DNA of 64,000 nucleotides from Tenggerimyces flavus (GTDB lineage Bacteria; Actinomycetota; Actinomycetes; Propionibacteriales; Actinopolymorphaceae): contig NZ_JAFBCM010000001.1 in the NCBI RefSeq assembly GCF_016907715.1, positions 8,161,420 through 8,225,419 of the forward strand, given 5' to 3'. The notes below the pieces were generated by a model. That model was not told the origin of the DNA and did no database searches. It worked only from the letters and a program-made list of their open reading frames with translations. The position numbers were made by a program, and so were the translations under genes. Every line of letters begins with the position of its first letter. Positions within the stretch are counted from its first letter, which is position 1. Shown piece by piece: positions 1-64,000 of the stretch.

Positions 1-2174
1 TCGACTGCTGCGTCATCCGCCGCAATGGCGCGCCACACGAGCACCGCCGCGGGTGCCGTTGCGAAGTCGACCGTGACCTCGACGCCGCCGTCGACCTGCC
101 GTACGGAGGCGGGCCGCGAGGTGCCGGTCAACGGGTCCCACTGCTCGACCTCGGCGGCCGGGCCGTCGATCGTGACGGTCGAGCTCGGCAACCAGTCGGT
201 CGGCTCGAAGCCGTACCCGTTGCCGCGCATGCCGCCGATCCAGTCCTGGGAGTTGGGGATCCGGGTGATGGTTCCACCCGCCGCCGGAGTGGCGGGGACG
301 AACAGCACCTGACGGTCGTCGACGACGCGCCGCAACAGGCGGCCGTCGGTACGGATCGCGCGACCGAGTCGCTCGAGTACGGCCGGGACGTCCTCGGACG
401 TCTCGACGTGGACGGCTGTGCCGGCCGCGACCAGGTCGCGCAGCCGGGCAACCGCCGTGTCGCCTGCTGAAGTGTCAGCCAACGAAGGGAGATCGCCCAC
501 GACAACGAGCAATCCACCCTGCTCGCAGAACTCGACCAACCGCGACGCGGTGTCGGCTTCGAGCACCGAGGACGACGGCAGCACGATCGCGCGGTAGGTC
601 TCCGCGCGGGTGTGCAGCCCGGCCGAGTCGGCCCGCGCGCCGGCGACGGTGTCGTCGTCGAGGACGTCGAAGTCGAGCCCAGCCCGGTCGAACACGCCGG
701 GTGCCGGGTCGAACCAGACCATGCGCCCGACCAGGTCGAGGTACGCGCGGTGTGCCCGCTCGGCCTCCGGCCGCGGCCCGCCCAGCAGCGACGCCGCCTG
801 GATGGTCGCGGACGGGAACAGCACGCCGACGTCGCAGGTGTGTTCGCCCTCGGTGAGCAGCCAGCTGAGCCGGCTGACGGTGTCGGCGAAGTGCCGGTAG
901 TGCCGCCAGTACGGCTGCCGCCAGCAGGTGCTCGGCGGCGCCCACTCGTACCAGCCGCCGCGGGTCGAGTAGTAGACCGCGTGCGGGTTGTACAGGTTCG
1001 CGCCGGAGAGCAGCCACGGGACGAGCCAGTCGAACGTCTCCTCGAGCGTGCCGCCCCAGCCGCTGGAGTGGAACGACTCGATCCAGGTCCGCGGCCGGTC
1101 GTAGTGGTGCGCGAGCGAGCTGTGGATGCGCGCCTCGCCGTGGTGGTCGCTGCCGGGCGCGCTGTACCAGCGGTGGGTACGCGCGTAGTCCGCGTACTGC
1201 TTGGTGCAGCTGATCGGCTCGCCGGCGCGCGACGGTCCCTGCTGGTCGACGCCGAGCAGCAGGCCGCGGCTGTCGTGCCAGTCGAACAACGGCCGGAAGA
1301 GCGCGTCCTCGGCAAGGCCGGCTCGTACGCGTTGGTAGTCGGCGCGGACGCGGGCGGACTCCGGTCCCCAGTCCTCCCAGAGCGCGGCGAGCTGGGATTC
1401 GACCCGGTAGCCGCGGCGGGAGACGAACTCGCCGGAGAACGACGGGCTCCAGGTCGGCAGCGAGGGCAGCTCGTCCTGAAACGAGCCGACGATCACCTCG
1501 CCGATGAACTTGCTCAGCCGGCGGTCGAACTCGCCGTGCACGGTGTCGATCAGCTTCGCGCACGCCTCGCGCGAGGTGTAGTCGAAGCCCTGCCGGAGGC
1601 TGTACGCGAGCATCACCCGGTGCGGGCCGGCGCCGCCCTCCCAGCGCGCCCGGCGGTTGGCGATCTCCAGCGGTACAGGTGGTCCGGCGACCTCACCGGA
1701 CGCGTCGAGTGGCAGCGCGAAGGCCGCCAGCGGCGCGCCAGCGGCCGGCGTCTCCAGCTCGATAGCGTCGGCCGAATCGACGGACACCCGTTCCAGCGAA
1801 GCGCCCATGAACTCGGGTTGTTCGGTGACGAGCAGGCCCTGCAGGTTGGCGCCGGAGAAGCCGATCTGGTCGTAGAACCACAGCCGCGCGCCGATGCCGC
1901 GCGCGTGCGCGCACAGCCCCTCCCAGATCGCCCACCACTCCTCGGAGAGCAGCGGCGGATCGTCGGCGAGCGAGCCGTACGTCGGGCCGGTCGGGGCGAG
2001 GTTCAGGACGACGACGTTGTAGACGCCCTGCGAGACGAGCTGGTCCAGCTGCCAACAAAGCCGATCCAGCTCCAGGCGTTCGCCGCTCCACCACCAGATC
2101 GGCACCGGAGAGTACTCAGGCCGTGGTGTGGAGAAGCCGTCGAAGAGGTCAGCGTGTGCGGAAGGCCGAGACAT
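1..2174 (-). CDS. Glycoside hydrolase, GH106 (alpha-L-rhamnosidase)-like, C-terminus outside window
   Basis: The frame is open from a start at 2174 to the window edge (724 residues visible, no stop reached), so the gene is incomplete. It reads PVPIWWWSGERL at about residues 23-34, then NVVVLNLAPTGPTYG, and near residue 365 FHSSGWGGTLEETFDW followed by SGANLYNPHAVYYST. Such tryptophan-rich blocks are known from large bacterial hydrolases related to GH106 alpha-L-rhamnosidases. No signal peptide is visible, suggesting a cytoplasmic enzyme acting on imported oligosaccharides. GGGTGG lies four bases before the ATG. The gene diverges from an IclR regulator and an L-rhamnose-dehydrogenase-like SDR, which fits a rhamnoside substrate. 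The family is reasonably sure, the substrate is inferred. Confidence 0.8.
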   Translation of the reverse strand, partial: MSRPSAHADLFDGFSTPRPEYSPVPIWWWSGERLELDRLCWQLDQLVSQGVYNVVVLNLAPTGPTYGSLADDPPLLSEEWWAIWEGLCAHARGIGARLWFYDQIGFSGANLQGLLVTEQPEFMGASLERVSVDSADAIELETPAAGAPLAAFALPLDASGEVAGPPVPLEIANRRARWEGGAGPHRVMLAYSLRQGFDYTSREACAKLIDTVHGEFDRRLSKFIGEVIVGSFQDELPSLPTWSPSFSGEFVSRRGYRVESQLAALWEDWGPESARVRADYQRVRAGLAEDALFRPLFDWHDSRGLLLGVDQQGPSRAGEPISCTKQYADYARTHRWYSAPGSDHHGEARIHSSLAHHYDRPRTWIESFHSSGWGGTLEETFDWLVPWLLSGANLYNPHAVYYSTRGGWYEWAPPSTCWRQPYWRHYRHFADTVSRLSWLLTEGEHTCDVGVLFPSATIQAASLLGGPRPEAERAHRAYLDLVGRMVWFDPAPGVFDRAGLDFDVLDDDTVAGARADSAGLHTRAETYRAIVLPSSSVLEADTASRLVEFCEQGGLLVVVGDLPSLADTSAGDTAVARLRDLVAAGTAVHVETSEDVPAVLERLGRAIRTDGRLLRRVVDDRQVLFVPATPAAGGTITRIPNSQDWIGGMRGNGYGFEPTDWLPSSTVTIDGPAAEVEQWDPLTGTSRPASVRQVDGGVEVTVDFATAPAAVLVWRAIAADDAAV

Positions 2175-2180
2175 GCATCC

Positions 2181-2279
2181 ACCCAATCGGTTTGGGTCCG
2201 GTATCGGTCAAGAGGTGACGCGCGACGGTCTTGCTGGTTACCGTATGGCGAGTTTCAGTAGTGTGAAGTTGGGTTCACA
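2181..2279. promoter_or_regulatory. Divergent promoter region with two candidate IclR operators
   Basis: Between the hydrolase start (2174) and the IclR start (2319) there are two perfect dyads: ACCCAA (2181-2186) with TTGGGT (2192-2197), spacer five, and TGTGAA (2262-2267) with TTCACA (2274-2279), spacer six. The first lies directly upstream of the hydrolase start and the second about 40 bases before iclR. IclR-type regulators usually bind such short dyads near their own gene, so control of both directions is likely. This is inferred from position and symmetry only. Confidence 0.5.
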
Positions 2280-2318
2280 TATACGAACTTGCCCGGGCAC
2301 ATCCCTCGGGAGGTCCGC

Positions 2319-3110
2319 ATGGCCGAGGCAGTGAAATCCGCAGAACGAGCACTCGCGATTCTCGAGCTGCTCACGACGACCGAGCGCCCGCTGACGTTCA
2401 CCGACATCGCCGACTCGCTGCAGTACCCGCGGTCCAGCCTGCACGGGCTGCTGCGGACACTGGTCGAGCGCGGCTGGGCGGACTTCGACCTCACGCATCG
2501 CTCTTACACCTTGGGTATTCGTACCCTCGAAGCCGGGAACGTCTACACGCGTTGTCTAGGACTGGTCGAGCGCGCGCTGCCGCTGATGGAGCAGATCCGC
2601 GACTCGATCGACGAGACCGTCCAGCTCGCGGTCCTCGACGGGATGCAGAACGTGTACGTCGCGAAGGTCGATGGCAAGCAGACGTTGACACTCGCGTCCG
2701 AGGTCGGTCGACGGCTGCCAGCGTACGCCACCGGCGTCGGTAAGGTCCTGCTGGCCGGACTTGGTCATGACGATCTGGTTCAACGGCTGCGGGTCGCGCG
2801 GCTGGAGCCGTTCACCCAGAACACCATCCTCGACAAGCAGCGCTTGCTCGCGACGTTGGAGCAGGTGCGGCGCCGCGGTTTCGCGGTGGACAACGAGGAG
2901 TACACGATCGGCCTGCGCTGTGTGGCCGTTCCGATCTACGACTACAGCCGGCACACCGTTGCCGGGTTGTCGGTGTCCGTGCCGACGATCAGGTTCACCC
3001 CCAAGCACCGCGAACGTGCTCATGCCATGCTCACCGACGCCGCCGGGCAGATCTCGGCCGCGCTGGGCTACCGACCGGCGCGCATGGTCGCGTCCGTGGA
3101 GGTTCGTTGA
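2319..3110 (+). CDS. IclR-family transcriptional regulator
   Basis: A 263-residue protein of normal IclR length. Residues 1-65 form the winged helix-turn-helix (VKSAERALAILELL, FTDIADSLQYPRSSLHGLLRTL) and about 80-250 the effector-binding domain (ETVQLAVLDG, ATGVGKVLLAG, GFAVDNEEYTIGLRCVAVPI). GGGAGG five bases before ATG 2319 decides the start; an upstream in-frame codon at 2289 lacks a site. It heads a tight run with the next two genes: its stop (3108-3110) is two bases from the next ATG, and the SDR follows by an ATGA overlap. It probably senses a sugar or sugar acid and controls both this run and the divergent hydrolase. The ligand is not visible from sequence. Confidence 0.93.
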   Translation: MAEAVKSAERALAILELLTTTERPLTFTDIADSLQYPRSSLHGLLRTLVERGWADFDLTHRSYTLGIRTLEAGNVYTRCLGLVERALPLMEQIRDSIDETVQLAVLDGMQNVYVAKVDGKQTLTLASEVGRRLPAYATGVGKVLLAGLGHDDLVQRLRVARLEPFTQNTILDKQRLLATLEQVRRRGFAVDNEEYTIGLRCVAVPIYDYSRHTVAGLSVSVPTIRFTPKHRERAHAMLTDAAGQISAALGYRPARMVASVEVR

Positions 3111-3112
3111 CG

Positions 3113-3970
3113 ATGTCTACAAGCTCTTCCGGGGTCCCCGCGGAATCGCGCCCTCAGGATCCGACGGAAAGCGATCAGGCCACGGAGCGATTCCGTGGGG
3201 TGGTATACGACGTTCAGATCCTGCCGATGGGACGGGGCGACATCCCCGGCCCGGAGCTGTTCTGGATGAGCAGCTGGAACGACTGGCACACGTTGCTGTT
3301 CCAGTCCGTGCTCATCCGCGGCAACGGCGTGACCGCCTTGGTCAACACCGGGCCGGCGGCCGACCTCGGGCCGATGAACGCGCACTGGTCTCTCGTCCTC
3401 GGCGAACGGGCCGTCATGCGACGCGAGGACGACGAGTTCATCGTCGACCAGCTCGCCAAGCACGGCGTGACCCCGGCCGACATCACGCACGTGATCCTCA
3501 CGCCGCTGCAGCTCTACACGGTGAGCAACGTCAAGCTGTTCAGCAACGCGCAGATCTGCATCGCGGAGAAGGGCTGGGTGCACTTCCACACCACCCACGA
3601 GCACCCGCACGACAACCGCGCGACCTCGTTGCCCGACGACATCCTCGTCCACCTCGTCACCGAGGCTTGGCCACGAGTAAGGCTGCTCGCCGACGAGGAC
3701 GAGCTCGCGCCCGGCCTGCGGACCTGGTGGAGCGGCGTCCACCACCGCGCGTCGGTCGTCGTCGAGGTCGACACCCCGAACGGCGTCGCGGCGATCTCGG
3801 ACAGCTTCTTCGTCCGAGAGAACGTCGAGAAGGGCATCCCGATCGGCATCAACGAGAACATGTACGAGGCGATCGCCGCGTACAAGCGCGTCCGCGAGAC
3901 CGCGGACCTGATCGTCCCGCTCTACGATCTGGGCAACCTCGACCGTTACCCGGAAGGCAAGGTCGGATGA
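3113..3970 (+). CDS. Metallo-beta-lactamase-fold protein with altered metal-ligand motif
   Basis: 285 residues with the alternating strand/helix pattern of MBL hydrolases such as N-acyl-homoserine lactonases. Where the family normally has the zinc motif HxHxDH, this protein reads HVILTPLQLYTVSN (about residues 125-138). All classical ligands there are missing. A histidine-rich stretch, HFHTTHEHPHD, follows at about 157-167, and WWSGVHHRAS (about 204-213) sits where the PGHTPG histidine would be. ISDSFF (about 227) matches the position of the usual SGD aspartate strand. The protein may bind metal differently, or use the fold without metal. ATG 3113 is chosen because it follows the IclR stop by two bases; TTG 3107 is less likely. 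The operon context suggests a sugar lactone or similar substrate, which is inference. Confidence 0.75.
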   Translation: MSTSSSGVPAESRPQDPTESDQATERFRGVVYDVQILPMGRGDIPGPELFWMSSWNDWHTLLFQSVLIRGNGVTALVNTGPAADLGPMNAHWSLVLGERAVMRREDDEFIVDQLAKHGVTPADITHVILTPLQLYTVSNVKLFSNAQICIAEKGWVHFHTTHEHPHDNRATSLPDDILVHLVTEAWPRVRLLADEDELAPGLRTWWSGVHHRASVVVEVDTPNGVAAISDSFFVRENVEKGIPIGINENMYEAIAAYKRVRETADLIVPLYDLGNLDRYPEGKVG

Positions 3971-4722
3971 GCCGAACCGTTCTCGTCACCGGATCCGCCC
4001 GCGGCATCGGGCGCGCCACCGCCGCGAGGTTCGGCAAGGAGGGCGCACGCGTCGTCGTGAACTACCCGCCCGGCGAACGCGACCACGCCGACGAGACCGC
4101 GCAGCTCATCTCCGACGGGGGCGGCACCAGCCTGCTCGTCGAGGCCGACCTCGCCGACCCGCAAGCGGTTCAGCGCATGGCGGCAGAGGTCCACGAGGAG
4201 TGGGGCGCGCTCGACGTCCTCGTCAACAACGCCGGCATCTGCCCGTTCAAAGACTTCTTCGACATCGACCTCGAGTTGTGGGATCGAGTCCAGCACGTCA
4301 ACCTGCGTGGCGCGTTCCTCGTCACCCAGGCGTTCACGAAGAGGATGGTCGACGAGGGCAAGCCCGGCCGCGTCATCTCCGTCTCGAGCATCTCGGCCTG
4401 GGTCGGCGGCTCGCAGCAGGTCCACTACTGCACGACGAAGGCTGGCATCTCCTCGCTGATGAAGAGTCTCGCGATCGTTCTCGGCCCGCACGGCATCACC
4501 TGCAACGCCGTTCTCCCGGGCGCGATCGCGACCGACATCAACAAGGACGACTGGACGAACGCCGAGAAGCTCGACTACTTCAACCAGCGCATCCCGGTAG
4601 GGAGAATCGGCCAGCCCGACGACATCGCCGGCGTGATCTGGCTGCTCTCCCAACCGGAGTCGAGCTACCTGAACGGGTCCGACGTCCTCGTGGACGGCGG
4701 CATGTTCGTCAACCTGCAGTAG
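3967..4722 (+). CDS. SDR oxidoreductase, L-rhamnose 1-dehydrogenase-like
   Basis: A 251-residue classical short-chain dehydrogenase. The cofactor motif TGSARGIG lies at 8-15, NNAG at about 87-90, the catalytic serine in VSSISAWVGG, and YxxxK as YCTTK at about 154-158. The runs NNAGICPF, GPHGITCNAVLPG, IATDINK and the C-terminal VDGGMFVNLQ closely resemble what I remember of NAD(P)-dependent L-rhamnose 1-dehydrogenases of the non-phosphorylative pathway, which oxidise L-rhamnose to the lactone. The start overlaps the preceding stop (ATGA), so translation is coupled. With a GH106-like hydrolase and an IclR regulator next to it, rhamnose is the best substrate guess. Another 6-deoxy or aldose sugar remains possible. 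Confidence 0.88.
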   Translation: MSRTVLVTGSARGIGRATAARFGKEGARVVVNYPPGERDHADETAQLISDGGGTSLLVEADLADPQAVQRMAAEVHEEWGALDVLVNNAGICPFKDFFDIDLELWDRVQHVNLRGAFLVTQAFTKRMVDEGKPGRVISVSSISAWVGGSQQVHYCTTKAGISSLMKSLAIVLGPHGITCNAVLPGAIATDINKDDWTNAEKLDYFNQRIPVGRIGQPDDIAGVIWLLSQPESSYLNGSDVLVDGGMFVNLQ

Positions 4723-4726
4723 CGGC

Positions 4727-5788
4727 TCAGGGCGTACGCGAGTAGGCCCCGTGGTCGGGCGCCAACGGCAGGTCGACCGTGGTCCCGCTCTCCGCCGAAT
4801 GGTAGATCGCGGCCACCAACGACAGCGCCTCGTGTGCCTCGGCGATCGTCACCGGCGGCGGCGCGTCGCCGGACAGCGCGGCGCCCAGGTCCTCGAACAT
4901 CCCCGCGAACCCGTTCCGCCGAGGTGTCGACTCGGCCCGAACGAGCTCGTCAACCTCCTCTTGCAGCCCCGGATCCCGAGCGGTGAACGTCCACACGTCC
5001 TCCCCCGGCGCGTACGCCGAGGACCCGCTCTCCGCGGTCAGCCCCGCGTACACGAACCGGTAGAGGCTGTAGTTGCCCGCCGCCCCGATCGTCACCGCGG
5101 ACGTCGCGAGCGCACCGTTCGACAGCCGCATCGTGATCGCCGCCGTGTCCTCGACCTCCAGCGGATGTACCAACGTGGCGACCTCGGCACGCACGCGCGC
5201 GACCGGTTCGGTCAAGTACGTCAGCAGATCGTGCGCGTGGATCACGTGCCCGATCACCACGCCGCCCAGCTCGGTCGCGAGTTTCCCCCGCCAGGGAACG
5301 GAGTAGTACGCGGCGTCGCGGTCCCAGTGCACGATCAGCGAGGCCGCGATCGGCGGGCCAGCCAGCCCCTCGGCGATCAGCCGACGCAGCTGCCGCGGCC
5401 CGCGTCCGTACCGGTACTGGAACACCGGGACCAGCAGCCGGTCAGCCTTCAACGCGGCGGCGGCCAACAGGTCCACGTCGGCTGGAGAGGCCGCGACCGG
5501 CTTCTCCACCACCACGTGCTTGCCGGCCTCGAGCGCGCGCAGCGTGAGGTCCTTGTGCGTGTACGGCGGCGTCGCCACCGAGATCACGTCGATCGTCGGA
5601 TCGTCGAGCACGCGGTCGAACGAGTCGGTCGAACGCGCCGTCGGGACCATCGCCACCAGCGATTCGGCGCGCGCTCGGTTCAGGTCGCAGATCGTCGCGA
5701 CCTCGTACAGGCTCGGGTTCTGGATGTAGCCGATCAGGTGCGAGGTGCCGATGCCCGCGCCGACGATGGCGACCCGGTGTCGCGTCAC
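4727..5788 (-). CDS. Gfo/Idh/MocA-family oxidoreductase
   Basis: 353 residues. The N-terminal Rossmann domain carries VGAGIGTSH (9-17) and the family lysine motif EKPVA (95-99, Lys96). A C-terminal alpha/beta domain follows, with GGVVIGHVIHAHDLL providing the usual histidine. These NAD(P)-dependent enzymes oxidise or reduce sugars, inositols or their derivatives. The GTG start overlaps the stop of the upstream oxidoreductase (GTGA), with GGAGG six to seven bases before it. The two genes form an operon convergent with the SDR gene; the two stops are four bases apart. The sugar substrate cannot be told from sequence. Confidence 0.92.
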   Translation of the reverse strand: MTRHRVAIVGAGIGTSHLIGYIQNPSLYEVATICDLNRARAESLVAMVPTARSTDSFDRVLDDPTIDVISVATPPYTHKDLTLRALEAGKHVVVEKPVAASPADVDLLAAAALKADRLLVPVFQYRYGRGPRQLRRLIAEGLAGPPIAASLIVHWDRDAAYYSVPWRGKLATELGGVVIGHVIHAHDLLTYLTEPVARVRAEVATLVHPLEVEDTAAITMRLSNGALATSAVTIGAAGNYSLYRFVYAGLTAESGSSAYAPGEDVWTFTARDPGLQEEVDELVRAESTPRRNGFAGMFEDLGAALSGDAPPPVTIAEAHEALSLVAAIYHSAESGTTVDLPLAPDHGAYSRTP

Positions 5789-6816
5789 TTCAGCCCTCCG
5801 ACTCGCGTGGCGGAGGCCTGCGCGTTCAGGGCGACCTCGGTCGCGGTGAACACGTGCTCCTGCGGAATCGCGGTCGTCGTCCGCTCGGCCACGTCCCGCA
5901 CGATCGACGGGAAGTACGGCAGCTGCACGTCGAAGCTCTCCAGGTAGTGCGTGCCCTTCTGGTCCACCAGGAACAGGTGGTCGCCGCCCGGGCGGCCGAG
6001 CAGGTCGATGTACTTGCGGATCTCGATGTAGCCCTCGGTGCCCAGCACCAGGAGCCGGCCGTCGCCCCAGACGCCGAGGCCCTCCGGGGTGTACCAGTCG
6101 ACCCGGATGTACCCCTGCGCCTGCGGGCTGCGCAGCACCATCTCGCCGAAGTCCTCGAACTTCGGGTAGTCGGGGTTGCCGAAGTTGCCGACGGTCGAGG
6201 AGACCACCTCAGCCGACGTCGAGTCGGTGAGGAACAGGAACTGGTCTGCCTGGTGCGACGCGATGTCGGCCAGCGCACCGCCGGCCAGGTCGGCGTCGAA
6301 CGTCCAGGAGGGCCGGGTCTTCGGCCGCAGCTGGTGCGGGCCGGTGCCCATCGTCTGGACGACCCGCCCGATCGCGCCCTCGTCGATCAGCTGCTTCGCG
6401 TGGTACGTCGCCTTCGAGCTGGTCCGCTCGGAGAACGCGACCGACCAGAACCGCCCGGTCTCGGCCGCCGCCGTACGCAGCTCTGCCAGCTGGTCGAGCC
6501 GGATCGCGCCCGGCTTGTCGGCGACCACGTCCTTGCCCGCGCGCATCGCCTCGACGGCGATCCCGGCCCGCTCGACGGGCACGGCGGCGGTGACGATCAG
6601 CGAGATCGTCGGATCCTCAAGCAGAGCTGCACGTTCGTTCACGCGCGGGATGTGTGGCGCCTGCTGCGCGACCATCGCGGTGTACGGCGTGTCGTTCTCG
6701 CTCCAGTAGCCGGCGCAGTCCGCGCCGGCCCCCTGGAGGCCCAGGATCAGGCCCATGATGTGGCCGTGATCGAGGCCGATTGCAGCGAACTTCAGTGGCT
6801 CTTCTGAGGTAGTCAC
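5785..6816 (-). CDS. Gfo/Idh/MocA-family oxidoreductase (second)
   Basis: 343 residues. The nucleotide-binding turn is AAIGLDHGHIMGL (11-23) and the family lysine motif reads ADKPGAI (Lys101). The GLDHGH form of the glycine loop is seen in a subgroup of this family. The C-terminal domain contains GGALADIASHQADQFLFL, supplying the usual acidic/histidine pair. It is transcribed first and coupled to the next oxidoreductase through a 4-base overlap. Paired paralogues of this kind often act consecutively in inositol or rare-sugar breakdown. The start is GTG 6816, 22 bases before the neighbouring membrane-protein stop on the same strand. Confidence 0.92.
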   Translation of the reverse strand: MTTSEEPLKFAAIGLDHGHIMGLILGLQGAGADCAGYWSENDTPYTAMVAQQAPHIPRVNERAALLEDPTISLIVTAAVPVERAGIAVEAMRAGKDVVADKPGAIRLDQLAELRTAAAETGRFWSVAFSERTSSKATYHAKQLIDEGAIGRVVQTMGTGPHQLRPKTRPSWTFDADLAGGALADIASHQADQFLFLTDSTSAEVVSSTVGNFGNPDYPKFEDFGEMVLRSPQAQGYIRVDWYTPEGLGVWGDGRLLVLGTEGYIEIRKYIDLLGRPGGDHLFLVDQKGTHYLESFDVQLPYFPSIVRDVAERTTTAIPQEHVFTATEVALNAQASATRVGGLK

Positions 6817-6838
6817 ACCCCCAGCCTGCCACGGTCGC

Positions 6839-7300
6839 TCAGTGGACGGAAACCGCTTGCTGGTCCACAGCCGGCGTACGGCGACCGATTCCGGGCACCA
6901 GCCGGAGCAGCAGATACACCCCCAGCCCGAGCGGTGACAGCAAGATCGTCAACACCAGCACCGGCGCCATCACTAGCGGATGGATGCCGCGCGTACGGCT
7001 GTCGAAGAACATCCACCGCCCGATGAACAGGTCGAACGCGATCAGGTGCGCCCAGACCGCCGACGTACCGACCGCTGTCGAGACCGCGGCACGGACGCCG
7101 TCCAGGTCGGGCGACACCATCTCGGCCGCCCACGACCCGAACTCCGGCAGCAGCTGCACGAGCCAGACGACCAGCGGCGGCACGACGATGTACGGCGAGC
7201 CGATGATCCGCCGCGTCCAGGACCAGAACGGCACGAAGATCATCAGCGCCCAGAACGGCACCGCGAGATAGAACGTGAGGTCGAACAACCTCTCGGTCAT
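6839..7300 (-). CDS. ABA4-like (DUF4281) membrane protein
   Basis: 153 residues with about four hydrophobic segments (near 7-23, 33-50, 80-97 and 112-135). It contains the WAHLIAFDLFIGRWMFFDSR run typical of ABA4/DUF4281 proteins, named after a plant neoxanthin-synthesis protein; bacterial members have no settled function. The ATG overlaps the upstream stop by four bases and is preceded by AAGGTGG. It is co-transcribed with the next, larger membrane protein and lies downstream of the MerR-controlled divergent promoter. A longer in-frame extension upstream is Arg/Pro-rich shadow of the neighbouring gene and was rejected. Confidence 0.85.
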   Translation of the reverse strand: MTERLFDLTFYLAVPFWALMIFVPFWSWTRRIIGSPYIVVPPLVVWLVQLLPEFGSWAAEMVSPDLDGVRAAVSTAVGTSAVWAHLIAFDLFIGRWMFFDSRTRGIHPLVMAPVLVLTILLSPLGLGVYLLLRLVPGIGRRTPAVDQQAVSVH

Positions 7301-8256
7301 GCCACCTTCTCCTTCTCCTGCCGATGTGACTGCCGGGCTCCCACGGTCAGGATCGCCAACGTGCTGGCCGCCACGGCCGCGACCAGGATGCCCACCGCGC
7401 CGAGCGTCAGACCGTCCGGATGGATCACCGACTGCCCGCGCAGCGCCTGCCAGGCCGAGATGACGACCAGGCCGAGGTACGCGAGCCCGGCGACGACCAC
7501 CAGCCCCGTCCGGACCGCCTGGCTGGCGAGGACGCGGAACCGCGGCATGAGCAGGATGAGCGCGAACGCGAGCAGCGGGATCGCCTGCAGCGCGTGGATC
7601 CCGAGGAAGTGCGCGACCCGCAGGTCGCCACCGACCGTGCTCCAGCCGACGATCGGCAGGCCCGGTCCGCCGTCCGGCACGCCGACGCTGTGCGCGCCGA
7701 CGATGTCGGAGGAGCCGCCGTTGTCGAACGCGGCCTCCTGCTCGGGCGTCGGCTGGGGCATGAAGAACGCGACCGCCATGCCGACGAGCGCGACCAGCGT
7801 GCCGAGCCGCAGCGACCAGGCGAGGGAGCGGTCGTCGAGCCGCTGGAACAGCAGGAGAACGCCGATCGCGAGGTTCGCCACCCAGAGCGTGACGATCATG
7901 CCGGCCATCGCGGTGAAGATCGTCGCGTCGAAGGGCGTCGCGTAGTTGAAGTGGCTGGTCGTGCCGCGGATCACCTGCAGCACGATCAGCACGAGCTCGC
8001 CGCCGAGCATGACGCTGACGATCGTTCCGAGCCACCAGGCGGTCCGGCGGAAGCGGAGCAGGGTCAGCATCCAGGCGATCGTGAACGAGTAGATCGCGAT
8101 CGAGACGGAGAACTTGAACGGCTTCATCCAGATCGGCGCGCCGGTGAGAACGCGGTCGTCGAACGCGAGCCCGCCGAGGCAGACGACGCCGACGAGGACG
8201 GACGCCGCCGTCAGGACGAGCAGCGGCCGATGCCAACCGGCCAGTCGTTCCCTCAT
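7297..8256 (-). CDS. Polytopic membrane protein, unknown function
   Basis: 319 residues with roughly eight hydrophobic segments spread over the whole chain. The N-terminus MRERLAGWHRPLLVLTAASVLVGVV begins the first one after a basic start. The run WMKPFKFSVSIAIYSFTIAW is a recognisable conserved block of a family of actinobacterial integral membrane proteins, but I cannot name a function. GGGAGGG four bases before ATG 8256 supports this start over TTG 8274. It is the first gene of a two-gene unit with the ABA4-like protein and is divergent from a MerR regulator, separated by an 81-base region with an operator-like dyad. Regulation by that MerR protein is likely. Confidence 0.85.
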   Translation of the reverse strand: MRERLAGWHRPLLVLTAASVLVGVVCLGGLAFDDRVLTGAPIWMKPFKFSVSIAIYSFTIAWMLTLLRFRRTAWWLGTIVSVMLGGELVLIVLQVIRGTTSHFNYATPFDATIFTAMAGMIVTLWVANLAIGVLLLFQRLDDRSLAWSLRLGTLVALVGMAVAFFMPQPTPEQEAAFDNGGSSDIVGAHSVGVPDGGPGLPIVGWSTVGGDLRVAHFLGIHALQAIPLLAFALILLMPRFRVLASQAVRTGLVVVAGLAYLGLVVISAWQALRGQSVIHPDGLTLGAVGILVAAVAASTLAILTVGARQSHRQEKEKVA

Positions 8257-8290
8257 GGAACCCTCCCAGGTCAAGCCCCGTGTTCATCAG

Positions 8291-8330
8291 AATGGATAGT
8301 AGCACTATCCGCTATCCATTCGTCTAGACT
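8291..8330. promoter_or_regulatory. MerR-type operator and divergent promoter
   Basis: AATGGATAG (8291-8299) is repeated inverted as CTATCCATT (8312-8320), a perfect nine-base dyad. An extra CTATCC sits inside at 8305-8310, so the hexamer occurs three times in 24 bases. TAGACT (8325-8330) is a fair -10 hexamer for merR, placing the transcript start at or next to ATG 8338, with no ribosome-binding site. That predicts a leaderless merR mRNA. The dyad upstream of -10 is the normal MerR arrangement. Confidence 0.6.
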
Positions 8331-8337
8331 GGATCCC

Positions 8338-8970
8338 ATGCGTATTGCCGAGCTGAGCCGCAGGACCGCGGTGCCGGTGCCGACGATCAAGTACTACGTA
8401 CGGGAAGGCCTGGTGCCGCGCGGCGAGCTCACCAGCCGCAACCAGGCGACGTACGACGAACGGCACGAACGGCGGATCCGCCTCGTCCGCGCGCTGATCG
8501 ACATCGGCGGCCTGTCGATCGCGACGACGCGCGACCTGCTGGGGCAGCTCGACAATCCCGAGGCCTCGGTCGACAGCCTCCTCGGCCGGACGATGCTCAA
8601 CCTGAACCCTTCGCGGGAACGGGTGGACGACGAGACCCGGGCGGACGCGGCGGCCCGGGTCCAGAAGCTCGTGCACAGCCGCGGCTGGCGGATCGACGCG
8701 CACGACCCGACGTTCGACGTGTTGATCGACCTGGTGGCGGCGATGCGCGCGCTCGGCGAGGACGACCTGCTGGAGATCCTGGACACGTACGCCGAGGCGG
8801 CGGAGAAGGTCGCGGCGATCGACCTGGCTGTCGTGTCGCGGCGCAAGGACCTCGAGTCGATCATCGACGGCGCCGTCGTGGGCACCGTCCTGGGCGGCTC
8901 GATGCTGTTGGCGCTGCGCCGGCTGGCCCATATCGATGCCTCTGGCCGGGTGTTCCGGCCCGAGTCCTAG
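8338..8970 (+). CDS. MerR-family transcriptional regulator
   Basis: 210 residues. The N-terminal MerR winged helix reads MRIAELSRRTAVPVPTIKYY then REGLVPRGELTSRNQATYDE, ending near residue 75 with RLVRALIDIGGLSIATTRDLL. The C-terminal 130 residues are a helical effector domain rich in acidic residues (LGEDDLLEILDTYAEAAEKV) without the cysteines of metal sensors, so an organic ligand is likelier. Divergent from two membrane-protein genes, which it probably controls through the dyad at 8291-8320. No Shine-Dalgarno sequence precedes the ATG. Confidence 0.93.
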   Translation: MRIAELSRRTAVPVPTIKYYVREGLVPRGELTSRNQATYDERHERRIRLVRALIDIGGLSIATTRDLLGQLDNPEASVDSLLGRTMLNLNPSRERVDDETRADAAARVQKLVHSRGWRIDAHDPTFDVLIDLVAAMRALGEDDLLEILDTYAEAAEKVAAIDLAVVSRRKDLESIIDGAVVGTVLGGSMLLALRRLAHIDASGRVFRPES

Positions 8971-9018
8971 ACTGGGTCGCGTCGGCTTGTTAGCGAGTTG
9001 TTAGAGCCCCCCGGAAAG

Positions 9019-9038
9019 CTGTCCCACATTAAGGACAG
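9019..9038. promoter_or_regulatory. Short dyad upstream of solo LuxR gene
   Basis: CTGTCC (9019-9024) and GGACAG (9033-9038) form a perfect six-base inverted repeat with an eight-base spacer, about 20 bases before the GTG start of the LuxR-type gene. LuxR-family proteins bind dyads of this size, so autoregulation is possible. Inferred from symmetry and position. Confidence 0.35.
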
Positions 9039-9059
9039 GACCAGATGGGGAGGCCGAAC

Positions 9060-9332
9060 GTGGCACTATCGCACCCGACCGAGTACGACGTTCCCCGGCT
9101 GACCAATCGCGAGCTCAGCATCCTGGAACTCGCGGCCTACGGACACTCCAACGACGAGATCGCCCACGAGTTGTACCTGAGCCGGCAGACCGTGGCGCAC
9201 CGGCTGAGCGACGCGTTCCGCAAGCTCCAGGCCCGTACCCGCGCCGACGCGATCGCCCGGGCGTACGTCTTCGGGCTGCTCGAGCCCTTCACCTGGCCGC
9301 CGCGACTGACCGGCCGGACCCACATCGACTGA
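9060..9332 (+). CDS. Solo LuxR-type HTH protein
   Basis: A 90-residue protein that is little more than one GerE/LuxR DNA-binding domain: LTNRELSILELAAYGHSNDE, then LSRQTVAHRLSDAFRKLQAR and TRADAIARAYVFGLL. There is no receiver or ligand domain. GGGGAGG seven bases before GTG 9060 supports this start; ATG 9045 would add five residues and has a weaker site. The gene stands alone, convergent with a lipoprotein gene whose stop is five bases away. Single-domain LuxR proteins can act as constitutive regulators or as partners of separate sensors; the target is unknown. Confidence 0.85.
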   Translation: MALSHPTEYDVPRLTNRELSILELAAYGHSNDEIAHELYLSRQTVAHRLSDAFRKLQARTRADAIARAYVFGLLEPFTWPPRLTGRTHID

Positions 9333-9337
9333 CCGGC

Positions 9338-10186
9338 TCAGCCGGCCAGGACGCGCTTCGCGTTCGCCACCTTGGTAGCGGTGGACTTGGTGAGGCGATC
9401 GAGTTGAACGGCGTTCTGCTCGATCGCCTTGCGCTGGTACTCGACCATCACCGCGTGCCAGGTGTCGACCAGGCCGGTGGAGTGCTTGCACCGAACGTCC
9501 GCCACCGCGGTCTTCTTCTCCAACGTGGTCGGCTTGCCCGGCACCCACTTCGGACTGTCGTTGGGCTCCCAGGGATTGGCGTACGCGAAGCCCTTCGCCT
9601 TCATGCACACCGACCACTCGCCGAACTTCGCCTTGACCCGTTGGTCGGCCTCGGCCTGGTGGTAGGTGTGCATCGTGAGCTCGTCGAGCGCATCCGGACC
9701 GAGGCCGTCGGCGCCCGCCGCGAGCTGCCGGCCTGCCTCGCCCGCGCAGCCGTCCTTGGGCACCCGACCCTTCGCGGGTCGGGGCTCTCCGCTGCTGAAG
9801 TCGATCCCGGTGAGGGTGGTGTACTCGGCCTCGGGCAGCTTCGGCTCGGGCTTCTCCGAGCCAGCCGGGATCACCGGGCCGGTGTAGCCGTCGCGGGCGG
9901 CTTCGGCCTCGTCCACCAGTCCGAAGGTCCGTTCCCTGGTGGCCCGAATGTCCCCGGCGACCGGCTCGGGCGGCTGGTAGCGATACCCGAACCGGAGCAT
10001 GCACCGTGCGGTCAGCGCGCCCTGCGCCCGTTGCATCACCAGCTCCTGGTCCTTCAACGGATAGAAGGCATCGAGTGGAAAGTCGTACCCGGATTCCTTC
10101 AAGGGAACGGACTGCCGCTCACTTCCACAACCGCTCAGACCAATCAACAGAATCCCGGCGGAGATGGCGCCGATCAGAGCTCGCAT
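9338..10186 (-). CDS. Secreted lipoprotein, unknown function
   Basis: 282 residues with a clear lipoprotein signal: MRALIGAISAGILLIGLSGC places the lipidated cysteine at residue 20 behind the lipobox LSGC. The mature part is hydrophilic and contains six or so cysteines (CMLRFGYRY, KDGCAGEAG, WSVCMKAKG, DVRCKHS), so disulphides are likely outside the cell. I recognise no domain. It resembles the many uncharacterised actinobacterial lipoproteins with a WSVCMKAKGF-type block. GGGAG six bases upstream supports ATG 10186. It follows the I36 inhibitor gene on the same strand, separated by a strong terminator-like hairpin. Confidence 0.85.
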   Translation of the reverse strand: MRALIGAISAGILLIGLSGCGSERQSVPLKESGYDFPLDAFYPLKDQELVMQRAQGALTARCMLRFGYRYQPPEPVAGDIRATRERTFGLVDEAEAARDGYTGPVIPAGSEKPEPKLPEAEYTTLTGIDFSSGEPRPAKGRVPKDGCAGEAGRQLAAGADGLGPDALDELTMHTYHQAEADQRVKAKFGEWSVCMKAKGFAYANPWEPNDSPKWVPGKPTTLEKKTAVADVRCKHSTGLVDTWHAVMVEYQRKAIEQNAVQLDRLTKSTATKVANAKRVLAG

Positions 10187-10207
10187 TGGAAACTCCCGAA
10201 GGGAAAG

Positions 10208-10239
10208 CGGGGTTGGCCGAGATTGCTCGGCCAACCCCG
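10208..10239 (-). terminator. Rho-independent-type terminator hairpin
   Basis: CGGGGTTGGCCGAG (10208-10221) pairs perfectly with CTCGGCCAACCCCG (10226-10239) around the loop ATTG. It lies seven bases beyond the stop of the I36 inhibitor gene on the minus strand, followed by CTTTCCC, and separates that gene from the downstream lipoprotein gene. Confidence 0.75.
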
Positions 10240-10245
10240 GTGAAA

Positions 10246-10719
10246 CTAGTTCCGGCAACGAGTGGAGATGGGATTGCCGGCGTAGACGAAGCAGAACGAG
10301 CTGAACTTGTCGTTCGCGACCTGTCCGTCGGTGAGCCGGTCGAGGGTCAGGTTCTGGGCTTGGTCAGTCGTGCCGCTGTTCGACGCGGCACGGTTGAAGT
10401 AGGCGCCGCCCATGCTCGCGTGTTCGAAGAACCGCACCTTCTTTCCCGCGTCGTAGTTCTTGACCGAGCTCACGGTGTCGTTCAAGGTGCAGCTCGCAGT
10501 ACAGGTGCCCGGATAGTAGGTCACCGTGTTGAAGTTCCTGGTGCTGTTTCCGGTGTCGTATCTCCCGCCTCGGAAGTCGACGGCCTGCCAGAGGCAGACC
10601 TCGCCGGACTCACATCGTCCGTTGTTGCTGACGTAGGCGTGCGCGGATCCTGCTACCCCGATGAATCCGACCAGGGACATGGCAAGTGCCCCGAGGACTG
10701 CGACGAAGCGTCGCACCAT
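10246..10719 (-). CDS. Secreted peptidase inhibitor, family I36 (SMPI-like)
   Basis: 157 residues. A Sec signal peptide MVRRFVAVLGALAMSLVGFI continues to a cleavage site after AGSAHA (about residue 28). The mature domain has GEVCLWQAVDFRGGRYD, DTVSSVKNYDAGKKVRFFEH and about six cysteines. This is the beta-gamma-crystallin-like fold of MEROPS I36 inhibitors, founded on the Streptomyces metalloproteinase inhibitor SMPI. It should be exported and either inhibit a secreted metalloprotease or act as a matrix protein. The start at 10719 has AAGGTGG just upstream. Directly divergent is a secreted metalloprotease gene, a plausible partner. Confidence 0.88.
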   Translation of the reverse strand: MVRRFVAVLGALAMSLVGFIGVAGSAHAYVSNNGRCESGEVCLWQAVDFRGGRYDTGNSTRNFNTVTYYPGTCTASCTLNDTVSSVKNYDAGKKVRFFEHASMGGAYFNRAASNSGTTDQAQNLTLDRLTDGQVANDKFSSFCFVYAGNPISTRCRN

Positions 10720-11010
10720 GACGACCACCTTTCTACGCAGGACAAGTGCGGCGAGCATGTCAAGGCGGTGGGGTGCTCCGATAGGAACGTTCGTCTACTG
10801 GTGTGGTCCAGAATGTCAGCCGGTTCGTGTTCGAACTTTTCCCTGATGAAAGGGAAGACGAAAGGCATTCCGCCAACGAGAGGGCCTTCGACAGGCGCAT
10901 TCGTCTCTGCCGCGGAGCTGCTGGCGTTTGGCCAGATCCGGGCGAACGACGAGCCCGGAGGCTCGAGGCGACTCACAATGACGAGGTCGTCGAACTGCTG
11001 GGGGGTAGGT
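10720..11010. promoter_or_regulatory. Intergenic region between inhibitor and metalloprotease
   Basis: This 291-base gap lies between the divergent inhibitor (start 10719) and protease (start 11011) genes and must hold both promoters. It is less GC-rich near 10825-10860 (TTCGAACTTTTCCCTGATGA). I see no long dyad, repeat or convincing small gene in it. The frame upstream of the protease is open but lacks codon bias, and the protease signal peptide begins at 11011. Confidence 0.5.
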
Positions 11011-13035
11011 ATGCGTACGAACAGTCGCTCACTCCTCGTGACAAGGCACCTGCGGACAGCCGTGCCCGCGCTCGTCGCGCTGAGCGTCGCCGGACTCTTG
11101 GCCGGCGGAATCGGCCAACCCGCACAGGCGGAACGGGCACCCGCGGCGGCCGCGGAACGCCAGCCGATCGACCCGCAGAACTGGGAGAACCCAGACGACA
11201 TGACGTGGGAGGACTTCCGCGCTGTCCCCGGGACCGACTGGGCCAACCCGGCGTTGACCCCCACCGTTCGCGACTTCAAGGGCGCGCTCGTCCTGCTCGA
11301 CTATCCCGACGAGGACTTCGTCGTCACCCGCCCGCCCGAGTCGACGATCTTCGGCAACCCGCAGGCCGTCGCGTCCGGCATCCCGCGCACCCAGGTGGGC
11401 AAGTTCTACGAGGACTTCCTGAACAAGCCGAACGACCTCAACCGCGGCCACACGATCAACGAGTACTGGATGGAAGACTCCGGCGGCCGCTTCGGCGTCG
11501 ACCTGACCGCGTTCGGGCCGTACCGGATGCCGTCGAAGTCCTACCAGTACGGCATCGACAACGGCTTCAACCCGGGCGCCTGCCCCGCCGGCGCACCCTG
11601 CGCGCGCAACATCCGCACCGACGGCCGCGCGGCCTGGGCGGCCGACGTCGGCGAGGGCCGCATCGACGACTTCGACTTCATCTTCTACCTCTCCGCCGGG
11701 CAGGACGAGTCGTCCACCTGGCAGGAGTTCGGCGAGATGATGTTCCAGAACAAGGAGGACGTCCCGGACGCGTGGGGCCCGCCCGACCCCAACCTGCCGA
11801 ACTGGTCGAAGACCCGCTACGTCGAATGGACGTCCTGGAAGGCCGCGTCCTCGATCTGGCCCAACGCGGGCGGCGGATCGTCAACCCAGGCTGAGAGTTC
11901 GGGGCAGTCGGTGTACGCGCACGAGTTCAGCCACATCCTCGGCATCGGCGACAACTACAACAACCCGTACGGCGTTCCGCTGCGCCGCGCGTACTCCGGC
12001 ATCTGGGGCATGCTCAGCCGCGGTACGTTCAACGGCCCCGGTGGACCGCACAGCCGGTGGCAGATCCCGCCGCAGAACGGCGCCTCGATGGGCGCGCAGC
12101 ACATGCTGCGCGACAAGCTCGACCTCGGCATCGTCGACGAGAAGAACGTCCTCCGCCTCAGCCGCCAAGCGCTGCGCAACACCGGTATCGTCGTCGGCCG
12201 CGTGACCGCGAGGTCAGCGCAGCCAGGCGCGAACGGCCTTGCTGGCATCAACATCGCGATGGACCGCGACCTCACCCGGCGCTGCATCATCACCCGCGAC
12301 GTACTGTGCGACGGCTTCAACTACAACAACTACACGCTCGAGGTCGTCGACCGGATGGGCAGCGACTCGTTCACGCCGGACAACGGAGTGCTGCTCGCGA
12401 AGACGAAGAACGTCGACTCCGCACCGTTCATCTGGGTCATCGACGCGCACCCCGAGGACATCGACGTCGTCGACTTCTACACTCCGGACGGCACACCGAA
12501 GAAGCTCACCCGCGGCGACTACCGGCAGCTGTCGGACGCCTTGTTCCACGCTGGTGCGGACTCCGGCTCGGAGTACGAGTTCGTCGACGCGGACAACCGG
12601 CTGCACTTCTACGTCATCGACGTCCACCGGACGACCGAGGGCGTGCTCTCGTACACGGTCGCGGTGAAGTCGACGTCGGGCTCCGGTCCGCAGCCTCGCG
12701 GGGTCGCACTCGGCGCGGGTGTCGCGGACGGTACGAGCTGCTCGTTCTCCCTCAGCAACACCGGGCATGCGCGCAACGTCGGCGGGCATCCGGAGGATGT
12801 CAACGCGTACTTGCGCTCGGACGTCTACCGGCTCTCGGCGAAGGTGACCGGCGCGGGATGGTCGACCTGGTTGCCGAACGAGCTCGCGACGGCCGAGGTC
12901 AGCACGTCCGTCCAGGTGTCCGCGCTCGCCACGCCGGACGCGAGCGCCGCGGCGACCGCGACGGTGCAGCTCACCGCGACGTCGGAGAGCGACAGGTCCA
13001 AGCAGGCAACGGCAACGTGCACCGTCGCACGCTGA
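11011..13035 (+). CDS. Secreted M6-like metalloprotease
   Basis: 674 residues. The signal peptide MRTNSRSLLVTRHLRTAVPA continues through a hydrophobic core to QPAQA (about residue 35). The zinc motif is HEFSHILGIGD with His304, Glu305, His308 and Asp314. Upstream blocks GALVLLDYPDEDF, INEYWMEDSGGRFGVDL and DFDFIFYLSAGQDES match immune-inhibitor-A/M6-type proteases. After the catalytic domain, the chain from about 400 carries beta-rich accessory domains ending in a Thr/Ala-rich tail. GGGGGTAGGT sits right before ATG 11011. It is divergent from the I36 inhibitor gene and ends just before a nested palindrome. The family is assigned from motifs; the substrate is unknown. Confidence 0.88.
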   Translation: MRTNSRSLLVTRHLRTAVPALVALSVAGLLAGGIGQPAQAERAPAAAAERQPIDPQNWENPDDMTWEDFRAVPGTDWANPALTPTVRDFKGALVLLDYPDEDFVVTRPPESTIFGNPQAVASGIPRTQVGKFYEDFLNKPNDLNRGHTINEYWMEDSGGRFGVDLTAFGPYRMPSKSYQYGIDNGFNPGACPAGAPCARNIRTDGRAAWAADVGEGRIDDFDFIFYLSAGQDESSTWQEFGEMMFQNKEDVPDAWGPPDPNLPNWSKTRYVEWTSWKAASSIWPNAGGGSSTQAESSGQSVYAHEFSHILGIGDNYNNPYGVPLRRAYSGIWGMLSRGTFNGPGGPHSRWQIPPQNGASMGAQHMLRDKLDLGIVDEKNVLRLSRQALRNTGIVVGRVTARSAQPGANGLAGINIAMDRDLTRRCIITRDVLCDGFNYNNYTLEVVDRMGSDSFTPDNGVLLAKTKNVDSAPFIWVIDAHPEDIDVVDFYTPDGTPKKLTRGDYRQLSDALFHAGADSGSEYEFVDADNRLHFYVIDVHRTTEGVLSYTVAVKSTSGSGPQPRGVALGAGVADGTSCSFSLSNTGHARNVGGHPEDVNAYLRSDVYRLSAKVTGAGWSTWLPNELATAEVSTSVQVSALATPDASAAATATVQLTATSESDRSKQATATCTVAR

Positions 13036-13041
13036 CCTCGG

Positions 13042-13100
13042 GTTTGAATGAAGGGCACCTTCATTCAAACCTATGGAATGAAGGTGCCCTTCATTCAAAC
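13042..13100. repeat. Nested palindromic element (two hairpins or one long stem)
   Basis: A perfect inverted repeat with 25-base arms (13042-13066 and 13076-13100) around the loop AAACCTATG. Each arm is itself nearly palindromic: GTTTGAATGAAGG/CCTTCATTCAAAC at 13042-13070 with loop GCA, and GAATGAAGG/CCTTCATTC at 13076-13096 with loop TGC. The DNA can therefore form one long stem or two short ones. It lies seven bases after the metalloprotease stop and can act as its terminator. It shares the GAATGA(A/G)GG...CC(T/C)TCATTC theme with elements at 39801-39827 and 40071-40094. Confidence 0.85.
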
Positions 13101-13106
13101 GGCGCA

Positions 13107-13517
13107 GTGGCTTGGGTGGCAGCGGTGGCGCTAGTGGTGGTTGCGGGATGCGGTGGGTCGCCCGGACCGCCCGCTGCGCCCAGCCACACCGTGCAGCTGC
13201 TCGTGCGCGACTCGAACCTGCGCGAGGTCGGCGTGGACTGCTCCGGCAGCGGCCCGTACCTCGCGTTCCACCGGACCGCGAAGTTCCGCGTGGTCGACGA
13301 CGCCGGCGACACCATGGGCGAGGGTACGTTGCCCGCCGGCACGTCCGTCCCAGCCTTGAAGGAGGATCTCGAGGTCGACCGGGTGCCGACGTTCTGCCAG
13401 TTCGAGTTCGGCGTCGCGCTGCCGGACGGCGATGCCTATCAGCTCGCCGTCGACGGGCGACGCGACCCGATTCCCCTGACCAGCAAGGGCAAAGACCTCG
13501 TGGCGGTCATCCCGTGA
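13107..13517 (+). CDS. Small lipoprotein, unknown function
   Basis: 136 residues from GTG 13107. MAWVAAVALVVVAGCGG has a lipobox VAGC with Cys15, though the N-terminus lacks the usual basic residues. The mature part HTVQLLVRDSNLREVGVDCS reads as a compact beta-rich domain with two cysteines (DCSG, FCQFEF). I do not recognise a family. The true start could be the upstream TTG at 13044, but that would translate the palindromic element, so GTG 13107 is preferred; no clear ribosome-binding site is seen for either. It is coupled to the thioredoxin-like lipoprotein by a GTGA overlap, suggesting a shared role at the outer membrane face. Confidence 0.65.
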   Translation: MAWVAAVALVVVAGCGGSPGPPAAPSHTVQLLVRDSNLREVGVDCSGSGPYLAFHRTAKFRVVDDAGDTMGEGTLPAGTSVPALKEDLEVDRVPTFCQFEFGVALPDGDAYQLAVDGRRDPIPLTSKGKDLVAVIP

Positions 13518-14014
13518 GAGTCGTGGCGTTGATCGCCTGCCTCGTTCTCGCCGGCTGCGCCACGGAGGCGCTCGAGCCGCGGGCAGCGCCCTCGAGCGCG
13601 GTCGAGGCGCCGGACTTCGAGCTCGAGCTCCTCGACGGCTCCACGATCGAGGCCTCGAGGCTGTGGCGCGAGCGGCCGGTCGTGCTCACGTTCGTCACCT
13701 CCTGGTGCACCACCTGCGAGGCGCGCGAGAACGAGATCGCCAAGCTGGCCAGGGAGTACGGCGACAACCTCACGTTCCTCGGCATCGCCGCGGCCGACGA
13801 CGCCGGCGCCCTCAAGACGTACGTCGACGACCACGGGGTCGAGTACGAGGTCGGCCTGGACGACAGCCAGGCGATCTGGCGGAAGTACGCGGTCCGCGAG
13901 CCGCCCGCGATCGTCCTCGTCGCGAAGGGCGGCAAGCTGGTCAAGGGCTGGCCGGGCGGCCTCGAGCCGGGCGAGCTCGACGCGCAGATCAAGCGATGGC
14001 TGCTCACCAGCTGA
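13514..14014 (+). CDS. TlpA/ResA-like thioredoxin-fold lipoprotein
   Basis: 166 residues. The lipobox LAGC gives Cys15, and the redox motif SWCTTC (Cys65, Cys68) follows the strand PVVLTFVTSW typical of the AhpC/TSA-Redoxin family. DDSQAIWRKYAVREPPAIVLV supplies the cis-proline segment and GWPGGLEPGELDAQIKRWL the final helix. It should act outside the membrane as a thiol-disulphide reductant or oxidant, perhaps for the cysteine-bearing lipoprotein encoded just upstream, with which it overlaps (GTGA). The CTTC motif is not the usual CxPC of ResA, so its redox potential may differ. Its 3' end overlaps the convergent hydrolase by 11 bases. Confidence 0.88.
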   Translation: MRVVALIACLVLAGCATEALEPRAAPSSAVEAPDFELELLDGSTIEASRLWRERPVVLTFVTSWCTTCEARENEIAKLAREYGDNLTFLGIAAADDAGALKTYVDDHGVEYEVGLDDSQAIWRKYAVREPPAIVLVAKGGKLVKGWPGGLEPGELDAQIKRWLLTS

Positions 14015-15590
14015 GCGCGAACAGCCCCCAGTACGCCGCGACCAGGATGATCAACCCGGAGGCGAACAGCACGCCGCCGATGTGCCACCACTGCGAACGG
14101 GACGGCCGCCACCCCTCGCGGCGGAACCGTACCAATGTCGCCGTCGTGATCACCCAGGTTGCGACCGTCACGATGCCGACGACCCGGATCGCCCACCACA
14201 GCGAGCCGGTGACGAGCCACGAGCCGACCTGGGTGTACTCGCCCTGCCGCGCGAACCCCAGCGCCACGAGCGCGGCGCTCACGAACAGCAGGCCGAAGAT
14301 CGTTCCGGCACCCCACGCGACCAACTGCCGCAGCCGACGGCGCAACGACAGCCAGCACTCCTCGTCCTCGGGCTCGCGCCGGCGGGTCCGCAGGCGGCTG
14401 CGCGCGCTCATCAACGGTCCGGCGAGATAGCCAGCCAGGACGAGACCGAACGCCATCACCAGCGCGTGGCCGCCGGTGAACAGCCACGGGTACGGCAACT
14501 GCACGCTGACCGGGATGAAGTCCGGCACCGGAGGGATCTCCGGAACGGGTCGCGTCACGTCCGTCGTCGACGGCCGAGACTGGCCGACCGACCGCGCCAC
14601 CCCTGGCAGCGCCGTGATCCAGCCGGCCATCGTCTGGACGTACCCCGCCGGCAGCGACCCCTCCTTGTCGATGCGCATCCCGTGGTTGGCGCCCTGGAAG
14701 AACCGCACGGTCAGGTGGTGGTTGCCGACCTCGTTGAGGATCTCCTTCAGCCGCGCGGCGCTCTCGACCGGCGGCACGGCGACGTCGGCGGTGCCGAAGA
14801 TCGCGAGTACGGGCTTCTTCAGCGAACGCAGCGACGGGAGCGGGTCCCAGTCGAGGAAGTTCAGCCTGGCCAGCCCGACCGCAGCGGCGGCGAGGTTGCG
14901 TGCGCCCGGAGGCGTCGCGCGGCGGCGGAGGCCCTCGGTGACGGACCAGGCCGCCTGCCGCCGAGGTGTCGTCGTGGGTGACGCGACGAGGATCGTGAAC
15001 GCGACGTTCTGGCTCATCGACGCGGCAAGCGGGACGATCCAGCCGCCCTCGCTCACGCCCCACATGCCCACCCGGTCGGGGCGCACGTCAGCACGTTTGC
15101 GCAGCGTCTCGAGCATGGTCAGCGAGTCGCGGGCGAGCAGGTTGAAGTCGCGCTTGAGGAACCCGTAGTCGACCTGGCGCTTGTCGTACGTGATCGCGAC
15201 GATCCCGTCCTCGGCCAGCCCGCGGGCCTGGCTGTGGAAGCCGGCCTGCTCCCCCGTCCCGGCACCGGAGACGAAGACCATGCCCGGATAGCGGCCGGCC
15301 TTCTTGGGCGAGAAGATCGTCGCGGTCAGGGTGGTGTCCTCGACCGGGATCCTGACCTTCTCCTCCTTGATGCCGGCGGCTCCCGGAGTGGGCTCCGGTG
15401 GTCCGGCGAGCGGCGGGTCGATGTGGTTGGGGATCCATCGCGGCGGCGTCCAGTCCGGCGAGAGCCGGCCGCCCAGGATGCCGAGGACGACGACGGTGGT
15501 CAGCGTGAGGATGACGACCGACTCGCTCCAGCGGCCACGTTGGGCAGCCGGAGGTCGCTCCGGTCCGCCGATCCGTAGCACAGTCCCCAC
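14004..15590 (-). CDS. Membrane-anchored alpha/beta hydrolase
   Basis: 528 residues. One N-terminal membrane segment (about 25-42) is followed by an extracellular alpha/beta-hydrolase domain (about 70-330). The catalytic triad is visible: nucleophile in GVSEGG (Ser180), acid in IFGTADVAVP (Asp269) and base in GANHGM (His303). The C-terminal 160 residues contain about four further membrane segments with an Arg-rich loop (SRLRTRRREPEDEE). Such fusions of a hydrolase (esterase or peptidase S9-like) with a membrane domain are uncharacterised. Start GTG 15590. It converges with the thioredoxin-like gene. Confidence 0.87.
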   Translation of the reverse strand: MGTVLRIGGPERPPAAQRGRWSESVVILTLTTVVVLGILGGRLSPDWTPPRWIPNHIDPPLAGPPEPTPGAAGIKEEKVRIPVEDTTLTATIFSPKKAGRYPGMVFVSGAGTGEQAGFHSQARGLAEDGIVAITYDKRQVDYGFLKRDFNLLARDSLTMLETLRKRADVRPDRVGMWGVSEGGWIVPLAASMSQNVAFTILVASPTTTPRRQAAWSVTEGLRRRATPPGARNLAAAAVGLARLNFLDWDPLPSLRSLKKPVLAIFGTADVAVPPVESAARLKEILNEVGNHHLTVRFFQGANHGMRIDKEGSLPAGYVQTMAGWITALPGVARSVGQSRPSTTDVTRPVPEIPPVPDFIPVSVQLPYPWLFTGGHALVMAFGLVLAGYLAGPLMSARSRLRTRRREPEDEECWLSLRRRLRQLVAWGAGTIFGLLFVSAALVALGFARQGEYTQVGSWLVTGSLWWAIRVVGIVTVATWVITTATLVRFRREGWRPSRSQWWHIGGVLFASGLIILVAAYWGLFALSW

Positions 15591-15674
15591 CCTTTCCCAC
15601 GTTGCACGCCCAAGGGACTTCTCCAGGTTACCGAGAGGTATGGACCTGCTGACCCTTTTGGAGCGTACGGAGGG

Positions 15675-16892
15675 TTACCCGGTCTCAAGCAATGAGACGA
15701 GGCGGCGGGTCAGGAATCGTCGTTCGGCGTCGGTGCCGACGAACTCGAGGGCCTCTCGGTAGTTCGCCTCCGCCTCCTCGCGGCGGCCGAGACGGGCGAG
15801 CAGGTCGGCGCGGATCGCGGGGAGCAGGTGGTAGCCCGGCAGATCGAGGCCATCGAGCAGCGCGAGCCCTTCGGCCGGGCCGTGGGCCATCGCGACCGCG
15901 ACCGCGCGGTTGAGCCCGATCACTTCGGAGGGGGCTCCGGTATACAACTCGTCGTACAGGAGGGCGATCCGTTTCCAGTCGGTCTCCGCCGCCGTCGTCG
16001 CGCGGGCGTGACAGGACGCGATCTCCGCCTGCAGCAGGTAGAAGCCGCGCGGGCCGCGGCGCTTGGCGACCGCGAGGAGCTCCAGACCGGCCGTGATCTC
16101 GTCCTGGTCCCAGCTCGATCGGTCCTGGTCCTCCAGCGTCACCAGATCGCCGGTCGTGTCGAGCCGTGCCGTCCGCCGCGAGTCCTGCAGGAGCAGCAGC
16201 GCGAGGAGCGCGAGCACCTCGGCGTCGTCCGGCATGAGGCCGGCCAGGACGCGGCCGAGCCGGATCGCCTCGGCGCAGAGGTTGCGCCGTACGAGATCCG
16301 CGCCGGAGCTGGCGGCGTACCCCTCGTTGAACAGCAGGTACAGCACCGCCAGTACGCCGGTCAGCCGGTCGGGCAGCAGGTGGGCGGGCGGCACGCGGTA
16401 CGGGATGCCGGCCGAGCGGATCTTGTGCTTGGCGCGTACCAACCGCTTGGCCATCGTCGGCTCGGGTACGACGAACGCCCGCCCGATCTCGGCGGTGGTG
16501 AGGCCCGCGAGCGTACGCAGGGTCAGGGCCACCCTCGCCTCGAGCCGCAGCGCCGGGTGGCAGCAGGTGAACATCAACCGCAGCCGGTCGTCCGGCACGC
16601 CGCTCTCGTCATCGTCTACTTCGGGTTCGTCGGGCAACAACGTCGCCACCTCGCTCAGCTTCTTGGCCTCCGTGGCCGCGCGGCGCAACCGGTCCAGCGC
16701 CCGGTTGCGCGCCACGGTGGTCAGCCACGCCCCGGGCACGCGCGGAATCCCGTCGCGAGCCCACACCTGGAGCGCCTGCGCGAACGCCTCCGAGGCGCAC
16801 TCCTCGGCCAGGTCCCAGTCGTTGGTGACCCGGATGAGCGTCGCGACGACCCGGCCCCACTCCGCCCGGAACGCGGCCTCGACCGCCTCCAC
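15675..16892 (-). CDS. ECF42-type RNA polymerase sigma factor with TPR-like C-terminal extension
   Basis: 405 residues. Sigma region 2 reads [20 protein letters not shown] and [15 protein letters not shown], and region 4 reads [20 protein letters not shown] then [14 protein letters not shown]. The remaining 220 residues form the long helical TPR-like extension ([40 protein letters not shown]) known from the ECF42 group, whose members sit next to DGPF/YCII proteins and lack a classical anti-sigma factor. GTG 16892 shares one base with the stop of the YCII gene (TAGTG). The extension is thought to regulate activity in this group. Confidence 0.92.
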
Positions 16893-17233
16893 TACTCCGA
16901 CCAGTACGGCCTCACCTCGATGGATCCGATGCGGGCGAGCGGGTCGTCGGCGACGGCCTCGAGAGCCTCGTCCAGGTTGGCGACGTCGAGAACGACGAAG
17001 CCGGCGAGCTGCTCCTTCGCCTCGGCGAACGGGCCGTCGCTGAGCAGCACCTCGTCTTGCCGTACCCGCACGGTGGTGGCCGCGCTGGACAGGCTGAGGC
17101 GCTGCGCCTGCTTGAGCAAGCCGCGCTCGATCATGCGCTTGTCCCACTCTTGGGTGGCTTGGTCGATCTGGGCGGCTTCCTCGGGTGTGTGCTCGAGCGT
17201 CTCGTCGATGTAGATCAGGAGCAGGTACTCCAT
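16892..17233 (-). CDS. YCII-related DGPF-domain protein
   Basis: 113 residues, one YCII-related domain. The N-terminal strand is [11 protein letters not shown] and the signature run is [20 protein letters not shown], containing the DGPF motif that names the family. These small dimeric alpha/beta-barrel proteins are regularly encoded beside ECF42 sigma factors, as here, where stop and start share a base. The enzymatic role is unknown; they may be part of the stimulus-sensing or response of the sigma factor. No ribosome-binding site better than AGGGAGG-like bases upstream was needed to choose the start; length fits the family. Confidence 0.92.
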
Positions 17234-17260
17234 GCCTCGTTCCCTCCTTCGGGGCGAAAG

Positions 17261-17923
17261 CTACAGGCGGGAGCCGTCCTGGCGCCCCAGGACCGTCAGG
17301 TCGAGCAGGTGGTCGATGCCGCCGTGCGGCTCGGTGCCACGGGCGTAGGCGGAGTAGGTGTGGAAGACGTCGTCGCCTTCGCGGAGGAACGAGGAGAAGC
17401 CGGGGAGCTCTGTTGGTTCTGTGTGCGGGCTGGGCGCGTAGTTGTACCGCGGTTCGCCTCTGGTGGGGTCGACGGTGACGCCGAAGTCGTCGTTGAAGTC
17501 GCTGCCGTACGAGGAGACCCATTTGAACGTCCAGCCCCTCTGCTTCGCCATCTTCGCGATCTTGTCGTAGGGGGCTCTGGAGATCCTGACGTACTCGGTG
17601 TTCTTCGCCTTCAGGTTGGCCGTCATCGCTGGCGCGGAGGTCTCGTCCATGCCTGCGGAGCAGCCGGGGCAGGCCTCGTCCCACTTGGGGTCGAACATGG
17701 CGTGGTAGACGAGCAGCTGCTCGCTGTCGTCGAACAGGTCTCTGAGCGTCTGCTTGCCGTGGGGGCCTTCGAACGCGTACTCCTTGGTGATCCTCACCAT
17801 CGGCAGCGCGCGGCGGGCGAGGGTGACCTCGTCGGTGGCCCTGGTGAGCGCCTTCTCTTGGGTGAGCAGGTCTGTGCGGGCCTTGAGCCAGTCCTCGCGG
17901 GTGACGACGTCGGGTCGGGTCAT
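17261..17923 (-). CDS. DUF899 thioredoxin-like family protein
   Basis: 220 residues. The block [19 protein letters not shown] has the CxxC of this thioredoxin-like family, and [20 protein letters not shown] and [20 protein letters not shown] are DUF899 signatures. AAGGAGG five bases before ATG 17923 fixes the start. It precedes the YCII and ECF42 genes on the same strand with a 27-base gap, and DUF899 genes are frequent members of such ECF42 loci. Function is unknown; the fold suggests a redox or peroxide-related role in the cytoplasm. Confidence 0.92.
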
Positions 17924-18047
17924 GTCTGCCTCCTTGGGGGGTGGTGTCATCCCGACGACGTACGGGTTGGGGCTGGATGGACATCGCGGTCGGAGAAATC
18001 TTTTGCGGGGTGTGTCCATCTGGCTGGAGGGCGTTCGTCGTGGGGGC

Positions 18048-18230
18048 ATGAGCGAACATCAGGCCCACCTCCTGGCCCGCATCGAGCACCTGACCGAAAC
18101 CGACCGCCGCACCGCCGACGACATCGCCGCCCGCCTGGCCGCCCAAACCACCGGCCGCCTCTCCCGCTGGCTGCACCGCCACCGGCTGGGTCGGCTCCCC
18201 CACCAGCGCCCGGCGACCGAAGCCGTCTGA
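18048..18230 (+). CDS. Hypothetical small protein (60 aa)
   Basis: Sixty residues starting [20 protein letters not shown]: an amphipathic helical first half with regular heptad-like hydrophobics, then a basic tail rich in Arg and His ([18 protein letters not shown]). GTGGGGGC precedes the ATG. It is divergent from the DUF899 gene and ends before a hairpin that could terminate it. No family recognised. The composition is compatible with a small DNA- or RNA-binding peptide, but it could also be a chance frame. Confidence 0.45.
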
Positions 18231-18256
18231 TCAGCTCCGACGTCTCGGCGTAGGCA

Positions 18257-18282
18257 GGACGGGCCCTTGTCGGGCCTCGTCC
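18257..18282 (+). terminator. Possible terminator hairpin
   Basis: GGACGGGCCC (18257-18266) pairs with GGGCC (18272-18276) plus CGTCC (18278-18282) around TTGTC, with one bulged base. It lies 26 bases after the small gene and before the hen1 promoter. No U-tract follows, as is usual in high-GC actinobacteria. Confidence 0.45.
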
Positions 18283-18429
18283 GCCAGACGACCATCGCCC
18301 AGCAGCGGATCACGCCTCGGGAGATCGTCACCGTGTCGTCCCGGACGGTCGCGGCCCACCCACGCCTAGGTCCACAGGGTTGGGGATATCCGTTCGGCCT
18401 AATGCGGCCACTTCGGGGAGACTGGCGCG

Positions 18430-19857
18430 GTGCTGATCACGTTGACCATGACCGCGCCCGACGAGGCGACGCCTGCGACCGATCTGGGGTTCTTGCTGCA
18501 CAAGCACCCCGAGCGGTTGCAGTCGTTCGACGTCGCGATGGGTGTGGCCCACGTCTGCTACCCGGAGGCCACGCCCGAGCGGTGCACAGTCGCGCTGGTG
18601 CTCGAGGTGGATCCGGTCGGGCTGGTGCGGGGGCGGAAGAGTGGGCCAGGGGCTTTCGAGCTCGGGCAGTACGTCAACGACCGGCCGTACGCCGCGTCGT
18701 CGTTCCTCGCGGTGGCGCTCGGCAATGTGTTCCGCACCGCGCTCTCGGGGCGCTGCGACCAGCGGCCGGAGCTCGCGGCCACGGCCGTCCCGATCGAGGT
18801 CAGCATCCCCGCAATCCCGTGCCGGAACGGCGCGGAGCTGATCGAGCGGCTGTTCGCGCCACTGGGCTGGACGGTCGAGGCGACCCCAGTCCCGCTCGAT
18901 CCGGCGTTCCCGGAGTGGGGCGACTCGCGCTACTTCTCCGTCCGCCTGACCGGCCGACTCAAGCTAGCCAAGGCCCTGACGAGCCTGTACGTCCTCCTGC
19001 CCGTGCTCGACAACGCCAAGCACTACTGGGTCGCCGAGGACGAGATCGACAAACTGCTGAGAGCGGGCGGCGACTGGCTCGCCGCGCACCCGGAGCGGGA
19101 GCTGATCACCCAGCGGTACCTCAAGCACCGGCGCGCGTTCGTACGCAGCGCGCTCGCGCAGCTGGCCGAGGCCGACGACACCGCACCCGAGGTGCTCGAC
19201 GACGCGCTGGACGAACCGGTCGTCACCGAGCTGCCCGACCGGCCGGAGCCGCTGGCGATGCTGCGGCGCGGATCCGTGCTCGCGGCGCTGAGAGCGAGCG
19301 GGGCCAGGCGCGTGCTCGACCTGGGCTGCGGCGGCGGGGCGCTGCTGCACGATCTGCTCGCCGACACGACCTTCACCGAGATCGTCGGCACCGACGTGTC
19401 CGCCCACGCACTGGAGCTCGCCGCGCGCAAGCTCAAGCTCGACCGGCGCGGCGAACGGGCTCGCGACCGGATCACGTTGCGCCAGTCCTCGCTGACCTAC
19501 CGCGACCGCGAGCTGGAGGGGTACGACGCGGCCGTGCTGATGGAGGTCATCGAGCACGTCGACATGGAGCGGCTCCCGGCACTGGAACGCTCGGTCTTCC
19601 AGTACGCCAAGCCGGCCACGGTCGTCGTGACGACGCCGAACGTGGAGTACAACGTGCGGTTCCCGACGCTGCCCGAGGGTCACTCGCGGCACCGCGACCA
19701 CCGGTTCGAGTGGACCCGCGCGGAGTTCCAGGAGTGGGCCGGCGGCGTCGCAACACGCCGCGGGTACGCGGTGCGCTACCTGCCCGTTGGTCCCGACGAC
19801 CCCGAGGTCGGACCGCCAACCCAGCTTGCCGTTTTCACCCGAGAGGAGGCCGCGTGA
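18430..19857 (+). CDS. hen1: 3'-terminal RNA ribose 2'-O-methyltransferase Hen1
   Basis: 475 residues. The N-terminal half (MLITLTMTAPDEATPATDLG, LQSFDVAMGVAHVCYPEATP, FELGQYVNDRPYAASSFLAV) is the bacterial Hen1 domain that binds the Pnkp ligase. The C-terminal half is a SAM methyltransferase with VLDLGCGGGALL (about 296) and the Mn-binding motif MEVIEHVDMERL (Glu372, Glu375, His376) plus a later HRDHRFEW. Hen1 methylates the 2'-OH of the 3' end of cleaved RNA before Pnkp seals it, blocking repeat cleavage. GTG 18430 fits the family N-terminus. The stop overlaps the pnkp start by one base, so both are made together. Confidence 0.96.
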   Translation: MLITLTMTAPDEATPATDLGFLLHKHPERLQSFDVAMGVAHVCYPEATPERCTVALVLEVDPVGLVRGRKSGPGAFELGQYVNDRPYAASSFLAVALGNVFRTALSGRCDQRPELAATAVPIEVSIPAIPCRNGAELIERLFAPLGWTVEATPVPLDPAFPEWGDSRYFSVRLTGRLKLAKALTSLYVLLPVLDNAKHYWVAEDEIDKLLRAGGDWLAAHPERELITQRYLKHRRAFVRSALAQLAEADDTAPEVLDDALDEPVVTELPDRPEPLAMLRRGSVLAALRASGARRVLDLGCGGGALLHDLLADTTFTEIVGTDVSAHALELAARKLKLDRRGERARDRITLRQSSLTYRDRELEGYDAAVLMEVIEHVDMERLPALERSVFQYAKPATVVVTTPNVEYNVRFPTLPEGHSRHRDHRFEWTRAEFQEWAGGVATRRGYAVRYLPVGPDDPEVGPPTQLAVFTREEAA

Positions 19858-22412
19858 TGGCTGAGCTCCTGATTCCCGACATGTCGCTGGTCGTGCTCAT
19901 CGGCGCGTCCGGCTCGGGCAAGTCGACGTTCGCCGCGCGGCACTTCAAGCCGACGCAGGTGCTGTCGAGCGACTACTTCCGCGGGCTGGTGTCCGACGAC
20001 GAGACCGACCAGGGCGCCTCGGCGGCCGCGTTCGACGTGCTGCACTACGTCGCGGGCAAGCGGCTGTCGGCCGGGCTCGTGACGGTCGTCGACGCGACCA
20101 ACGTGCAGTCACACGCCCGCGCGCCGCTGGTGAAGCTCGCGAAGGAGCACAACGTGCTGCCGACGGCGATCGTGCTCGATCTGCCTGAGGACGTGTGCGT
20201 CGAGCGCACCGAGGCAAGGCCGGACCGCGACTTCGGCGCGCGCGTGATCCGGCGGCACCGTTCGGAGCTGCGGAGATCGCTGAAGTCCTTGCAGCGTGAG
20301 GGATTCCGCAAGGTCCACGTGCTACGCAGTCAAGCGGACGTTGACGAGGCGACGATCGCGATCGAGCCGCTGCTGAACGACAAGCGGCACGAGACCGGTC
20401 CGTTCGACGCGATCGGCGACGTGCACGGGTGCCGCGCGGAGCTGGAGGAGCTGCTCGACCAGCTCGGGTATGCGCGGTCGTTCGACGCCGCCGGCCGTTG
20501 CGTGGGCGCCCGTCACCCCGAGGGCCGGCGCGCGATCTTCCTCGGCGACCTGGTCGACCGCGGCCCGGACACGCCTGGCGTGCTGCGGATCGCGATGGGG
20601 ATGGTGGGTTCGGGTGACGCGTTCGTGGTGTGCGGCAACCACGAGCAGAAGCTGGTGCGATCGCTCCGCGGGCAGAACGTGAGGGTGTCGCACGGGCTTG
20701 CGGAGTCGCTGGAGCAGCTGGGCGAGCAGGACGAGGAGTTCCGCAAGCAGGCCGAGGAGTTCTGCGGCGGTCTCATCGCGCACTACGTTCTCGACGGCGG
20801 CCGGCTCGTGGTCTGCCACGCCGGACTGCCCGAGGGCTTCCACGGCCGCGCGTCGGCGCGGGTGCGTTCGTTCGCGCTGTACGGCGACACGACGGGCGAG
20901 ACCGACGAGTACGGCCTGCCTGTGAGGCTGCCCTGGGCGAACGACTACCGCGGCACAGCGACCGTGCTGTATGGACACGTTCCCACACCGGAAGCGGAGT
21001 GGATCAACGGGACGATGTGCCTCGACACCGGCGTGGTGTTCGGCGGCAAGCTGTCGGCGCTTCGCTACCCCGAGCGCGAGGTCGTGAGCGTTCCCGCGCA
21101 CCGGGTCTGGTACGAGCCTGTCAAGCCGCTCTTGCCGGCCGAGGACCTGCCGCCCACTGCCGTTCCACAGCGGGAATCGGACGTCCTCGACCTGTCCGAC
21201 GTCCTGGGCACGAGGGTGATCGAGACGCAACACCACGGGCGCGTTTCGGTGCGCCCCGAGCAGGCTGCGGCAGCGTTGGAGGTGATGAGCCGGTTCGCGG
21301 TCGATCCGCGCTGGCTGCTCTACCTGCCTCCGACGATGTCTCCGTCGGCCACGTCGTCGGTCGAGGGGATGCTGGAGCACCCGGAGGAGGCGTTCGCGTC
21401 GTACCGCGCGGACGGCGTGCAGTCCGTCGTGTGCGAGGAGAAGCACATGGGGTCGCGGGCCGTGCTGCTGGTGACGCGCGACGGGTCGGTGGCCCCGAAG
21501 CGGTTCGGGATCGACGGCGCCGGGGCCGTGTTCACACGAACGGGGCGTCCGTTCTTCCAGCCTGCGTTGACTTCTGAGCTGCTTGCTCGGGTGTCGTCGG
21601 CCGTCTCGGCAGCGGGGCTGTGGGACGAGCTGTCGACGTCGTGGCTGCTGCTCGACGCGGAGCTGATGCCGTGGAGCGCGAAAGCAGGGTCGTTGATCAC
21701 CGAGCAGTACGCGTCAGTGGGTGCGGCCGCTTCTTCGGCGCTGCCGGCGGCGGTGTCGGCGTTGACGTCGGTGGCCGCGCGCGGGGTCGATGTGAGCGAC
21801 CTGCTCGCGCGGACGACGTCGCGGGCTTCGAACGCCGAGTTGTTCCGCGATGCGTACAGGCCGTACTGCTGGCCGGTGTCCGGACTGGAAGGCGTGCGGG
21901 TGGCGCCGTTCCAGGTGCTGGCGTCGGAGGGGCGTACGTACCAGGAGACCTCGCACGACTGGCACCTGTCGGTGGGTGCGCGGCTGGTGGGCGCCGATCC
22001 GGAGCTGTTCGCGGAGACGCGCAACCTGGTCGTGGACACGACGTCGCCGGAGTCGGTCGCGGCGGGCGTCTTGTGGTGGACGTCGCTGACCGAGGCGGGT
22101 GGCGAGGGCATGGTGGTGAAGCCGCTGGCCAACCTCACCCGCGGGCCGCGCGGCCTGGTGCAGCCGGGCGTGAAGGTGCGCGGGCGGGAGTACCTGCGGA
22201 TCATCTACGGCCCGGACTACACCGCGCCGGACAACCTGACTCGGCTGCGCGACCGCGGGTTGGGGCGCAAGCGCTCGCTGGCACTGCGGGAGTACGCGCT
22301 CGGGTTGGAGGCCCTCGACCGCGCGGCCCGCGGCGAGCCCTTGTGGCGGATCCACGAATGCGTCTTCGCGGTCCTCGCCATGGAGTCCGAGCCGGTCGAC
22401 CCGCGGCTCTAG
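19857..22412 (+). CDS. pnkp: Polynucleotide kinase-phosphatase-ligase Pnkp
   Basis: 851 residues with three enzymes in order. The 5'-kinase has P-loop GASGSGKST (16-24, Lys22) and a lid with DRDFGARVIRRHRSELRR. The binuclear metallophosphatase has GDVHGC (about 187), GDLVDRGPD (about 230) and GNHE (about 260). The RNA ligase-type adenylyltransferase has EEKHMGSRAVLL (nucleotidyl Lys near 530) and GEGMVVKPL near 750. It heals and seals broken RNA ends together with Hen1. GAGGAGG lies seven bases before ATG 19857, which overlaps the hen1 stop. Its 3' end overlaps the convergent HAD gene by four bases. Confidence 0.96.
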   Translation: MAELLIPDMSLVVLIGASGSGKSTFAARHFKPTQVLSSDYFRGLVSDDETDQGASAAAFDVLHYVAGKRLSAGLVTVVDATNVQSHARAPLVKLAKEHNVLPTAIVLDLPEDVCVERTEARPDRDFGARVIRRHRSELRRSLKSLQREGFRKVHVLRSQADVDEATIAIEPLLNDKRHETGPFDAIGDVHGCRAELEELLDQLGYARSFDAAGRCVGARHPEGRRAIFLGDLVDRGPDTPGVLRIAMGMVGSGDAFVVCGNHEQKLVRSLRGQNVRVSHGLAESLEQLGEQDEEFRKQAEEFCGGLIAHYVLDGGRLVVCHAGLPEGFHGRASARVRSFALYGDTTGETDEYGLPVRLPWANDYRGTATVLYGHVPTPEAEWINGTMCLDTGVVFGGKLSALRYPEREVVSVPAHRVWYEPVKPLLPAEDLPPTAVPQRESDVLDLSDVLGTRVIETQHHGRVSVRPEQAAAALEVMSRFAVDPRWLLYLPPTMSPSATSSVEGMLEHPEEAFASYRADGVQSVVCEEKHMGSRAVLLVTRDGSVAPKRFGIDGAGAVFTRTGRPFFQPALTSELLARVSSAVSAAGLWDELSTSWLLLDAELMPWSAKAGSLITEQYASVGAAASSALPAAVSALTSVAARGVDVSDLLARTTSRASNAELFRDAYRPYCWPVSGLEGVRVAPFQVLASEGRTYQETSHDWHLSVGARLVGADPELFAETRNLVVDTTSPESVAAGVLWWTSLTEAGGEGMVVKPLANLTRGPRGLVQPGVKVRGREYLRIIYGPDYTAPDNLTRLRDRGLGRKRSLALREYALGLEALDRAARGEPLWRIHECVFAVLAMESEPVDPRL

Positions 22413-23053
22413 GACCTGGAGAGAACGTGGTGGATGGCGGCCACGCACGTGAGCGCGACGTGGGTCGGGCGGAACGTCTGCTCGACCCACGCGCGGCCGT
22501 TCGACACCCACACGTTCGGCAGGCCGAGGCGGTCCGCACCGGCGATGTCGGCTGACTCGTTGTCGCCGATCATCCAAGCGTGGGCGAGGTCCGTTCCGGC
22601 GGCGACGGCTGCGGCGTGGAAGATCTCCGGCTCCGGCTTGCGGTGGCCCACGCCGTCCGACACGACCCAGGCGTCGACGATCGCGTCCAGGCCGGTACGC
22701 CGAATCTTCTTCTCCTGTTGAGGAACGCGGCCGTTCGTCACGATCGCGAGCCGCCAACCCCCCGCCTTCGCTGCCTCCAACGCGGACCGCGTGTCGTCGG
22801 AGAGCTCGACCCGTTCCGCGGCGCCACCGTTGAGCAACGCGCGGATCGCCGCAACGGGCACCTCCGCGCCGTAGCGTGCGACCATCGCGCGTTCGACGTC
22901 CTCGCGAGGCTCGAACCCGCTGCCGTCGATGGACATCACCCAGTCCCCGTCCGCGGCCGGCTGTCCGTGCTCGGCGAGCAGATCCGCGACCACGAGCCGG
23001 AACGCGGCGTCCCGGTCGACCAGCGTGTTGTCGAGGTCGAGCATCAGCAGCAT
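22409..23053 (-). CDS. HAD-superfamily hydrolase
   Basis: 214 residues. Motif I is MLLMLDLDNTLVD (Asp6, Asp8), motif II LAIVTNGRV, motif III lysine in GHRKPEPEIFHAA and motif IV WMIGDNESADIAGADRLGL. This is the layout of small-molecule phosphatases with an alpha-helical cap inserted after motif I, like phosphoglycolate phosphatase or YjjG-type nucleotidases. It sits between pnkp and the acylase-like gene on the opposite strand from pnkp. The substrate is not determined; a nucleotide would suit the RNA-repair surroundings but that is speculation. Confidence 0.92.
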   Translation of the reverse strand: MLLMLDLDNTLVDRDAAFRLVVADLLAEHGQPAADGDWVMSIDGSGFEPREDVERAMVARYGAEVPVAAIRALLNGGAAERVELSDDTRSALEAAKAGGWRLAIVTNGRVPQQEKKIRRTGLDAIVDAWVVSDGVGHRKPEPEIFHAAAVAAGTDLAHAWMIGDNESADIAGADRLGLPNVWVSNGRAWVEQTFRPTHVALTCVAAIHHVLSRS

Positions 23054-23057
23054 GCGG

Positions 23058-25358
23058 TCACTCCGGCAGTAGGCGGTGGCGTTCGTCGGCGTGCTGCTCG
23101 ACGGCTTCGCGGGAGTAGAGCAGCGGCACGTACTCGCCCTGGTGCCATCTGTCGTGCAGGTCGAGGTAGTGCTTGCTGCTCGGGTTGCCAGACTGGCCGG
23201 GCGTGTTGATCACCACGGAGTTGTCCCACTCCCCCACGTCGATCACCGTACGGAAGCTCGCGCCAGCAGTGAGCAGGAAGTCCGACAGCCGGTAGCCGGC
23301 GACGTTCACGGTCGTTCCGGAGCCGCCCATCGGCAGCGACGGCGGCTCGAGGCTCGGGTCGAGGAAGCCGAGCGGGTGCGGGATCGTCGTCCGGTGCAGG
23401 TCGCCCCATCGCCACGCCGCCGGGTCGTCGCCGAGCATCCCTTCGAGGTCGGCGTACGCGGCGCGCAGGCTCGACCGGACGAGCTCGTCGCGCTTGCGTT
23501 CGGCGTCGACACCGAAGACCGGGCCGGGCTTGCGGAGCGACTCGCGCATGCCTTCGTAGTCGAACGTCTCGAGCACGCGCATCCCCGCCGGCGGCACCGC
23601 CATGCGCAGGTACGCGCGGGCGAAGTGGCGCATGATCCACACCTCGAACAGCGCGGCGCCCGCCGACTCCGCCGACGTCTCGCCGTCCCAACACGTCAGC
23701 AGCTCGAGTGCCCGCGTCGTGACGTCATCGTCCGGCGCGACGTCGCGGAGCGCCCCGACGACCTCGCGGGCGGCGAGTGAGTTGACGTCGGTCTGCAGCC
23801 GCATGGCGTCCTGCATCGTGACGTTCTCGTTCGCCGCGAGCACCTCGACCATGCGCTGGTAGCGGCCGGGGTCGAACCACTCGTACGACAACGCGCGCTC
23901 GGCGGGGTAGCCGTCGGGAAGGTTGAACTGGTTCGCGGTCGCCCAGAATCCCTCGTCTGGGTTGAAGATCTCGGGGAACTCCGCGCTCGAGAAGAAGCCG
24001 TCCCACTCGTACCTGCCGTCGCCGGGCACGGGCAGCAGGCCGTCGTAACCGACGCGCTTGGGAACGAACCCGGCCGCTTTCCAGCCGATGTTGCCCTCGA
24101 TGTCGGCATAGACCTGGTTCTCGCCCGGCGCGCCCCAGTTCGCGAGCGCCTCGCGGAACTCCGGCCAGCTGCGGGCGCGCATGTAGCCGATGCTGCCGAA
24201 GTACGCGGCGGTGCCGGGCTCGGACCAGGTCGAACGGACCACGTACGCCTTGCTGCGTTGGACATCCGTGTGGACGACTGGACCGTGGCGAGTGAACGTC
24301 AAGTCGACCTTGCGCTCGTCCTCGCCCCTGACGGCGAGGGACTCGGTGACGATCTCGAGGTTCTCCCAGCCGTCTCGGTAGCGATATCTCGTGTGGTCGT
24401 CAGGGTCGAGGTCGTAGACGTACACGTCCTGGCCGTCGATCGGGAAGATCGTCAGGCCGAACGCGATCGCGTCGTTGTGCCCGATCGAGACGCCGGGCAG
24501 GGCGGGCTCGCCGGCGCCGATGACGTCGAGGCCGGGAGCGACGAGGTGGGCGACGTAGCGGAGGCTCGGCGTGCTGTAGGCGCGATGGGGGTCGTTCGCG
24601 AGGATCGGCCGTCCGGTGGCGGTGCGGCTGCCGTGGATCGTCCAGTTGTTGCTGCCCTCCTGGTCGGCCGGCGGGGGTGCGCCTTCGCCGACCCGGAGCA
24701 GTGGCTCGCGCGGGTCGCCGGTGAAGACGACCTGCTGGGCGGCGAGCGCGAACGTACGCAGGACGCCGCTCGGGATGTCGAGGTCGAGGCCGTCGGGGAT
24801 CTCGATGTCGTGCTCGGGCTCGATGCGGCGTCGGAGCTTGTCGGCTTCGCTTCCGCCGCCGGCGTGCAGGAATCTTGCTCGGGCGAGCTCGCTGGTGACG
24901 TTGTGGATGATCGCGTGGCTGCGGACCCTGACGACGTCCTCGGGTGCCCACTTGGCGGGGCGGTAGTCGAGCATGCCGAACTCGGGCGGCAGCTGGTCGG
25001 GGTGGTCGTCGAGCCAGTCGACGTACGCGTTGATGCCGGTGGTGAACTGGGTGGCGATCTGCTCGGCGTCCGGCCCGTAGGAGGCCCACTCGCGTTCGAG
25101 GTCGCCGCGGTAGAGGAAGAGGCGAGCGGCCTGGTCCTGCTCGACGTACTCCGGCCCGAACGCCTCCGCCAACTGCCCCAACCCGCGGCGTCGCCAGAGA
25201 TCGATCTGGAACAGCCGATCCCGCGCGGCATTGAACCCCTGCGCGAAGAAGACGTCGTCGGTGTTCTCGGCGTACAGATGGGGGATGCCCCACTCGTCGA
25301 TGATCAGCTCGACCGGTCCTCGTAGCCCCTTCACGCGATAGTCCACGGCTTCGATCAT
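23058..25358 (-). CDS. Penicillin acylase (S45, Ntn-hydrolase) family protein
   Basis: 766 residues. The alpha-chain region opens with RGPVELIIDEWGIPHLYAEN and FNAARDRLFQIDLWRRRGLG. The autocatalytic site is GSNNW with the nucleophile Ser236 preceded by Gly, followed by GRPILANDPHRAY; RHGPVVH and the later NQVYADIEGNIG complete the beta-chain signatures. Family members hydrolyse penicillins, acyl-homoserine lactones or other amides and normally are exported. Here no signal peptide is seen at ATG 25358, and longer in-frame starts read as Arg/Pro shadow. The start overlaps the DUF402 stop (ATGA), so it is translationally coupled to cytoplasmic proteins. The substrate is unknown. Confidence 0.9.
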   Translation of the reverse strand: MIEAVDYRVKGLRGPVELIIDEWGIPHLYAENTDDVFFAQGFNAARDRLFQIDLWRRRGLGQLAEAFGPEYVEQDQAARLFLYRGDLEREWASYGPDAEQIATQFTTGINAYVDWLDDHPDQLPPEFGMLDYRPAKWAPEDVVRVRSHAIIHNVTSELARARFLHAGGGSEADKLRRRIEPEHDIEIPDGLDLDIPSGVLRTFALAAQQVVFTGDPREPLLRVGEGAPPPADQEGSNNWTIHGSRTATGRPILANDPHRAYSTPSLRYVAHLVAPGLDVIGAGEPALPGVSIGHNDAIAFGLTIFPIDGQDVYVYDLDPDDHTRYRYRDGWENLEIVTESLAVRGEDERKVDLTFTRHGPVVHTDVQRSKAYVVRSTWSEPGTAAYFGSIGYMRARSWPEFREALANWGAPGENQVYADIEGNIGWKAAGFVPKRVGYDGLLPVPGDGRYEWDGFFSSAEFPEIFNPDEGFWATANQFNLPDGYPAERALSYEWFDPGRYQRMVEVLAANENVTMQDAMRLQTDVNSLAAREVVGALRDVAPDDDVTTRALELLTCWDGETSAESAGAALFEVWIMRHFARAYLRMAVPPAGMRVLETFDYEGMRESLRKPGPVFGVDAERKRDELVRSSLRAAYADLEGMLGDDPAAWRWGDLHRTTIPHPLGFLDPSLEPPSLPMGGSGTTVNVAGYRLSDFLLTAGASFRTVIDVGEWDNSVVINTPGQSGNPSSKHYLDLHDRWHQGEYVPLLYSREAVEQHADERHRLLPE

Positions 25359-25948
25359 GCCGTCCAGGTCAAGCGGGTTCGGGGCCGGATGGCCGCAACG
25401 TCCGCAACCGGCACCCGCACGACCGGCGACGCCCCCGGCGCGTCGACCTTGCCGAGTGGCCACGCTCGCCGCAGGAGTGCGAGCAGGTCGCCGCGCTCGA
25501 TGTCGCCGACGAGCCGTCGCAGCTCCGCTCGCGTGGCCGCCGCCTCGGCCGGCGAGATGAGGCCGGCACGGACCGACCACTCGAAGTCGTCCTCGTCGGT
25601 GACGACCTGGCTGACGCCGTCGGCGTGGACGAGCACGTCGAGCTCGAGATCGACGGCGTAGGCGTTGCGTCCCTCGAGTCGCAGCGGCGTGGCGAGGTCG
25701 ATGTTGAACGCGAACGCCGGCGCCCCCTCGCTCGGCGCGGTCTCGACGAGCGCGCCCTCCTGGTCGGTGGTGACGTTGACCTTGAACCAGCGGTCCCGGA
25801 ACGCGTAGTGCCAGAGCAGGACGTCGCCGTACCGGGCCACGACGACGAGGCAGTCGGCATCGGCGCGGAGCACGCCGGCCGGTGGGTGCTGGAACACGCG
25901 GACGGTGTCCTCGCGGGGGTGGAAGTCGTGGTCGCGAAGCAGATCCAC
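25355..25948 (-). CDS. DUF402 domain protein
   Basis: 197 residues from GTG 25948. The block GDVLLWHYAFRDRWFKVNVT, the stretch AFNIDLATPLRL and the acidic YAVDLELDVLVHADG correspond to DUF402, a fold found in nucleoside di/triphosphatases and in RNA-binding FAU-1-type proteins. The C-terminal helix DDFEWSVRAGLISPAEAAAT is also typical. The start at 25948 directly follows the archease stop; GTG 25975 is possible but would overlap archease by 25 bases. Lying between archease and an acylase on one transcript with rtcB upstream, an RNA- or nucleotide-linked role is plausible. Confidence 0.85.
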   Translation of the reverse strand: MDLLRDHDFHPREDTVRVFQHPPAGVLRADADCLVVVARYGDVLLWHYAFRDRWFKVNVTTDQEGALVETAPSEGAPAFAFNIDLATPLRLEGRNAYAVDLELDVLVHADGVSQVVTDEDDFEWSVRAGLISPAEAAATRAELRRLVGDIERGDLLALLRRAWPLGKVDAPGASPVVRVPVADVAAIRPRTRLTWTA

Positions 25949-25950
25949 CG

Positions 25951-26376
25951 TCAGACGTCCAGCGTCACGAGGCACACCCAGCGGTCAGGCTCGTTCTGCT
26001 CGAAGGCGATCTCGTGCAGAGACACCGCCTTGGGCACGGCGCCGATCAGGGTGGCTTGGGCGACCGCGGTCATCGTGAAGCGGACGTCCAGCGCGCCGTC
26101 GGTCGCCGCTCGTACGTCGGCGCGGAGCGGGAGGAGGTCGCGGGTGTCCATCAGGAAGATCAGCTCGTCCAGCACCGCCGCGAGCAGGTCGACTGGCTCC
26201 GCGGCGTCCACCTGGAAGGCGACTTCCGCCGTGGGCTCGGCGGTCGAGACGTCGACGAACGTCTCGACAGCCGCCACGACCGCCTCCGCAACGCACTCCT
26301 CCCGCGTCGGCGCCCACGCCTCGAACCGCACATCCGCCGTGTGCGGCAGCATCTGGTGACCGACAGTGGAGCTCAT
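25951..26376 (-). CDS. Archease, activator of the RNA ligase RtcB
   Basis: 141 residues. GHQMLPHTADVRFEAWAPTR gives the conserved N-terminal HTAD motif with the metal-binding aspartate, DLLAAVLDELIFLMDTRDLL the central helix, and the C-terminal EIAFEQNEPDRWVCLVTLDV the final strands including the terminal Asp. Archease speeds RtcB guanylylation and allows multiple turnovers. rtcB lies about 320 bases upstream on the same strand, with a small antitoxin gene on the other strand in between. ATG 26376 is the start that fits the family; an extension to 26430 adds unrelated residues. Confidence 0.93.
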   Translation of the reverse strand: MSSTVGHQMLPHTADVRFEAWAPTREECVAEAVVAAVETFVDVSTAEPTAEVAFQVDAAEPVDLLAAVLDELIFLMDTRDLLPLRADVRAATDGALDVRFTMTAVAQATLIGAVPKAVSLHEIAFEQNEPDRWVCLVTLDV

Positions 26377-26450
26377 GGCCAGCACGCTAGACGGTCTCCC
26401 GAGGACGGCGCACTCCCATAGGTGTGACATTCACGTCCTACAGTTTGTAC

Positions 26451-26696
26451 ATGTCGAGCCACCGTCTTCAGCTTCTCCTGGACGAGGAGCGCTATGAGCG
26501 CATCGTGACCCTCGCCAAGCAGCGGAAGACTTCTGTCGCCGCAGTCGTTCGCGAGGCGATCGACCGCGGCCTGCCCTCGGCTCCTCACCGCCGAGTCGCC
26601 GCCCAGAACAGGATTCTTGCCGCCGAGCCGATGCCAGTCGGCGTCCGTCACGTCGTTCCCGATGCGGACGGCGTGACGGGGCTGCTCGAGAGCTAG
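26451..26696 (+). CDS. Ribbon-helix-helix (VapB-like) antitoxin, orphan
   Basis: 81 residues. [20 protein letters not shown] and [16 protein letters not shown] form a ribbon-helix-helix DNA-binding domain; the tail [20 protein letters not shown] is the kind that wraps a PIN toxin. No toxin gene follows: the stop at 26696 overlaps the end of rtcB on the other strand. It is therefore an orphan, either a remnant of a VapBC pair or a stand-alone repressor, for example of the divergent archease gene 74 bases away. ATG 26451 has no Shine-Dalgarno sequence and TACAGT lies 7-12 bases before it, compatible with a leaderless transcript. Confidence 0.8.
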
Positions 26697-28111
26697 CCCT
26701 TCACCACGCCGACGGGGACGAGGCGGGCTACGCGGGTGGCGAGGCCGGCTCCTTCGGCGACGGCGACCACTTCGTCGACGTCCTTGTACGCCTCCGGCGT
26801 CTCCTCGGCCAGCCCGCGGGGTGAGGCGCCGCGGATGGCTATGCCGGCGGACTCGAGGCGGGCCTGGAGCGCGGTGCCGTCCACCGTCTTGATCGCCTGG
26901 TGCCGGCTCAGCAGCCGGCCGGCGCCGTGGCAGGTGGAGGCGAACGCGGCACCACCGACGACTCCGCGCAGGACGTACGACGCCGTCCCCATCGAGCCCG
27001 GGATCAGCACCGGCTGACCGTGCGGCGCGAGGTCCGCCGGCAGGTCGCCGTGCCCCGGCGGCAGCGCCCGCGTCGCGCCCTTCCGGTGCACGCACAGCTC
27101 CCGTCCGCCGTGCGTCTCCAGCTTCGCGAGGTTGTGCGAGATGTCGTACACGAGCTCCAGCGACCGTCCCGTCACCCGCGAGAAGACCCGCCGCGTCGCC
27201 TCGCCGAGCAGCTGTCGGTTGGCCCGCGCGTAGTTCGCCGCGGCCGCCATCGCACCGAGGTACGACGCACCTTCGGGCGACCGCACCGGCACGCACGCGA
27301 GCTGCCGGTCCGGGACCGAGATTCCGTACGACGGCATCGCCGACTCCATCGTCTTCACATGGTCGGTGCAGATCTGGTGCCCGAGCCCGCGCGAACCGCA
27401 GTGGATCATCACGCAGATCTGCCCGACCCGCAGCCCGAACGCCGAAGCCGCCGCCTCGTCGTGCACGGACTCGACGGCCTGCACCTCGAGGAAGTGGTTG
27501 CCCGACCCGAGGCTGCCGAGCTGATGCAGCCCGCGCTCCATCGCCCGGTCGCTGATCTGCCGCGCGTCGGCGTCGGCCACCGCGCCGAAGTCCTCGCACC
27601 TGTCAAGGTCGCGTTGCGTACCGTGCCCTTCCTGAACGGCGTAACGCGATCCACCCATCAGCACGTCCTCGAGCTCGTCCCTGCCGGCCAGCTTCCACAC
27701 CGCGCCGGTACCCATCCCGCGCGGCGTCGCCTCGCCCAGCCCGTCCATCAGCGCGGCCTTCAGGGGCGCCAGCTCGTCGCGCGTGAGGTCGGCCGCGTAC
27801 AGCCGTACGCCACACGAGATGTCGAACCCCACCCCGCCGGGCGACACCACGCCGCCTTCCTCGACAGCGGTCGCGGCCACGCCGCCGATCGGGAATCCGT
27901 AACCCCAGTGGGCGTCCGGCATCGCGTACGAGGCGTCGACGATGCCCGGCAGCGTCGCCACGTTCGCGACCTGCTCCAGCCACTTGTCGGCGCCGGAGTC
28001 GGGCAGCAATGCCCTGGAGACAAAGGCGATTCCGGGTACGCGCATGTCATCACGCGGGTCGATGCGGAACCGGTACGGCGTCTCCTCGACGATCTCCATC
28101 ACGCGACCCAT
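26693..28111 (-). CDS. rtcB: RNA ligase RtcB
   Basis: 472 residues. Family motifs in order: [20 protein letters not shown], the metal-binding cysteine in [56 protein letters not shown] and the guanylylated histidine region [15 protein letters not shown]. RtcB joins 2',3'-cyclic-phosphate ends to 5'-OH RNA ends using GTP and Mn. ATG 28111 is chosen; ATG 28099 four codons inside is an alternative. Archease, its activator, is the next gene on this strand. A long imperfect hairpin lies upstream at 28173-28246. Confidence 0.96.
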
Positions 28112-28172
28112 CGTCGACCACCGCCCACCCCGCCACAACCCAATTCAGCCGCCCGCTGTCCACAGGTTCGGC

Positions 28173-28246
28173 GCACTTCACCGATCGAAACGGGGTTCGC
28201 GGGGGTGCAAATCGGGCGCGGAGCCCCGGTTCGGTGGGTGAAGTGC
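28173..28246. repeat. Imperfect 26-base-arm hairpin between rtcB and the MPI-like gene
   Basis: The arms 28173-28198 (starting GCACTTCACC) and 28221-28246 (ending GGTGAAGTGC) pair at 22 of 26 positions around a 22-base G-rich loop. It lies eight bases after the stop of the upstream gene at 28254 and some 60 bases before rtcB, so it may end transcription of the former or shape the rtcB leader. Confidence 0.6.
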
Positions 28247-28253
28247 GGAGGGG

Positions 28254-28901
28254 TCAGGAGAGGAGGGGGAAGGTTGCGGCGAGGGGGCCGAGCTGGGTGC
28301 GTTCGGCGTCGGTGAGGGGAGTACGGCCGGTGGCGCAGGAGAAGAGGCGGGCGTCGGGCCAAGAGGGATCGGCTCCGAGGAGTGCGATCCAGACCGGGCG
28401 CATGACCGCCAGCGCTTCGTTCGTCGTCCATGGTGGGAGGTCGAGGCTGATCGCGAGGTCGAGCCCGTGCGCGGCATGCGCGATCACCCTCGTGAGAACG
28501 AAGTCCGACAGCAGGATGACGCCCATGTGGCCCTCGACCGGACCGTCCGGCCGATCGGACCAGTCGGCCAACGCGGCTTGCCAACGCTGCGTCAACATCT
28601 CCTTGACATCGTCGGCGACGATGGTCGCGGCTCCGGCCTGAGTTCGCCTCACGTTGTCGTCATGGTAGGCGGTCGTCGCTCGTTCGGGCCGCTGATAGTT
28701 GGAGACGGTGTCCAACTGCGGTTCGCGCGAGGTCGCACGAAGGACGCCGGTCGGCGGGAGGCCGCCGGCGATGTGGACGAGGAGCTCCTTCACGTTCCAG
28801 GGCGGGCAGTTCGTCGGCCGCGCAAGATCCGCGATCGTCAACCCGGCAAGCGCGCTGTCCAGCGCCTCGGCTTCGGCGCGGAACGCCACCAGCACGTTCA
28901 T
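28254..28901 (-). CDS. DinB/maleylpyruvate-isomerase-like mycothiol-dependent enzyme
   Basis: 215 residues of the four-helix DinB fold. The opening MNVLVAFRAEAEALDSALAG, then LARPTNCPPWNVKELLVHIA carries the conserved W..K..L.H block with a metal-binding histidine, and RVIAHAAHGLDLAISL the second histidine pair. Such actinobacterial enzymes use mycothiol in isomerisation or transfer reactions; mca at 40.5 kb shows that this organism has mycothiol chemistry. The ATG overlaps the polX stop by four bases (ATGA), so it is coupled to a DNA-repair gene. The substrate is unknown. Confidence 0.88.
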   Translation of the reverse strand: MNVLVAFRAEAEALDSALAGLTIADLARPTNCPPWNVKELLVHIAGGLPPTGVLRATSREPQLDTVSNYQRPERATTAYHDDNVRRTQAGAATIVADDVKEMLTQRWQAALADWSDRPDGPVEGHMGVILLSDFVLTRVIAHAAHGLDLAISLDLPPWTTNEALAVMRPVWIALLGADPSWPDARLFSCATGRTPLTDAERTQLGPLAATFPLLS

Positions 28902-30622
28902 GTCTTGCCCTTCCGCAGGAACGCTCGGAGCTTGTCGAGTGGCCAGGTGTTGATGACGTCGTCGGAGGTGAGCCAGGCTCGTTGGGCGACGCCGATTCCG
29001 TAACGCATGAAGGGCAAATGCAACGTCGAGTGCGCGTCGGAGTCGATCGCGAACTTCACCCCGTGCCGCTTCGCGCGCAGCACGTGCTCGTCGGACAGGT
29101 CGAGCCGATCGGGCGCGGCGTTGATCTCCAGCGCGGTGCCCGTACGCGCGGCGGCCTTGAAGACCTCGTCCGCGTCGACGTCGACTGGGTCGCGCCGGCC
29201 GATCAGACGGGTGAACGGGTGGCCGATGACGTGAACGTACGGGTTCTCGCACGCGCGGACGAAGCGCCGCGTCATCACCTCGACGGGCTGGTCGAAGAGC
29301 GAGTGCACCGAGGCGACGCAGATGTCGAAGCCCGCAAGGAAGTCCGCCGGCCAGTCGACCTCGCCCTCCGGACCGATGTTCAGCTCGGTGCCGTGCAGCA
29401 GCACCATCGACGGGTACTTCGCGGCGAGCTTCTCGACCTGCTCGCGTTGCTTGAGCATCTTCGCGTCGGTCATGCGCTGCATGAACAGGTCCGGCGCGTG
29501 GTCGGTGATCGCGTAGTACTCGTACCCGCGCGTCGCCGCGACCGCGACCATCTCCTCCAGCGTCGCGATGCCGTCGGTCAACGTCGTGTGCGTGTGCAGG
29601 TCGCCGCGCAGATCTGCCTCGGTGATCAGAACGGGCAGCTCGTTCTTCAGCGCCGCCGCGACCTCACCGCGGTCCTCGCGCAGGGTGGGCGGAATCCACG
29701 GCAGGCCGAGGCGTTCGTACACCTCCTCCTCGGTCTGCGAGACGATCAGCTCGTCGTTCTCGGCGTGGAAGAGGCCGTACTCCGACAGCTTGAGCTTCTT
29801 CCGCACGGCCATCTCGCGGATGCGTACGTTGTGCTCCTTCGAGCCGGTGAAGTACTGCAGTGCGGCGCCCCACGAGTCCGGCGGTACGACGCGCAGGTCG
29901 ACCTGGAAGGCCTTGACCGTACGGATCGACGTCTTCTTCTCGCCGCGCGCGATCACCTCCGCGACCAGCGGCAGCTCGGCGAACGTCGCCATGACGGGCG
30001 CGGGATCGAGCGACGCGACGAGGATGTCGACGTCGCCGATCGTCTCGCGCATCCTGCGCAGCGAGCCAGCGTACGTGCAGCGCTCGACGCCCTCGAGCTG
30101 CGAGAGCGCCGCGACGATGTCCTCGGCCATCTCGAGCGCGGTGCTGATCAACACCCGGCCGCCGGAGGAGTGCAGGAGTGCGATGCCGTGCTGGATGTTC
30201 TCGATGGTCTTGGCGCCGAAGCCCGGCAGGCCGTCGAGCCGGTTGGCGTCGAGGGCTTCCTCGAGCTGCTCGACGGAGGCGATGCCGAGCTCCTCGTACA
30301 GCGCGAGCGCCTTCTTCGGGCCGAGTCCGGAGATCTCGGTGAGCGCGAGGACGCCTGGCGGGATCTTCGCGCGGAGCTTCTCGACCGAGGCGATCGTGCC
30401 GGTGGTGAGGAACTCGGTGATCTTGTCCGCGATCGAGTCGCCGACGTTGGGAATCCTGCGCAGCCCGGCGCGGTCCAGCTTGGCGAGGTCCTCATGGTAG
30501 CCGCCGATCGAACGGGCCGCTTTCTCGTAGGTCCGGACCCGGAACGCCTGCCCGCCGGTGATCGCCGTCAGGTCGGCATACTCCTGCATGAGAGCGGCTA
30601 CCTGGTCGTTCGAACGGGCCAT
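28898..30622 (-). CDS. polX: DNA polymerase/3'-5' exonuclease PolX
   Basis: 574 residues, the normal length of bacterial PolX. Order: helix-hairpin-helix repeats (RRIPNVGDSIADKITEFL, ISGLGPKKALALYEELG), the Pol X palm with YAGSLRRMRETIGDVDILVA (Asp197, Asp199) and AFQVDLRVV (Asp242), and a C-terminal PHP nuclease domain starting DLHTHTTLTDG (341) with ITDHAPD, HGTELNI and IDSDAHS. It fills short gaps and trims damaged 3' ends in DNA repair. Start ATG 30622; the ribosome-binding site is weak. The stop overlaps the next gene. Confidence 0.96.
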   Translation of the reverse strand: MARSNDQVAALMQEYADLTAITGGQAFRVRTYEKAARSIGGYHEDLAKLDRAGLRRIPNVGDSIADKITEFLTTGTIASVEKLRAKIPPGVLALTEISGLGPKKALALYEELGIASVEQLEEALDANRLDGLPGFGAKTIENIQHGIALLHSSGGRVLISTALEMAEDIVAALSQLEGVERCTYAGSLRRMRETIGDVDILVASLDPAPVMATFAELPLVAEVIARGEKKTSIRTVKAFQVDLRVVPPDSWGAALQYFTGSKEHNVRIREMAVRKKLKLSEYGLFHAENDELIVSQTEEEVYERLGLPWIPPTLREDRGEVAAALKNELPVLITEADLRGDLHTHTTLTDGIATLEEMVAVAATRGYEYYAITDHAPDLFMQRMTDAKMLKQREQVEKLAAKYPSMVLLHGTELNIGPEGEVDWPADFLAGFDICVASVHSLFDQPVEVMTRRFVRACENPYVHVIGHPFTRLIGRRDPVDVDADEVFKAAARTGTALEINAAPDRLDLSDEHVLRAKRHGVKFAIDSDAHSTLHLPFMRYGIGVAQRAWLTSDDVINTWPLDKLRAFLRKGKT

Positions 30623-30783
30623 CCAGGAAGGATAACCAGCGGACGCTGCACCAGACCCGGAGCGCGGTGAACGCCCTGCACCGGCTGCGCTGCCAGCGAG
30701 GTCAGCTAGTCGAATCTCAAGGCCGATCGATGCGCCCGCTGATCGCGGTGACCGCGGTCGACGAACGGTCTGCCGGTGCCGGA

Positions 30784-30831
30784 CGTTCACCGCGCTCTCC
30801 GTCTGGCGTCACTTCGGTGCGAGTCCTTCTT
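30784..30831. repeat. Direct repeat copy A flanking the adenosine deaminase remnant
   Basis: This 48-base block starting CGTTCACCGCGCTCTCC matches 31391-31438 at 41 of 48 positions in my hand alignment. Weaker similarity extends upstream from the shared GACCGCGGT (30750 and 31359). It overlaps the 3' end of the remnant gene; copy B overlaps the 3' end of the PBP gene. Confidence 0.7.
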
Positions 30832-31350
30832 TGAGCGCGGGATCGGTCGCTGCATGGATGCCGTGCCCGATCCGGGTCAGCCCGGGCATCCGCGCGGCGG
30901 CGCCGCCGATGTTCGCGGGCGACAGCTCACCTGCGTGCGCGGTGATGCCGAGTCCGGCCGGAGCGATCCGCTCGGCGCGGCGGTAGCTCGGCGCGGCGGT
31001 GGCGCTCGGCCCACGAGGCCTCCTCGTGGTATGGCGCGTACAGGAAGTCCACGCCAGCAAGGCCTTCGACCTCGAGGCACCGATCGACGAACGCGTCCAC
31101 GTCCTCCAGCGCGAACTCGACGACGATCGCGATCGCCTCGGCCCGCTAGGCGTTCCGGAACCATGTGAAGCCGGAACGGTGCGCGATCTCGCCACCGAAC
31201 CGGATCTCCACCAGGAAGCGTTCTGCCGCGCGTGATCATGCAGCAACGCGGCGATCCGGGCCACGAACAGCGAGTCGTCAGCGTCCACCTCGATCGGCAC
31301 CGGGTGGAACGAGCCGACGTGTCCCAGCCGCTCAGCCAGGCTCTCGTTGA
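30809..31350 (-). pseudogene. Adenosine deaminase remnant, frameshifted
   Basis: Adenosine-deaminase-like sequence is spread over two minus-strand frames. One frame reads VPIEVDADDSLFVARIAALL; the sequence then moves to another frame near 31217 (FLVEIRFGGEIAHRSG, then a TAG at 31146-31148, then AGVDFLYAPYHEEASWAERH) and returns near 30990 to ITAHAGELSPANIGGAAARM and GLTRIGHGIHAATDPALKEG. The second shift coincides with a 16-base tandem duplication (30971-30986 and 30987-31002). The N-terminal HxH metal site is absent, so no enzyme can be made. The remnant is bracketed by direct repeats, hinting at a duplication or excision event. The edges are approximate. Confidence 0.75.
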
Positions 31351-31390
31351 GTCGCTGCGACCGCGGTGACGACACTCCACCGGTACAGGG

Positions 31391-31438
31391 CGTTCACCGC
31401 GCTCTCCCTCTAGCGTGGCCTCGGCGCGAGTCCTTATT
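31391..31438. repeat. Direct repeat copy B flanking the adenosine deaminase remnant
   Basis: Second copy of the 48-base block, 41 of 48 positions identical to 30784-30831. It ends on the stop codon of the PBP gene (31437-31439), so the ancestral sequence may have been the 3' end and terminator region of one of the two genes. Confidence 0.7.
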
Positions 31439-33371
31439 ACTTGATGACCGGAGCGAGGTCCAGGAAGCGCTTCGCCACCGGGCCGGCGTCCGCGCCGCCA
31501 CCGCCGCCGTCGTCGATCACCACCGCGAACGCCAAGTCGCCGCGGAAGCCGATCATCCACGCGTGCGTGCGCGGCGGGTCCGCCGAGCCGTACTCCGCCG
31601 TCCCCGTCTTGGCGAACACCGGCTCACCCGGCAGGTTGAGCAGCTTCGCCGAGCCGGTCATCACCACGGCGCGCATCAGGTTCCGCAGGTCCTTGTGCAC
31701 CGAGTCCGGCAGCTTCTCCCCCACCGGACCGCCCGGCTTCTCCTTCGGCAGCAGCACCGGCTTCTGCGGTTGCCCGGACGCGACCGTTCCCGCCACCAAC
31801 GCCATGCCCAGCGCCGACATCTCCACGCGGCTCTGCCCGATCATCGTCGCCGCGCGGTCGGTCAGGTCTCGCGGCTCCGGCACCGAGCCGGAGAACGCGG
31901 GAACGCCCAGGTCCCACTTCTCGCCGATCCCGAACCGAGCCGCCATGTCCGGCATCGCGTCGTTGTCCAGCTGCGCGGCGCGCTCGACCATCGTCGTGTT
32001 GCACGAGTGCGCGAACGCGTTCTGGAACGTCCCCACCGGCAGCTGGAACGAGTGCGAGTTCTTGAACCGGAACCCACCGACCACCACGTTCGCCGGGCAC
32101 TCCACCGGCGTCGAGGCCTCGACCATCCCCGCGTCCAACAACGCCGCGGCGCTGACCGCCTTGAACGTCGACCCAGGCGGGTACTTCCCCACGAACGCGC
32201 GGTTGAACGACGTCACGCCCGGCCCGTTCGCCGCCGCGAGAATCTCACCCGTGCTCGCCTGCACCGCCACCACCGCAGTGGGCTTCGCCTGGCCCGCGAC
32301 CACGGCCTCCGCCGCGTTCTGCACGCGCCGGTCCAGCGTGGTCTGCAACGGCGTCCCCGGCTCCGGCTGCACCTCGAGCAGGGTGCCCGTCAGCGAGTCG
32401 GACTCCTTGTCGTACATCTCGATCGAACCGCCCGGCTTGCCCGCGAGCTGCTGCTGGAACGCGAGCTGCAGCCCCGAGCCACCCACGTCGTCCGTCGGTC
32501 CCGCGAGCGGACCGGCCGTCTTCAACGACTCGGCGGTCGCCACGGACACCGCGCCGAGGATCGCCCGGCCGTAGGAGGACGAGGGCGCGAGCGAACGCTT
32601 GCCCTCGGTCACGATCACGCCGGGCACGTCGTCCAGCGACGAGGAGACGTTCGAGTACGCCGCCTCGCGCAGCACGATCACGTCGACGAGCTGGGTCTTC
32701 GGCGCGGCGTCGACGCGCTTCTTGAGGTTCGCGGTGTTGACCCCGACGAGGTTCGCGAGCTGCGAGTACGTCGCCGCCGTCACCTTGCCCGCCTCGACGC
32801 CCACGCGGAAGACCGGCCGGTCCTCGGTGATCGGCTTGCCCGCGCGGTCGAGGATCGACGCGCGCGGGGGGAGGTCGCGGTTGCGCTGGATCCGGGTCGT
32901 CGCCGACAGATCGGGGTGCAGGGTCTCCGGCGTCCAGTGCACGCGCCACGCCTCTTCGCCCGTGCGGTAGACCTCGACCGAGGTGTGGTAGCTCCACGGG
33001 CCGAGCCCGTCGAGGTCCAGCAGAACGGTGACCTGCTGGCGGCAGATCGCCTGCGGCTTGGGATCGATGCTCTTGACGGCGTTCTTCAGCGCTTCGTCGT
33101 CGAGGCACGTGACCTCGCCGTTCGGCGTGACCTTCGTACTCGAGACGTCCAGGGTCTTCTTGAAGTCCGCCAGCGCGGCGGTCGCCTGCTTGGACTCGGC
33201 GGCCACCTGAATCGCGTCGGTGACGGACTTCGCCTGGCCGGACGTCCACGCCTTCGCGAAGCCCTCGACGACCGGACCGGCCTGGTCGCGCGGGTCGTCC
33301 TTGCTGCAGGCAAGCGGGATCAGTGCGAGCGCGATGAGCGCACAGCTCGTACGGAGAACCCTTGCCCACAT
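31437..33371 (-). CDS. Penicillin-binding transpeptidase lipoprotein (MecA/PBP2-like)
   Basis: 644 residues. Lipobox PLAC (Cys22) anchors it outside the membrane. An NTF2-like MecA N-terminal domain (about 30-150, GFAKAWTSGQ to EEAWRVHWTPETLHPDL) is followed by a PBP dimerisation domain and the transpeptidase. Catalytic motifs are PPGSTFK (Ser401, Lys404), HSCNTT (Ser456, Asn458) and AKTGTAEY (Lys588). It crosslinks peptidoglycan, and proteins of this layout are often beta-lactam tolerant or sporulation/elongation specific. It is divergent from a LacI regulator across 157 bases. Start 33371 fits the signal peptide MWARVLRTSCALIALALIPL. Confidence 0.93.
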   Translation of the reverse strand: MWARVLRTSCALIALALIPLACSKDDPRDQAGPVVEGFAKAWTSGQAKSVTDAIQVAAESKQATAALADFKKTLDVSSTKVTPNGEVTCLDDEALKNAVKSIDPKPQAICRQQVTVLLDLDGLGPWSYHTSVEVYRTGEEAWRVHWTPETLHPDLSATTRIQRNRDLPPRASILDRAGKPITEDRPVFRVGVEAGKVTAATYSQLANLVGVNTANLKKRVDAAPKTQLVDVIVLREAAYSNVSSSLDDVPGVIVTEGKRSLAPSSSYGRAILGAVSVATAESLKTAGPLAGPTDDVGGSGLQLAFQQQLAGKPGGSIEMYDKESDSLTGTLLEVQPEPGTPLQTTLDRRVQNAAEAVVAGQAKPTAVVAVQASTGEILAAANGPGVTSFNRAFVGKYPPGSTFKAVSAAALLDAGMVEASTPVECPANVVVGGFRFKNSHSFQLPVGTFQNAFAHSCNTTMVERAAQLDNDAMPDMAARFGIGEKWDLGVPAFSGSVPEPRDLTDRAATMIGQSRVEMSALGMALVAGTVASGQPQKPVLLPKEKPGGPVGEKLPDSVHKDLRNLMRAVVMTGSAKLLNLPGEPVFAKTGTAEYGSADPPRTHAWMIGFRGDLAFAVVIDDGGGGGADAGPVAKRFLDLAPVIK

Positions 33372-33489
33372 GCGAGAAGTCCCTCTGCGTCATGACCCGT
33401 CACGGCGCGCGACAGGTACCCGGTGAATGCCCAGGCATCATGACATGCCAAGCCGACAACCGCTGGTGCGTTCGTCTGGAACCTCCCTG

Positions 33490-33507
33490 GATGTCATCGA
33501 TAGCATC
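33490..33507. promoter_or_regulatory. Candidate LacI-type operator
   Basis: GATGTCATCGATAGCATC is an even-centred imperfect palindrome with half-sites GATG..AT/AT..CATC around a central CG, the geometry favoured by LacI-family proteins. It lies about 20 bases upstream of the lacI-type start at 33529, suggesting autoregulation. A second dyad, GGCAT (33434-33438) and ATGCC (33445-33449), lies between it and the divergent PBP gene. Confidence 0.5.
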
Positions 33508-33528
33508 CGTAACAACGAAGGGAGCGAC

Positions 33529-34545
33529 ATGAACGGGGCCGACGCGCGCTCGACACGACCGCCGAACATGGCTGACGTCGCGCTCGCCGCCGGGGTGTCG
33601 GCCCAGACGGTCTCGCGCGCGCTCCGCGACTCTCCGAACGTCAGCCCCGAGACCAAGCGCCGCGTCCTCGCCGCGGTCGACCAGCTGGGCTACCGGTTCA
33701 ACAGCGCCGCCCGGATGCTCTCCTCCGGCCGCAGCCACACGATTGGCCTCGTGCTGATGCAGTCCGGCGGGTACTACTCCCGCTCGGCGGTCACCGCGGG
33801 CGTCGAGGCGGCCGCGGGCGAGGCCGGGTTCGCGGTGACCATCGCCACCATCGCCGCGCCCGACACCGGCCTGCTGGAACGTTCGCTCTCCAAGCTCGCC
33901 GACCAGGGCGTCGACGGCATCATCCTCGCCGTTCCGCTCATCTCGACCACGCAGAAGATGGAGGACATCACCCGCGACATCCCGACCGTCACCCTCGACG
34001 GCTCGCGGACCGCGGGCGCCCTCGTGCTCGGGATCGACCAGCTGGAAGCCGGGCGCCTCGCCACGCAGCACCTGCTCGACCTCGGGCACCGGCAGGTCTG
34101 GCACATCTCCGGGCCGGACGAGTGGATCGAGGCGCGGCAGCGGCGGCAGGGCTGGCAGGAGTGCCTGGCCGCCGCGGGGATCGAGGCGCCGCCACCGCTC
34201 GAGGGCGACTGGACACCCGACTCGGGCTACCGGCTTGGGCAGGTCGTCGCGCTGATCCCGGACGTCACCGCGGTCTTCGCGGCGAGCGACGAGATGGCCT
34301 TCGGGGTCATCCGCGCGATGCGCGAACGCGGCCGGCGGGTGCCGGACGACCTGTCGATCGTGAGCGTCGACGACATCGCGCTGGCGGCGTACTGCTCGCC
34401 GCCGCTGACCACCGTGCGGCAGGACTTCTACAGCTGCGGCGCCACCGCGGTCGCCCTCCTGCTCCAGGGGCCGGACGTCGACGCCCCGTTCGTTCCCGCG
34501 ACGCTGACGGTCCGCGCCTCGACCGCACCACCGGCCGCGCGCTGA
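33529..34545 (+). CDS. LacI-family transcriptional regulator
   Basis: 338 residues. The HTH reads NMADVALAAGVSAQTVSRAL then VSPETKRRVLAAVDQLGYR, followed by the hinge NSAARMLSSGRSHTIGLVL and a periplasmic-binding-protein-like sensor (SKLADQGVDGIILAVP, GIDQLEAGRLATQHLLDLGH, PDDLSIVSVDDIALAAYCSP). AGGGAG just before ATG 33529 decides the start over ATG 33427-33445 candidates. It is followed after 63 bases by a parvulin-like gene and a secreted beta-helix protein, which it probably controls in response to a sugar released from the polymer they act on. The inducer is unknown. Confidence 0.94.
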   Translation: MNGADARSTRPPNMADVALAAGVSAQTVSRALRDSPNVSPETKRRVLAAVDQLGYRFNSAARMLSSGRSHTIGLVLMQSGGYYSRSAVTAGVEAAAGEAGFAVTIATIAAPDTGLLERSLSKLADQGVDGIILAVPLISTTQKMEDITRDIPTVTLDGSRTAGALVLGIDQLEAGRLATQHLLDLGHRQVWHISGPDEWIEARQRRQGWQECLAAAGIEAPPPLEGDWTPDSGYRLGQVVALIPDVTAVFAASDEMAFGVIRAMRERGRRVPDDLSIVSVDDIALAAYCSPPLTTVRQDFYSCGATAVALLLQGPDVDAPFVPATLTVRASTAPPAAR

Positions 34546-34608
34546 GCCGCTTGGCCGCGTCCGGCAGATCCTCTTGCCGCGCCATGTTATCGATGCCATG
34601 GTGCGGGC

Positions 34609-35511
34609 ATGCTGTCGCGACGGGTCGGAGTCGCCCTGGTCGCCGGTGTGGGCATCGTCATCGCCGCACTGGTGGTCACCGGCTTCGCGCTCGCCCAGCG
34701 AACGAACGAGGTCGGCTCCATCGACGGCCACCCCGTCACCCGCGCTGAGCTGGCCTTCCATGGTCAGCGCCACGAGCCGTTGGACGCGCTGTGGCGGGAC
34801 AAGGCGACGCTCATCCTCGCGAACGAGCAGGGGCTCACCGTCCCCGTCGATCATGAGGAGATCCTCACCGAGCTGGCGGAGGAGAACGAACGGCGTGCCG
34901 ACGCCGTCGCGAACGGCGAGGTCGTCTACGGACTGACCGAGTTCTCGATCGACGAGTACTACTCGCATCTGCTCACCGAGGTCAGGACCGCGCTGAAGCA
35001 GCGGCTCAGCGCACGCGCCGGCGATCCGCTGTGGGTCACCGAGGCCGACGTCCGGCGCGCGTTCGACGCCGACCGCGACGCGTGGAGCGCCGGCGCGACG
35101 ACGTACCGCTACTCGAAGCTCGTCGTCCGCCAGCCCGCCGACGCGGCAGACCTCCAACGACGGGCGGCTGCGGCGAACAGGCTCGCGGACCTCGCCCGCG
35201 AGCCTCGCGCGACGCTCACGACCGGCACGTACGACGCCAGCCAGACCGGGATGGTCGCCCAGGACCAGGACCTCGCGGGCCTGCTCGACCAGCTCGACGA
35301 GGGCCAGATCTCCGCACCGGTCGTGGGCACCGACGAGATCACCTACTACGAGCTCGACGGCGAGACCGTCGACGAGAACGCCGCGTTCACCAAGTACGCC
35401 AAGCGAATCCGCCAGTCGCTGGTCGAGAAGAAGCTCGACCAGTACGTCCAGCGCCGGATCGCCGCCAGCGACATCCAGATCGACACCGACGCGAAGGATG
35501 TGCGGGAATGA
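34609..35511 (+). CDS. Membrane-anchored parvulin/SurA-like protein
   Basis: 300 residues. One N-terminal membrane segment (VGVALVAGVGIVIAALVVTG) is followed by GSIDGHPVTRAELAFHGQRH, a SurA/PrsA-type N-terminal chaperone pattern, helices up to about 145, then TYRYSKLVVRQPADAADLQR as the start of a parvulin-like domain with the closing strands APVVGTDEITYYELDGETVD. Several parvulin active-site residues are not obvious, so it may be a chaperone rather than an active isomerase. It acts outside the membrane and its stop overlaps the start of the exported beta-helix protein (ATGA). A dedicated folding role for that protein is likely. Confidence 0.78.
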   Translation: MLSRRVGVALVAGVGIVIAALVVTGFALAQRTNEVGSIDGHPVTRAELAFHGQRHEPLDALWRDKATLILANEQGLTVPVDHEEILTELAEENERRADAVANGEVVYGLTEFSIDEYYSHLLTEVRTALKQRLSARAGDPLWVTEADVRRAFDADRDAWSAGATTYRYSKLVVRQPADAADLQRRAAAANRLADLAREPRATLTTGTYDASQTGMVAQDQDLAGLLDQLDEGQISAPVVGTDEITYYELDGETVDENAAFTKYAKRIRQSLVEKKLDQYVQRRIAASDIQIDTDAKDVRE

Positions 35512-37790
35512 AGCCTGTCACCACTGCTCTGGCGGGCCTGCTCGCCGCGCTTCTCACCGGAGCCCTCGTCACCGCGATGCCCGCCTCCGCCTCGGACGGC
35601 GCGAACGGCGGCAAGCAGGACTGGCCCGGCAACGCCTCGAACAAGACCGGCGGCAAGGACTACTTCCTCGATGCCAGCAAGGGATCCGACACCGCGACCG
35701 GAACCTCGCCGAAGAAGGCCTGGCGCACGCTCGCGAAGGCGAACGCGACGACGTTCAAGCCCGGCGACCGCATCCTGCTCAAGGCCGGCGAGCAGTGGCA
35801 GGACGAGCAGCTGTGGCCGAAAGGCTCAGGCAGCAAGGGCAAACCGATCACGATCTCCGCGTACGGCGACAAGCGCGCACGCCGCCCGTACATCGCGACG
35901 AACGGCAACGTGCCCAGCCCGTTCAAGGCAGACGGCACGAAGAACCCCGAGACCGTCGGCCTGACCGGCGCGGTCGTGCTGCGCAACACCCAGTACTGGA
36001 AGATCAACAACATCGAGCTGTCGAACGACGACGACTTCGCCACCGACATCACCACCGAACGCCTCGTCCGCGACGGGATCATGGTGTCGATCAACGCCGA
36101 CAAGCTCGCGGCGGGCGCGGACAGCATCATGGACCACTTCCGCATCAACGACGTGTACGTCCACCACACCGACGGCCCGGACTTCTGGCAGCAGATGCAC
36201 TACGGCGGCATCAACTTCCAGGTGTTCGGCAGCAAGAAGTACACCGAGTACGGCACCGGCGGCTACTACTTCAAGGACGTGCGGATCGAGAACAACACGT
36301 TCGTGAACGTCGAGCTGCACGCGATCCAGTTCGCGTTCAACTGGTTCAACGACCGCTACCCGGAGGCCGGCCAGTTCGACGAGGCGGGCAAGTGGCACGA
36401 GGGCTGGGAGCAGCTCTGGGTACGTACGCGCGACCTCTACAGCCGCGACGTCTACATCGGCCACAACTACGCCGAGAGCATCGGCCAGGGTGCGATCCAG
36501 CTCGCGAACACGAAGAACATGAAGGTCGAGTACAACGAGGTGAACGGCTACCTCGTGCGCTACGGCTCGGTGTCGGTCGCGCTCTATCTCTGGGCCGGCG
36601 CCGACTCCGTCATGCAGTACAACGAGGTCTACGGCGGCCCGAACAACGAGTTCGACGGCACGCCGTGGGATCTGGAGTACACGAACTTCAACGTCACGTA
36701 CCAGCACAACTACTCGCACGACAACGCCGCGGGCTGGATGTCGTACATGGGCAACAGCTCCAACTCCGTCGCCCGCTACAACCTCAGCGTCAACGACAAC
36801 GGCGTGCTCGTGAAGAACATGCTGTCGACCAACTATTCGCCGACGTACTTCGTCAACAACACGTTCGTCTACGACGGCGCGGACCTCGACTACTTCCATG
36901 ACGAACGGTTCCTGAGCCGCGTCTACTTCCTGAACAACATCTTCTACAACTACTCGACGGCGGAAGCGACGCCCTGGTATCGAAGGACCGGCGCGCTCCG
37001 CCAGGCGGTGTTCTCGAACAACGACTTCTATGAGGCGAGCGGCACCCACTCCACCCAGGAACCGGCCGATCCGCGCGGGGTGGCGGTGGATCCGAGGTTC
37101 GTCGGCGACCCGGCGAAGTACCCGACCGGGTTGGGCGTGGACCGGATCCGTAAGGCAGGCGAGCACTTCGCGCTGCGCAAGGACTCGCCGCTGATCGACG
37201 CCGGTCGCTACAACCCGCACCTGGGCACGAAGGACTTCGTCGGCACGCATATCTACTACGGCGCCGCGCCCGACATCGGCATGTCAGAACGCAAGCAGGG
37301 AAGGAAGGTCGCCCACCCCGTCGACGACGACCCGATCGAGGAAGAGGTCGACAACAGGGTCAACCTCGCGCTGGGCAAGCCGGCGGTCGCGAGCTCGACG
37401 CACCCCGGCGCGGGCGGGACGCTCACCGCGGACAAGCTGACCGACGGCAACCTCGCGACCCGATGGGCCGCGGCCGACGACGCGGCGTACCCGGTCACGC
37501 TCGACATCGACTTCGGCGCGGACACCACGTTCGACCAGGTCTACCTGGACGAGTACACCGACTCCGGCACGAACCCACGGGTGCAGTCGTTCGCCTTGCA
37601 GCGTTGGGATTCCGGCACCAGCCAGTGGGTCACGTTCGCGACCCGCGACGACGGGATCGGGCACGACCGCACCGTGACGGGCTTCGGCGACATCACGACG
37701 TCCAAGCTGCGGGTGGCGCTCACCGAGAAGATCCCGACCGAGATCTACACGCCGACGATGACGGAGATCGCCGTCTACAAGGCGACCTAG
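35508..37790 (+). CDS. Secreted right-handed beta-helix protein with C-terminal discoidin-like domain
   Basis: 760 residues. A Sec signal [20 protein letters not shown] ends near AMPASA (about 28). [20 protein letters not shown] begins a parallel beta-helix with repeated asparagine ladders ([40 protein letters not shown]). The last 150 residues ([20 protein letters not shown] to [12 protein letters not shown]) are an F5/8-type C carbohydrate-binding domain. The architecture is that of secreted polysaccharide lyases or related hydrolases. It is translated from ATG 35508 overlapping the parvulin-like stop and lies downstream of a LacI regulator. The exact catalytic family cannot be read from sequence alone. 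Confidence 0.85.
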
Positions 37791-38494
37791 GCCAGAGACC
37801 AGTCCACGGGATCCCCGCCCAGTTCGGCGATCATCTCGTTCGCGCGGCTGAACGGGCGGGACCCGAAGAACCCACGGTCGGCGGACATCGGGCTCGGGTG
37901 CGCGGACTCGATGCACGGGACGTCATCGAGCAGCGGGCGGAGGTTCTGCGCGTCGCGGCCCCACAGGATCGCGACCATCGGCTCGTTGCGGTCGACGAGC
38001 GCGCGGATCGCCTGGTCGGTCACGTCCTCCCAGCCCTTGCCGCGGTGCGACGCGGGCTTGCCAGGCGAGACGGTGAGGGCTCGGTTGAGCAGCAGGATGC
38101 CGCGCTTCGACCAGGGCGAGAGGTCGCCGTTCGCCGGCGCTGGGAGGTCGAGGTCGGCGGTGTACTCGCGGTAGATGTTCTGCAGGCTCCGCGGGATCGG
38201 GCGTACGTCCGGCGCGACCGAGAAGCTCAGCCCGACCGGGTGCCCCGGTGTCGGGTACGGGTCCTGCCCGACGATCAGCACCCGCACGTCCGCGAACGGC
38301 TGCTGGAACGCACGCAGCACGTTCGCGCCCTCCGGGAGGTAGCGACGGCCGGCGGCGAGCTCGGCGCGCAGGAAGTCACCCAGCGAGGCGATCCGTTCCG
38401 CGACCGGCTCGAGCGCTTGAGCCCAGCCGGCCTCGACGACCTCGGTGAGCGGCTTGCGACTCGCTTGCGTCGATGCTGCTGCTGTGTCGACCAC
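37787..38494 (-). CDS. ung: Uracil-DNA glycosylase, family 1
   Basis: 235 residues. The catalytic motif [20 protein letters not shown] (GQDPY at 76-80, general base Asp78) and the DNA-intercalating motif [20 protein letters not shown], together with [12 protein letters not shown] and [10 protein letters not shown], define family 1 Ung. It removes uracil from DNA as the first step of base-excision repair. AGGAGG five bases upstream supports GTG 38494; a longer frame to 38689 has no homologous extension. It is convergent with the beta-helix gene, overlapping its last four bases. Confidence 0.96.
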
Positions 38495-38549
38495 GCCGGC
38501 CTCCTCCGCTTGCCGTGAGCAGGTCAAGGAGCTTAGTAGGCTCCGAAGC

Positions 38550-39344
38550 GTGACCCAGCAGCCGTACGGCGCGTTCGATCCGAAGACGTACCAGGCGGTG
38601 ATCCGCAGGGAGGCGGACGCGTTCGTCGCCGCGTACGCCCACGGCGATCCGGAGGCGCACGTCAAGGCCTGCCCCGGCTGGACGCTCACCCAGCTCGTCG
38701 ACCACGTCGGCCAGGTCCATCAGTGGGCGCGCGGCATCGTGCTCGGCGAGGGGCCGGGCGACGTGGTGACGACGCCCGCCGAAGACGGCGAGGACCTCGC
38801 CGACTGGTACGAGCGGTGCGTCGGCGACCTGCTCGAGACGCTGGCGAGGACCGACCCGAGCAAACCGTGCTGGACGATGCAGCCCGAGAACGAGGTCGCC
38901 CGGTTCTGGTCGCGGCGGCAGGCGCTGGAGCTGGTCGTTCATCGGGTCGACGCGGAGGTCGCGGTCGGCGGGTCGGTACGGATCGACGGCGAGGTCGCCG
39001 CGGATGGGATCGCGGAGGTGCTCGACCTGTGGCTGCCGCGGATCACCCGCCGGAGCGGGACGCCGGACCTCGCCGCGCCCGTTTTGTTGGCGTGCACCGA
39101 CCGGGCCGAACGCTGGCTGCTGCGCCCGCCGCACACCGCGGACGTACCGATGGGACCGCCCACGGCCGACGGGCCGGTGCTCGCGGACGACGTCGCCAAG
39201 ACCGCCGAGGCGACGATCGAGGGAACGGCGGCCGGTTTGCTGATGATGCTGTGGAAGCGGCAGAACGTGTCGGTGGCCGGCGTTAGCCTCAGCGGCGAAG
39301 TCGAGGTGGCTCAGTCCTTCCTCGAGTCGCGTCTTACTGCTTAG
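38550..39344 (+). CDS. DinB/maleylpyruvate-isomerase-family protein
   Basis: 264 residues. [20 protein letters not shown] carries the conserved W.L..LV.H motif with the metal-binding histidine, and [20 protein letters not shown] the second histidine site. The C-terminal MDMPI_C-like domain runs from [14 protein letters not shown] to [14 protein letters not shown], larger than in the MPI-like protein at 28254. Mycothiol-dependent chemistry is assumed from the family. GTG 38550 is the likely start, since upstream residues are shadow of the divergent ung region. The Nudix gene follows after 12 bases. Confidence 0.87.
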
Positions 39345-39356
39345 GAAGGCCTCCGC

Positions 39357-39809
39357 GTGGGTTTCCAGCTGGTCCCGGCGTCCTATCTGATCCTGCGCAG
39401 GGGCGAGGAGGTGCTGCTCTCGCTTCGCGGCGGCACAGGGTGGCGGGACGGGTATTGGTCGCTGCCAGCTGGCCACATCGAGGCCGGCGAGTCCGCAATG
39501 GCCGCTTGTCTGCGCGAGGCGGTTGAGGAGATCGGCATCGTCGTACGTCCCGACGACCTGGTGCCGCTGTGCACGGTGCACCGGACGGGTGGGAGCGGCA
39601 AACCGGTCGACGAACGCGTCGACTTCTTCTTCGCCGCCGAGGTCTGGGCTGGCGAGCCCACGAACCTGGAGCCGGACAAGTGCGCCGAGCTGGGCTGGTA
39701 CGGGCTGAAGGACCTGCCGACCCCGGTCGTGGAACCGGTCGACCAGGTGCTCGCCGGACTGCTCAGCGGCCGGCTACCAGCGATCTTCGCCACCGGCCGT
39801 TTCGAATGA
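39357..39809 (+). CDS. Nudix hydrolase
   Basis: 150 residues. The Nudix box GHIEAGESAMAACLREAVEE continues into IGI, a perfect GX5EX7REUXEEXGU match. SLRGGTGWRDGYWSLPAG precedes it as in MutT-like enzymes that clean damaged nucleotides or hydrolyse sugar-nucleotides. Start GTG 39357, 12 bases after the DinB-like gene, so probably one transcript. The last codons TTC GAA TGA form the left arm of a 12-base-arm palindrome (39801-39827), a terminator built into the stop. Confidence 0.93.
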   Translation: MGFQLVPASYLILRRGEEVLLSLRGGTGWRDGYWSLPAGHIEAGESAMAACLREAVEEIGIVVRPDDLVPLCTVHRTGGSGKPVDERVDFFFAAEVWAGEPTNLEPDKCAELGWYGLKDLPTPVVEPVDQVLAGLLSGRLPAIFATGRFE

Positions 39810-39827
39810 GGGCGTCCCTCATTCGAA
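39801..39827. terminator. Palindrome overlapping the Nudix stop codon
   Basis: TTCGAATGAGGG (39801-39812) pairs perfectly with CCCTCATTCGAA (39816-39827) around CGT. The left arm includes the last two codons and stop of the Nudix gene. It is a likely bidirectional terminator and one copy of the GAATGA-type palindromes. The left half and loop recur without the right arm at 39925-39944. Confidence 0.75.
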
Positions 39828-39856
39828 TAGCTTGGCCAGCCGCCGTGATCATGTCG

Positions 39857-39908
39857 GTGATCATGAAGCCAGACCCGTCGAAAACGACCAGTTCGGCTTC
39901 ATGATCAC
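39857..39908. repeat. Hairpin with nested inner stem
   Basis: GTGATCATGAAGCC (39857-39870) pairs perfectly with GGCTTCATGATCAC (39895-39908). Inside the 24-base loop a second stem GTCG/CGAC (39877-39880 and 39885-39888) closes on AAAA. The outer stem shares TGATCATG with the repeat pair near 57-58 kb. Confidence 0.75.
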
Positions 39909-39985
39909 GCTCATGGGCCGGAGGTTTCGAATGAGGGCGTCCCTGTAGCGATCTCCTCGAGCGAGGGGACCCTCCGCCCTTCGCG

Positions 39986-40041
39986 AAGTGTGGGGTTCTG
40001 GTCGCGACACGCCGGCGTGTCGCGACCAGAACCCCACACTT
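39986..40041. repeat. Perfect 56-base palindrome
   Basis: The two 28-base arms (39986-40013 and 40014-40041) are exact reverse complements with no loop. The arm begins AAGTGTGGGGTTCTGGTC and ends GACACGCC. A related element with two internal mismatches lies at 61561-61624, so this is a repeat family rather than a one-off terminator. Confidence 0.85.
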
Positions 40042-40147
40042 TGATGGGACATGGTGGATGGGCCGGGCGATTGAATGAAGGTGCCCTTCATCCAAGACGT
40101 GGCTGGGTGGCGGGGGTCGAGGTGGCCGGTGGTCCGGGTGTGGCGAG

Positions 40148-40219
40148 GCCTGGTTGGGTCGGGGGCACCCTGGTCCCATAGGTTCGGACCGGGGTGCCCC
40201 CGACCCAAACCGACCAGGC
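40148..40219. repeat. Long stem-loop element
   Basis: Outer GCCTGGT/ACCAGGC (40148-40154 and 40213-40219), then TTGGGTCGGGGGCACCC (40154-40170) with its complement at 40192-40208, then GGTCC/GGACC (40172-40176 and 40186-40190), leave the loop CATAGGTTC. The whole 72-base unit is almost fully paired. Confidence 0.75.
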
Positions 40220-40292
40220 GCGTCCACGGTCCCCAGGGGATGCACCGGCCCATTCGACAGAGGAACTGCCTCATTCGAAACCCGAGGGGCGG

Positions 40293-40517
40293 CTAGCTGG
40301 GCGAGGGCTTCCCGTTCGGCTGAGGCTCGGCCGGCTCGGTCGGCGTCGGCGCCGCAGGCTCGCTGCCGTCGTCGAACGTGACCTTCTTCAGCTGCTTGTT
40401 CATGTTGCGCCACAGCAGGATCGTCGCCACGACCAACCCCATGATCACGACGAAGCCGAGCAGTCCGGGTCCCACCCAGACACTCGGGTCCCGCTCGGCC
40501 GCGAGCAGCGTCACCAC
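40293..40517 (-). CDS. Small single-pass membrane protein next to mca
   Basis: 74 residues. VGPGLLGFVVIMGLVVATIL is one membrane helix, followed by LLWRNMNKQLKKVTFDDGSE and a Pro/Glu/Ser tail in the cytoplasm. A short protein of this type is commonly found beside mca in actinobacteria; its function is unknown. It starts six bases after the mca stop on the same strand, so both are on one transcript. The 3' end abuts the hairpin-dense gap. Confidence 0.8.
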   Translation of the reverse strand: MVTLLAAERDPSVWVGPGLLGFVVIMGLVVATILLWRNMNKQLKKVTFDDGSEPAAPTPTEPAEPQPNGKPSPS

Positions 40518-40523
40518 TTGTCC

Positions 40524-41399
40524 TCACCTCACCCCGGCGAACAGGTCGCTCTCGGGAAGCTCTGTCTCGACGAGACTACGCGCCAGCTCGTAGTCCTCGG
40601 TCGGCCAGGCCGCCTGATGCACCTCGAGCGGGCAGACGAACCACGGCCCCTCCGGGTCGATCTGCGTCGCGTGCGCGAGCAGCGCCTTGTCGCGGACCGC
40701 GAAGTACTCCGCGCACGGCACCCGCGTCGTGACCCGCGCGTCCCACGCCGGGTCGCGCTTCCACTCGGCCAGCCGCTCGGCGTACGGCGACTCCAGGCCG
40801 CGCCGGATCATCTCGTCGTGCAGCGCCAGCGTCCGGGCCCGGTGGAACGAGTGGTGGTAGTACAGCTTCAACGGCTGCCAGGGCGCTCCCGCCTCCGGGT
40901 ACGCCGAGTCCGAGCCCACCGCCTCCCACGCCGCGACCGTCACCTCGTGGCAGCGGATGTGGTCCGGGTGCGGGTAGCCGCCAGTCTCGTCGTACGTCGT
41001 CACCACGTGCGGCTTGAACGACCGCATGACCGCGACGAGCTTCGCCGCCTCCTCGTCGACCGGCCGCGCCGCGAAGCTGCCCTCGGGCAGCGGCGGCAAC
41101 GGGTCGCCCTCGGGGTAGCCGGAGTCGACGTACCCGAGCCAGACCTGCGAGATGCCGAGGATCTCGCGGGCACGGTCCATCTCCTCGCGCCGGATGTCGG
41201 CGAGGTTCGCGAGCACGTCCGGGCGGTCCATGTTCGGGTTGAGGATCGAGCCGCGCTCGCCTCCTGTGCAGGTGACGACGAGGACCTCGACGCCATCGGC
41301 GACGTACTTCGCGGTGGACGCGGCGCCCTTGCTGGACTCGTCGTCGGGGTGGGCGTGAACGTGCATCAGCCGAAACGGGCCCGGTGCGGTGGACGGCAC
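40524..41399 (-). CDS. mca: Mycothiol S-conjugate amidase
   Basis: 291 residues of the LmbE-like zinc deacetylase family. HAHPDDESSKGAAST (His17, Asp20) is the zinc motif in its Mca-specific form with SSKG, followed by TCTGGERGSILNPNM and GGYPHPDHIRCHEV with the other ligands. Mca cleaves mycothiol-toxin conjugates to the mercapturate for export and glucosaminyl inositol for recycling. Start GTG 41399 is preceded by AGGAAA. It lies divergent from the DUF4307 gene, the arrangement conserved in actinobacterial core genomes (mca, DUF4307, greA). Confidence 0.95.
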   Translation of the reverse strand: MPSTAPGPFRLMHVHAHPDDESSKGAASTAKYVADGVEVLVVTCTGGERGSILNPNMDRPDVLANLADIRREEMDRAREILGISQVWLGYVDSGYPEGDPLPPLPEGSFAARPVDEEAAKLVAVMRSFKPHVVTTYDETGGYPHPDHIRCHEVTVAAWEAVGSDSAYPEAGAPWQPLKLYYHHSFHRARTLALHDEMIRRGLESPYAERLAEWKRDPAWDARVTTRVPCAEYFAVRDKALLAHATQIDPEGPWFVCPLEVHQAAWPTEDYELARSLVETELPESDLFAGVR

Positions 41400-41476
41400 C
41401 TTGTTTCCTCTCAGTTCAAGCGTGGAGCAACAATGATCGCGCAGACCACCCCACGAACATCCGGAAGGCCGAAGCT

Positions 41477-41887
41477 ATGCCCGCGCATCCGCTGTCCGAC
41501 CGGTACGGCGGCGCGCGCGGTTCACGACGTACGGCCGGGCTCGTCGCGATCGGCGTCCTGATCGCCGTCGCTGTCGGAATCGTGTTGTGGAGCGGCATTC
41601 GTGCGGCTCAGCCGCCGATCGCGGCGCGCGTGATCACGTTCGACCCGGTCTCGGACACCTCGGTGACCGTCCGGCTGCAGGTGGAGGCGACGCGTACGGT
41701 GTCGTGCGAGCTCGTTGCGCGGGGCGAACGGATGGCGACGGTCGGAACGTCGCAGGTCGACGTACGTTTCGACGCATCGGACGGCCGCAGGACGCAGCTC
41801 GTCACCCATCCGATCGTCACGTCCGACCGGGCGCTGAGCGTGGAGCTGCTAAGCTGTTCGGTTCCTGGACAGGCTCGAACGCGATAG
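41477..41887 (+). CDS. DUF4307 membrane protein
   Basis: 136 residues. The start MPAHPLSDRYGGARGSRRTA is the typical DUF4307 opening (LxDRYG), then one membrane helix LVAIGVLIAVAVGIVLW and an extracellular beta-rich domain (RVITFDPVSDTSVTVRLQVE, SCELVARG...). The function is unknown; the gene is syntenic with mca and greA across actinobacteria. ATG 41477 follows a GGAAGG-like site; the frame upstream overlaps the divergent mca region and is not coding. Confidence 0.9.
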   Translation: MPAHPLSDRYGGARGSRRTAGLVAIGVLIAVAVGIVLWSGIRAAQPPIAARVITFDPVSDTSVTVRLQVEATRTVSCELVARGERMATVGTSQVDVRFDASDGRRTQLVTHPIVTSDRALSVELLSCSVPGQARTR

Positions 41888-42012
41888 CGCTCGGGCGCAG
41901 GCATTGTTAGCCTCAAAGGCCTGTCCGTACGCTGCTGGACACTCGCAGTTCATTCCCAGCTCGGCTTCATTGGCCGTCGGCGTATGGCCCGGCTACGGAA
42001 CAAGGAGAAACC

Positions 42013-42522
42013 GTGACGCAACCGACCGACACGAATGTGATCTGGCTCACTCAAGAGGCGTTCGAACGTCTCGAGGCGGAGCTCGAGCACCTCACGGGTC
42101 CGGTGCGAGCGGATTTGGCGCGCAAGATCGGTGAGGCCCGCGACGAGGGTGACCTCAAGGAGAACGGCGGCTACCACGCCGCGAAGGAAGAGCAGGGCAA
42201 GACCGAGGCGCAGATCCGCAAGCTGCAGGACATGCTGCGGCGCGCGCGGGTCGGCGGCACGCCGAAGGACGACGGCATCGTGCAGCCGGGCATGAAGGTG
42301 ACGATCAAGTTCGCCGGCGACGACGACACCGAGACGTTCGTACTCGGGTCGCGTGAGCTGCTGGCGTTGGACGACTCGGTCGACATCGAGATCTACTCCC
42401 CGAACTCCCCGCTCGGCGCGGCCATCTCCGGCAAGAGCAAGGGCGAGAAGGCGTCGTACACCGCGCCGAACGGACGCGACGTGGCCGTGGAGATCGTCGA
42501 CACGGTGCCGTTCCAGGCCTAG
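42013..42522 (+). CDS. greA: Transcription elongation factor GreA
   Basis: 169 residues. The N-terminal antiparallel coiled coil (WLTQEAFERLEAELEHLTGP to KTEAQIRKLQDMLRRA, about 10-80) carries the acidic tip ARDEGDLKENGGYHAAKEEQ with the conserved Asp/Glu that enter the polymerase channel. The C-terminal FKBP-like domain includes DDSVDIEIYSPNSPLGAAIS and GEKASYTAPNG. It rescues backtracked RNA polymerase by stimulating transcript cleavage. AAGGAG precedes GTG 42013. Confidence 0.96.
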   Translation: MTQPTDTNVIWLTQEAFERLEAELEHLTGPVRADLARKIGEARDEGDLKENGGYHAAKEEQGKTEAQIRKLQDMLRRARVGGTPKDDGIVQPGMKVTIKFAGDDDTETFVLGSRELLALDDSVDIEIYSPNSPLGAAISGKSKGEKASYTAPNGRDVAVEIVDTVPFQA

Positions 42523-42537
42523 GTCTCTAGGGAACGA

Positions 42538-43308
42538 ATGCCGCGAATCGTCCTGGGGATCGGTGTCTCCGCCGCTCTCGTGGAGTCTTGGCGCGAGTGG
42601 TTCGCGCCGGCGATGCAGCCGTTTCGCTCCGATGCGCTGACCGGTCCTCGGCAGGAGCCGACGCGCGAGGTGCGGGACACCTTCCAGATGTACAACGGGT
42701 CCTGGGTCTGGTTCGACGAGGCCGAGTTCGAAGCGTTGCCGTATCGGGTGCGGCGCTCGCTGCTGACCAAGCGCGAGGCGACAGGCAGCGAGAACGGTCG
42801 CCGGTTTCCGTGGTGGCCTTCGCTGTTGGCGCGGGTCGGCGACGGTCCGGTGATCGAGTACGTCGAGGAGGGTGTCGCGCCGAGCCGGCATCGTGAGGTG
42901 TCCGCGTCGGTGTGGCGCGCGGCGCGCTCGGTCGTTCCGAACGCGAAGGAGCTTGCCGGCACGTTCCCGCCAGGCTCCGGCCCCAACTGCTTCGGCACCG
43001 TGATGGCCGGCGCCGGCGTTCCGGGCGCCGCGTCGGAGTGGGTGGTGTGCGAGCCGTTCGAGGAATGGCTCGCGTCCCATACGGTCCCGATCCGCGGCAC
43101 GGAGTCCGACGACTCTCCCGGCGTCGTGCTCGTCTGGCGCAACACCCAGCGCGTCGTCCTCCACGCCGCCGTCACGATCGGCGGCGGCTGGGCGTTCAGC
43201 AAACCGTCGCAGTCCTGGTGCAGCCCCCGCGTGGTCTGGACAGTCCGCGACACCATCGCCCTCAACCGCCACCCCGGCGAGACCCTGGGCCGCTACCGCA
43301 TGGTCTAG
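42538..43308 (+). CDS. NlpC/P60-like papain-fold protein, cytoplasmic, unknown function
   Basis: 256 residues without signal peptide. The second half has GSGPNCFGTVMAGAGVPGAA, then VVLVWRNTQRVVLHAAVTIG and WAFSKPSQSW. The order of a Cys in a helix-start block and a His in a strand (LHAAVTIGGG) is that of NlpC/P60 amidases, which cut peptide-like amide bonds. The N-terminal half (FQMYNGSWVWFDEAEFEALP) is not recognised. The gene follows greA by 15 bases and converges on a P450 with which it overlaps by four bases. The assignment is tentative, based on pattern only. Confidence 0.7.
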   Translation: MPRIVLGIGVSAALVESWREWFAPAMQPFRSDALTGPRQEPTREVRDTFQMYNGSWVWFDEAEFEALPYRVRRSLLTKREATGSENGRRFPWWPSLLARVGDGPVIEYVEEGVAPSRHREVSASVWRAARSVVPNAKELAGTFPPGSGPNCFGTVMAGAGVPGAASEWVVCEPFEEWLASHTVPIRGTESDDSPGVVLVWRNTQRVVLHAAVTIGGGWAFSKPSQSWCSPRVVWTVRDTIALNRHPGETLGRYRMV

Positions 43309-44630
43309 CGGCGGTGCAGTGTCATCCGCATGCCGTGCCTGGGTCGCAGTGTCACCGCAGGCTGCAGCTCGACCGGGTGGCCGGGGACGAGGCGCGGATC
43401 CCACCGACGCGCCAACGTGGCCAGTACCAGCACACCCTCGGCCCAGGCGAACGACTCGCCCACGCAGGTCCGCGCCGCCAGGCCGAACGGGAAGTACGTC
43501 GTCCGCGACTGCCCCGGCGCCGACTCGTCGAACTCACCCGACGACGACAGCCACCGCGAAGGCCGGAACTCCAACGGGGCGGGCCAGAACCGCGCGTCCC
43601 GGTGCAGCACCCACTGGCTCGCCGTACACAACGACCCCGCCGGAATCGTCCAGCCGTCCACCTCGAGGTCGGTCGTCGCGCGCCGCCCGAGCAGCCACAC
43701 CGGCGGGCGGACCCGCATCGACTCCGCGACGATCGCGTGCGTGCGCGGCAGCCGTTCGATGTCCTCGTACGTCAACGCCCGCGCGGGCAGCGCGTCGAGC
43801 TCCTCCCACAGCCACGAGGCGACCGCGCGGTGCTGGTCCAACAGCCACCACGTCCAGGTCAGCAACGTCGCCGTCGTCTCGTGGCCGGCGAGCAGCAGCG
43901 TCATCACCTCGTCGCGCACCTGCGTGTCGGACATCGCGTGCCCGTCGTCCCGTACCTCGATGAGCCGCCACAGCAGGTCGTCGCCCGGCGGCCGGGTCCG
44001 GCGGGCCGCCACGAGCGAACGTACGACGGCGTCCAGCCGCTGCACCGCCGCGAACAGCCGCTGCCGCCGCGGCGTCGGGACCGCGAGCAGCAGATCGGCA
44101 CCGGGCAGCATGTAGCGCTGGAAGCCAGCCATCAGCATCGACAGCGACCGCGACACCTCGTCCGACTCCGACCGCACATCGGTGCCGAACAGGGCCTGCC
44201 CGACGATCGACAGCGTCAGCGCCGACATCTCCTTCGCCAGATCGAGCTCCGCACCCAGCTGCCAGCGCGCGTCGTACTCCAACGCGGTCGAGACCATCGG
44301 TGCCGTGTACGCCGTGATCTGCTTGCTGTGGAAGCTCGGCTGGATCATCCGCCGCTGCCGCCTGTGGTGCTCGCCCTCGCTGGTCAGGAGGCCTTCGCCG
44401 AGCAGCACCTTGATCCGCTCGAGCGTGCGGCCCTTCTTCAGATTGCGGCCGTTGGACACGTAGATCTCGCGGACGACCGCCGGGTCGCTGAGGACGTAGA
44501 TGTGCTCGCGTCCGAAGTGCGCGTGGGCGATCCGCGGGTTCTCCCGAGCGATCCGTTCGAACGAGGCGATCGGGTCCCGGCGGAACGTCAGCGCTGCCAG
44601 CGGTCCCGGGCCAGGCGGTCGGCGCACCAT
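43305..44630 (-). CDS. Cytochrome P450
   Basis: 441 residues. The I-helix oxygen-binding motif is LLLAGHETTATLL, the ExxR of the K helix is in AIVAESMRVRPPVW, and the heme-binding loop FPFGLAARTCVGESFA places the cysteine thiolate near residue 389. Length and the CYP110/CYP102-like N-terminal RRPPGPGPLAAL suggest a soluble class I/II enzyme hydroxylating a fatty-acid- or terpene-like substrate. No ferredoxin gene is nearby. AGGAG lies nine bases before ATG 44630. Divergent from the threonine ammonia-lyase gene by 28 bases. Confidence 0.94.
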   Translation of the reverse strand: MVRRPPGPGPLAALTFRRDPIASFERIARENPRIAHAHFGREHIYVLSDPAVVREIYVSNGRNLKKGRTLERIKVLLGEGLLTSEGEHHRRQRRMIQPSFHSKQITAYTAPMVSTALEYDARWQLGAELDLAKEMSALTLSIVGQALFGTDVRSESDEVSRSLSMLMAGFQRYMLPGADLLLAVPTPRRQRLFAAVQRLDAVVRSLVAARRTRPPGDDLLWRLIEVRDDGHAMSDTQVRDEVMTLLLAGHETTATLLTWTWWLLDQHRAVASWLWEELDALPARALTYEDIERLPRTHAIVAESMRVRPPVWLLGRRATTDLEVDGWTIPAGSLCTASQWVLHRDARFWPAPLEFRPSRWLSSSGEFDESAPGQSRTTYFPFGLAARTCVGESFAWAEGVLVLATLARRWDPRLVPGHPVELQPAVTLRPRHGMRMTLHRR

Positions 44631-44658
44631 CCATCCATTCTCCTGCGAAGATGCGCGC

Positions 44659-45879
<1,221 letters not shown>

Positions 45880-45910
45880 AAAGTCGAGCTTTACAGAACA
45901 CAAGGTTCAC

Positions 45911-45939
45911 TTGACAGAAGCTCAGTCGCGACGTGCAAT
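45911..45939 (+). promoter_or_regulatory. Sigma-70-type promoter predicting a leaderless mRNA
   Basis: TTGACA (45911-45916) and TGCAAT (45934-45939) are separated by 17 bases. Transcription would begin about seven bases after the -10 box, which is ATG 45946 itself, and no Shine-Dalgarno sequence is present. Leaderless transcripts are common in actinobacteria. Confidence 0.6.
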
Positions 45940-45945
45940 GGACGC

Positions 45946-47262
45946 ATGCCGGAGAACTCGAAGGGCCCTGAGACCGACCTGTGGGCCGAGGTCACTGATT
46001 CGGTGCGGTCCGCGGCCGCATCCGCCGCTGAGGTCGCCCAGGCCGCCGCGGCAAAGGCACAGTCGACGGCCGACGACCTTCAGGCGAAGGCCGAGGAGAT
46101 CGCACAGAAGTTCCAGGACAAGGCCGACGAGGCGCAGGAGAAGGCGGACGAGGCTCCGGGCGGACCCGCTCAGGACACCGCGCAGGAAGAGGCCGACCGC
46201 GTGCAGGAGGAGGCGGACGCCGCCGCCGAGCGCGCGCAGGAGTTCGCCGACAGCGCCCAGGAAGAGGCCGACGAAGCGCAGGAGGCGGCCGACGAGGTCG
46301 AGGAGTCCGAGGACGTCGACGACGGTGAGGACGAGGCCGCGCTGACCGCGTCCATCGAGGCGGAGATCGAGGCGGAGCTCGGCGCGACCGCCGACGACGT
46401 CGAGGAAGAGGCGACAGCGACCCCTGGCACGACTGCGTCGCCGGACGAGCAGATCCGTTCGATCCTCGCGATGGTCGCCGACGGGAGCATCGACCCCGAC
46501 AGCGCCGCGAAGCTGATCGACGAGGTCAAGGCCGGTGCCGCGAGCGTCGGCGACGACCCCAAGGCGAAGACCAAGACCCAGACGAAGACCGACGGCGCGA
46601 AGCCCGCGGACACCCCGCCCGCCAACCCGGTCGCGGCGACCAAGCTGCGCGTGCGCGCGGTCGGCCGCCGGGTGCGCATCATCGGCGAGCCGTTCGTGTC
46701 GACCGTGGCCATCGACGGCCCGCACGTGATCCGCCAGGAAGGCGACACGTTGATCGTGACGAGCGAGGGCGAGTTCGGCGCTTCGCTGGACGGGTTCCAG
46801 CTGCTCCGCTCGCGTTCGCTCAGCGAGGTCCCGGAACGCGTCTTCGGCTTCGGCCGCGAGCTGTCGATCCGGGTCAACCCGCGGCTGCTCGTCGAGGCCG
46901 AGATCACCGCGGGCTCGATCAACACCGAACGGCTGCCGTCGCTGGAGCAGGTCCGCGTGACCGCGGGATCGGCGAAGATCCGCGACGTCGAGGGGCCGAT
47001 CGACGTACTCGTGCAGGCCGGCTCGGCGCAGGTCGAAGGCCGGATCAGCCGCGGCGAGTCCCGCCTGCGGGCGGAGTCGGGCTCGGTGACGCTGCACCTG
47101 TGGCCGGGGTCGAACGTGCGGATCAAGCCCGACATCCAGCTCGGCCAGGTGAAGTGGGAGCCGCCGGGCAAGGACCGCAAGGAGCACATCGTCGGCGCCG
47201 GCGACGCGAAGCTGTCGCTCGAGGTGATGATGGGCGCGGCGACGGTGCGGGAGGCACTGTGA
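45946..47262 (+). CDS. Ala/Glu-rich coiled-coil protein with SHOCT-like motif and DUF4097 adhesin-like domain
   Basis: 438 residues in three parts. Residues 1-150 are an Ala/Glu/Asp-rich coiled coil (QAKAEEIAQKFQDKADEAQE). A short helical motif near 166-195, EQIRSILAMVADGSIDPDSA, resembles the YvlB/SHOCT-like hairpin. From about 215 a DUF4097 beta-solenoid follows (TKLRVRAVGRRVRIIGEPFV, VRVTAGSAKIRDVEGPIDVL). The gene overlaps the DUF2089 gene (GTGA), and the two families are found together in other bacteria too, where they are linked to envelope stress. No membrane segment or signal peptide is visible. Length is larger than plain DUF4097 proteins because of the coiled coil. Confidence 0.88.
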   Translation: MPENSKGPETDLWAEVTDSVRSAAASAAEVAQAAAAKAQSTADDLQAKAEEIAQKFQDKADEAQEKADEAPGGPAQDTAQEEADRVQEEADAAAERAQEFADSAQEEADEAQEAADEVEESEDVDDGEDEAALTASIEAEIEAELGATADDVEEEATATPGTTASPDEQIRSILAMVADGSIDPDSAAKLIDEVKAGAASVGDDPKAKTKTQTKTDGAKPADTPPANPVAATKLRVRAVGRRVRIIGEPFVSTVAIDGPHVIRQEGDTLIVTSEGEFGASLDGFQLLRSRSLSEVPERVFGFGRELSIRVNPRLLVEAEITAGSINTERLPSLEQVRVTAGSAKIRDVEGPIDVLVQAGSAQVEGRISRGESRLRAESGSVTLHLWPGSNVRIKPDIQLGQVKWEPPGKDRKEHIVGAGDAKLSLEVMMGAATVREAL

Positions 47263-47666
47263 GCTTGGCGCACTCCGATGCGCACCAGTTCCGGCCGCCG
47301 AGCGACTGCCCGGTCTGCGGCTCGGGACTGGCGCTCACCCGGCTGAGCTGTGGGTCGTGCGGGAGTGAGCTGTCCGGGGTGTTCGAGACCTGCTCGTTCT
47401 GCGGTCTCAGCGACGCCGAACGCGACCTGCTGCGGGTGTTCCTGGTGTCGCGCGGCAACATGCGCGAGGTCGAGCGGCACCTCGGCGTCAGCTACCCGAC
47501 GGCCCGCCAGCGGTACGCGGACCTGCTGACGAAGCTGGGCCTCGAGCCCGTCGAGACACCGCCGAGCCCGGAGCCCGAGCTGTCCCGTACGGACGTCCTC
47601 GCCAAGCTCGCCCGCGGCGAGCTCGACATCGACGGAGCGACGAACCTCTTGCGCAAGCTTGCCTAG
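47259..47666 (+). CDS. DUF2089 zinc-ribbon protein
   Basis: 135 residues. A zinc ribbon is made by DCPVCGSGLALTRLSCGSCG with a further FETCSFCGLSD pair. A helix-turn-helix-like block SRGNMREVERHLGVSYPTAR is typical of DUF2089, and the C-terminal RTDVLAKLARGELDIDGATN repeats the SHOCT-like hairpin of the upstream protein. The HTH suggests DNA binding and control of its own operon. Start GTG 47259 overlaps the previous stop. Confidence 0.92.
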   Translation: MSLAHSDAHQFRPPSDCPVCGSGLALTRLSCGSCGSELSGVFETCSFCGLSDAERDLLRVFLVSRGNMREVERHLGVSYPTARQRYADLLTKLGLEPVETPPSPEPELSRTDVLAKLARGELDIDGATNLLRKLA

Positions 47667-47950
47667 GCCGCGTCGGGCAAAGATCGCCTGACGCGCGACA
47701 CCCCCCAGAAGTCAGCAGAGGCCGTCTGGACGCGGTGCGTCTCGTCACCCAGATAACCAATATGAATTCCTCCTGCACCACGCCCAGCCGGGCGCGGGGC
47801 GCCGCGCGCCATCGCGCTACGCGCGATGACCGGCGCTATTTGCCAGACACGACCTAGATTCGGCAAAGGCACGGCTAAGAAACGCGTGATCTCCCTCGGC
47901 CGCCACTACCGTCCTTGACGTTTGTGTGCCCACGTCGAGGGAGAGCCGCC
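47667..47950. other. 284-base intergenic region with small hairpin
   Basis: No gene with actinobacterial codon bias is seen. There is a patch of lower GC around 47751-47775 (ATAACCAATATGAATTCC) and a hairpin CATCGCG/CGCGATG (47810-47816 and 47822-47828, loop CTACG). The region may hold the promoter of the acid phosphatase gene and possibly a small RNA, but nothing stronger can be said. Confidence 0.4.
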
Positions 47951-48778
47951 ATGCCGTTCCATCTGACCCGCCGGATCGTGCTGACCGGGATCGCCACCGT
48001 GGCCGTGCTCGCGGCCGGTGGCGTCGCGTACTCGGCCACGCAGGAGCCGGCGATCAAGACCAGCACCCCGCGTAGCGAGCGGCAGGTCACCAACATCGAC
48101 GTGCTCCGGCAGCAGCTCCGCAACTACTACGGCGATCCGCTCGGCACCGGCACGTTCGGCGCGGACAGCAACTACGCGAAGGAAGCCAAGCAGGTCGCCA
48201 AGAACGGCAAGCGCCAGCTCGACAAGCGCTACCACGGCCACAAGACCAAGGCGATCGTGCTCGACGTCGACGACACCACGCTCGCGACCTGGAACCACGA
48301 GATCGCCAGCAACTGGGCGTACAACCCGACGACCAACGGCCAGTTCGTCACCGAGCAGCGCTTCCCGGCCGTGCCCGGCATGGTTGATCTGGTGCACAAG
48401 GCCGAACGCGAGGGGTACGCGGTCTTCTTCCTCACCGGCCGCCCCGCCGCGCAGGAGCCGGCGACGCTCGGCAACCTCACCGCCGACGGTGTCGGCATCG
48501 ACGCCGGCTACCCGAAGCCCACGGCGCTCGGCAACGGCGAGGACGGCCTGTTCACCAAGCCGGCCGTGGCCGACTACCCCGCCTATCTCAAGCAGGCTTG
48601 CGCGAACGACCCGAACGGCAGCTGCACCACGATCCACTACAAGTCGGCCACCCGCGCCCACATCGAGTCGCTCGGGTACGACATCGTCGCGAACTTCGGC
48701 GACCAGTTCAGCGACCTCGAGGGCGGCCACGCCGACCGTACGTTCAAGCTGCCGAACCCGAACTACTTCCTGCCGTAA
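47951..48778 (+). CDS. Secreted HAD-family acid phosphatase (class B/III type)
   Basis: 275 residues. The N-terminus MPFHLTRRIVLTGIATVAVL plus AAGGVAYSA is a signal peptide or anchor. The nucleophile motif KAIVLDVDDTTLATWNHEIA (DxDDT) is that of HAD IIIB phosphatases, followed by VPGMVDLVHKAEREGYAVFF and LTGRPAAQ (motif II), the lysine in YKSATRAHIES and the final NFGDQFSDLEGG acidic motif IV. It should remove phosphate from organic substrates outside the cell. The start follows GGGAGAGCC. Convergent with the propeller lipoprotein gene by six bases. Confidence 0.92.
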   Translation: MPFHLTRRIVLTGIATVAVLAAGGVAYSATQEPAIKTSTPRSERQVTNIDVLRQQLRNYYGDPLGTGTFGADSNYAKEAKQVAKNGKRQLDKRYHGHKTKAIVLDVDDTTLATWNHEIASNWAYNPTTNGQFVTEQRFPAVPGMVDLVHKAEREGYAVFFLTGRPAAQEPATLGNLTADGVGIDAGYPKPTALGNGEDGLFTKPAVADYPAYLKQACANDPNGSCTTIHYKSATRAHIESLGYDIVANFGDQFSDLEGGHADRTFKLPNPNYFLP

Positions 48779-48784
48779 CGCGCC

Positions 48785-50137
48785 TCAGCGGGACGAGAAG
48801 AGCTGGACGCGCCCAGCGCCGGCCTGGGTGACCATCCACTGAGCGCTCAGGCCGAGCAGGTCGTCGGCTCCCGTCGCGATCCACAACGCCTCACCGGTGA
48901 GCGCGTCGTGGACATTGACCACGCGACGGGGGCCGGCTTGACTCGTCGACGGCGCGGTGTAGGCGAGGCGGTCGCCGTTCACGGCGGCGTTCGCGCGATC
49001 CCCGACGAGGAGCGTCCCGGGCAGATCGAGCTTCCACCGTTGCCGGCCGTCCGCCAGGTCCAGGCCGACGAGGGACTCGGCCCGCGAGTCGTCGCCCGTG
49101 CGCGCCAGCAGGGTCCCGTCGGTCAGGGCCATCGGACTCGCGTCGAGCTGGCCGGTCCACCGCACCTCGCCCGTGGCCAGGTCGATCACGGTCGGTTTGC
49201 CGTTGACGGTGGTACCGGCCACCACCTTGCCGTCCACGAGCGGATACCCGGACTCGGACACGCAGTCCCAGGTGTTGACGTCTCGTTCCCAAGCCTGCTT
49301 GCCGGTGCGAACGTCCTGCGCGACGAGCCGAGCCTCGCAGCCCGTCGTGCTGCGGTCCCAGGTCAGGCCGATCGAGCCGGACAGGACGATGGTCGGGCCG
49401 AGGGCCGAGAACGTACGTCCGGGATTGCCGGTCGCGGTGTCCAGCGCCGTCATCACCCGGTCGCCCTCGATCTCCCGACCGACGACGACGAGCTCGGACG
49501 GTCCGACCAGGGCGGGGTCGGTGAGGTCGAAGTAGTGGCGGTACAGGTCGGAGTCCCGCGCGTCGACGTTCGGCGAGGTGCGGCGAGCGTCGACCAGCCG
49601 GGGGAAGTCGTACGTCCAGCGCTTGCTGAAGCCGGGGAGCCGCAGGCCGACGGCCTCGCAGGTCTTCCGCGCGCAGTCGGGAACGACGACCCAGCCCGAG
49701 GTGACGGCGGCGTCCGGGGAACTGCCATCACGGGGTCGCTGGTAGCGGGGACGCCCGGTACGCAGGTGGACGCCCTGCAACCGCCTGCGGTCCTCGACCA
49801 CGACGGACGTGGTGGTCGCCGAGACCCGCGTCTCGCCTTCGACCGCCAGCTTCCACAGCACCTTCCCGTCCGTCCGGTTCAACGCGACTAGCTGACGCTC
49901 GGCCTGGACCAGGACGGTCTCGCCGACGACGGTCGCGTTCTCGAACGTTCCGGCGCCCGGCAGGTCGACCTCCCACACCGCTGCCCGTTCGGCCAGCGCG
50001 GGAGTCGGAGTGGCGCTGGGCGTCGCCGAAGGACTGGTGCTCGGTGCCGGCTGCTCGACGTCGGTCCCCGCCGACGTACAACCAGCCACCGCGACGACGG
50101 CGACAGCGCACGCCGCCACCGATCTCAGAATGCTCAT
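48785..50137 (-). CDS. Lipoprotein with PQQ-type beta-propeller repeats
   Basis: 450 residues. Lipobox VAGC near residue 20 (SVAACAVAVVAVAGCTSAG), a Thr/Pro/Ser linker, then repeated blades with the PQQ-like pattern: RQLVALNRTDGKVLWKLAVE, RLVAQDVRTGKQAWERDVNT, PTVIDLATGEVRWTGQLDAS, VGLDLADGRQRWKLDLPG and VNVHDALTGEALWIATGADD. No pyrroloquinoline quinone ligands are obvious, so it is more likely a binding or scaffold protein than a dehydrogenase. Two cysteine pairs suggest disulphides outside the cell. GGGGAGC precedes ATG 50137. Function unknown. Confidence 0.87.
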   Translation of the reverse strand: MSILRSVAACAVAVVAVAGCTSAGTDVEQPAPSTSPSATPSATPTPALAERAAVWEVDLPGAGTFENATVVGETVLVQAERQLVALNRTDGKVLWKLAVEGETRVSATTTSVVVEDRRRLQGVHLRTGRPRYQRPRDGSSPDAAVTSGWVVVPDCARKTCEAVGLRLPGFSKRWTYDFPRLVDARRTSPNVDARDSDLYRHYFDLTDPALVGPSELVVVGREIEGDRVMTALDTATGNPGRTFSALGPTIVLSGSIGLTWDRSTTGCEARLVAQDVRTGKQAWERDVNTWDCVSESGYPLVDGKVVAGTTVNGKPTVIDLATGEVRWTGQLDASPMALTDGTLLARTGDDSRAESLVGLDLADGRQRWKLDLPGTLLVGDRANAAVNGDRLAYTAPSTSQAGPRRVVNVHDALTGEALWIATGADDLLGLSAQWMVTQAGAGRVQLFSSR

Positions 50138-50298
50138 GTGCTCCCCGTTCAAGGCCGTTTCGACCGGCGCCGATGCTATCGGGTCGGTCAAAAGCCGGCA
50201 AAAGATCGCCGATCGCCAACGGGGTAAGGCGATCCATTGACCCTGCATGGACGCCTGAACGTCACACCCCGCTGATCGCCGGCGACGATCAGTAATAG

Positions 50299-50311
50299 TT
50301 GCATGGTGCAA
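50299..50311. promoter_or_regulatory. MarR-type operator upstream of exporter operon
   Basis: TTGCA (50299-50303) and TGCAA (50307-50311) form a perfect dyad around TGG. TAATAG at 50293-50298 may be the -10 box, so a bound repressor would block transcription. It overlaps the ATG at 50303, which therefore is probably not the translation start. Confidence 0.5.
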
Positions 50312-50332
50312 GCAAGCGCGTACCCTTCCGGA

Positions 50333-50761
50333 GTGCAAGCAAAGAACGAGGATCTGCTGGTGGCGTTCTGGCGGATGGGCCGGGCGCTGAAGCGATCCCA
50401 CGGCCCGCTCGAGCCCGCGCTGCTGTGGGTCCTGCACGCGACCGCGTGCGAGGGGCCGTCGCGCCTCTCCGATCTTGCCGGCCGGCTCCAGCTCGACCTG
50501 TCCACGGTGAGCCGGCACGTCCGTACCCTCGAGGACGCGGGCTATCTGGAACGTACGCCGGACAAGGACGACCGGCGCGCGACGCAGATCTCCATCTCCG
50601 CCAAGGGAACGCGGATCCTCGACGAAGGACGAGCCGCACAGGTCGAACTGCTCGACTCCGCTCTCACCAAGTGGACCGAGAGCGACCGCAAGAACCTCGA
50701 GCGGCTGCTCGGCCGACTCGCGAACGAACTCGAGCACAACACAGTGGGGACCAACGCATGA
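50333..50761 (+). CDS. MarR-family transcriptional regulator
   Basis: 142 residues from GTG 50333. The winged helix reads GPSRLSDLAGRLQLDLSTVS then RHVRTLEDAGYLERTPDKDD with the wing RRATQISISAKG; flanking helices form the dimer interface. ATG 50303 would add ten residues but overlaps a likely operator, so the later start is preferred although its ribosome-binding site is poor. The stop overlaps the start of a DHA2 exporter by four bases, the classic repressor-pump operon relieved by the exported compound. Confidence 0.9.
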   Translation: MQAKNEDLLVAFWRMGRALKRSHGPLEPALLWVLHATACEGPSRLSDLAGRLQLDLSTVSRHVRTLEDAGYLERTPDKDDRRATQISISAKGTRILDEGRAAQVELLDSALTKWTESDRKNLERLLGRLANELEHNTVGTNA

Positions 50762-52353
50762 CCGAAACACCCGGGGCACAACCACAAGCAGCACCACCAC
50801 AAGAACAGCAAGGCCCGAACTACCTGTCGCACAAGCAGATTCTCGTCGTTCTCGGCGGACTCATGGCGGGCATGCTGCTCGCCGCGCTCGACCAGAGCAT
50901 CGTCGGTGTCGCGCTCCCCCGGATCGTCAGCGAGCTCGGCGGCCTCGAGCAGCTCTCCTGGGTCGTCACCGCGTACCTGCTGACGAACACCGCCTCGACG
51001 CCGCTCTGGGGCAAGATCTCCGACCTGTACGGACGGCGCTCGGTCTTCCAGGTCGCGATCGTCATCTTCCTGATCGGCTCCGTGCTCGCGGCCCTCGCCA
51101 CGAACATGCCGCAGCTGATCGGGTTCCGCGCGCTGCAGGGCCTCGGCGCCGGCGGCCTGATGGCGCTGTCGTTCGCGATCATCGGCGACGTCATCCCGCC
51201 GCGCGAACGCGGCCGCTATATGGGCTACTTCGGCGCGGTCTTCGGCGTCTCCAGCGTCGCCGGCCCGCTGCTCGGCGGCTTCTTCACCGACGGTCCGGGC
51301 TGGCGTTGGATCTTCTGGATCAACGTGCCGATCGGCATCGGCGCGCTGCTCGTCACGTCGTGGGCGCTGAAGCTGCCCAAGGTCGTCCGCAGCCACAAGA
51401 TCGACTACCTCGGCGCCGCCACGATCGTCGCCTCGGTGTCGTTGCTGCTGCTCTACCTGACCTGGCGTGGGCAGGAGTTCGGCTGGACCGACGGCTGGGC
51501 TCTCGCGATGCTCGTCGGGGCCATCCTGCTCGCTGGGCTGTTCGTGTTCATCGAGTCGCGGGCCGCCGAGCCGATCATCCCGCTGCGACTGTTCCGCAAC
51601 CCGACGTTCACGATCGCCAACGTGTACGGGCTTCTCGCCGGCATAGCGATGTTCGGCGCGATCGTCTACCTGCCGATCTACCTGCAGGTCGTCAAGGACC
51701 TGTCGCCGACGGCGTCCGGCCTCGCGATGCTGCCGATGGTCGCCGGAATCTTCACGTCGTCGATCAGCTCCGGCCAGATCATGACGCGAACGGGCCGTTA
51801 CAAGATCTTCCCGATCCTCGGTGGCATCTCGCTCGTGGTCGCGATGTACCTGCTGTCCACGTTGCACACCGACTCGTCGATGTGGCTGGTCGGCTTCTAC
51901 CAGTTCCTCGTCGGCTTCGGACTCGGTTTCTCCATGCAGGTCTTGATGACCGCGACGCAGAACTCGGTGGAGTTCCGCGACATGGGGACGAGCACGGGCG
52001 CGCTGACGTTCTTCCGTTCGATGGGCGGCGCGGTCGGTACGGCCGTGTTCGGCGCGGTGCTCACGTCCCGACTGGCCACGCACCTGACCGAGGTCGTGCC
52101 GGGGCGGGTCCTGGCTCAGCTGCCGCCCGGCGCCGCGGACAACGTGCAGGCGATCAAGGGGCTGCCGCCGCAGGTGAAGGAGCCGGTGCTCGAGGCGTTC
52201 GTCCGTTCACTGCACGACGTGTTCCTCACCGGGATCCCGTTCGTGCTCGGCGCGCTGATCATCGCCTTCTTCCTGAAGGAGATCCCGCTCGCGACCGGTC
52301 AGGCGAAGAAGCCGGAAGAGGCCGAGGAGCTCACTCCGACGATCTCTCACTAG
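50758..52353 (+). CDS. MFS exporter, DHA2 (EmrB/QacA) family
   Basis: 531 residues and about 14 membrane segments, as usual for DHA2 drug/proton antiporters. Motif D1 and motif A appear as LDQSIVGVALPRIVSELGGL and GKISDLYGRRSVFQVAIVIF, and motif C as GVSSVAGPLLGGFFTDGPGW. The hydrophilic N-terminus is Pro/Gln-rich. It is translated from ATG 50758 inside the marR stop, so MarR likely represses it. The substrate is some toxic or self-made small molecule. The 3' end overlaps the convergent AI-2E-type gene by 23 bases. Confidence 0.95.
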   Translation: MTETPGAQPQAAPPQEQQGPNYLSHKQILVVLGGLMAGMLLAALDQSIVGVALPRIVSELGGLEQLSWVVTAYLLTNTASTPLWGKISDLYGRRSVFQVAIVIFLIGSVLAALATNMPQLIGFRALQGLGAGGLMALSFAIIGDVIPPRERGRYMGYFGAVFGVSSVAGPLLGGFFTDGPGWRWIFWINVPIGIGALLVTSWALKLPKVVRSHKIDYLGAATIVASVSLLLLYLTWRGQEFGWTDGWALAMLVGAILLAGLFVFIESRAAEPIIPLRLFRNPTFTIANVYGLLAGIAMFGAIVYLPIYLQVVKDLSPTASGLAMLPMVAGIFTSSISSGQIMTRTGRYKIFPILGGISLVVAMYLLSTLHTDSSMWLVGFYQFLVGFGLGFSMQVLMTATQNSVEFRDMGTSTGALTFFRSMGGAVGTAVFGAVLTSRLATHLTEVVPGRVLAQLPPGAADNVQAIKGLPPQVKEPVLEAFVRSLHDVFLTGIPFVLGALIIAFFLKEIPLATGQAKKPEEAEELTPTISH

Positions 52354-53611
52354 GCGTATCCCGAGGGGGGTCCGGAGGCGGAGGCGAGTCGCTGTGCGAC
52401 TCGGCCTCCGCCTCTGTCACGACCAGAGCACCTGCGGGTGAGGGATCGTCGCCGCCGGCGAGGTACGAGACCACCGCGTTGACCATCGCGACCAGCGGCA
52501 CCGCGAAGAGCGCGCCGATGATGCCGGCGAGGTAGACGCCACCACCGATCGACAAGATGATCGCCAATGGGTGCAGGCGAACGAGCCGGCCGAGCAGGAA
52601 CGGCTGCAGGACGTGCGCCTCGAGCTGCTGCACGGCGATCACGCCGACCAGCATCAGCAGGGCGGCCAACAGCCCGTGCGTGACCAGCGCGACGATCACC
52701 GCGACCGCACCGGAGATCAGCGCACCGATGATCGGGATGAACGAACCCAGGAACACCAGCACACCGATCGGCACCGCCAACGGCACGCGCAGGAGTAACG
52801 CCACCGCCATGATGCCGACAGCGTCCACGAACGCCACCATGACGGTGGCCCGGACGAACGCGGTCAGCGACACCCACGCCCGCTCGCCGGAGGCGTCGAC
52901 GCGCTCACGGGCGGCGCGCGGGAAGATCCGTACGACCCAGCCCCAGATCTTGCCGCCCTCGTACAACATGAAGTACGTCGAGAACAGCACCAGGAAGAAG
53001 CCGGTCGCGACGTGCCCGACCGTCGTTCCGATCTTCAACGCGCCCTGCGTCAACTGCGCGTTGCTCCCGCTGATCGCGTCGCGTGCGGCGTCGAACGCCG
53101 ACGTGATCTGCGCGTCGGACAGCTGCAACGGACCGGTGACGAGCCAGTCGTGGATCTGGTCGATGCCGTCGGTCACCTGGTTGGCCAGGTCGTCGAAGCC
53201 GGACGCGATCTGTTGCCCGACGATCGTCAGCAAGCCGCCGACGATGAGCAGCATGCCGATCAACGTGATGCCCGCGGCAAGGCCGCGCGGTACGCCGACG
53301 CGTTGCAGCCCGTCGGCGACCGGGATGACCAGCGCGGTGAGCAGCATCGCCACCAGTACGGGGACGACGATCACGCGCAGCTGGACGACGAGGAACAGGA
53401 ACGCCGCTGCCGCGAGGCCGATCAGCAGCAGCCGCCAGGACCAGCCGGCGGCGAGTCGTACGGCCCACGGGATGTCCAGCGGACGGTCGGCAGGCTTGGG
53501 ATCACGGGGCCGTGGTGGTCTGGTGTTCACCCCTGGTCGGGAGGTCAGGCCGCCTCGCTGCGACCGTTCCTGCATGCGTTGCCGGAGCCTGCCGATCCAG
53601 CTCTGCGCCAT
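52331..53611 (-). CDS. AI-2E transporter family (UPF0118) permease
   Basis: 426 residues. After a basic Pro-rich N-terminus, membrane segments begin at about 60 (WRLLLIGLAAAAFLFLVVQL, VLVAMLLTALVIPVADGLQR). The signatures GFFLVLFSTYFMLYEG and PLAVPIGVLVFLGSFIPIIG, then GALISGAVAVIVALVTHGL and QPFLLGRLVRLHPLAIILSI, are those of the family. Members export autoinducer-2 or act as ion antiporters; the substrate here is unknown. ATG 53611 has GGGTGG upstream; a frame up to 53656 is a less likely extension. It is followed on this strand by no close partner. Confidence 0.92.
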   Translation of the reverse strand: MAQSWIGRLRQRMQERSQRGGLTSRPGVNTRPPRPRDPKPADRPLDIPWAVRLAAGWSWRLLLIGLAAAAFLFLVVQLRVIVVPVLVAMLLTALVIPVADGLQRVGVPRGLAAGITLIGMLLIVGGLLTIVGQQIASGFDDLANQVTDGIDQIHDWLVTGPLQLSDAQITSAFDAARDAISGSNAQLTQGALKIGTTVGHVATGFFLVLFSTYFMLYEGGKIWGWVVRIFPRAARERVDASGERAWVSLTAFVRATVMVAFVDAVGIMAVALLLRVPLAVPIGVLVFLGSFIPIIGALISGAVAVIVALVTHGLLAALLMLVGVIAVQQLEAHVLQPFLLGRLVRLHPLAIILSIGGGVYLAGIIGALFAVPLVAMVNAVVSYLAGGDDPSPAGALVVTEAEAESHSDSPPPPDPPRDTPSERSSE

Positions 53612-53630
53612 TCCACCCAACCCTGCCTGC

Positions 53631-54608
53631 TTAGTCCGCTGACCAGTACCGATCACCCGCGAGGATGAGCGCCGCCGCTCCCACCAGCCCGGCGTCCTGG
53701 TTCAGCGTCGCCGGACCGACTTGGGCGGCTTTGGTGTAGGCCATCTTGGCGTACTCGCGCAGCGTACGTTCCAACGGCTCGAACAGCAGCGGACCGGCCT
53801 GCGACACGCCACCGCCGACGACAACGCGGCGAACGTCACACAACGCGACCGCGGAGGCGATGCCGACGCCGAGCGCCCAACCGGCGCGTTCAAACGCCGA
53901 CAGCGCGATCTTGTCACCGGCCCGCGCGTCGTCGGCGAGCTCCTTAGCGGTCGCTTCGGCTTCCGAACGGTCGGCCCGCCAGCCGAGCTCGCGCGCCCAC
54001 GCGGCGAGGCCCGGGCCGCGCGCGATCGCCTCGACGCAGCCGCGCCCGCCGCACGGGCACGGCGGCCCGTCGGGATCGACCACGATGTGTCCGACATGTC
54101 CGGCGTTCCCGCTCGCCCCGTCGACCAGCCGGCCACCGAGCACGAGGCCGCCGCCGACGCCGGTCGACACGACCATGCCGAGCATGTCGTCGACGTCCTG
54201 TCCGGCGCCGCGCCAGTGTTCGGCGACGGCGAGCGCGACCGCGTCGTTGTGGACGCGTACCGGGAGCCCGGGGTACGCCGTACGCAACCGCTTACGCAGC
54301 GGAAACCCGCGCCAGGCTTGCAGGTTGAGTGGCGAGACCTCGCCGGCCGGCCACAGCATCGGTCCACCGCAACCGACGCCGACGCCGACGAGAGGCGGGC
54401 GGCCCACACCTGCGAGAACGGTCTCACACAGCTTGTGCAATCGTTCCCAGACAGCTTCGCCGTCGTCCTCCGGCCCGAGAGAGGAGGGCGCACGGTCGGA
54501 GCTCAGGACGTGGCCGTTGGCGTCGACGACACCGACGGCAAGCTTCGTGCCGCCGATGTCGATCGCCAACACCACGCCATCGGTCGCATGGTCGGTCATG
54601 GAACGCAT
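53631..54608 (-). CDS. ROK-family sugar kinase (glucokinase-like)
   Basis: 325 residues. The ATP phosphate loop is VVLAIDIGGTKLAVGVV, the ROK zinc site is GPPCPCGGRGCVEAIARG with the preceding GNAGHVGHIVVD, and the catalytic Asp lies in VRVHNDAVALAVAEHW. It has no HTH domain, so it is a kinase rather than a repressor; glucose or N-acetylmannosamine-type sugars are usual substrates. ATG 54608 (MRSMTDHATD) is chosen; ATG 54599 three codons inside is equally possible. It lies 20 bases upstream of the AI-2E-type gene. Confidence 0.93.
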   Translation of the reverse strand: MRSMTDHATDGVVLAIDIGGTKLAVGVVDANGHVLSSDRAPSSLGPEDDGEAVWERLHKLCETVLAGVGRPPLVGVGVGCGGPMLWPAGEVSPLNLQAWRGFPLRKRLRTAYPGLPVRVHNDAVALAVAEHWRGAGQDVDDMLGMVVSTGVGGGLVLGGRLVDGASGNAGHVGHIVVDPDGPPCPCGGRGCVEAIARGPGLAAWARELGWRADRSEAEATAKELADDARAGDKIALSAFERAGWALGVGIASAVALCDVRRVVVGGGVSQAGPLLFEPLERTLREYAKMAYTKAAQVGPATLNQDAGLVGAAALILAGDRYWSAD

Positions 54609-54680
54609 GATGCCTGCTGCCACGGACAACAGCGGCAATGGTGTCCGGAAATGATCTTGCGTTCCCTTCTTGAACGCAGC

Positions 54681-56093
54681 TCAGCCGGCGAACTCCGGAA
54701 CTTTCGAAGCGCTCGAAACTTTCGGAAGAGCAGCGGTCAGGGCGAGCGCCACGACCAGCACGCCGACGCTGACCAGCATCGTTCCGGCGGTCGCCGCGGT
54801 GAAGTCACCGCCGTGCAGCCGACCGAAGAAAACCGTGCCGAACAAGGCGATTCCGGTCGCCGTCGCGAGCTGCATCGTCGTATTCACCAGTCCGGACGCC
54901 GACCCCGCGAGCCGCGCCGGAACTTCCGACAGCGAGGCGCCCATCAGCGAACCTAGGACCGTTCCCATACCGAGCCCCAGTCCCACCGCGGGCAGGGCCA
55001 GCGCGAGCGAGCCGAGGTCCGTACCTCGCCAGACCACGAGACCGGCCATCGCCGCCACGCTCACAAGCAGCACGACGATCCCGGCGGCCGTGAACGCGCG
55101 CCCGATCCGGGCGGCCATCCGCATCGCGAGGACGTTCCCCACGACGATGCCCACCGTGGCGGGAACGAACGTCAGCGCGGCGTGCAGCGGCGAGAACCCC
55201 AGCCCCAGCTGCAGATGCAACGTGAGAACGAAGAACACGCCGACCGCGGTGTTGACGCAGAACATGACCGCCTGGCCGGCGACCAGGCTGCGGTACTTGA
55301 GCAGTTCCGGCGCGATCAGCGGCTCGCCACCGTTCTGGGCGAGCCTGCGTTGCTGGTACGCGAACAGGCCGAGCACCAGCACGCCGGCCACCAGCAGCGC
55401 GATCGTCCACGCCGGCCAGCCGAGCTCGCGGCCCTGCACCAGCGGGTAGAAGATCGCGAACAGTCCGGCGGTCAACAGGGCCAGTCCACCCTGGTCGATG
55501 CGGTGCATGGCCGCCCGCGGGCGTCGCGGCATGGCGACCAGGGCGCCGACCAGCGCGAGCAGGCCGATCGGCAGGTTGACCAGGAAGATCGCGCGCCAGC
55601 CGGACTCGAACAGGTTCGCCTCGGTCAGCACGCCGCCGAGCAGCGGGCCGGCGAGGCCGCCGAGCGGGAACGCGGCGGCGAACAGCGCCATCGCCTTCGG
55701 CCGTTCGGTGTCGTCGAACTCGGCGTGGATGAACGACAGCACCTGCGGAACCATCAGGCCCGAGCCGATGCCCTGCGCGACGCGCGCGGCGATGAGCACG
55801 CCCACGTTCGGCGCGATTCCGGCGACCAGCGAGGACGCGGTGAAGATCGCCATGCCGGTCACGAACAGCGCCTTGCGGCCGTACCGGTCGCCGAGCCGGC
55901 CGCCGGTGATCAGCGTGAGCGCGAAGCCCAGTGCGTAGCCGGCCGAGATCCACTGCAGCGCCGCCTCGCCGGTGCCGAGGTGCTGCTGGATCGTCGGGAG
56001 GGCCACGGTGACGATCTGGTTGTCGACCATGTCGACGAAGACGGCGAGCACGGCGACGGCCAGTGCCCACCACCTCAGGGGATGTTTGTCCAT
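54681..56093 (-). CDS. MFS drug exporter (DHA2-like)
   Basis: 470 residues with about 14 hydrophobic segments. Motifs: VDMVDNQIVTVALPTIQQHL, GGRLGDRYGRKALFVTGMAI (motif A), and FPLGGLAGPLLGGVLTEANL (motif C). The opening MDKHPLRWWALAVAVLAVF fits the family start. It is divergent from a TetR regulator over a 76-base AT-rich gap, the standard drug-efflux arrangement, and is independent of the MarR-controlled pump 2.3 kb away. The exported compound cannot be predicted. Confidence 0.95.
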   Translation of the reverse strand: MDKHPLRWWALAVAVLAVFVDMVDNQIVTVALPTIQQHLGTGEAALQWISAGYALGFALTLITGGRLGDRYGRKALFVTGMAIFTASSLVAGIAPNVGVLIAARVAQGIGSGLMVPQVLSFIHAEFDDTERPKAMALFAAAFPLGGLAGPLLGGVLTEANLFESGWRAIFLVNLPIGLLALVGALVAMPRRPRAAMHRIDQGGLALLTAGLFAIFYPLVQGRELGWPAWTIALLVAGVLVLGLFAYQQRRLAQNGGEPLIAPELLKYRSLVAGQAVMFCVNTAVGVFFVLTLHLQLGLGFSPLHAALTFVPATVGIVVGNVLAMRMAARIGRAFTAAGIVVLLVSVAAMAGLVVWRGTDLGSLALALPAVGLGLGMGTVLGSLMGASLSEVPARLAGSASGLVNTTMQLATATGIALFGTVFFGRLHGGDFTAATAGTMLVSVGVLVVALALTAALPKVSSASKVPEFAG

Positions 56094-56169
56094 GGCTTCG
56101 ATAATCAGTCGCTTGCATCACTGTGTCAACTGTTTGTTTGATTAATTCCTCTGACTGTATGGTTGACTC
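56094..56169. promoter_or_regulatory. Divergent exporter/TetR promoter region
   Basis: This 76-base gap is clearly AT-richer than its surroundings (TTTGTTTGATTAATTCC at 56132-56148). GTCAAC (56125-56130) and GTTGAC (56162-56167) form a widely spaced dyad, and CAGT/ACTG pairs also flank the middle. TetR proteins usually bind here and block both directions. Confidence 0.5.
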
Positions 56170-56814
56170 ATGTCGCCACGCCGATCCCCCACGCCGCAGG
56201 AGCGCCAGCGCGATCCCGAGCGCACCCGGAAGCTGATCCTCGACGCGGCGGCCACCGAGTTCGCCGCGCACGGGTACGCCGGCGCCCGGATCAGCGCGAT
56301 CGCCTCCCGGGCGGGGGTGAACCAGCAACTGATCTCGTACTACTTCGACGGCAAGGAGGGGCTCTACCAGGCGATGTCCGAGCTGTGGTGGCAGCGCCAG
56401 GCGGAGCTCGCGTCGCCTGAGGTCGCGCTGCCCGAGCAGCTCCGCCGGTTCGTGCTCGAGGGGGTGACCAGCCCGGAGAGTCCGCGGCTGTTCGCGTGGG
56501 CCGGGCTGCAGTACGACGGGCCGTCGTCGGACCCCGACCAGGGCGTACGGACGGAGCGACTCCAGGCGAGCGTCGAGCAGCTCCGGGCCGCCCAGACCGC
56601 GGGCCGACTGCCGGCCGAGGTCGATCCGGCCACATTGCTGATCATGCTGATGGGCGCCTCGATGGCAGCCACCACGCTCCCCCACGTCATCGAGGGCGTG
56701 TGCGGCGTCGACCCTCGGTCACCCGAGTTCCTGCGCCACTACGCCGACCAGATCGCCCTCGTCGCCAGCCAGCTCGGCCTCGACGCCACCCCACCACCGC
56801 CCGACCCCGCCTGA
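56170..56814 (+). CDS. TetR-family transcriptional regulator
   Basis: 214 residues. The N-terminal HTH is RKLILDAAATEFAAHGYAGA then RISAIASRAGVNQQLISYYF and DGKEGLYQAM, a textbook TetR domain. The rest is helical and forms the ligand pocket and dimer face. ATG 56170 gives the usual basic lead MSPRRSPTPQERQRDPERTR. Divergent from an MFS exporter, which it most likely represses until the pump substrate binds. The gene is followed by the first copy of a structured repeat. Confidence 0.94.
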   Translation: MSPRRSPTPQERQRDPERTRKLILDAAATEFAAHGYAGARISAIASRAGVNQQLISYYFDGKEGLYQAMSELWWQRQAELASPEVALPEQLRRFVLEGVTSPESPRLFAWAGLQYDGPSSDPDQGVRTERLQASVEQLRAAQTAGRLPAEVDPATLLIMLMGASMAATTLPHVIEGVCGVDPRSPEFLRHYADQIALVASQLGLDATPPPPDPA

Positions 56815-56840
56815 TCTACATAGGTCGATTTGCGCTCGCC

Positions 56841-56920
56841 TCACACGGCCAGTTGCCCCTCTACCTGGCGTCCACCCCACGTAAAGGGGCCAATGATCAT
56901 GTAAACATGATCATTGGCCC
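56841..56920. repeat. Two-hairpin structured repeat, copy A
   Basis: Hairpin 1 pairs GCCCCTCTAC (56855-56864) with GTAAAGGGGC (56881-56890), one C/A mismatch, around a 16-base loop ending GTCCACCCCAC. Hairpin 2 pairs GGGCCAATGATCATG (56887-56901) perfectly with 56906-56920 around TAAA. The two share bases 56887-56890 and so compete. Copy B at 57991-58070 keeps the loops but has compensatory changes in the stems. Copy A lies between tetR and the DUF559 gene. Confidence 0.85.
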
Positions 56921-56957
56921 GGGGCGCTGGGCAGGCGGCGCGGTGGAGGCGGGCCGG

Positions 56958-57893
56958 TCAGGCGGCGCGGTGGTGGCGGGCGTGGGCTCGGGCAAAGGCG
57001 GCACGCAGTCTGGCGGCGGTGTGATCGGGCGAATCCAGGTCGCTCCAGACCACGCGGACGACCTCGAGGCCAGCCTCTTCGCGGATCGCGTCCTCCCGTC
57101 GCTTCTCCTTGAAGAGGACTTCCCGCGGATCGACGTCGAAGCGGGCGCCCCGCCCGTACTTCAGTTTGCCGTCGAACTCGACCAGCGTCCGCTCGTCCTC
57201 GAACAGAAGGTCCCCACGCGCGATCACGCACCCGTCGAGCCCGTAGATCGGTGCTTGCAAGATCGGCCGCGGCAACCCGTGCCGATGGCAGAGCACGCGT
57301 AGGCGCGACTCGCCCACGGACTCGGATCCGCCGTCCGCGAACTCGATGGCCGGGAGCGCATGCCGGGCGCCAGGCCATTGGGATTGGCGGAGGTACAGCT
57401 CCAGCGCTCGGCCAAGGGCAGCACCGGACCGCAACGCGCCGTCACACAGCACGACCGCCTGCTCGAACGCGTACGACCGAGCAACGTCGACCATCGTTCG
57501 CTCGGGCGAGGTGACACGCATGCCACGGATCTCGACCACCTCGTCCGCAGCCAGGGTCGCCACGTGATGGTCGACGCCAGCCTCCCGACGAGGATGCTGT
57601 GGAGGTTCGCGCGTCACGGTGACGGTGTCGAGCGGGACTCGCCAGCTGTCCCATCCATGCAGTATCGCCGCGGAGATGTGACTCACCACGGCGTCGTCGT
57701 TCAACGTCAGCCTGACCGCCTGAATCGACACTCGATGCCGTCCCAACGCGTCCATCGCGCGCCAGGCAGGGCCGTCGACGTAGACGCCACGCCGAACATG
57801 TTCCCACTCGCCGCGTCGGATTCGCGCCTTGATCTGCTTGTCGCTGTACCCGAGCGCGAACGCCTGCTGACGGGAGAGTACCTGCGTTTCCAT
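56958..57893 (-). CDS. DUF559/AbiEi-like endonuclease-fold protein
   Basis: 311 residues. METQVLSRQQAFALGYSDKQ and IKARIRRGEWEHVRRGVYVD form the AbiEi-type winged HTH antitoxin N-terminus. The middle SPERTMVDVARSYAFEQAVV and the C-terminal DLLFEDERTLVEFDGKLKYG with later VVRVVWSDLDSP are the DUF559 very-short-patch-repair-like nuclease fold. Such proteins are common in actinobacteria, often called type IV TA AbiEi-family, but the acting partner is unknown. No AbiEii toxin is next to it. The start METQ at 57893 is chosen over an upstream GTG-like extension. It is flanked on both sides by copies of a structured repeat. Confidence 0.85.
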   Translation of the reverse strand: METQVLSRQQAFALGYSDKQIKARIRRGEWEHVRRGVYVDGPAWRAMDALGRHRVSIQAVRLTLNDDAVVSHISAAILHGWDSWRVPLDTVTVTREPPQHPRREAGVDHHVATLAADEVVEIRGMRVTSPERTMVDVARSYAFEQAVVLCDGALRSGAALGRALELYLRQSQWPGARHALPAIEFADGGSESVGESRLRVLCHRHGLPRPILQAPIYGLDGCVIARGDLLFEDERTLVEFDGKLKYGRGARFDVDPREVLFKEKRREDAIREEAGLEVVRVVWSDLDSPDHTAARLRAAFARAHARHHRAA

Positions 57894-58220
57894 GGTGAGA
57901 ACTCTCCCCGCCGGTACCGCCGTCTGACGGGCCGAACCTCGATCTGGGGACGACGGCCGACGTTCTGTCACTGTGGAGGAAACCCGGACATCACCTGGCC
58001 AGTGGCCGCCTTACGCGGCGTCTACCCCACGTAAGGCGGCAGTTGATCATGTAAACATGATCAACTGCCCACACGCCCGGGCGCGGGGCCGTTCCGGTGC
58101 GGTTCGAGCAGGCTGACCGTTCTCGTCTTGTCCCGATCCGGCCGATCTGCTCCGATAACGATGCGGCGACAGCCGGATCGGACCTGACGCGCGGGGCTCT
58201 TCGCGGACAACACTGGGGGC
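57894..58220. other. 327-base gene-free region containing repeat copy B
   Basis: Between the divergent DUF559 gene (start 57893) and the membrane-protein gene (start 58221). It holds repeat copy B at 57991-58070 and an inverted pair GATCCGGC/GCCGGATC (58135-58142 and 58172-58179). The rest shows no coding bias on either strand. Confidence 0.6.
57991..58070. repeat. Two-hairpin structured repeat, copy B
   Basis: Hairpin 1 pairs GCCGCCTTAC (58005-58014) perfectly with GTAAGGCGGC (58031-58040) around a loop ending GTCTACCCCAC. Hairpin 2 pairs GGCAGTTGATCATG (58038-58051) with CATGATCAACTGCC (58056-58069) around TAAA. Same strand orientation and size as copy A, 1,150 bases away. Stem positions that differ from A remain paired. 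Confidence 0.85.
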
Positions 58221-59108
58221 GTGCAGTGGAACCGGGACGCCTTGTCCGACGAGCCCGACGTCGCCGCGCTCGAGGAACGCCCTCCTCGGCACTGGCCCGG
58301 CTGGTTGGTGCGGCTGCTGATCGCACTCGGCGTGGTGGCCGTGGCACTGTTCGTGTTCTGGCGGTTGACGGCCGACCAGGCACGGGCGGAGTTCCAGCAG
58401 GTGCGGATGGTGAGCAGGTACGTGGCCGAGCTCGACGTGGGCGCGACGAACCTGACCAGCGGCGACCTGTACGTCCTGCCTCGGCTCGCCGAGAAGGAAG
58501 GCTTCGACGTCGACACGTCCCGTGTCATGCTCGGCGACCGCCGCTCGGACGTCGCGACGACCAGGGTCACGGTCGTCGACTGCGAGCAGGCCGCCGCCCA
58601 CGGGTCGGAGCCGCTCGACCTGGCGATGCTCACCGGCCCCTACACGGGCAGCCGCGACACGATCCGGGTGCGCGGCGAGCTGCCGACCTGGTCCGCGCTG
58701 ATCCCGCCGGTCTGCGAGGACACCCCCGACCGCGGCGTCGCGTCGGTGTCGAACGTCCGGGTGGTGGTCGCGAGCCAAGGTGAGGCGCAGGTCGCCGTAC
58801 GGTTCCAGAACACCGGCGGCCGGCCGCTCACCTACGCGCGGGTCGCCGTCCCGAAGAGCGTCGGCCGGGTCTCCCGCGACCCGGCCAAGCCGGACGGAGC
58901 ACTCAAGCCCGGCCAGACGGCGGAGGTCGTCCTGCGGCTGACCCGCGCGGGCTGCACGGCGAACGGCGACGGCCCGGCGATGGCGACGATGACGTACCTC
59001 GGCGGCGAGGAGATCCAGGTCCAGCTCGACACCAGCTGGACCAACCTGCTCGGCACCTGCCCCGGCGCCCATGACGGCCACCTCGGCGGCGGCGACTTCG
59101 GCGGCTAG
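58221..59108 (+). CDS. Single-pass membrane protein with extracellular beta domain, unknown function
   Basis: 295 residues from GTG 58221. An acidic cytoplasmic lead (DALSDEPDVAALEERPPRHW) precedes one membrane helix WLVRLLIALGVVAVALFVFW (about 28-48). The outside part has two beta-rich regions; the second, VVVASQGEAQVAVRFQNTGG to PGQTAEVVLRLTRAGCTANG, looks like an Ig-like fold with a conserved cysteine pair. No family recognised. It converges with and overlaps (four bases) the CbxX-like gene. GGGGGC lies just before the start. Confidence 0.78.
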   Translation: MQWNRDALSDEPDVAALEERPPRHWPGWLVRLLIALGVVAVALFVFWRLTADQARAEFQQVRMVSRYVAELDVGATNLTSGDLYVLPRLAEKEGFDVDTSRVMLGDRRSDVATTRVTVVDCEQAAAHGSEPLDLAMLTGPYTGSRDTIRVRGELPTWSALIPPVCEDTPDRGVASVSNVRVVVASQGEAQVAVRFQNTGGRPLTYARVAVPKSVGRVSRDPAKPDGALKPGQTAEVVLRLTRAGCTANGDGPAMATMTYLGGEEIQVQLDTSWTNLLGTCPGAHDGHLGGGDFGG

Positions 59109-61483
59109 GTCAGCCGGCCACCGAGGCCGGGCACCGGGCCGGGCGGTCGGGCCGGCGGGTTGATCGGCGGCAGTGACGGGGCGCCAAGCGACGGGAGGTC
59201 GGGTACGTCGACCACCACCGCCTCCACGCCGCGCGAACGGCGGCGGGCGGAGTCGACGGCCAGGTCCGCGAGGTACGCGGCCAGCTTGCCGTTCCGCAAC
59301 TCCCGCTGACCAGGCGTGGTCGCCAGCAGGTCGCCGGCCGCCACCGCTGCCGACGCGGTCGTCGCCGCGCCCCGCTCCTCGCAAGCCCGGCCGAAGATCG
59401 TCGCGAAGTCGCGCGCGTCGAAGTCCCGGGTCCGAACGATCCGCCACCGAGCCGCCAGCGCGGGATCCACCTCGACCAGCCGCCGGTACCCGTCGACGCC
59501 ACAGAACGCGGCCACCTGCAGCTTCGGCCCGTGCGCCTCGAACAGCCGGTTCAGCTCGTCGGCGACCGCCCGGCCGGACAGCGCGTTGCTCACCAGCAGG
59601 TCGAGCCCGGCGATCGCGACCAGCCGTTCGCCGAGCGCCGACGCCACGGTGTCCTGCAGCCGCGTGACAGCCGCCGCCGTACCGAGCCGCTCGTAGTCCT
59701 CGTAGCTCACCCACGCCGCGCTTCCGTCGAAGCCGCGCGCCACGACGAGCTTCCGCAGCACGTCGACGGTAAGGCCCATCCCCGTTCCGGGCGGCCCGAC
59801 CACGAGCAGCCGGACCTCCTGCTCGTGCCGTTCGGCCAGCTCTCGCAGCGCCGACACCAGGTCCGGCTGACCGACGATCCGGTCGGCCAACGTCGTCGCC
59901 TCGACGACCGAGCGCGGCGGCAGCAGGTCGAGCCCGACCTCCTGCGTCTGTTCGGGTTCGGTCGCCTGTTCGGGAACGGCCATCGGTGCCTGCGCGGGCG
60001 GTCGTACGGTCGGCCCGATGACCGGCGGCGCGAGGTTCGGCAGCGTCACCTGCAGCTCGGAGGTCTCGTCGACCTGCACCTCGGCGGCCGGCTCCGGCTC
60101 CTCCTCGACAACCGGCTCCGGCTCCTCGGCCGCGGGACCCTCGTGCTGCCCCGGTGCGGACTCCGCCTCGGCCGGGCGCTCCGGCTCGGGAGCGGCCGGC
60201 GGCCCGGCGTGCTGACCGCGGCCCGCGAGCGGGTCGACCGTCTCGGGCAGCTCGTCCTCGTCCTCGGGCTCCGGCTCGACCGGCTCCTCCTCGGCGACGA
60301 CCTCCGGCTCCTCCTCGACGACCGGCTCCTCCTCGGGCTCCTCGAACCAGGTCGGCTCGGGCGTGCCCGGAACGGTCAGCGGATGCCGGATGCGCCGGAC
60401 CCGAAACAGGCGCCGCAGGTCCTCTTGGAACGCGCCCACCGGCACCGCGCACGGATCGGGCGCGACCGGGCTGCCGGGAACGCCCTGCAGCGCGCCGGTC
60501 AGCCGGACCGCGAGGTCGAGCCAGCTCCGGCACAGCACGACCTCGCCCGCCACCAGCCCACGGGCGAGGAACGCCCGGATCGACCGCTGCCAGTCCTCGA
60601 CCCGCCAGTCCGGCGCGAGCGCGGCGATGCGCGCGTCGAGGTCGTCGTACAGGTCGCCGCGTACGCCGACCGCCAGCTCGGCGGGCGCCTCGGTGACCCC
60701 GGCCTGCAGCACCAGCTCGGCGAACGCGTCCGTGCCGGAGGCGAGGCCGGGTACGACGGCGAGCAGGCGTTCGTGCGCCGCGAGCCAGCCGTCGAGCAGC
60801 CAGCTGAGGTACCCGACCGGCCCGGTGAGCTCGGGCAGCAGCTGCGCGGTCTCGTCCGGCGCGAGGTCGGCCCAGAGCTCCTCGATCCGCGTCCATTCCG
60901 CACGCAGGTTGGGCACGACGAGCGTCGCCTCGGTGAGGTCGGCGTCGGCGCGGACCCGTTCGAACAGCCCGAGCAACGCGCGGCGCCGCTCGTCGACGGG
61001 CGAGATTCCCTTCAGAGCATGGAGAATCTCGACGGTCAGGTCCCACGCGGCCTCGCGGAGCGTCGGGTCCTCGCCGGCGACGCGGAACAGCTCGCCACCC
61101 GGCGGACGCCATGGCGCGGGGATCGCGAGCCAGCGGGTGGGGCCGTGCGCGGGACCGTTGCCGGCCGTACGGAACCGGCCGAGCAGTTCCTCCTCGAACC
61201 CGGACCGCGAGCCGCCGCGGACCGCGAGGTCGCCGAACAGGAAGCGGACGATCGCGAGCGCGTCGGCCACGACGGCGGGCGTGGGCGAACGGAGGAAGGG
61301 GTGCTTCTCGACCGTGAGACGGGCCGACCGCCCGTCCGCGACGAGCGCGTCGATCCGACCCGCGAGGTCGTCGACGAGACCGTCCGGAATCCGCCACGGA
61401 CCACGTGCGTACAGGTCCAGAACGGGCTCGTCGGTGAACAGGAGCTCCAGGGAGCCCGGCAGACGCGATGAGCTGGTAGCCAC
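59105..61483 (-). CDS. CbxX-like AAA-family protein with degenerate nucleotide-binding site and acidic linker
   Basis: 792 residues. Residues 1-380 are an unknown helical domain (SLELLFTDEPVLDLYARGPW, LIPAPWRP-like segment). About 395-545 is a Pro/Glu-rich linker (EEEPVVEEEPEVVAEEEPVE). The C-terminal third resembles CbxX/EccA ATPases: TTLADRIVGQPDLVSALREL, then VVGPPGTGMGLTVDVLRKLV in place of GPPGTGKT, VAIAGLDLLVSNALSG where Walker B LFIDEA would be, and AAFCGVDGYRRLVEVDPALA. The Walker lysine and Walker B acids are missing, so ATP hydrolysis is unlikely. GGAGG precedes GTG 61483 by eight bases, and the palindrome ATCACGTGAT lies further upstream. Confidence 0.82.
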   Translation of the reverse strand: MATSSSRLPGSLELLFTDEPVLDLYARGPWRIPDGLVDDLAGRIDALVADGRSARLTVEKHPFLRSPTPAVVADALAIVRFLFGDLAVRGGSRSGFEEELLGRFRTAGNGPAHGPTRWLAIPAPWRPPGGELFRVAGEDPTLREAAWDLTVEILHALKGISPVDERRRALLGLFERVRADADLTEATLVVPNLRAEWTRIEELWADLAPDETAQLLPELTGPVGYLSWLLDGWLAAHERLLAVVPGLASGTDAFAELVLQAGVTEAPAELAVGVRGDLYDDLDARIAALAPDWRVEDWQRSIRAFLARGLVAGEVVLCRSWLDLAVRLTGALQGVPGSPVAPDPCAVPVGAFQEDLRRLFRVRRIRHPLTVPGTPEPTWFEEPEEEPVVEEEPEVVAEEEPVEPEPEDEDELPETVDPLAGRGQHAGPPAAPEPERPAEAESAPGQHEGPAAEEPEPVVEEEPEPAAEVQVDETSELQVTLPNLAPPVIGPTVRPPAQAPMAVPEQATEPEQTQEVGLDLLPPRSVVEATTLADRIVGQPDLVSALRELAERHEQEVRLLVVGPPGTGMGLTVDVLRKLVVARGFDGSAAWVSYEDYERLGTAAAVTRLQDTVASALGERLVAIAGLDLLVSNALSGRAVADELNRLFEAHGPKLQVAAFCGVDGYRRLVEVDPALAARWRIVRTRDFDARDFATIFGRACEERGAATTASAAVAAGDLLATTPGQRELRNGKLAAYLADLAVDSARRRSRGVEAVVVDVPDLPSLGAPSLPPINPPARPPGPVPGLGGRLT

Positions 61484-61503
61484 GGTCTTATCCTCCGTGT
61501 GTG

Positions 61504-61513
61504 ATCACGTGAT
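61504..61513. promoter_or_regulatory. Palindrome upstream of the CbxX-like gene
   Basis: ATCACGTGAT is a perfect ten-base palindrome 21 bases upstream of GTG 61483, next to an overlapping GTGATCAC. It is a plausible operator or promoter element; no regulator gene is adjacent. Confidence 0.35.
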
Positions 61514-61560
61514 TGTGGCGGATACCACTCACAAACCGCCGCCCGGGGTCGCTGGTGGCC

Positions 61561-61624
61561 CACAAAGTGTGGGGTTCTGGTGCAGACACGCCAGCGTGTC
61601 TGGACCAGAACCCCACAGTTTGTG
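61561..61624. repeat. Long palindrome related to the 56-base element at 40 kb
   Basis: Arms 61561-61591 and 61594-61624 pair over 31 positions with two G/G mismatches, loop CA. The arm contains GTGTGGGGTTCTGGT and GACACGCC like the perfect palindrome at 39986-40041. It lies between the start of the CbxX-like gene (61483) and the stop of the M20 gene (61635), so it can terminate the latter. Confidence 0.8.
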
Positions 61625-61634
61625 AGGCGGGTTG

Positions 61635-62759
61635 TCAGAGGGAGGCGAGGAGGGCGGCGGTGAGGGCGATTCGGTCCGGAATCGTGCTCACGACGACCGA
61701 CTCGTCGGGGGCGTGCGCGCCCTGGCCGTGCGGGCCGAAGCCGTCCAGCGTCGGTACGCCGGCCGCGCCGGTGAGGTTGGTGTCGCCGGCACCGGCAGCG
61801 GGCTTGCCGCTGATCTCCTGGCCGAGCGCCGCCCCGACCTCGATCACCTTGTTCAGCAGGGGATTCGGCTCCGGCGGAGACCACGCAGGGCGATGCGAGA
61901 GCCGTACGACGGTGACGTTCGCGCCTTCCCTGACTGGGCTCAGCGCGTCCAGGGCCCTGAGCACCCGCTGCTCGGCCTCGAGTGTGGTGAAGCGCAGGCC
62001 GAGCTCGGCGGACGCGCTGCCCGCGATGACGTTCGCGCGGCCGCCGCCGGCGATCGTGCCGACGTTCGCGAGCGTGGTCCCGTCGTCCGGGATCAGCTTC
62101 CGTACGGCGGCCAGCTGGTCGACGAGCTCGTCGATCGCCGACACGCCCTTGTCCGGGTCGAGCGCGGCGTGGGCCTCGCGGCCTTCCACGTTCAGCCGTA
62201 CGCGCGTCGAGCCGCGGCGCCCGCTCTTCAACACGCCGCCGGGATGCGGCGACTCGAACCCGAGAACGGCGACGGCACCCGCGAGCTCGGCCTCGACGAC
62301 CGCGCGTCCGGTCGGGCTGCCGATCTCCTCGTCCGCGATCACGACGAGTCTTACCTGGCGCGTGAGCGGAATCCCCAACAGGGCAAGGGTCTTCAGCGCG
62401 GCTTCGATGACGACGAGACCGCTCTTCATGTCGTACACCCCGGGGCCGGCGATCCGTTCGCCGTCGTCGACGTACGGCAGCCGGCCGATCGGCCACACGG
62501 TGTCGTAGTGCCCGACGAGCAACAGGTGCTCGCCGTTGTCGGGTCCCCAGGTCGTGACGAGGTGGTCACCGTTCGCGCTCGGCACGCGCCGCGTCCGGCC
62601 GCCGGTGTCGGCGTGCCCGGCGACGACGAGGTCGGCGCAGGCCGCGAGCGCCTCGAGCTCGCGCGTCGGCGACTCGGCGAGCGCGTACGTCCGCACCTGC
62701 TCGCGCACGAAGTCGAGCTGGTCGGCGGCGGTCCTGGCGATCTCGGCGAAGGGGAGCAC
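61635..62759 (-). CDS. M20-family amidohydrolase (desuccinylase/carboxypeptidase-like)
   Basis: 374 residues from GTG 62759. Metal ligands appear as LLLVGHYDTVWP (His/Asp), GPGVYDMKSGLVV (bridging Asp) and VVIADEEIGSPTG (Glu-Glu), with the C-terminal histidine in LDGFGPHGQGAHAPDE. The lid domain has VEGREAHAALDPDKGVSA. It is closest in pattern to glutamate carboxypeptidase-like M20A enzymes and would cleave an N-acyl amino acid. TATCTA (62773-62778 on the complementary strand) is a likely -10 box, placing the transcript start just before GTG 62759; TTG 62771 is the alternative start. Divergent from a GNAT and a racemase-type gene. Confidence 0.9.
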   Translation of the reverse strand: MLPFAEIARTAADQLDFVREQVRTYALAESPTRELEALAACADLVVAGHADTGGRTRRVPSANGDHLVTTWGPDNGEHLLLVGHYDTVWPIGRLPYVDDGERIAGPGVYDMKSGLVVIEAALKTLALLGIPLTRQVRLVVIADEEIGSPTGRAVVEAELAGAVAVLGFESPHPGGVLKSGRRGSTRVRLNVEGREAHAALDPDKGVSAIDELVDQLAAVRKLIPDDGTTLANVGTIAGGGRANVIAGSASAELGLRFTTLEAEQRVLRALDALSPVREGANVTVVRLSHRPAWSPPEPNPLLNKVIEVGAALGQEISGKPAAGAGDTNLTGAAGVPTLDGFGPHGQGAHAPDESVVVSTIPDRIALTAALLASL

Positions 62760-62881
62760 CGGGACATTCAACTAGATACATGGTCGAGCCGGCTCGCTCA
62801 GTTACGACTCCGATTTGCGGTCGTTGACCGCCCGACATTGACCGCTACCTCGACGAGCCGGCTCGACTACGCTCGTTGCCG

Positions 62882-63652
62882 ATGAACGCCTCCGTGACCG
62901 TCGTGCCGCTCGACGAACCCGAGCAGCTGCGTACGGCGATCGACCTCTACCGGTCCGTGTTCGAGCTCGAACGGACCGATCCCGCCGTCAGCCCCCGGCT
63001 GCTCGCGTCGCTGCGACTCAACGGTGGTTCGGTGATGGGCGCGTACGACAGCGACCGGCTGGTCGGCTTCGCGTACGGGTTCATCGGCAAGGACCCGAAG
63101 AGCGGCGAGATCTACCACTACTCGCAGACCGCGGCCGTGGACGCCTCGTACCAGGGTCGCGGGATCGGCCGCGCGCTGAAGTACGGGCAGCGCGAGTTCA
63201 TCCTCAGCACCGGAATCACCAAGATGCGTTGGTCGTACGACCCCGTCCGCGCGAGCAACGCGCACTTCAACCTGGACGTGCTCGGCGCCCGCGGCCGCTG
63301 GTTCGTGCCGAACCTCTACGGCCTGGACGACATGGGCCGCGACGCCGGCCATCGCAGCGACCGGCTGATCGTCGAGTGGGACCTCGCCGGCGAGCCCGTC
63401 CCGCCCGCCACGTCGTCGCTGACGAACGTGCCGGCGTGGGGCGAGCTCGTCCGCGACCACGTCGACCTGCTGCTCGGCGTACCGCGGCACTGGTCGAAGG
63501 TCGCGACCGACCACGAGTACGCCGAGCGACTCCGTACGGTGGTGAGCGCCGCGCTCACCGAGGCACTGGCCGACGGGTACGTCGCCACGTCCTGCGTGGT
63601 GGCCGACGACGACACCGCTTACTACCGACTCCGCCCCGCGGGCGCGTTGTAG
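62882..63652 (+). CDS. GNAT-family N-acyltransferase (COG3375-like)
   Basis: 256 residues. The acyl-CoA loop is TAAVDASYQGRGIGRALKYG (Q/RxxGxG/A), with the preceding strand GFAYGFIGKDPKSGEIYHYS and the following MRWSYDPVRASNAHFNLDVL. The C-terminal 90 residues (PATSSLTNVPAWGELVRDHV) extend beyond a plain GNAT domain. This larger form is found next to N-succinylamino-acid racemase genes, where it is thought to succinylate D-amino acids. ATG 62882 is preferred. The racemase-type gene starts 11 bases downstream. Confidence 0.88.
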   Translation: MNASVTVVPLDEPEQLRTAIDLYRSVFELERTDPAVSPRLLASLRLNGGSVMGAYDSDRLVGFAYGFIGKDPKSGEIYHYSQTAAVDASYQGRGIGRALKYGQREFILSTGITKMRWSYDPVRASNAHFNLDVLGARGRWFVPNLYGLDDMGRDAGHRSDRLIVEWDLAGEPVPPATSSLTNVPAWGELVRDHVDLLLGVPRHWSKVATDHEYAERLRTVVSAALTEALADGYVATSCVVADDDTAYYRLRPAGAL

Positions 63653-63663
63653 AAGGGAAACCC

Positions 63664-64000
63664 ATGCAGGTCACCTCCGTCGAGGCGTTCCGCGTCGAGC
63701 TGCCGCTGGTGCACGAGTTCGAGACGAGCTCGCACCGCAAGTCGTCGATCGAGCACATCCTCGTCCGCATCGCCGACGCTGACGGCGTGGTCGGCTGGGG
63801 CGAGATCGCGTCGCCGAGCGACCCGTTCTACTCCTCGGAGACGGTCGACACCTGCTGGCTGATCCTGCGCCGCCACCTCGCGCCGGCCCTGCTCGTGCAC
63901 ACCTGGGAGGAGCCCGGCGACGCGTCGCGCGCGTGGGCACGGATCCGCGGGCACAACTTCGCGAAAGCCGGCGTCGACATGGCGTGCTGGGACCTCGCGA
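63664..64000 (+). CDS. o-Succinylbenzoate synthase / N-succinylamino-acid racemase family (partial)
   Basis: The first 112 residues of an enolase-superfamily enzyme, cut by the window end. MQVTSVEAFRVELPLVHEFE, SSIEHILVRIADADGVVGWG and HNFAKAGVDMACWDLA form the MenC/NAAAR-type capping domain; the barrel with catalytic lysines lies outside. AAGGGAA precedes ATG 63664. Coupled to a COG3375-type GNAT and divergent from an M20 hydrolase, it is more likely a racemase than the menaquinone enzyme, but the two activities cannot be separated here. Confidence 0.85.
   Translation, partial: MQVTSVEAFRVELPLVHEFETSSHRKSSIEHILVRIADADGVVGWGEIASPSDPFYSSETVDTCWLILRRHLAPALLVHTWEEPGDASRAWARIRGHNFAKAGVDMACWDLA

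Follow-up and report, generated by a model that had tools for sequence, protein, structure and literature searches.

A palindromic repeat family at gene ends in Tenggerimyces flavus that is the precise target of an ISL3-family transposon

The closest described counterparts of the repeat reported here are the REP and REPIN sequences of Pseudomonas and E. coli. It shares with them its number, at more than 100 short extragenic palindromes, its occurrence as singlets and inverted doublets (the arrangement described for REPINs; PMC3116915) and its use as a target by insertion sequences (IS). However, it departs from them in that the T. flavus genome holds no Y1/RAYT match, there is no conserved GTAG tag, the outer flanks of solo copies are variable and often complementary, and the core lies inside MITE-like elements with unrelated ends. 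These MITE-like elements, 153-288 bp long, are in turn comparable to Correia, ERIC, SPRITE and other prokaryotic MITEs, being high-copy, intergenic and hairpin-forming with inverted ends; they differ in that one two-hairpin core is found in elements with different ends (those of subfamilies A and C, and element Y; the left end of subfamily B differs too). A further comparison is with the REP-targeting insertion sequences, such as IS1397, IS621, ISPpu9/10 and ISRm22. As with these, every copy of the main IS considered here lies in a palindromic repeat, but the element belongs to the ISL3 family, sits at the apex of the palindrome and does so in one orientation. A 2006 survey of IS that target REP palindromes names the families IS3, IS110, IS4, IS256 and IS5, and the word ISL3 is absent from the available part of its text (PMC1525189). 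A full-text literature search with the core 20-mer of the repeat found no mention of it, and no title on the repeat (whose palindrome is hereafter P) was present among the matches listed for REPIN/RAYT, Actinopolymorpha, REP-targeting IS, or ISL3 with REP or palindromes.

We propose, at a probability of roughly three in four, that two copies of this repeat in the window (the whole stretch of DNA analysed, 64,000 nucleotides of T. flavus) belong to a dispersed, non-autonomous palindromic family of the REP/MITE kind, spread by transposition, tolerated at gene ends and used by insertion sequences as a landing site. The two copies and the gene between them are laid out as follows.

56831..56923, + strand: repeat copy A, spanning 93 aligned columns; a TetR gene and the AbiEi-like gene converge on the gap that holds it
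56858..56887, + strand: hairpin 1 of copy A; stem 56858-56864 with 56881-56887, one C-A mismatch, 16-nt loop
56888..56919, + strand: hairpin 2 of copy A, i.e. palindrome P plus outer stem; 14 bp, loop TAAA at 56902-56905
56958..57893, - strand: AbiEi-like gene between the copies, an apparent bystander; ATG start at 57893 by our codon-usage script, longest ORF starting at 57971
57981..58073, + strand: copy B of the repeat, a diverged family member, lying upstream of the AbiEi-like gene in a divergent gap
58008..58037, + strand: hairpin 1 of copy B; stem 58008-58014 with 58031-58037, 16-nt loop
58038..58069, + strand: hairpin 2 of copy B, i.e. palindrome P plus outer stem; 14 bp, loop TAAA at 58052-58055

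A preliminary description of this DNA had placed two two-hairpin copies on the same strand at these sites, and its account of their anatomy holds. Read by eye in an alignment of 31 copies (A, B and 29 others), loop 1 shares 13 of its 16 bases and the hairpin 2 core, TGATCATGTAAACATGATCA, is common to both; also by eye, the stems differ by paired changes at the three outer pairs of hairpin 2 (CAA/TTG versus AGT/ACT) and at two pairs of hairpin 1, and two G columns of copy A (58-59) can pair with either hairpin. Both copies fold stably, with z of -5.30 (A) and -7.44 (B) on the + strand and -5.55 and -8.29 on the - strand, a stability reached by none of 200 shuffles. An intrinsic terminator has a GC-rich hairpin followed by a T-run; the hairpins of A and B are strong, but neither hairpin of either copy is followed by a T-run. 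By eye, no CTAG ends were seen at A or B, and the sole Rfam match between 56000 and 59000 at E up to 1 was sR36 (E 0.25), outside both copies. Elsewhere in the genome, copy A has a near twin at position 2013389 (80 of 82 columns the same), and the closest match to copy B agrees in 69 of 82.

The family to which these copies belong is a large one. Each member consists of P, a 24-bp near-perfect palindrome that forms hairpin 2, beside a weaker, imperfect hairpin 1 (H1). Exact occurrences of the core in the 8.52-Mb genome number 150 (78 and 72 by strand; reversed control 0), and a covariance model built from the 31 aligned copies gives at least 150 matches. With a position profile, 174 copies were found over the fetched DNA, 191 with further loci, and 197 in all 710 kb taken from the 8.5-Mb genome (profile score above 35, copies at least 298 bp apart; reversed control 0). 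As copies were sought through exact cores and through the model on the best 150 candidates, the true number lies above 197, and changes in the inner arms are under-counted. Mean pairwise identity is 85% (82 columns, 174 copies), which leaves the earlier idea of a structure conserved without its sequence standing in part: the structure is real, genome-wide, and has both its hairpins in another genus, but the sequence is conserved as well.

Consensus strings of our own making divide the 174 copies into subfamilies A (103), B (54) and C (17). In 27 of the 120 group A and C copies, the repeat lies within a longer element with inverted, CTAG-containing ends, CTAGCCTCG...CGAGGCTAG, and so in part of the family the two-hairpin element is the middle of MITE-like elements. 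Like MITEs, these CTAG-ended elements of T. flavus are short, gene-free and bounded by terminal inverted repeats; the ends of element Y, in a relative considered below, were seen by eye. CTAG lies inside both ends, and a target-site duplication is inseparable from the ends themselves. Group B has its own left end, CTAGGACCTGTTGCG (with up to 3 changes), which starts 27 of 54 copies. An autonomous parent was sought at 20 of the roughly 30 places that carry the A right end without a counted core; these proved to be complete, truncated or IS-interrupted copies, with no transposase bearing the same ends. At least one doublet-like copy is present in the T. flavus genome (at 2493755). The loop is flipped to TTTA relative to hairpin 1 in 14 of the 174 copies (for instance L001, L024, L025 and L026), and several such copies have unpaired CGC or CGT arms.

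Copies of the repeat lie mostly at the 3' ends of genes, whichever way they point. By the gene calls of our own codon-usage script, 172 of 174 are in predicted intergenic gaps, 99 of them convergent, 64 codirectional and 9 divergent, with one copy in a predicted gene and one at a locus edge. The convergent to divergent ratio of 99:9 has a P of about 3e-20 under equal expectation, and the codirectional copies are oriented either way (33 on the opposite strand, 31 on the same). The gap baseline for T. flavus is drawn from loci centred on copies and did not serve as a null.

Beyond T. flavus, a covariance-model search that scored at most the 21 best candidates per genome, and which diverged relatives may thus escape, recovered diverged copies in one further genome of the family, Actinopolymorpha alba DSM 45243. 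The palindrome there reads AATGATCACGTATACGTGATCATT or nearly, and both hairpins can be made out although the letters of their stems differ. Exact matches to a degenerate P, a pattern that diverged forms would escape, number 159 in T. flavus and 165 in A. alba (the 314 matches of another scan count some places on both strands and do not serve as a copy number), and 0 in 389 other genomes sampled from the order, six other members of the family included. At 24 bp and in such numbers, P is a REP in the sense of a high-copy extragenic palindrome of 20-40 bp. The patchy distribution across the order favours a mobile element over a conserved host part, with the proviso that diverged forms escape the exact pattern. 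We are left with a REP-like repeat lacking the usual transposase in its T. flavus genome, common to two genera and unseen in the other relatives searched.

The A. alba repeat takes three main forms: an 86-bp doublet X (P, a 38-bp hairpin 1 and an inverted P), a long element Y, with CTAG-containing ends CTAGGGCGTGTCC...GGACACGCCCTAG in some copies (by eye), and solo P. In 120 stretches among the matches listed, we counted 40 X, 28 degraded X, 11 Y, 39 solo P and 5 copies of hairpin 1 with one P. Solo P lies a median of 46-49 nt past the stop codon: 19 are in convergent gaps, 17 in codirectional, 1 in a divergent gap and 2 inside genes, compared with 56 convergent, 219 codirectional and 126 divergent among A. 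alba gaps of at least 50 bp without an element (convergent versus rest, P 5e-7). Intact doublets X are 14 convergent, 19 codirectional, 3 divergent and 4 at edges; Y elements are 5, 3, 2 and 1 in the same order; the five copies with hairpin 1 and one P are 4 codirectional and 1 at an edge. Degraded doublets, at 9 convergent, 9 codirectional, 7 divergent and 3 at edges, are not depleted from divergent gaps.

How might a solo P arise? The arms of P can be told apart as outer and inner, and in 36 of 40 doublets X they run outer/inner, inner/outer (OI/IO). A deletion between the two P of a doublet would yield outer-outer arms (about half the time, by marker positions) or mixed ones, and never inner-inner. 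The 39 solo P have 16 outer-outer pairs, 21 with one of each, and 2 inner-inner; the mixed class splits 15 + 6 by strand as read, which is meaningless since P is unoriented. Solo P looks like the remnant of a doublet that has lost one P and H1 by recombination between P copies, although the 2 inner-inner cases of 39 are not given by simple deletion and speak against such an origin. The outer flanks carry a further signal: counting outwards from solo P, positions one to three are complementary in 79, 85 and 82% of cases, where mismatched controls give 39, 31 and 60%, a test in which some copies share longer repeats and are hence not independent; for doublets the figures are 57, 55 and 72% versus 39, 30 and 67%. 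Either P lands in the tips of hairpins, or gene ends retain flanks that pair. No clean empty site was found that would tell the two apart. One was sought by comparing the gap between topA and tmk with seven genomes; of the loci read, only genome G007 keeps the two genes adjacent, and its gap has no P but is too diverged to reveal the target.

Whatever the target of P itself, P is the precise DNA target of an ISL3-family transposon. At four loci (L204, L206, L216 and L027), insertion sequences interrupt the palindrome or lie directly against it, and the element that lands at the apex has an ISL3 DDE transposase (PF01610, 164 bits; NF033550, 230.7 bits with a cut-off of 180). A whole-genome search gave 10 matches, comprising nine full-length copies and one 49-nt fragment, which was left out.

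L370-L378, genome positions 8402068, 7544309, 4746524, 4610180, 4181927, 4152297, 2943046, 1098023 and 8063887: full-length copies of the ISL3-family element

All nine abut P. The eight that can be read at both ends lie exactly at the apex, with TGTTTACA on each side, and all eight share one orientation relative to the asymmetric loop; the readable junction of the ninth is likewise in P. Members of the ISL3 family produce an 8-bp target duplication, and 8-bp repeats flank all eight copies, seven of them exactly (one copy has GGTTTACA on one side). P is, in other words, an almost invariant landing site for this element. There is practical interest in site-specific transposons whose insertions at gene ends do no harm, and with the natural arm variants of P one can ask whether the transposase reads sequence or hairpin shape. 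Another element, IS5-like (PF13359, below the NCBIfam cut-off), was seen where P meets hairpin 1, flanked by ATT at either end in 2 of 2 copies, L027 (genome 1529380) and L216 (about 1249400), the sole two in the fetched DNA.

We posit, more tentatively, a chain of nested events that is rather less likely than not to hold in full: a palindromic repeat free of RAYT would insert at the tips of existing terminator hairpins, which would account for outer flanks that vary yet are often complementary, and two unrelated transposons would in turn land in this repeat and nowhere else, the ISL3-family one splitting the apex in one orientation. Palindrome would thus target palindrome at gene ends, and the extruded hairpin would probably count as much as the sequence in how the site is read. 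The broader proposal is of a mobile family tolerated at gene ends. Repeats would spread by transposition, partly as cargo of the CTAG-ended MITEs, for which the loci examined yielded no transposase; insertions that hit a gene or a promoter would be purged, and those at gene ends tolerated or even mildly useful, as a hairpin could end or protect transcripts from either side. Perhaps such copies act as bidirectional terminators or 3' stabilisers.

Could the hairpins instead be a host structure in the first place, kept by selection mainly as a terminator working in both directions or as an RNA structure at 3' ends, with the paired changes as the record of that selection? The location at gene ends, with solo P so close behind stop codons, the indifference to orientation and the complementary flanks of solo P (with the same caveat of non-independent copies) are all consistent with this, and so is the count of two-sided changes among the 31 copies, at 23 cells versus 14.0 in column shuffles (sd 2.4). 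Within subfamilies, however, the 174 copies show 132 changes on one side only (with wobble pairs counted, 72 left and 60 right) versus 25 two-sided Watson-Crick changes, and the earlier claim that paired changes betray selection on an RNA or cruciform is not supported on this count, in spite of the excess over shuffles. Indeed, the preliminary description had itself held that scatter at gene ends, with compensatory changes not in excess of single ones, would speak against it; such is the pattern found, which makes this a family of palindromic repeats dispersed among gene ends. A host structure also sits poorly with the absence of the exact P pattern from the six other family genomes searched, with the embedding of the repeat in mobile-looking CTAG-ended elements and with the missing T-run after the hairpins of the window copies. 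Folding favours the - strand in 130 of 174 copies, but a strand test by G-U versus A-C mismatches was set aside because it rests mainly on inherited columns (31/54 and 36/49), and the strand preference of wobble pairs, resting on these few columns, is not independent evidence. Selection on host structure as the primary cause is unlikely. A few alternative arm alleles within one family probably account for most paired differences between two copies (CAA/TTG 65, AAA/TTT 48, GAA/TTC 5 and AGT/ACT 2, besides the one-sided AAA/TTG 21), although two-sided changes above shuffles make some pressure on pairing, through weak selection or arm-to-arm conversion, likely. That conversion, i.e. template switching inside the palindrome, and not selection, makes the paired changes is a possibility to which we give some weight, though less than even; it concerns the covariation alone and is compatible with a mobile repeat. 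The perfect arms with recurring alleles beside a one-sided form, and the flipped TTTA loops, would fit it, but recombination between subfamilies or weak selection would appear alike within one genome. For reference, the hairpin 1 stems of 38 A. alba doublets comprise 532 cells, of which 385 are Watson-Crick, 45 G-T, 58 A-C and 44 other. A separate candidate, pairing of an upstream CTTTAC copy with GTAAAG, was rejected, as no pair changed on both sides in 31 copies. A caution follows for work of this kind: paired stem differences between two copies of a repeat need not imply selection on RNA.

Considering that copies A and B stand in direct orientation round a single gene, a movable or recombining cassette carrying that gene had also been suggested, and this we regard as very improbable. 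The gene had been called DUF559/AbiEi-like, of which the second half stands: PF13338 matches at 26.4 bits, barely above the cut-off of 25, and PADLOC assigns AbiEi at E 5.8e-20, but none of Pfam, PADLOC and NCBIfam gives a DUF559 match at E 0.001, and NCBIfam gives no match at all. Its neighbours are the TetR gene and a gene for a protein without Pfam match, so that neither adjacent gene is the AbiEii toxin expected of an AbiE toxin-antitoxin pair. Against a cassette, the two copies are identical in merely 63 of 82 columns (only 11.6% of all copy pairs are less alike), their flanks look unrelated by eye, and adjacent copies within 1300 bp of each other number 3, where 174 places set at random would give 4.5 (95% range 1-9); the observed number remains 3 when 197 copies are counted. 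Nor do copies keep company with defence-like genes of this kind: the genome has at least 10 AbiEi_4 matches, 7 of them over the cut-off (best 150 of 226 candidates scored), and the nine others lie 3.9-37.6 kb from the closest copy found, leaving 1 of 10 within 3.8 kb. The flanking of this gene looks like coincidence. A closer contender is the REPIN/RAYT system, in which P would be the REP, the P-H1-P doublet the REPIN, and a Y1 HUH transposase the mobilising enzyme. Such a system would be expected to show extragenic palindromes in high copy, as inverted doublets and also as singlets, and A. alba has nine Y1 matches. However, Y1_Tnp has 0 matches in the T. flavus genome at E 0.001; only one of the nine A. 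alba loci (L222) has a P, beyond another gene, and none has P on both sides (in flanks of up to about 1.5 kb, shorter at contig ends). Moreover, the GTAG tag is not conserved, column 54 being G in 55 of 174 copies and A in the other 119. We therefore hold this system to be improbable here, if less so than the cassette, and retain the non-autonomous REP/MITE-kind family, through which a covarying pair of hairpins has turned into a testable mobile-DNA system.

Other repeats came to light alongside P. In A. alba, six loci (L266, L280, L284, L302, L311 and L320) belong to a separate repeat family with inverted ends TGTCTCACATTGTGTACACC; two more (L248 and L299) hold a second type of doublet, with a different sequence between the palindromes; and a longer, Z-type repeat (e.g. 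L267, L309 and L340) contains a P doublet in some copies, a solo P in others and none in L340. A match in genome G065, from another family of the order (E 3.6e-8), is a different double palindrome, seen once, and is excluded from all counts. At this locus (L062, C2:3574851-3574943), two adjacent palindromes share the junction GGCC, and the hairpin 1 stem, CCCCTTTAC/GTAAAGGGG, resembles that of the P repeat.
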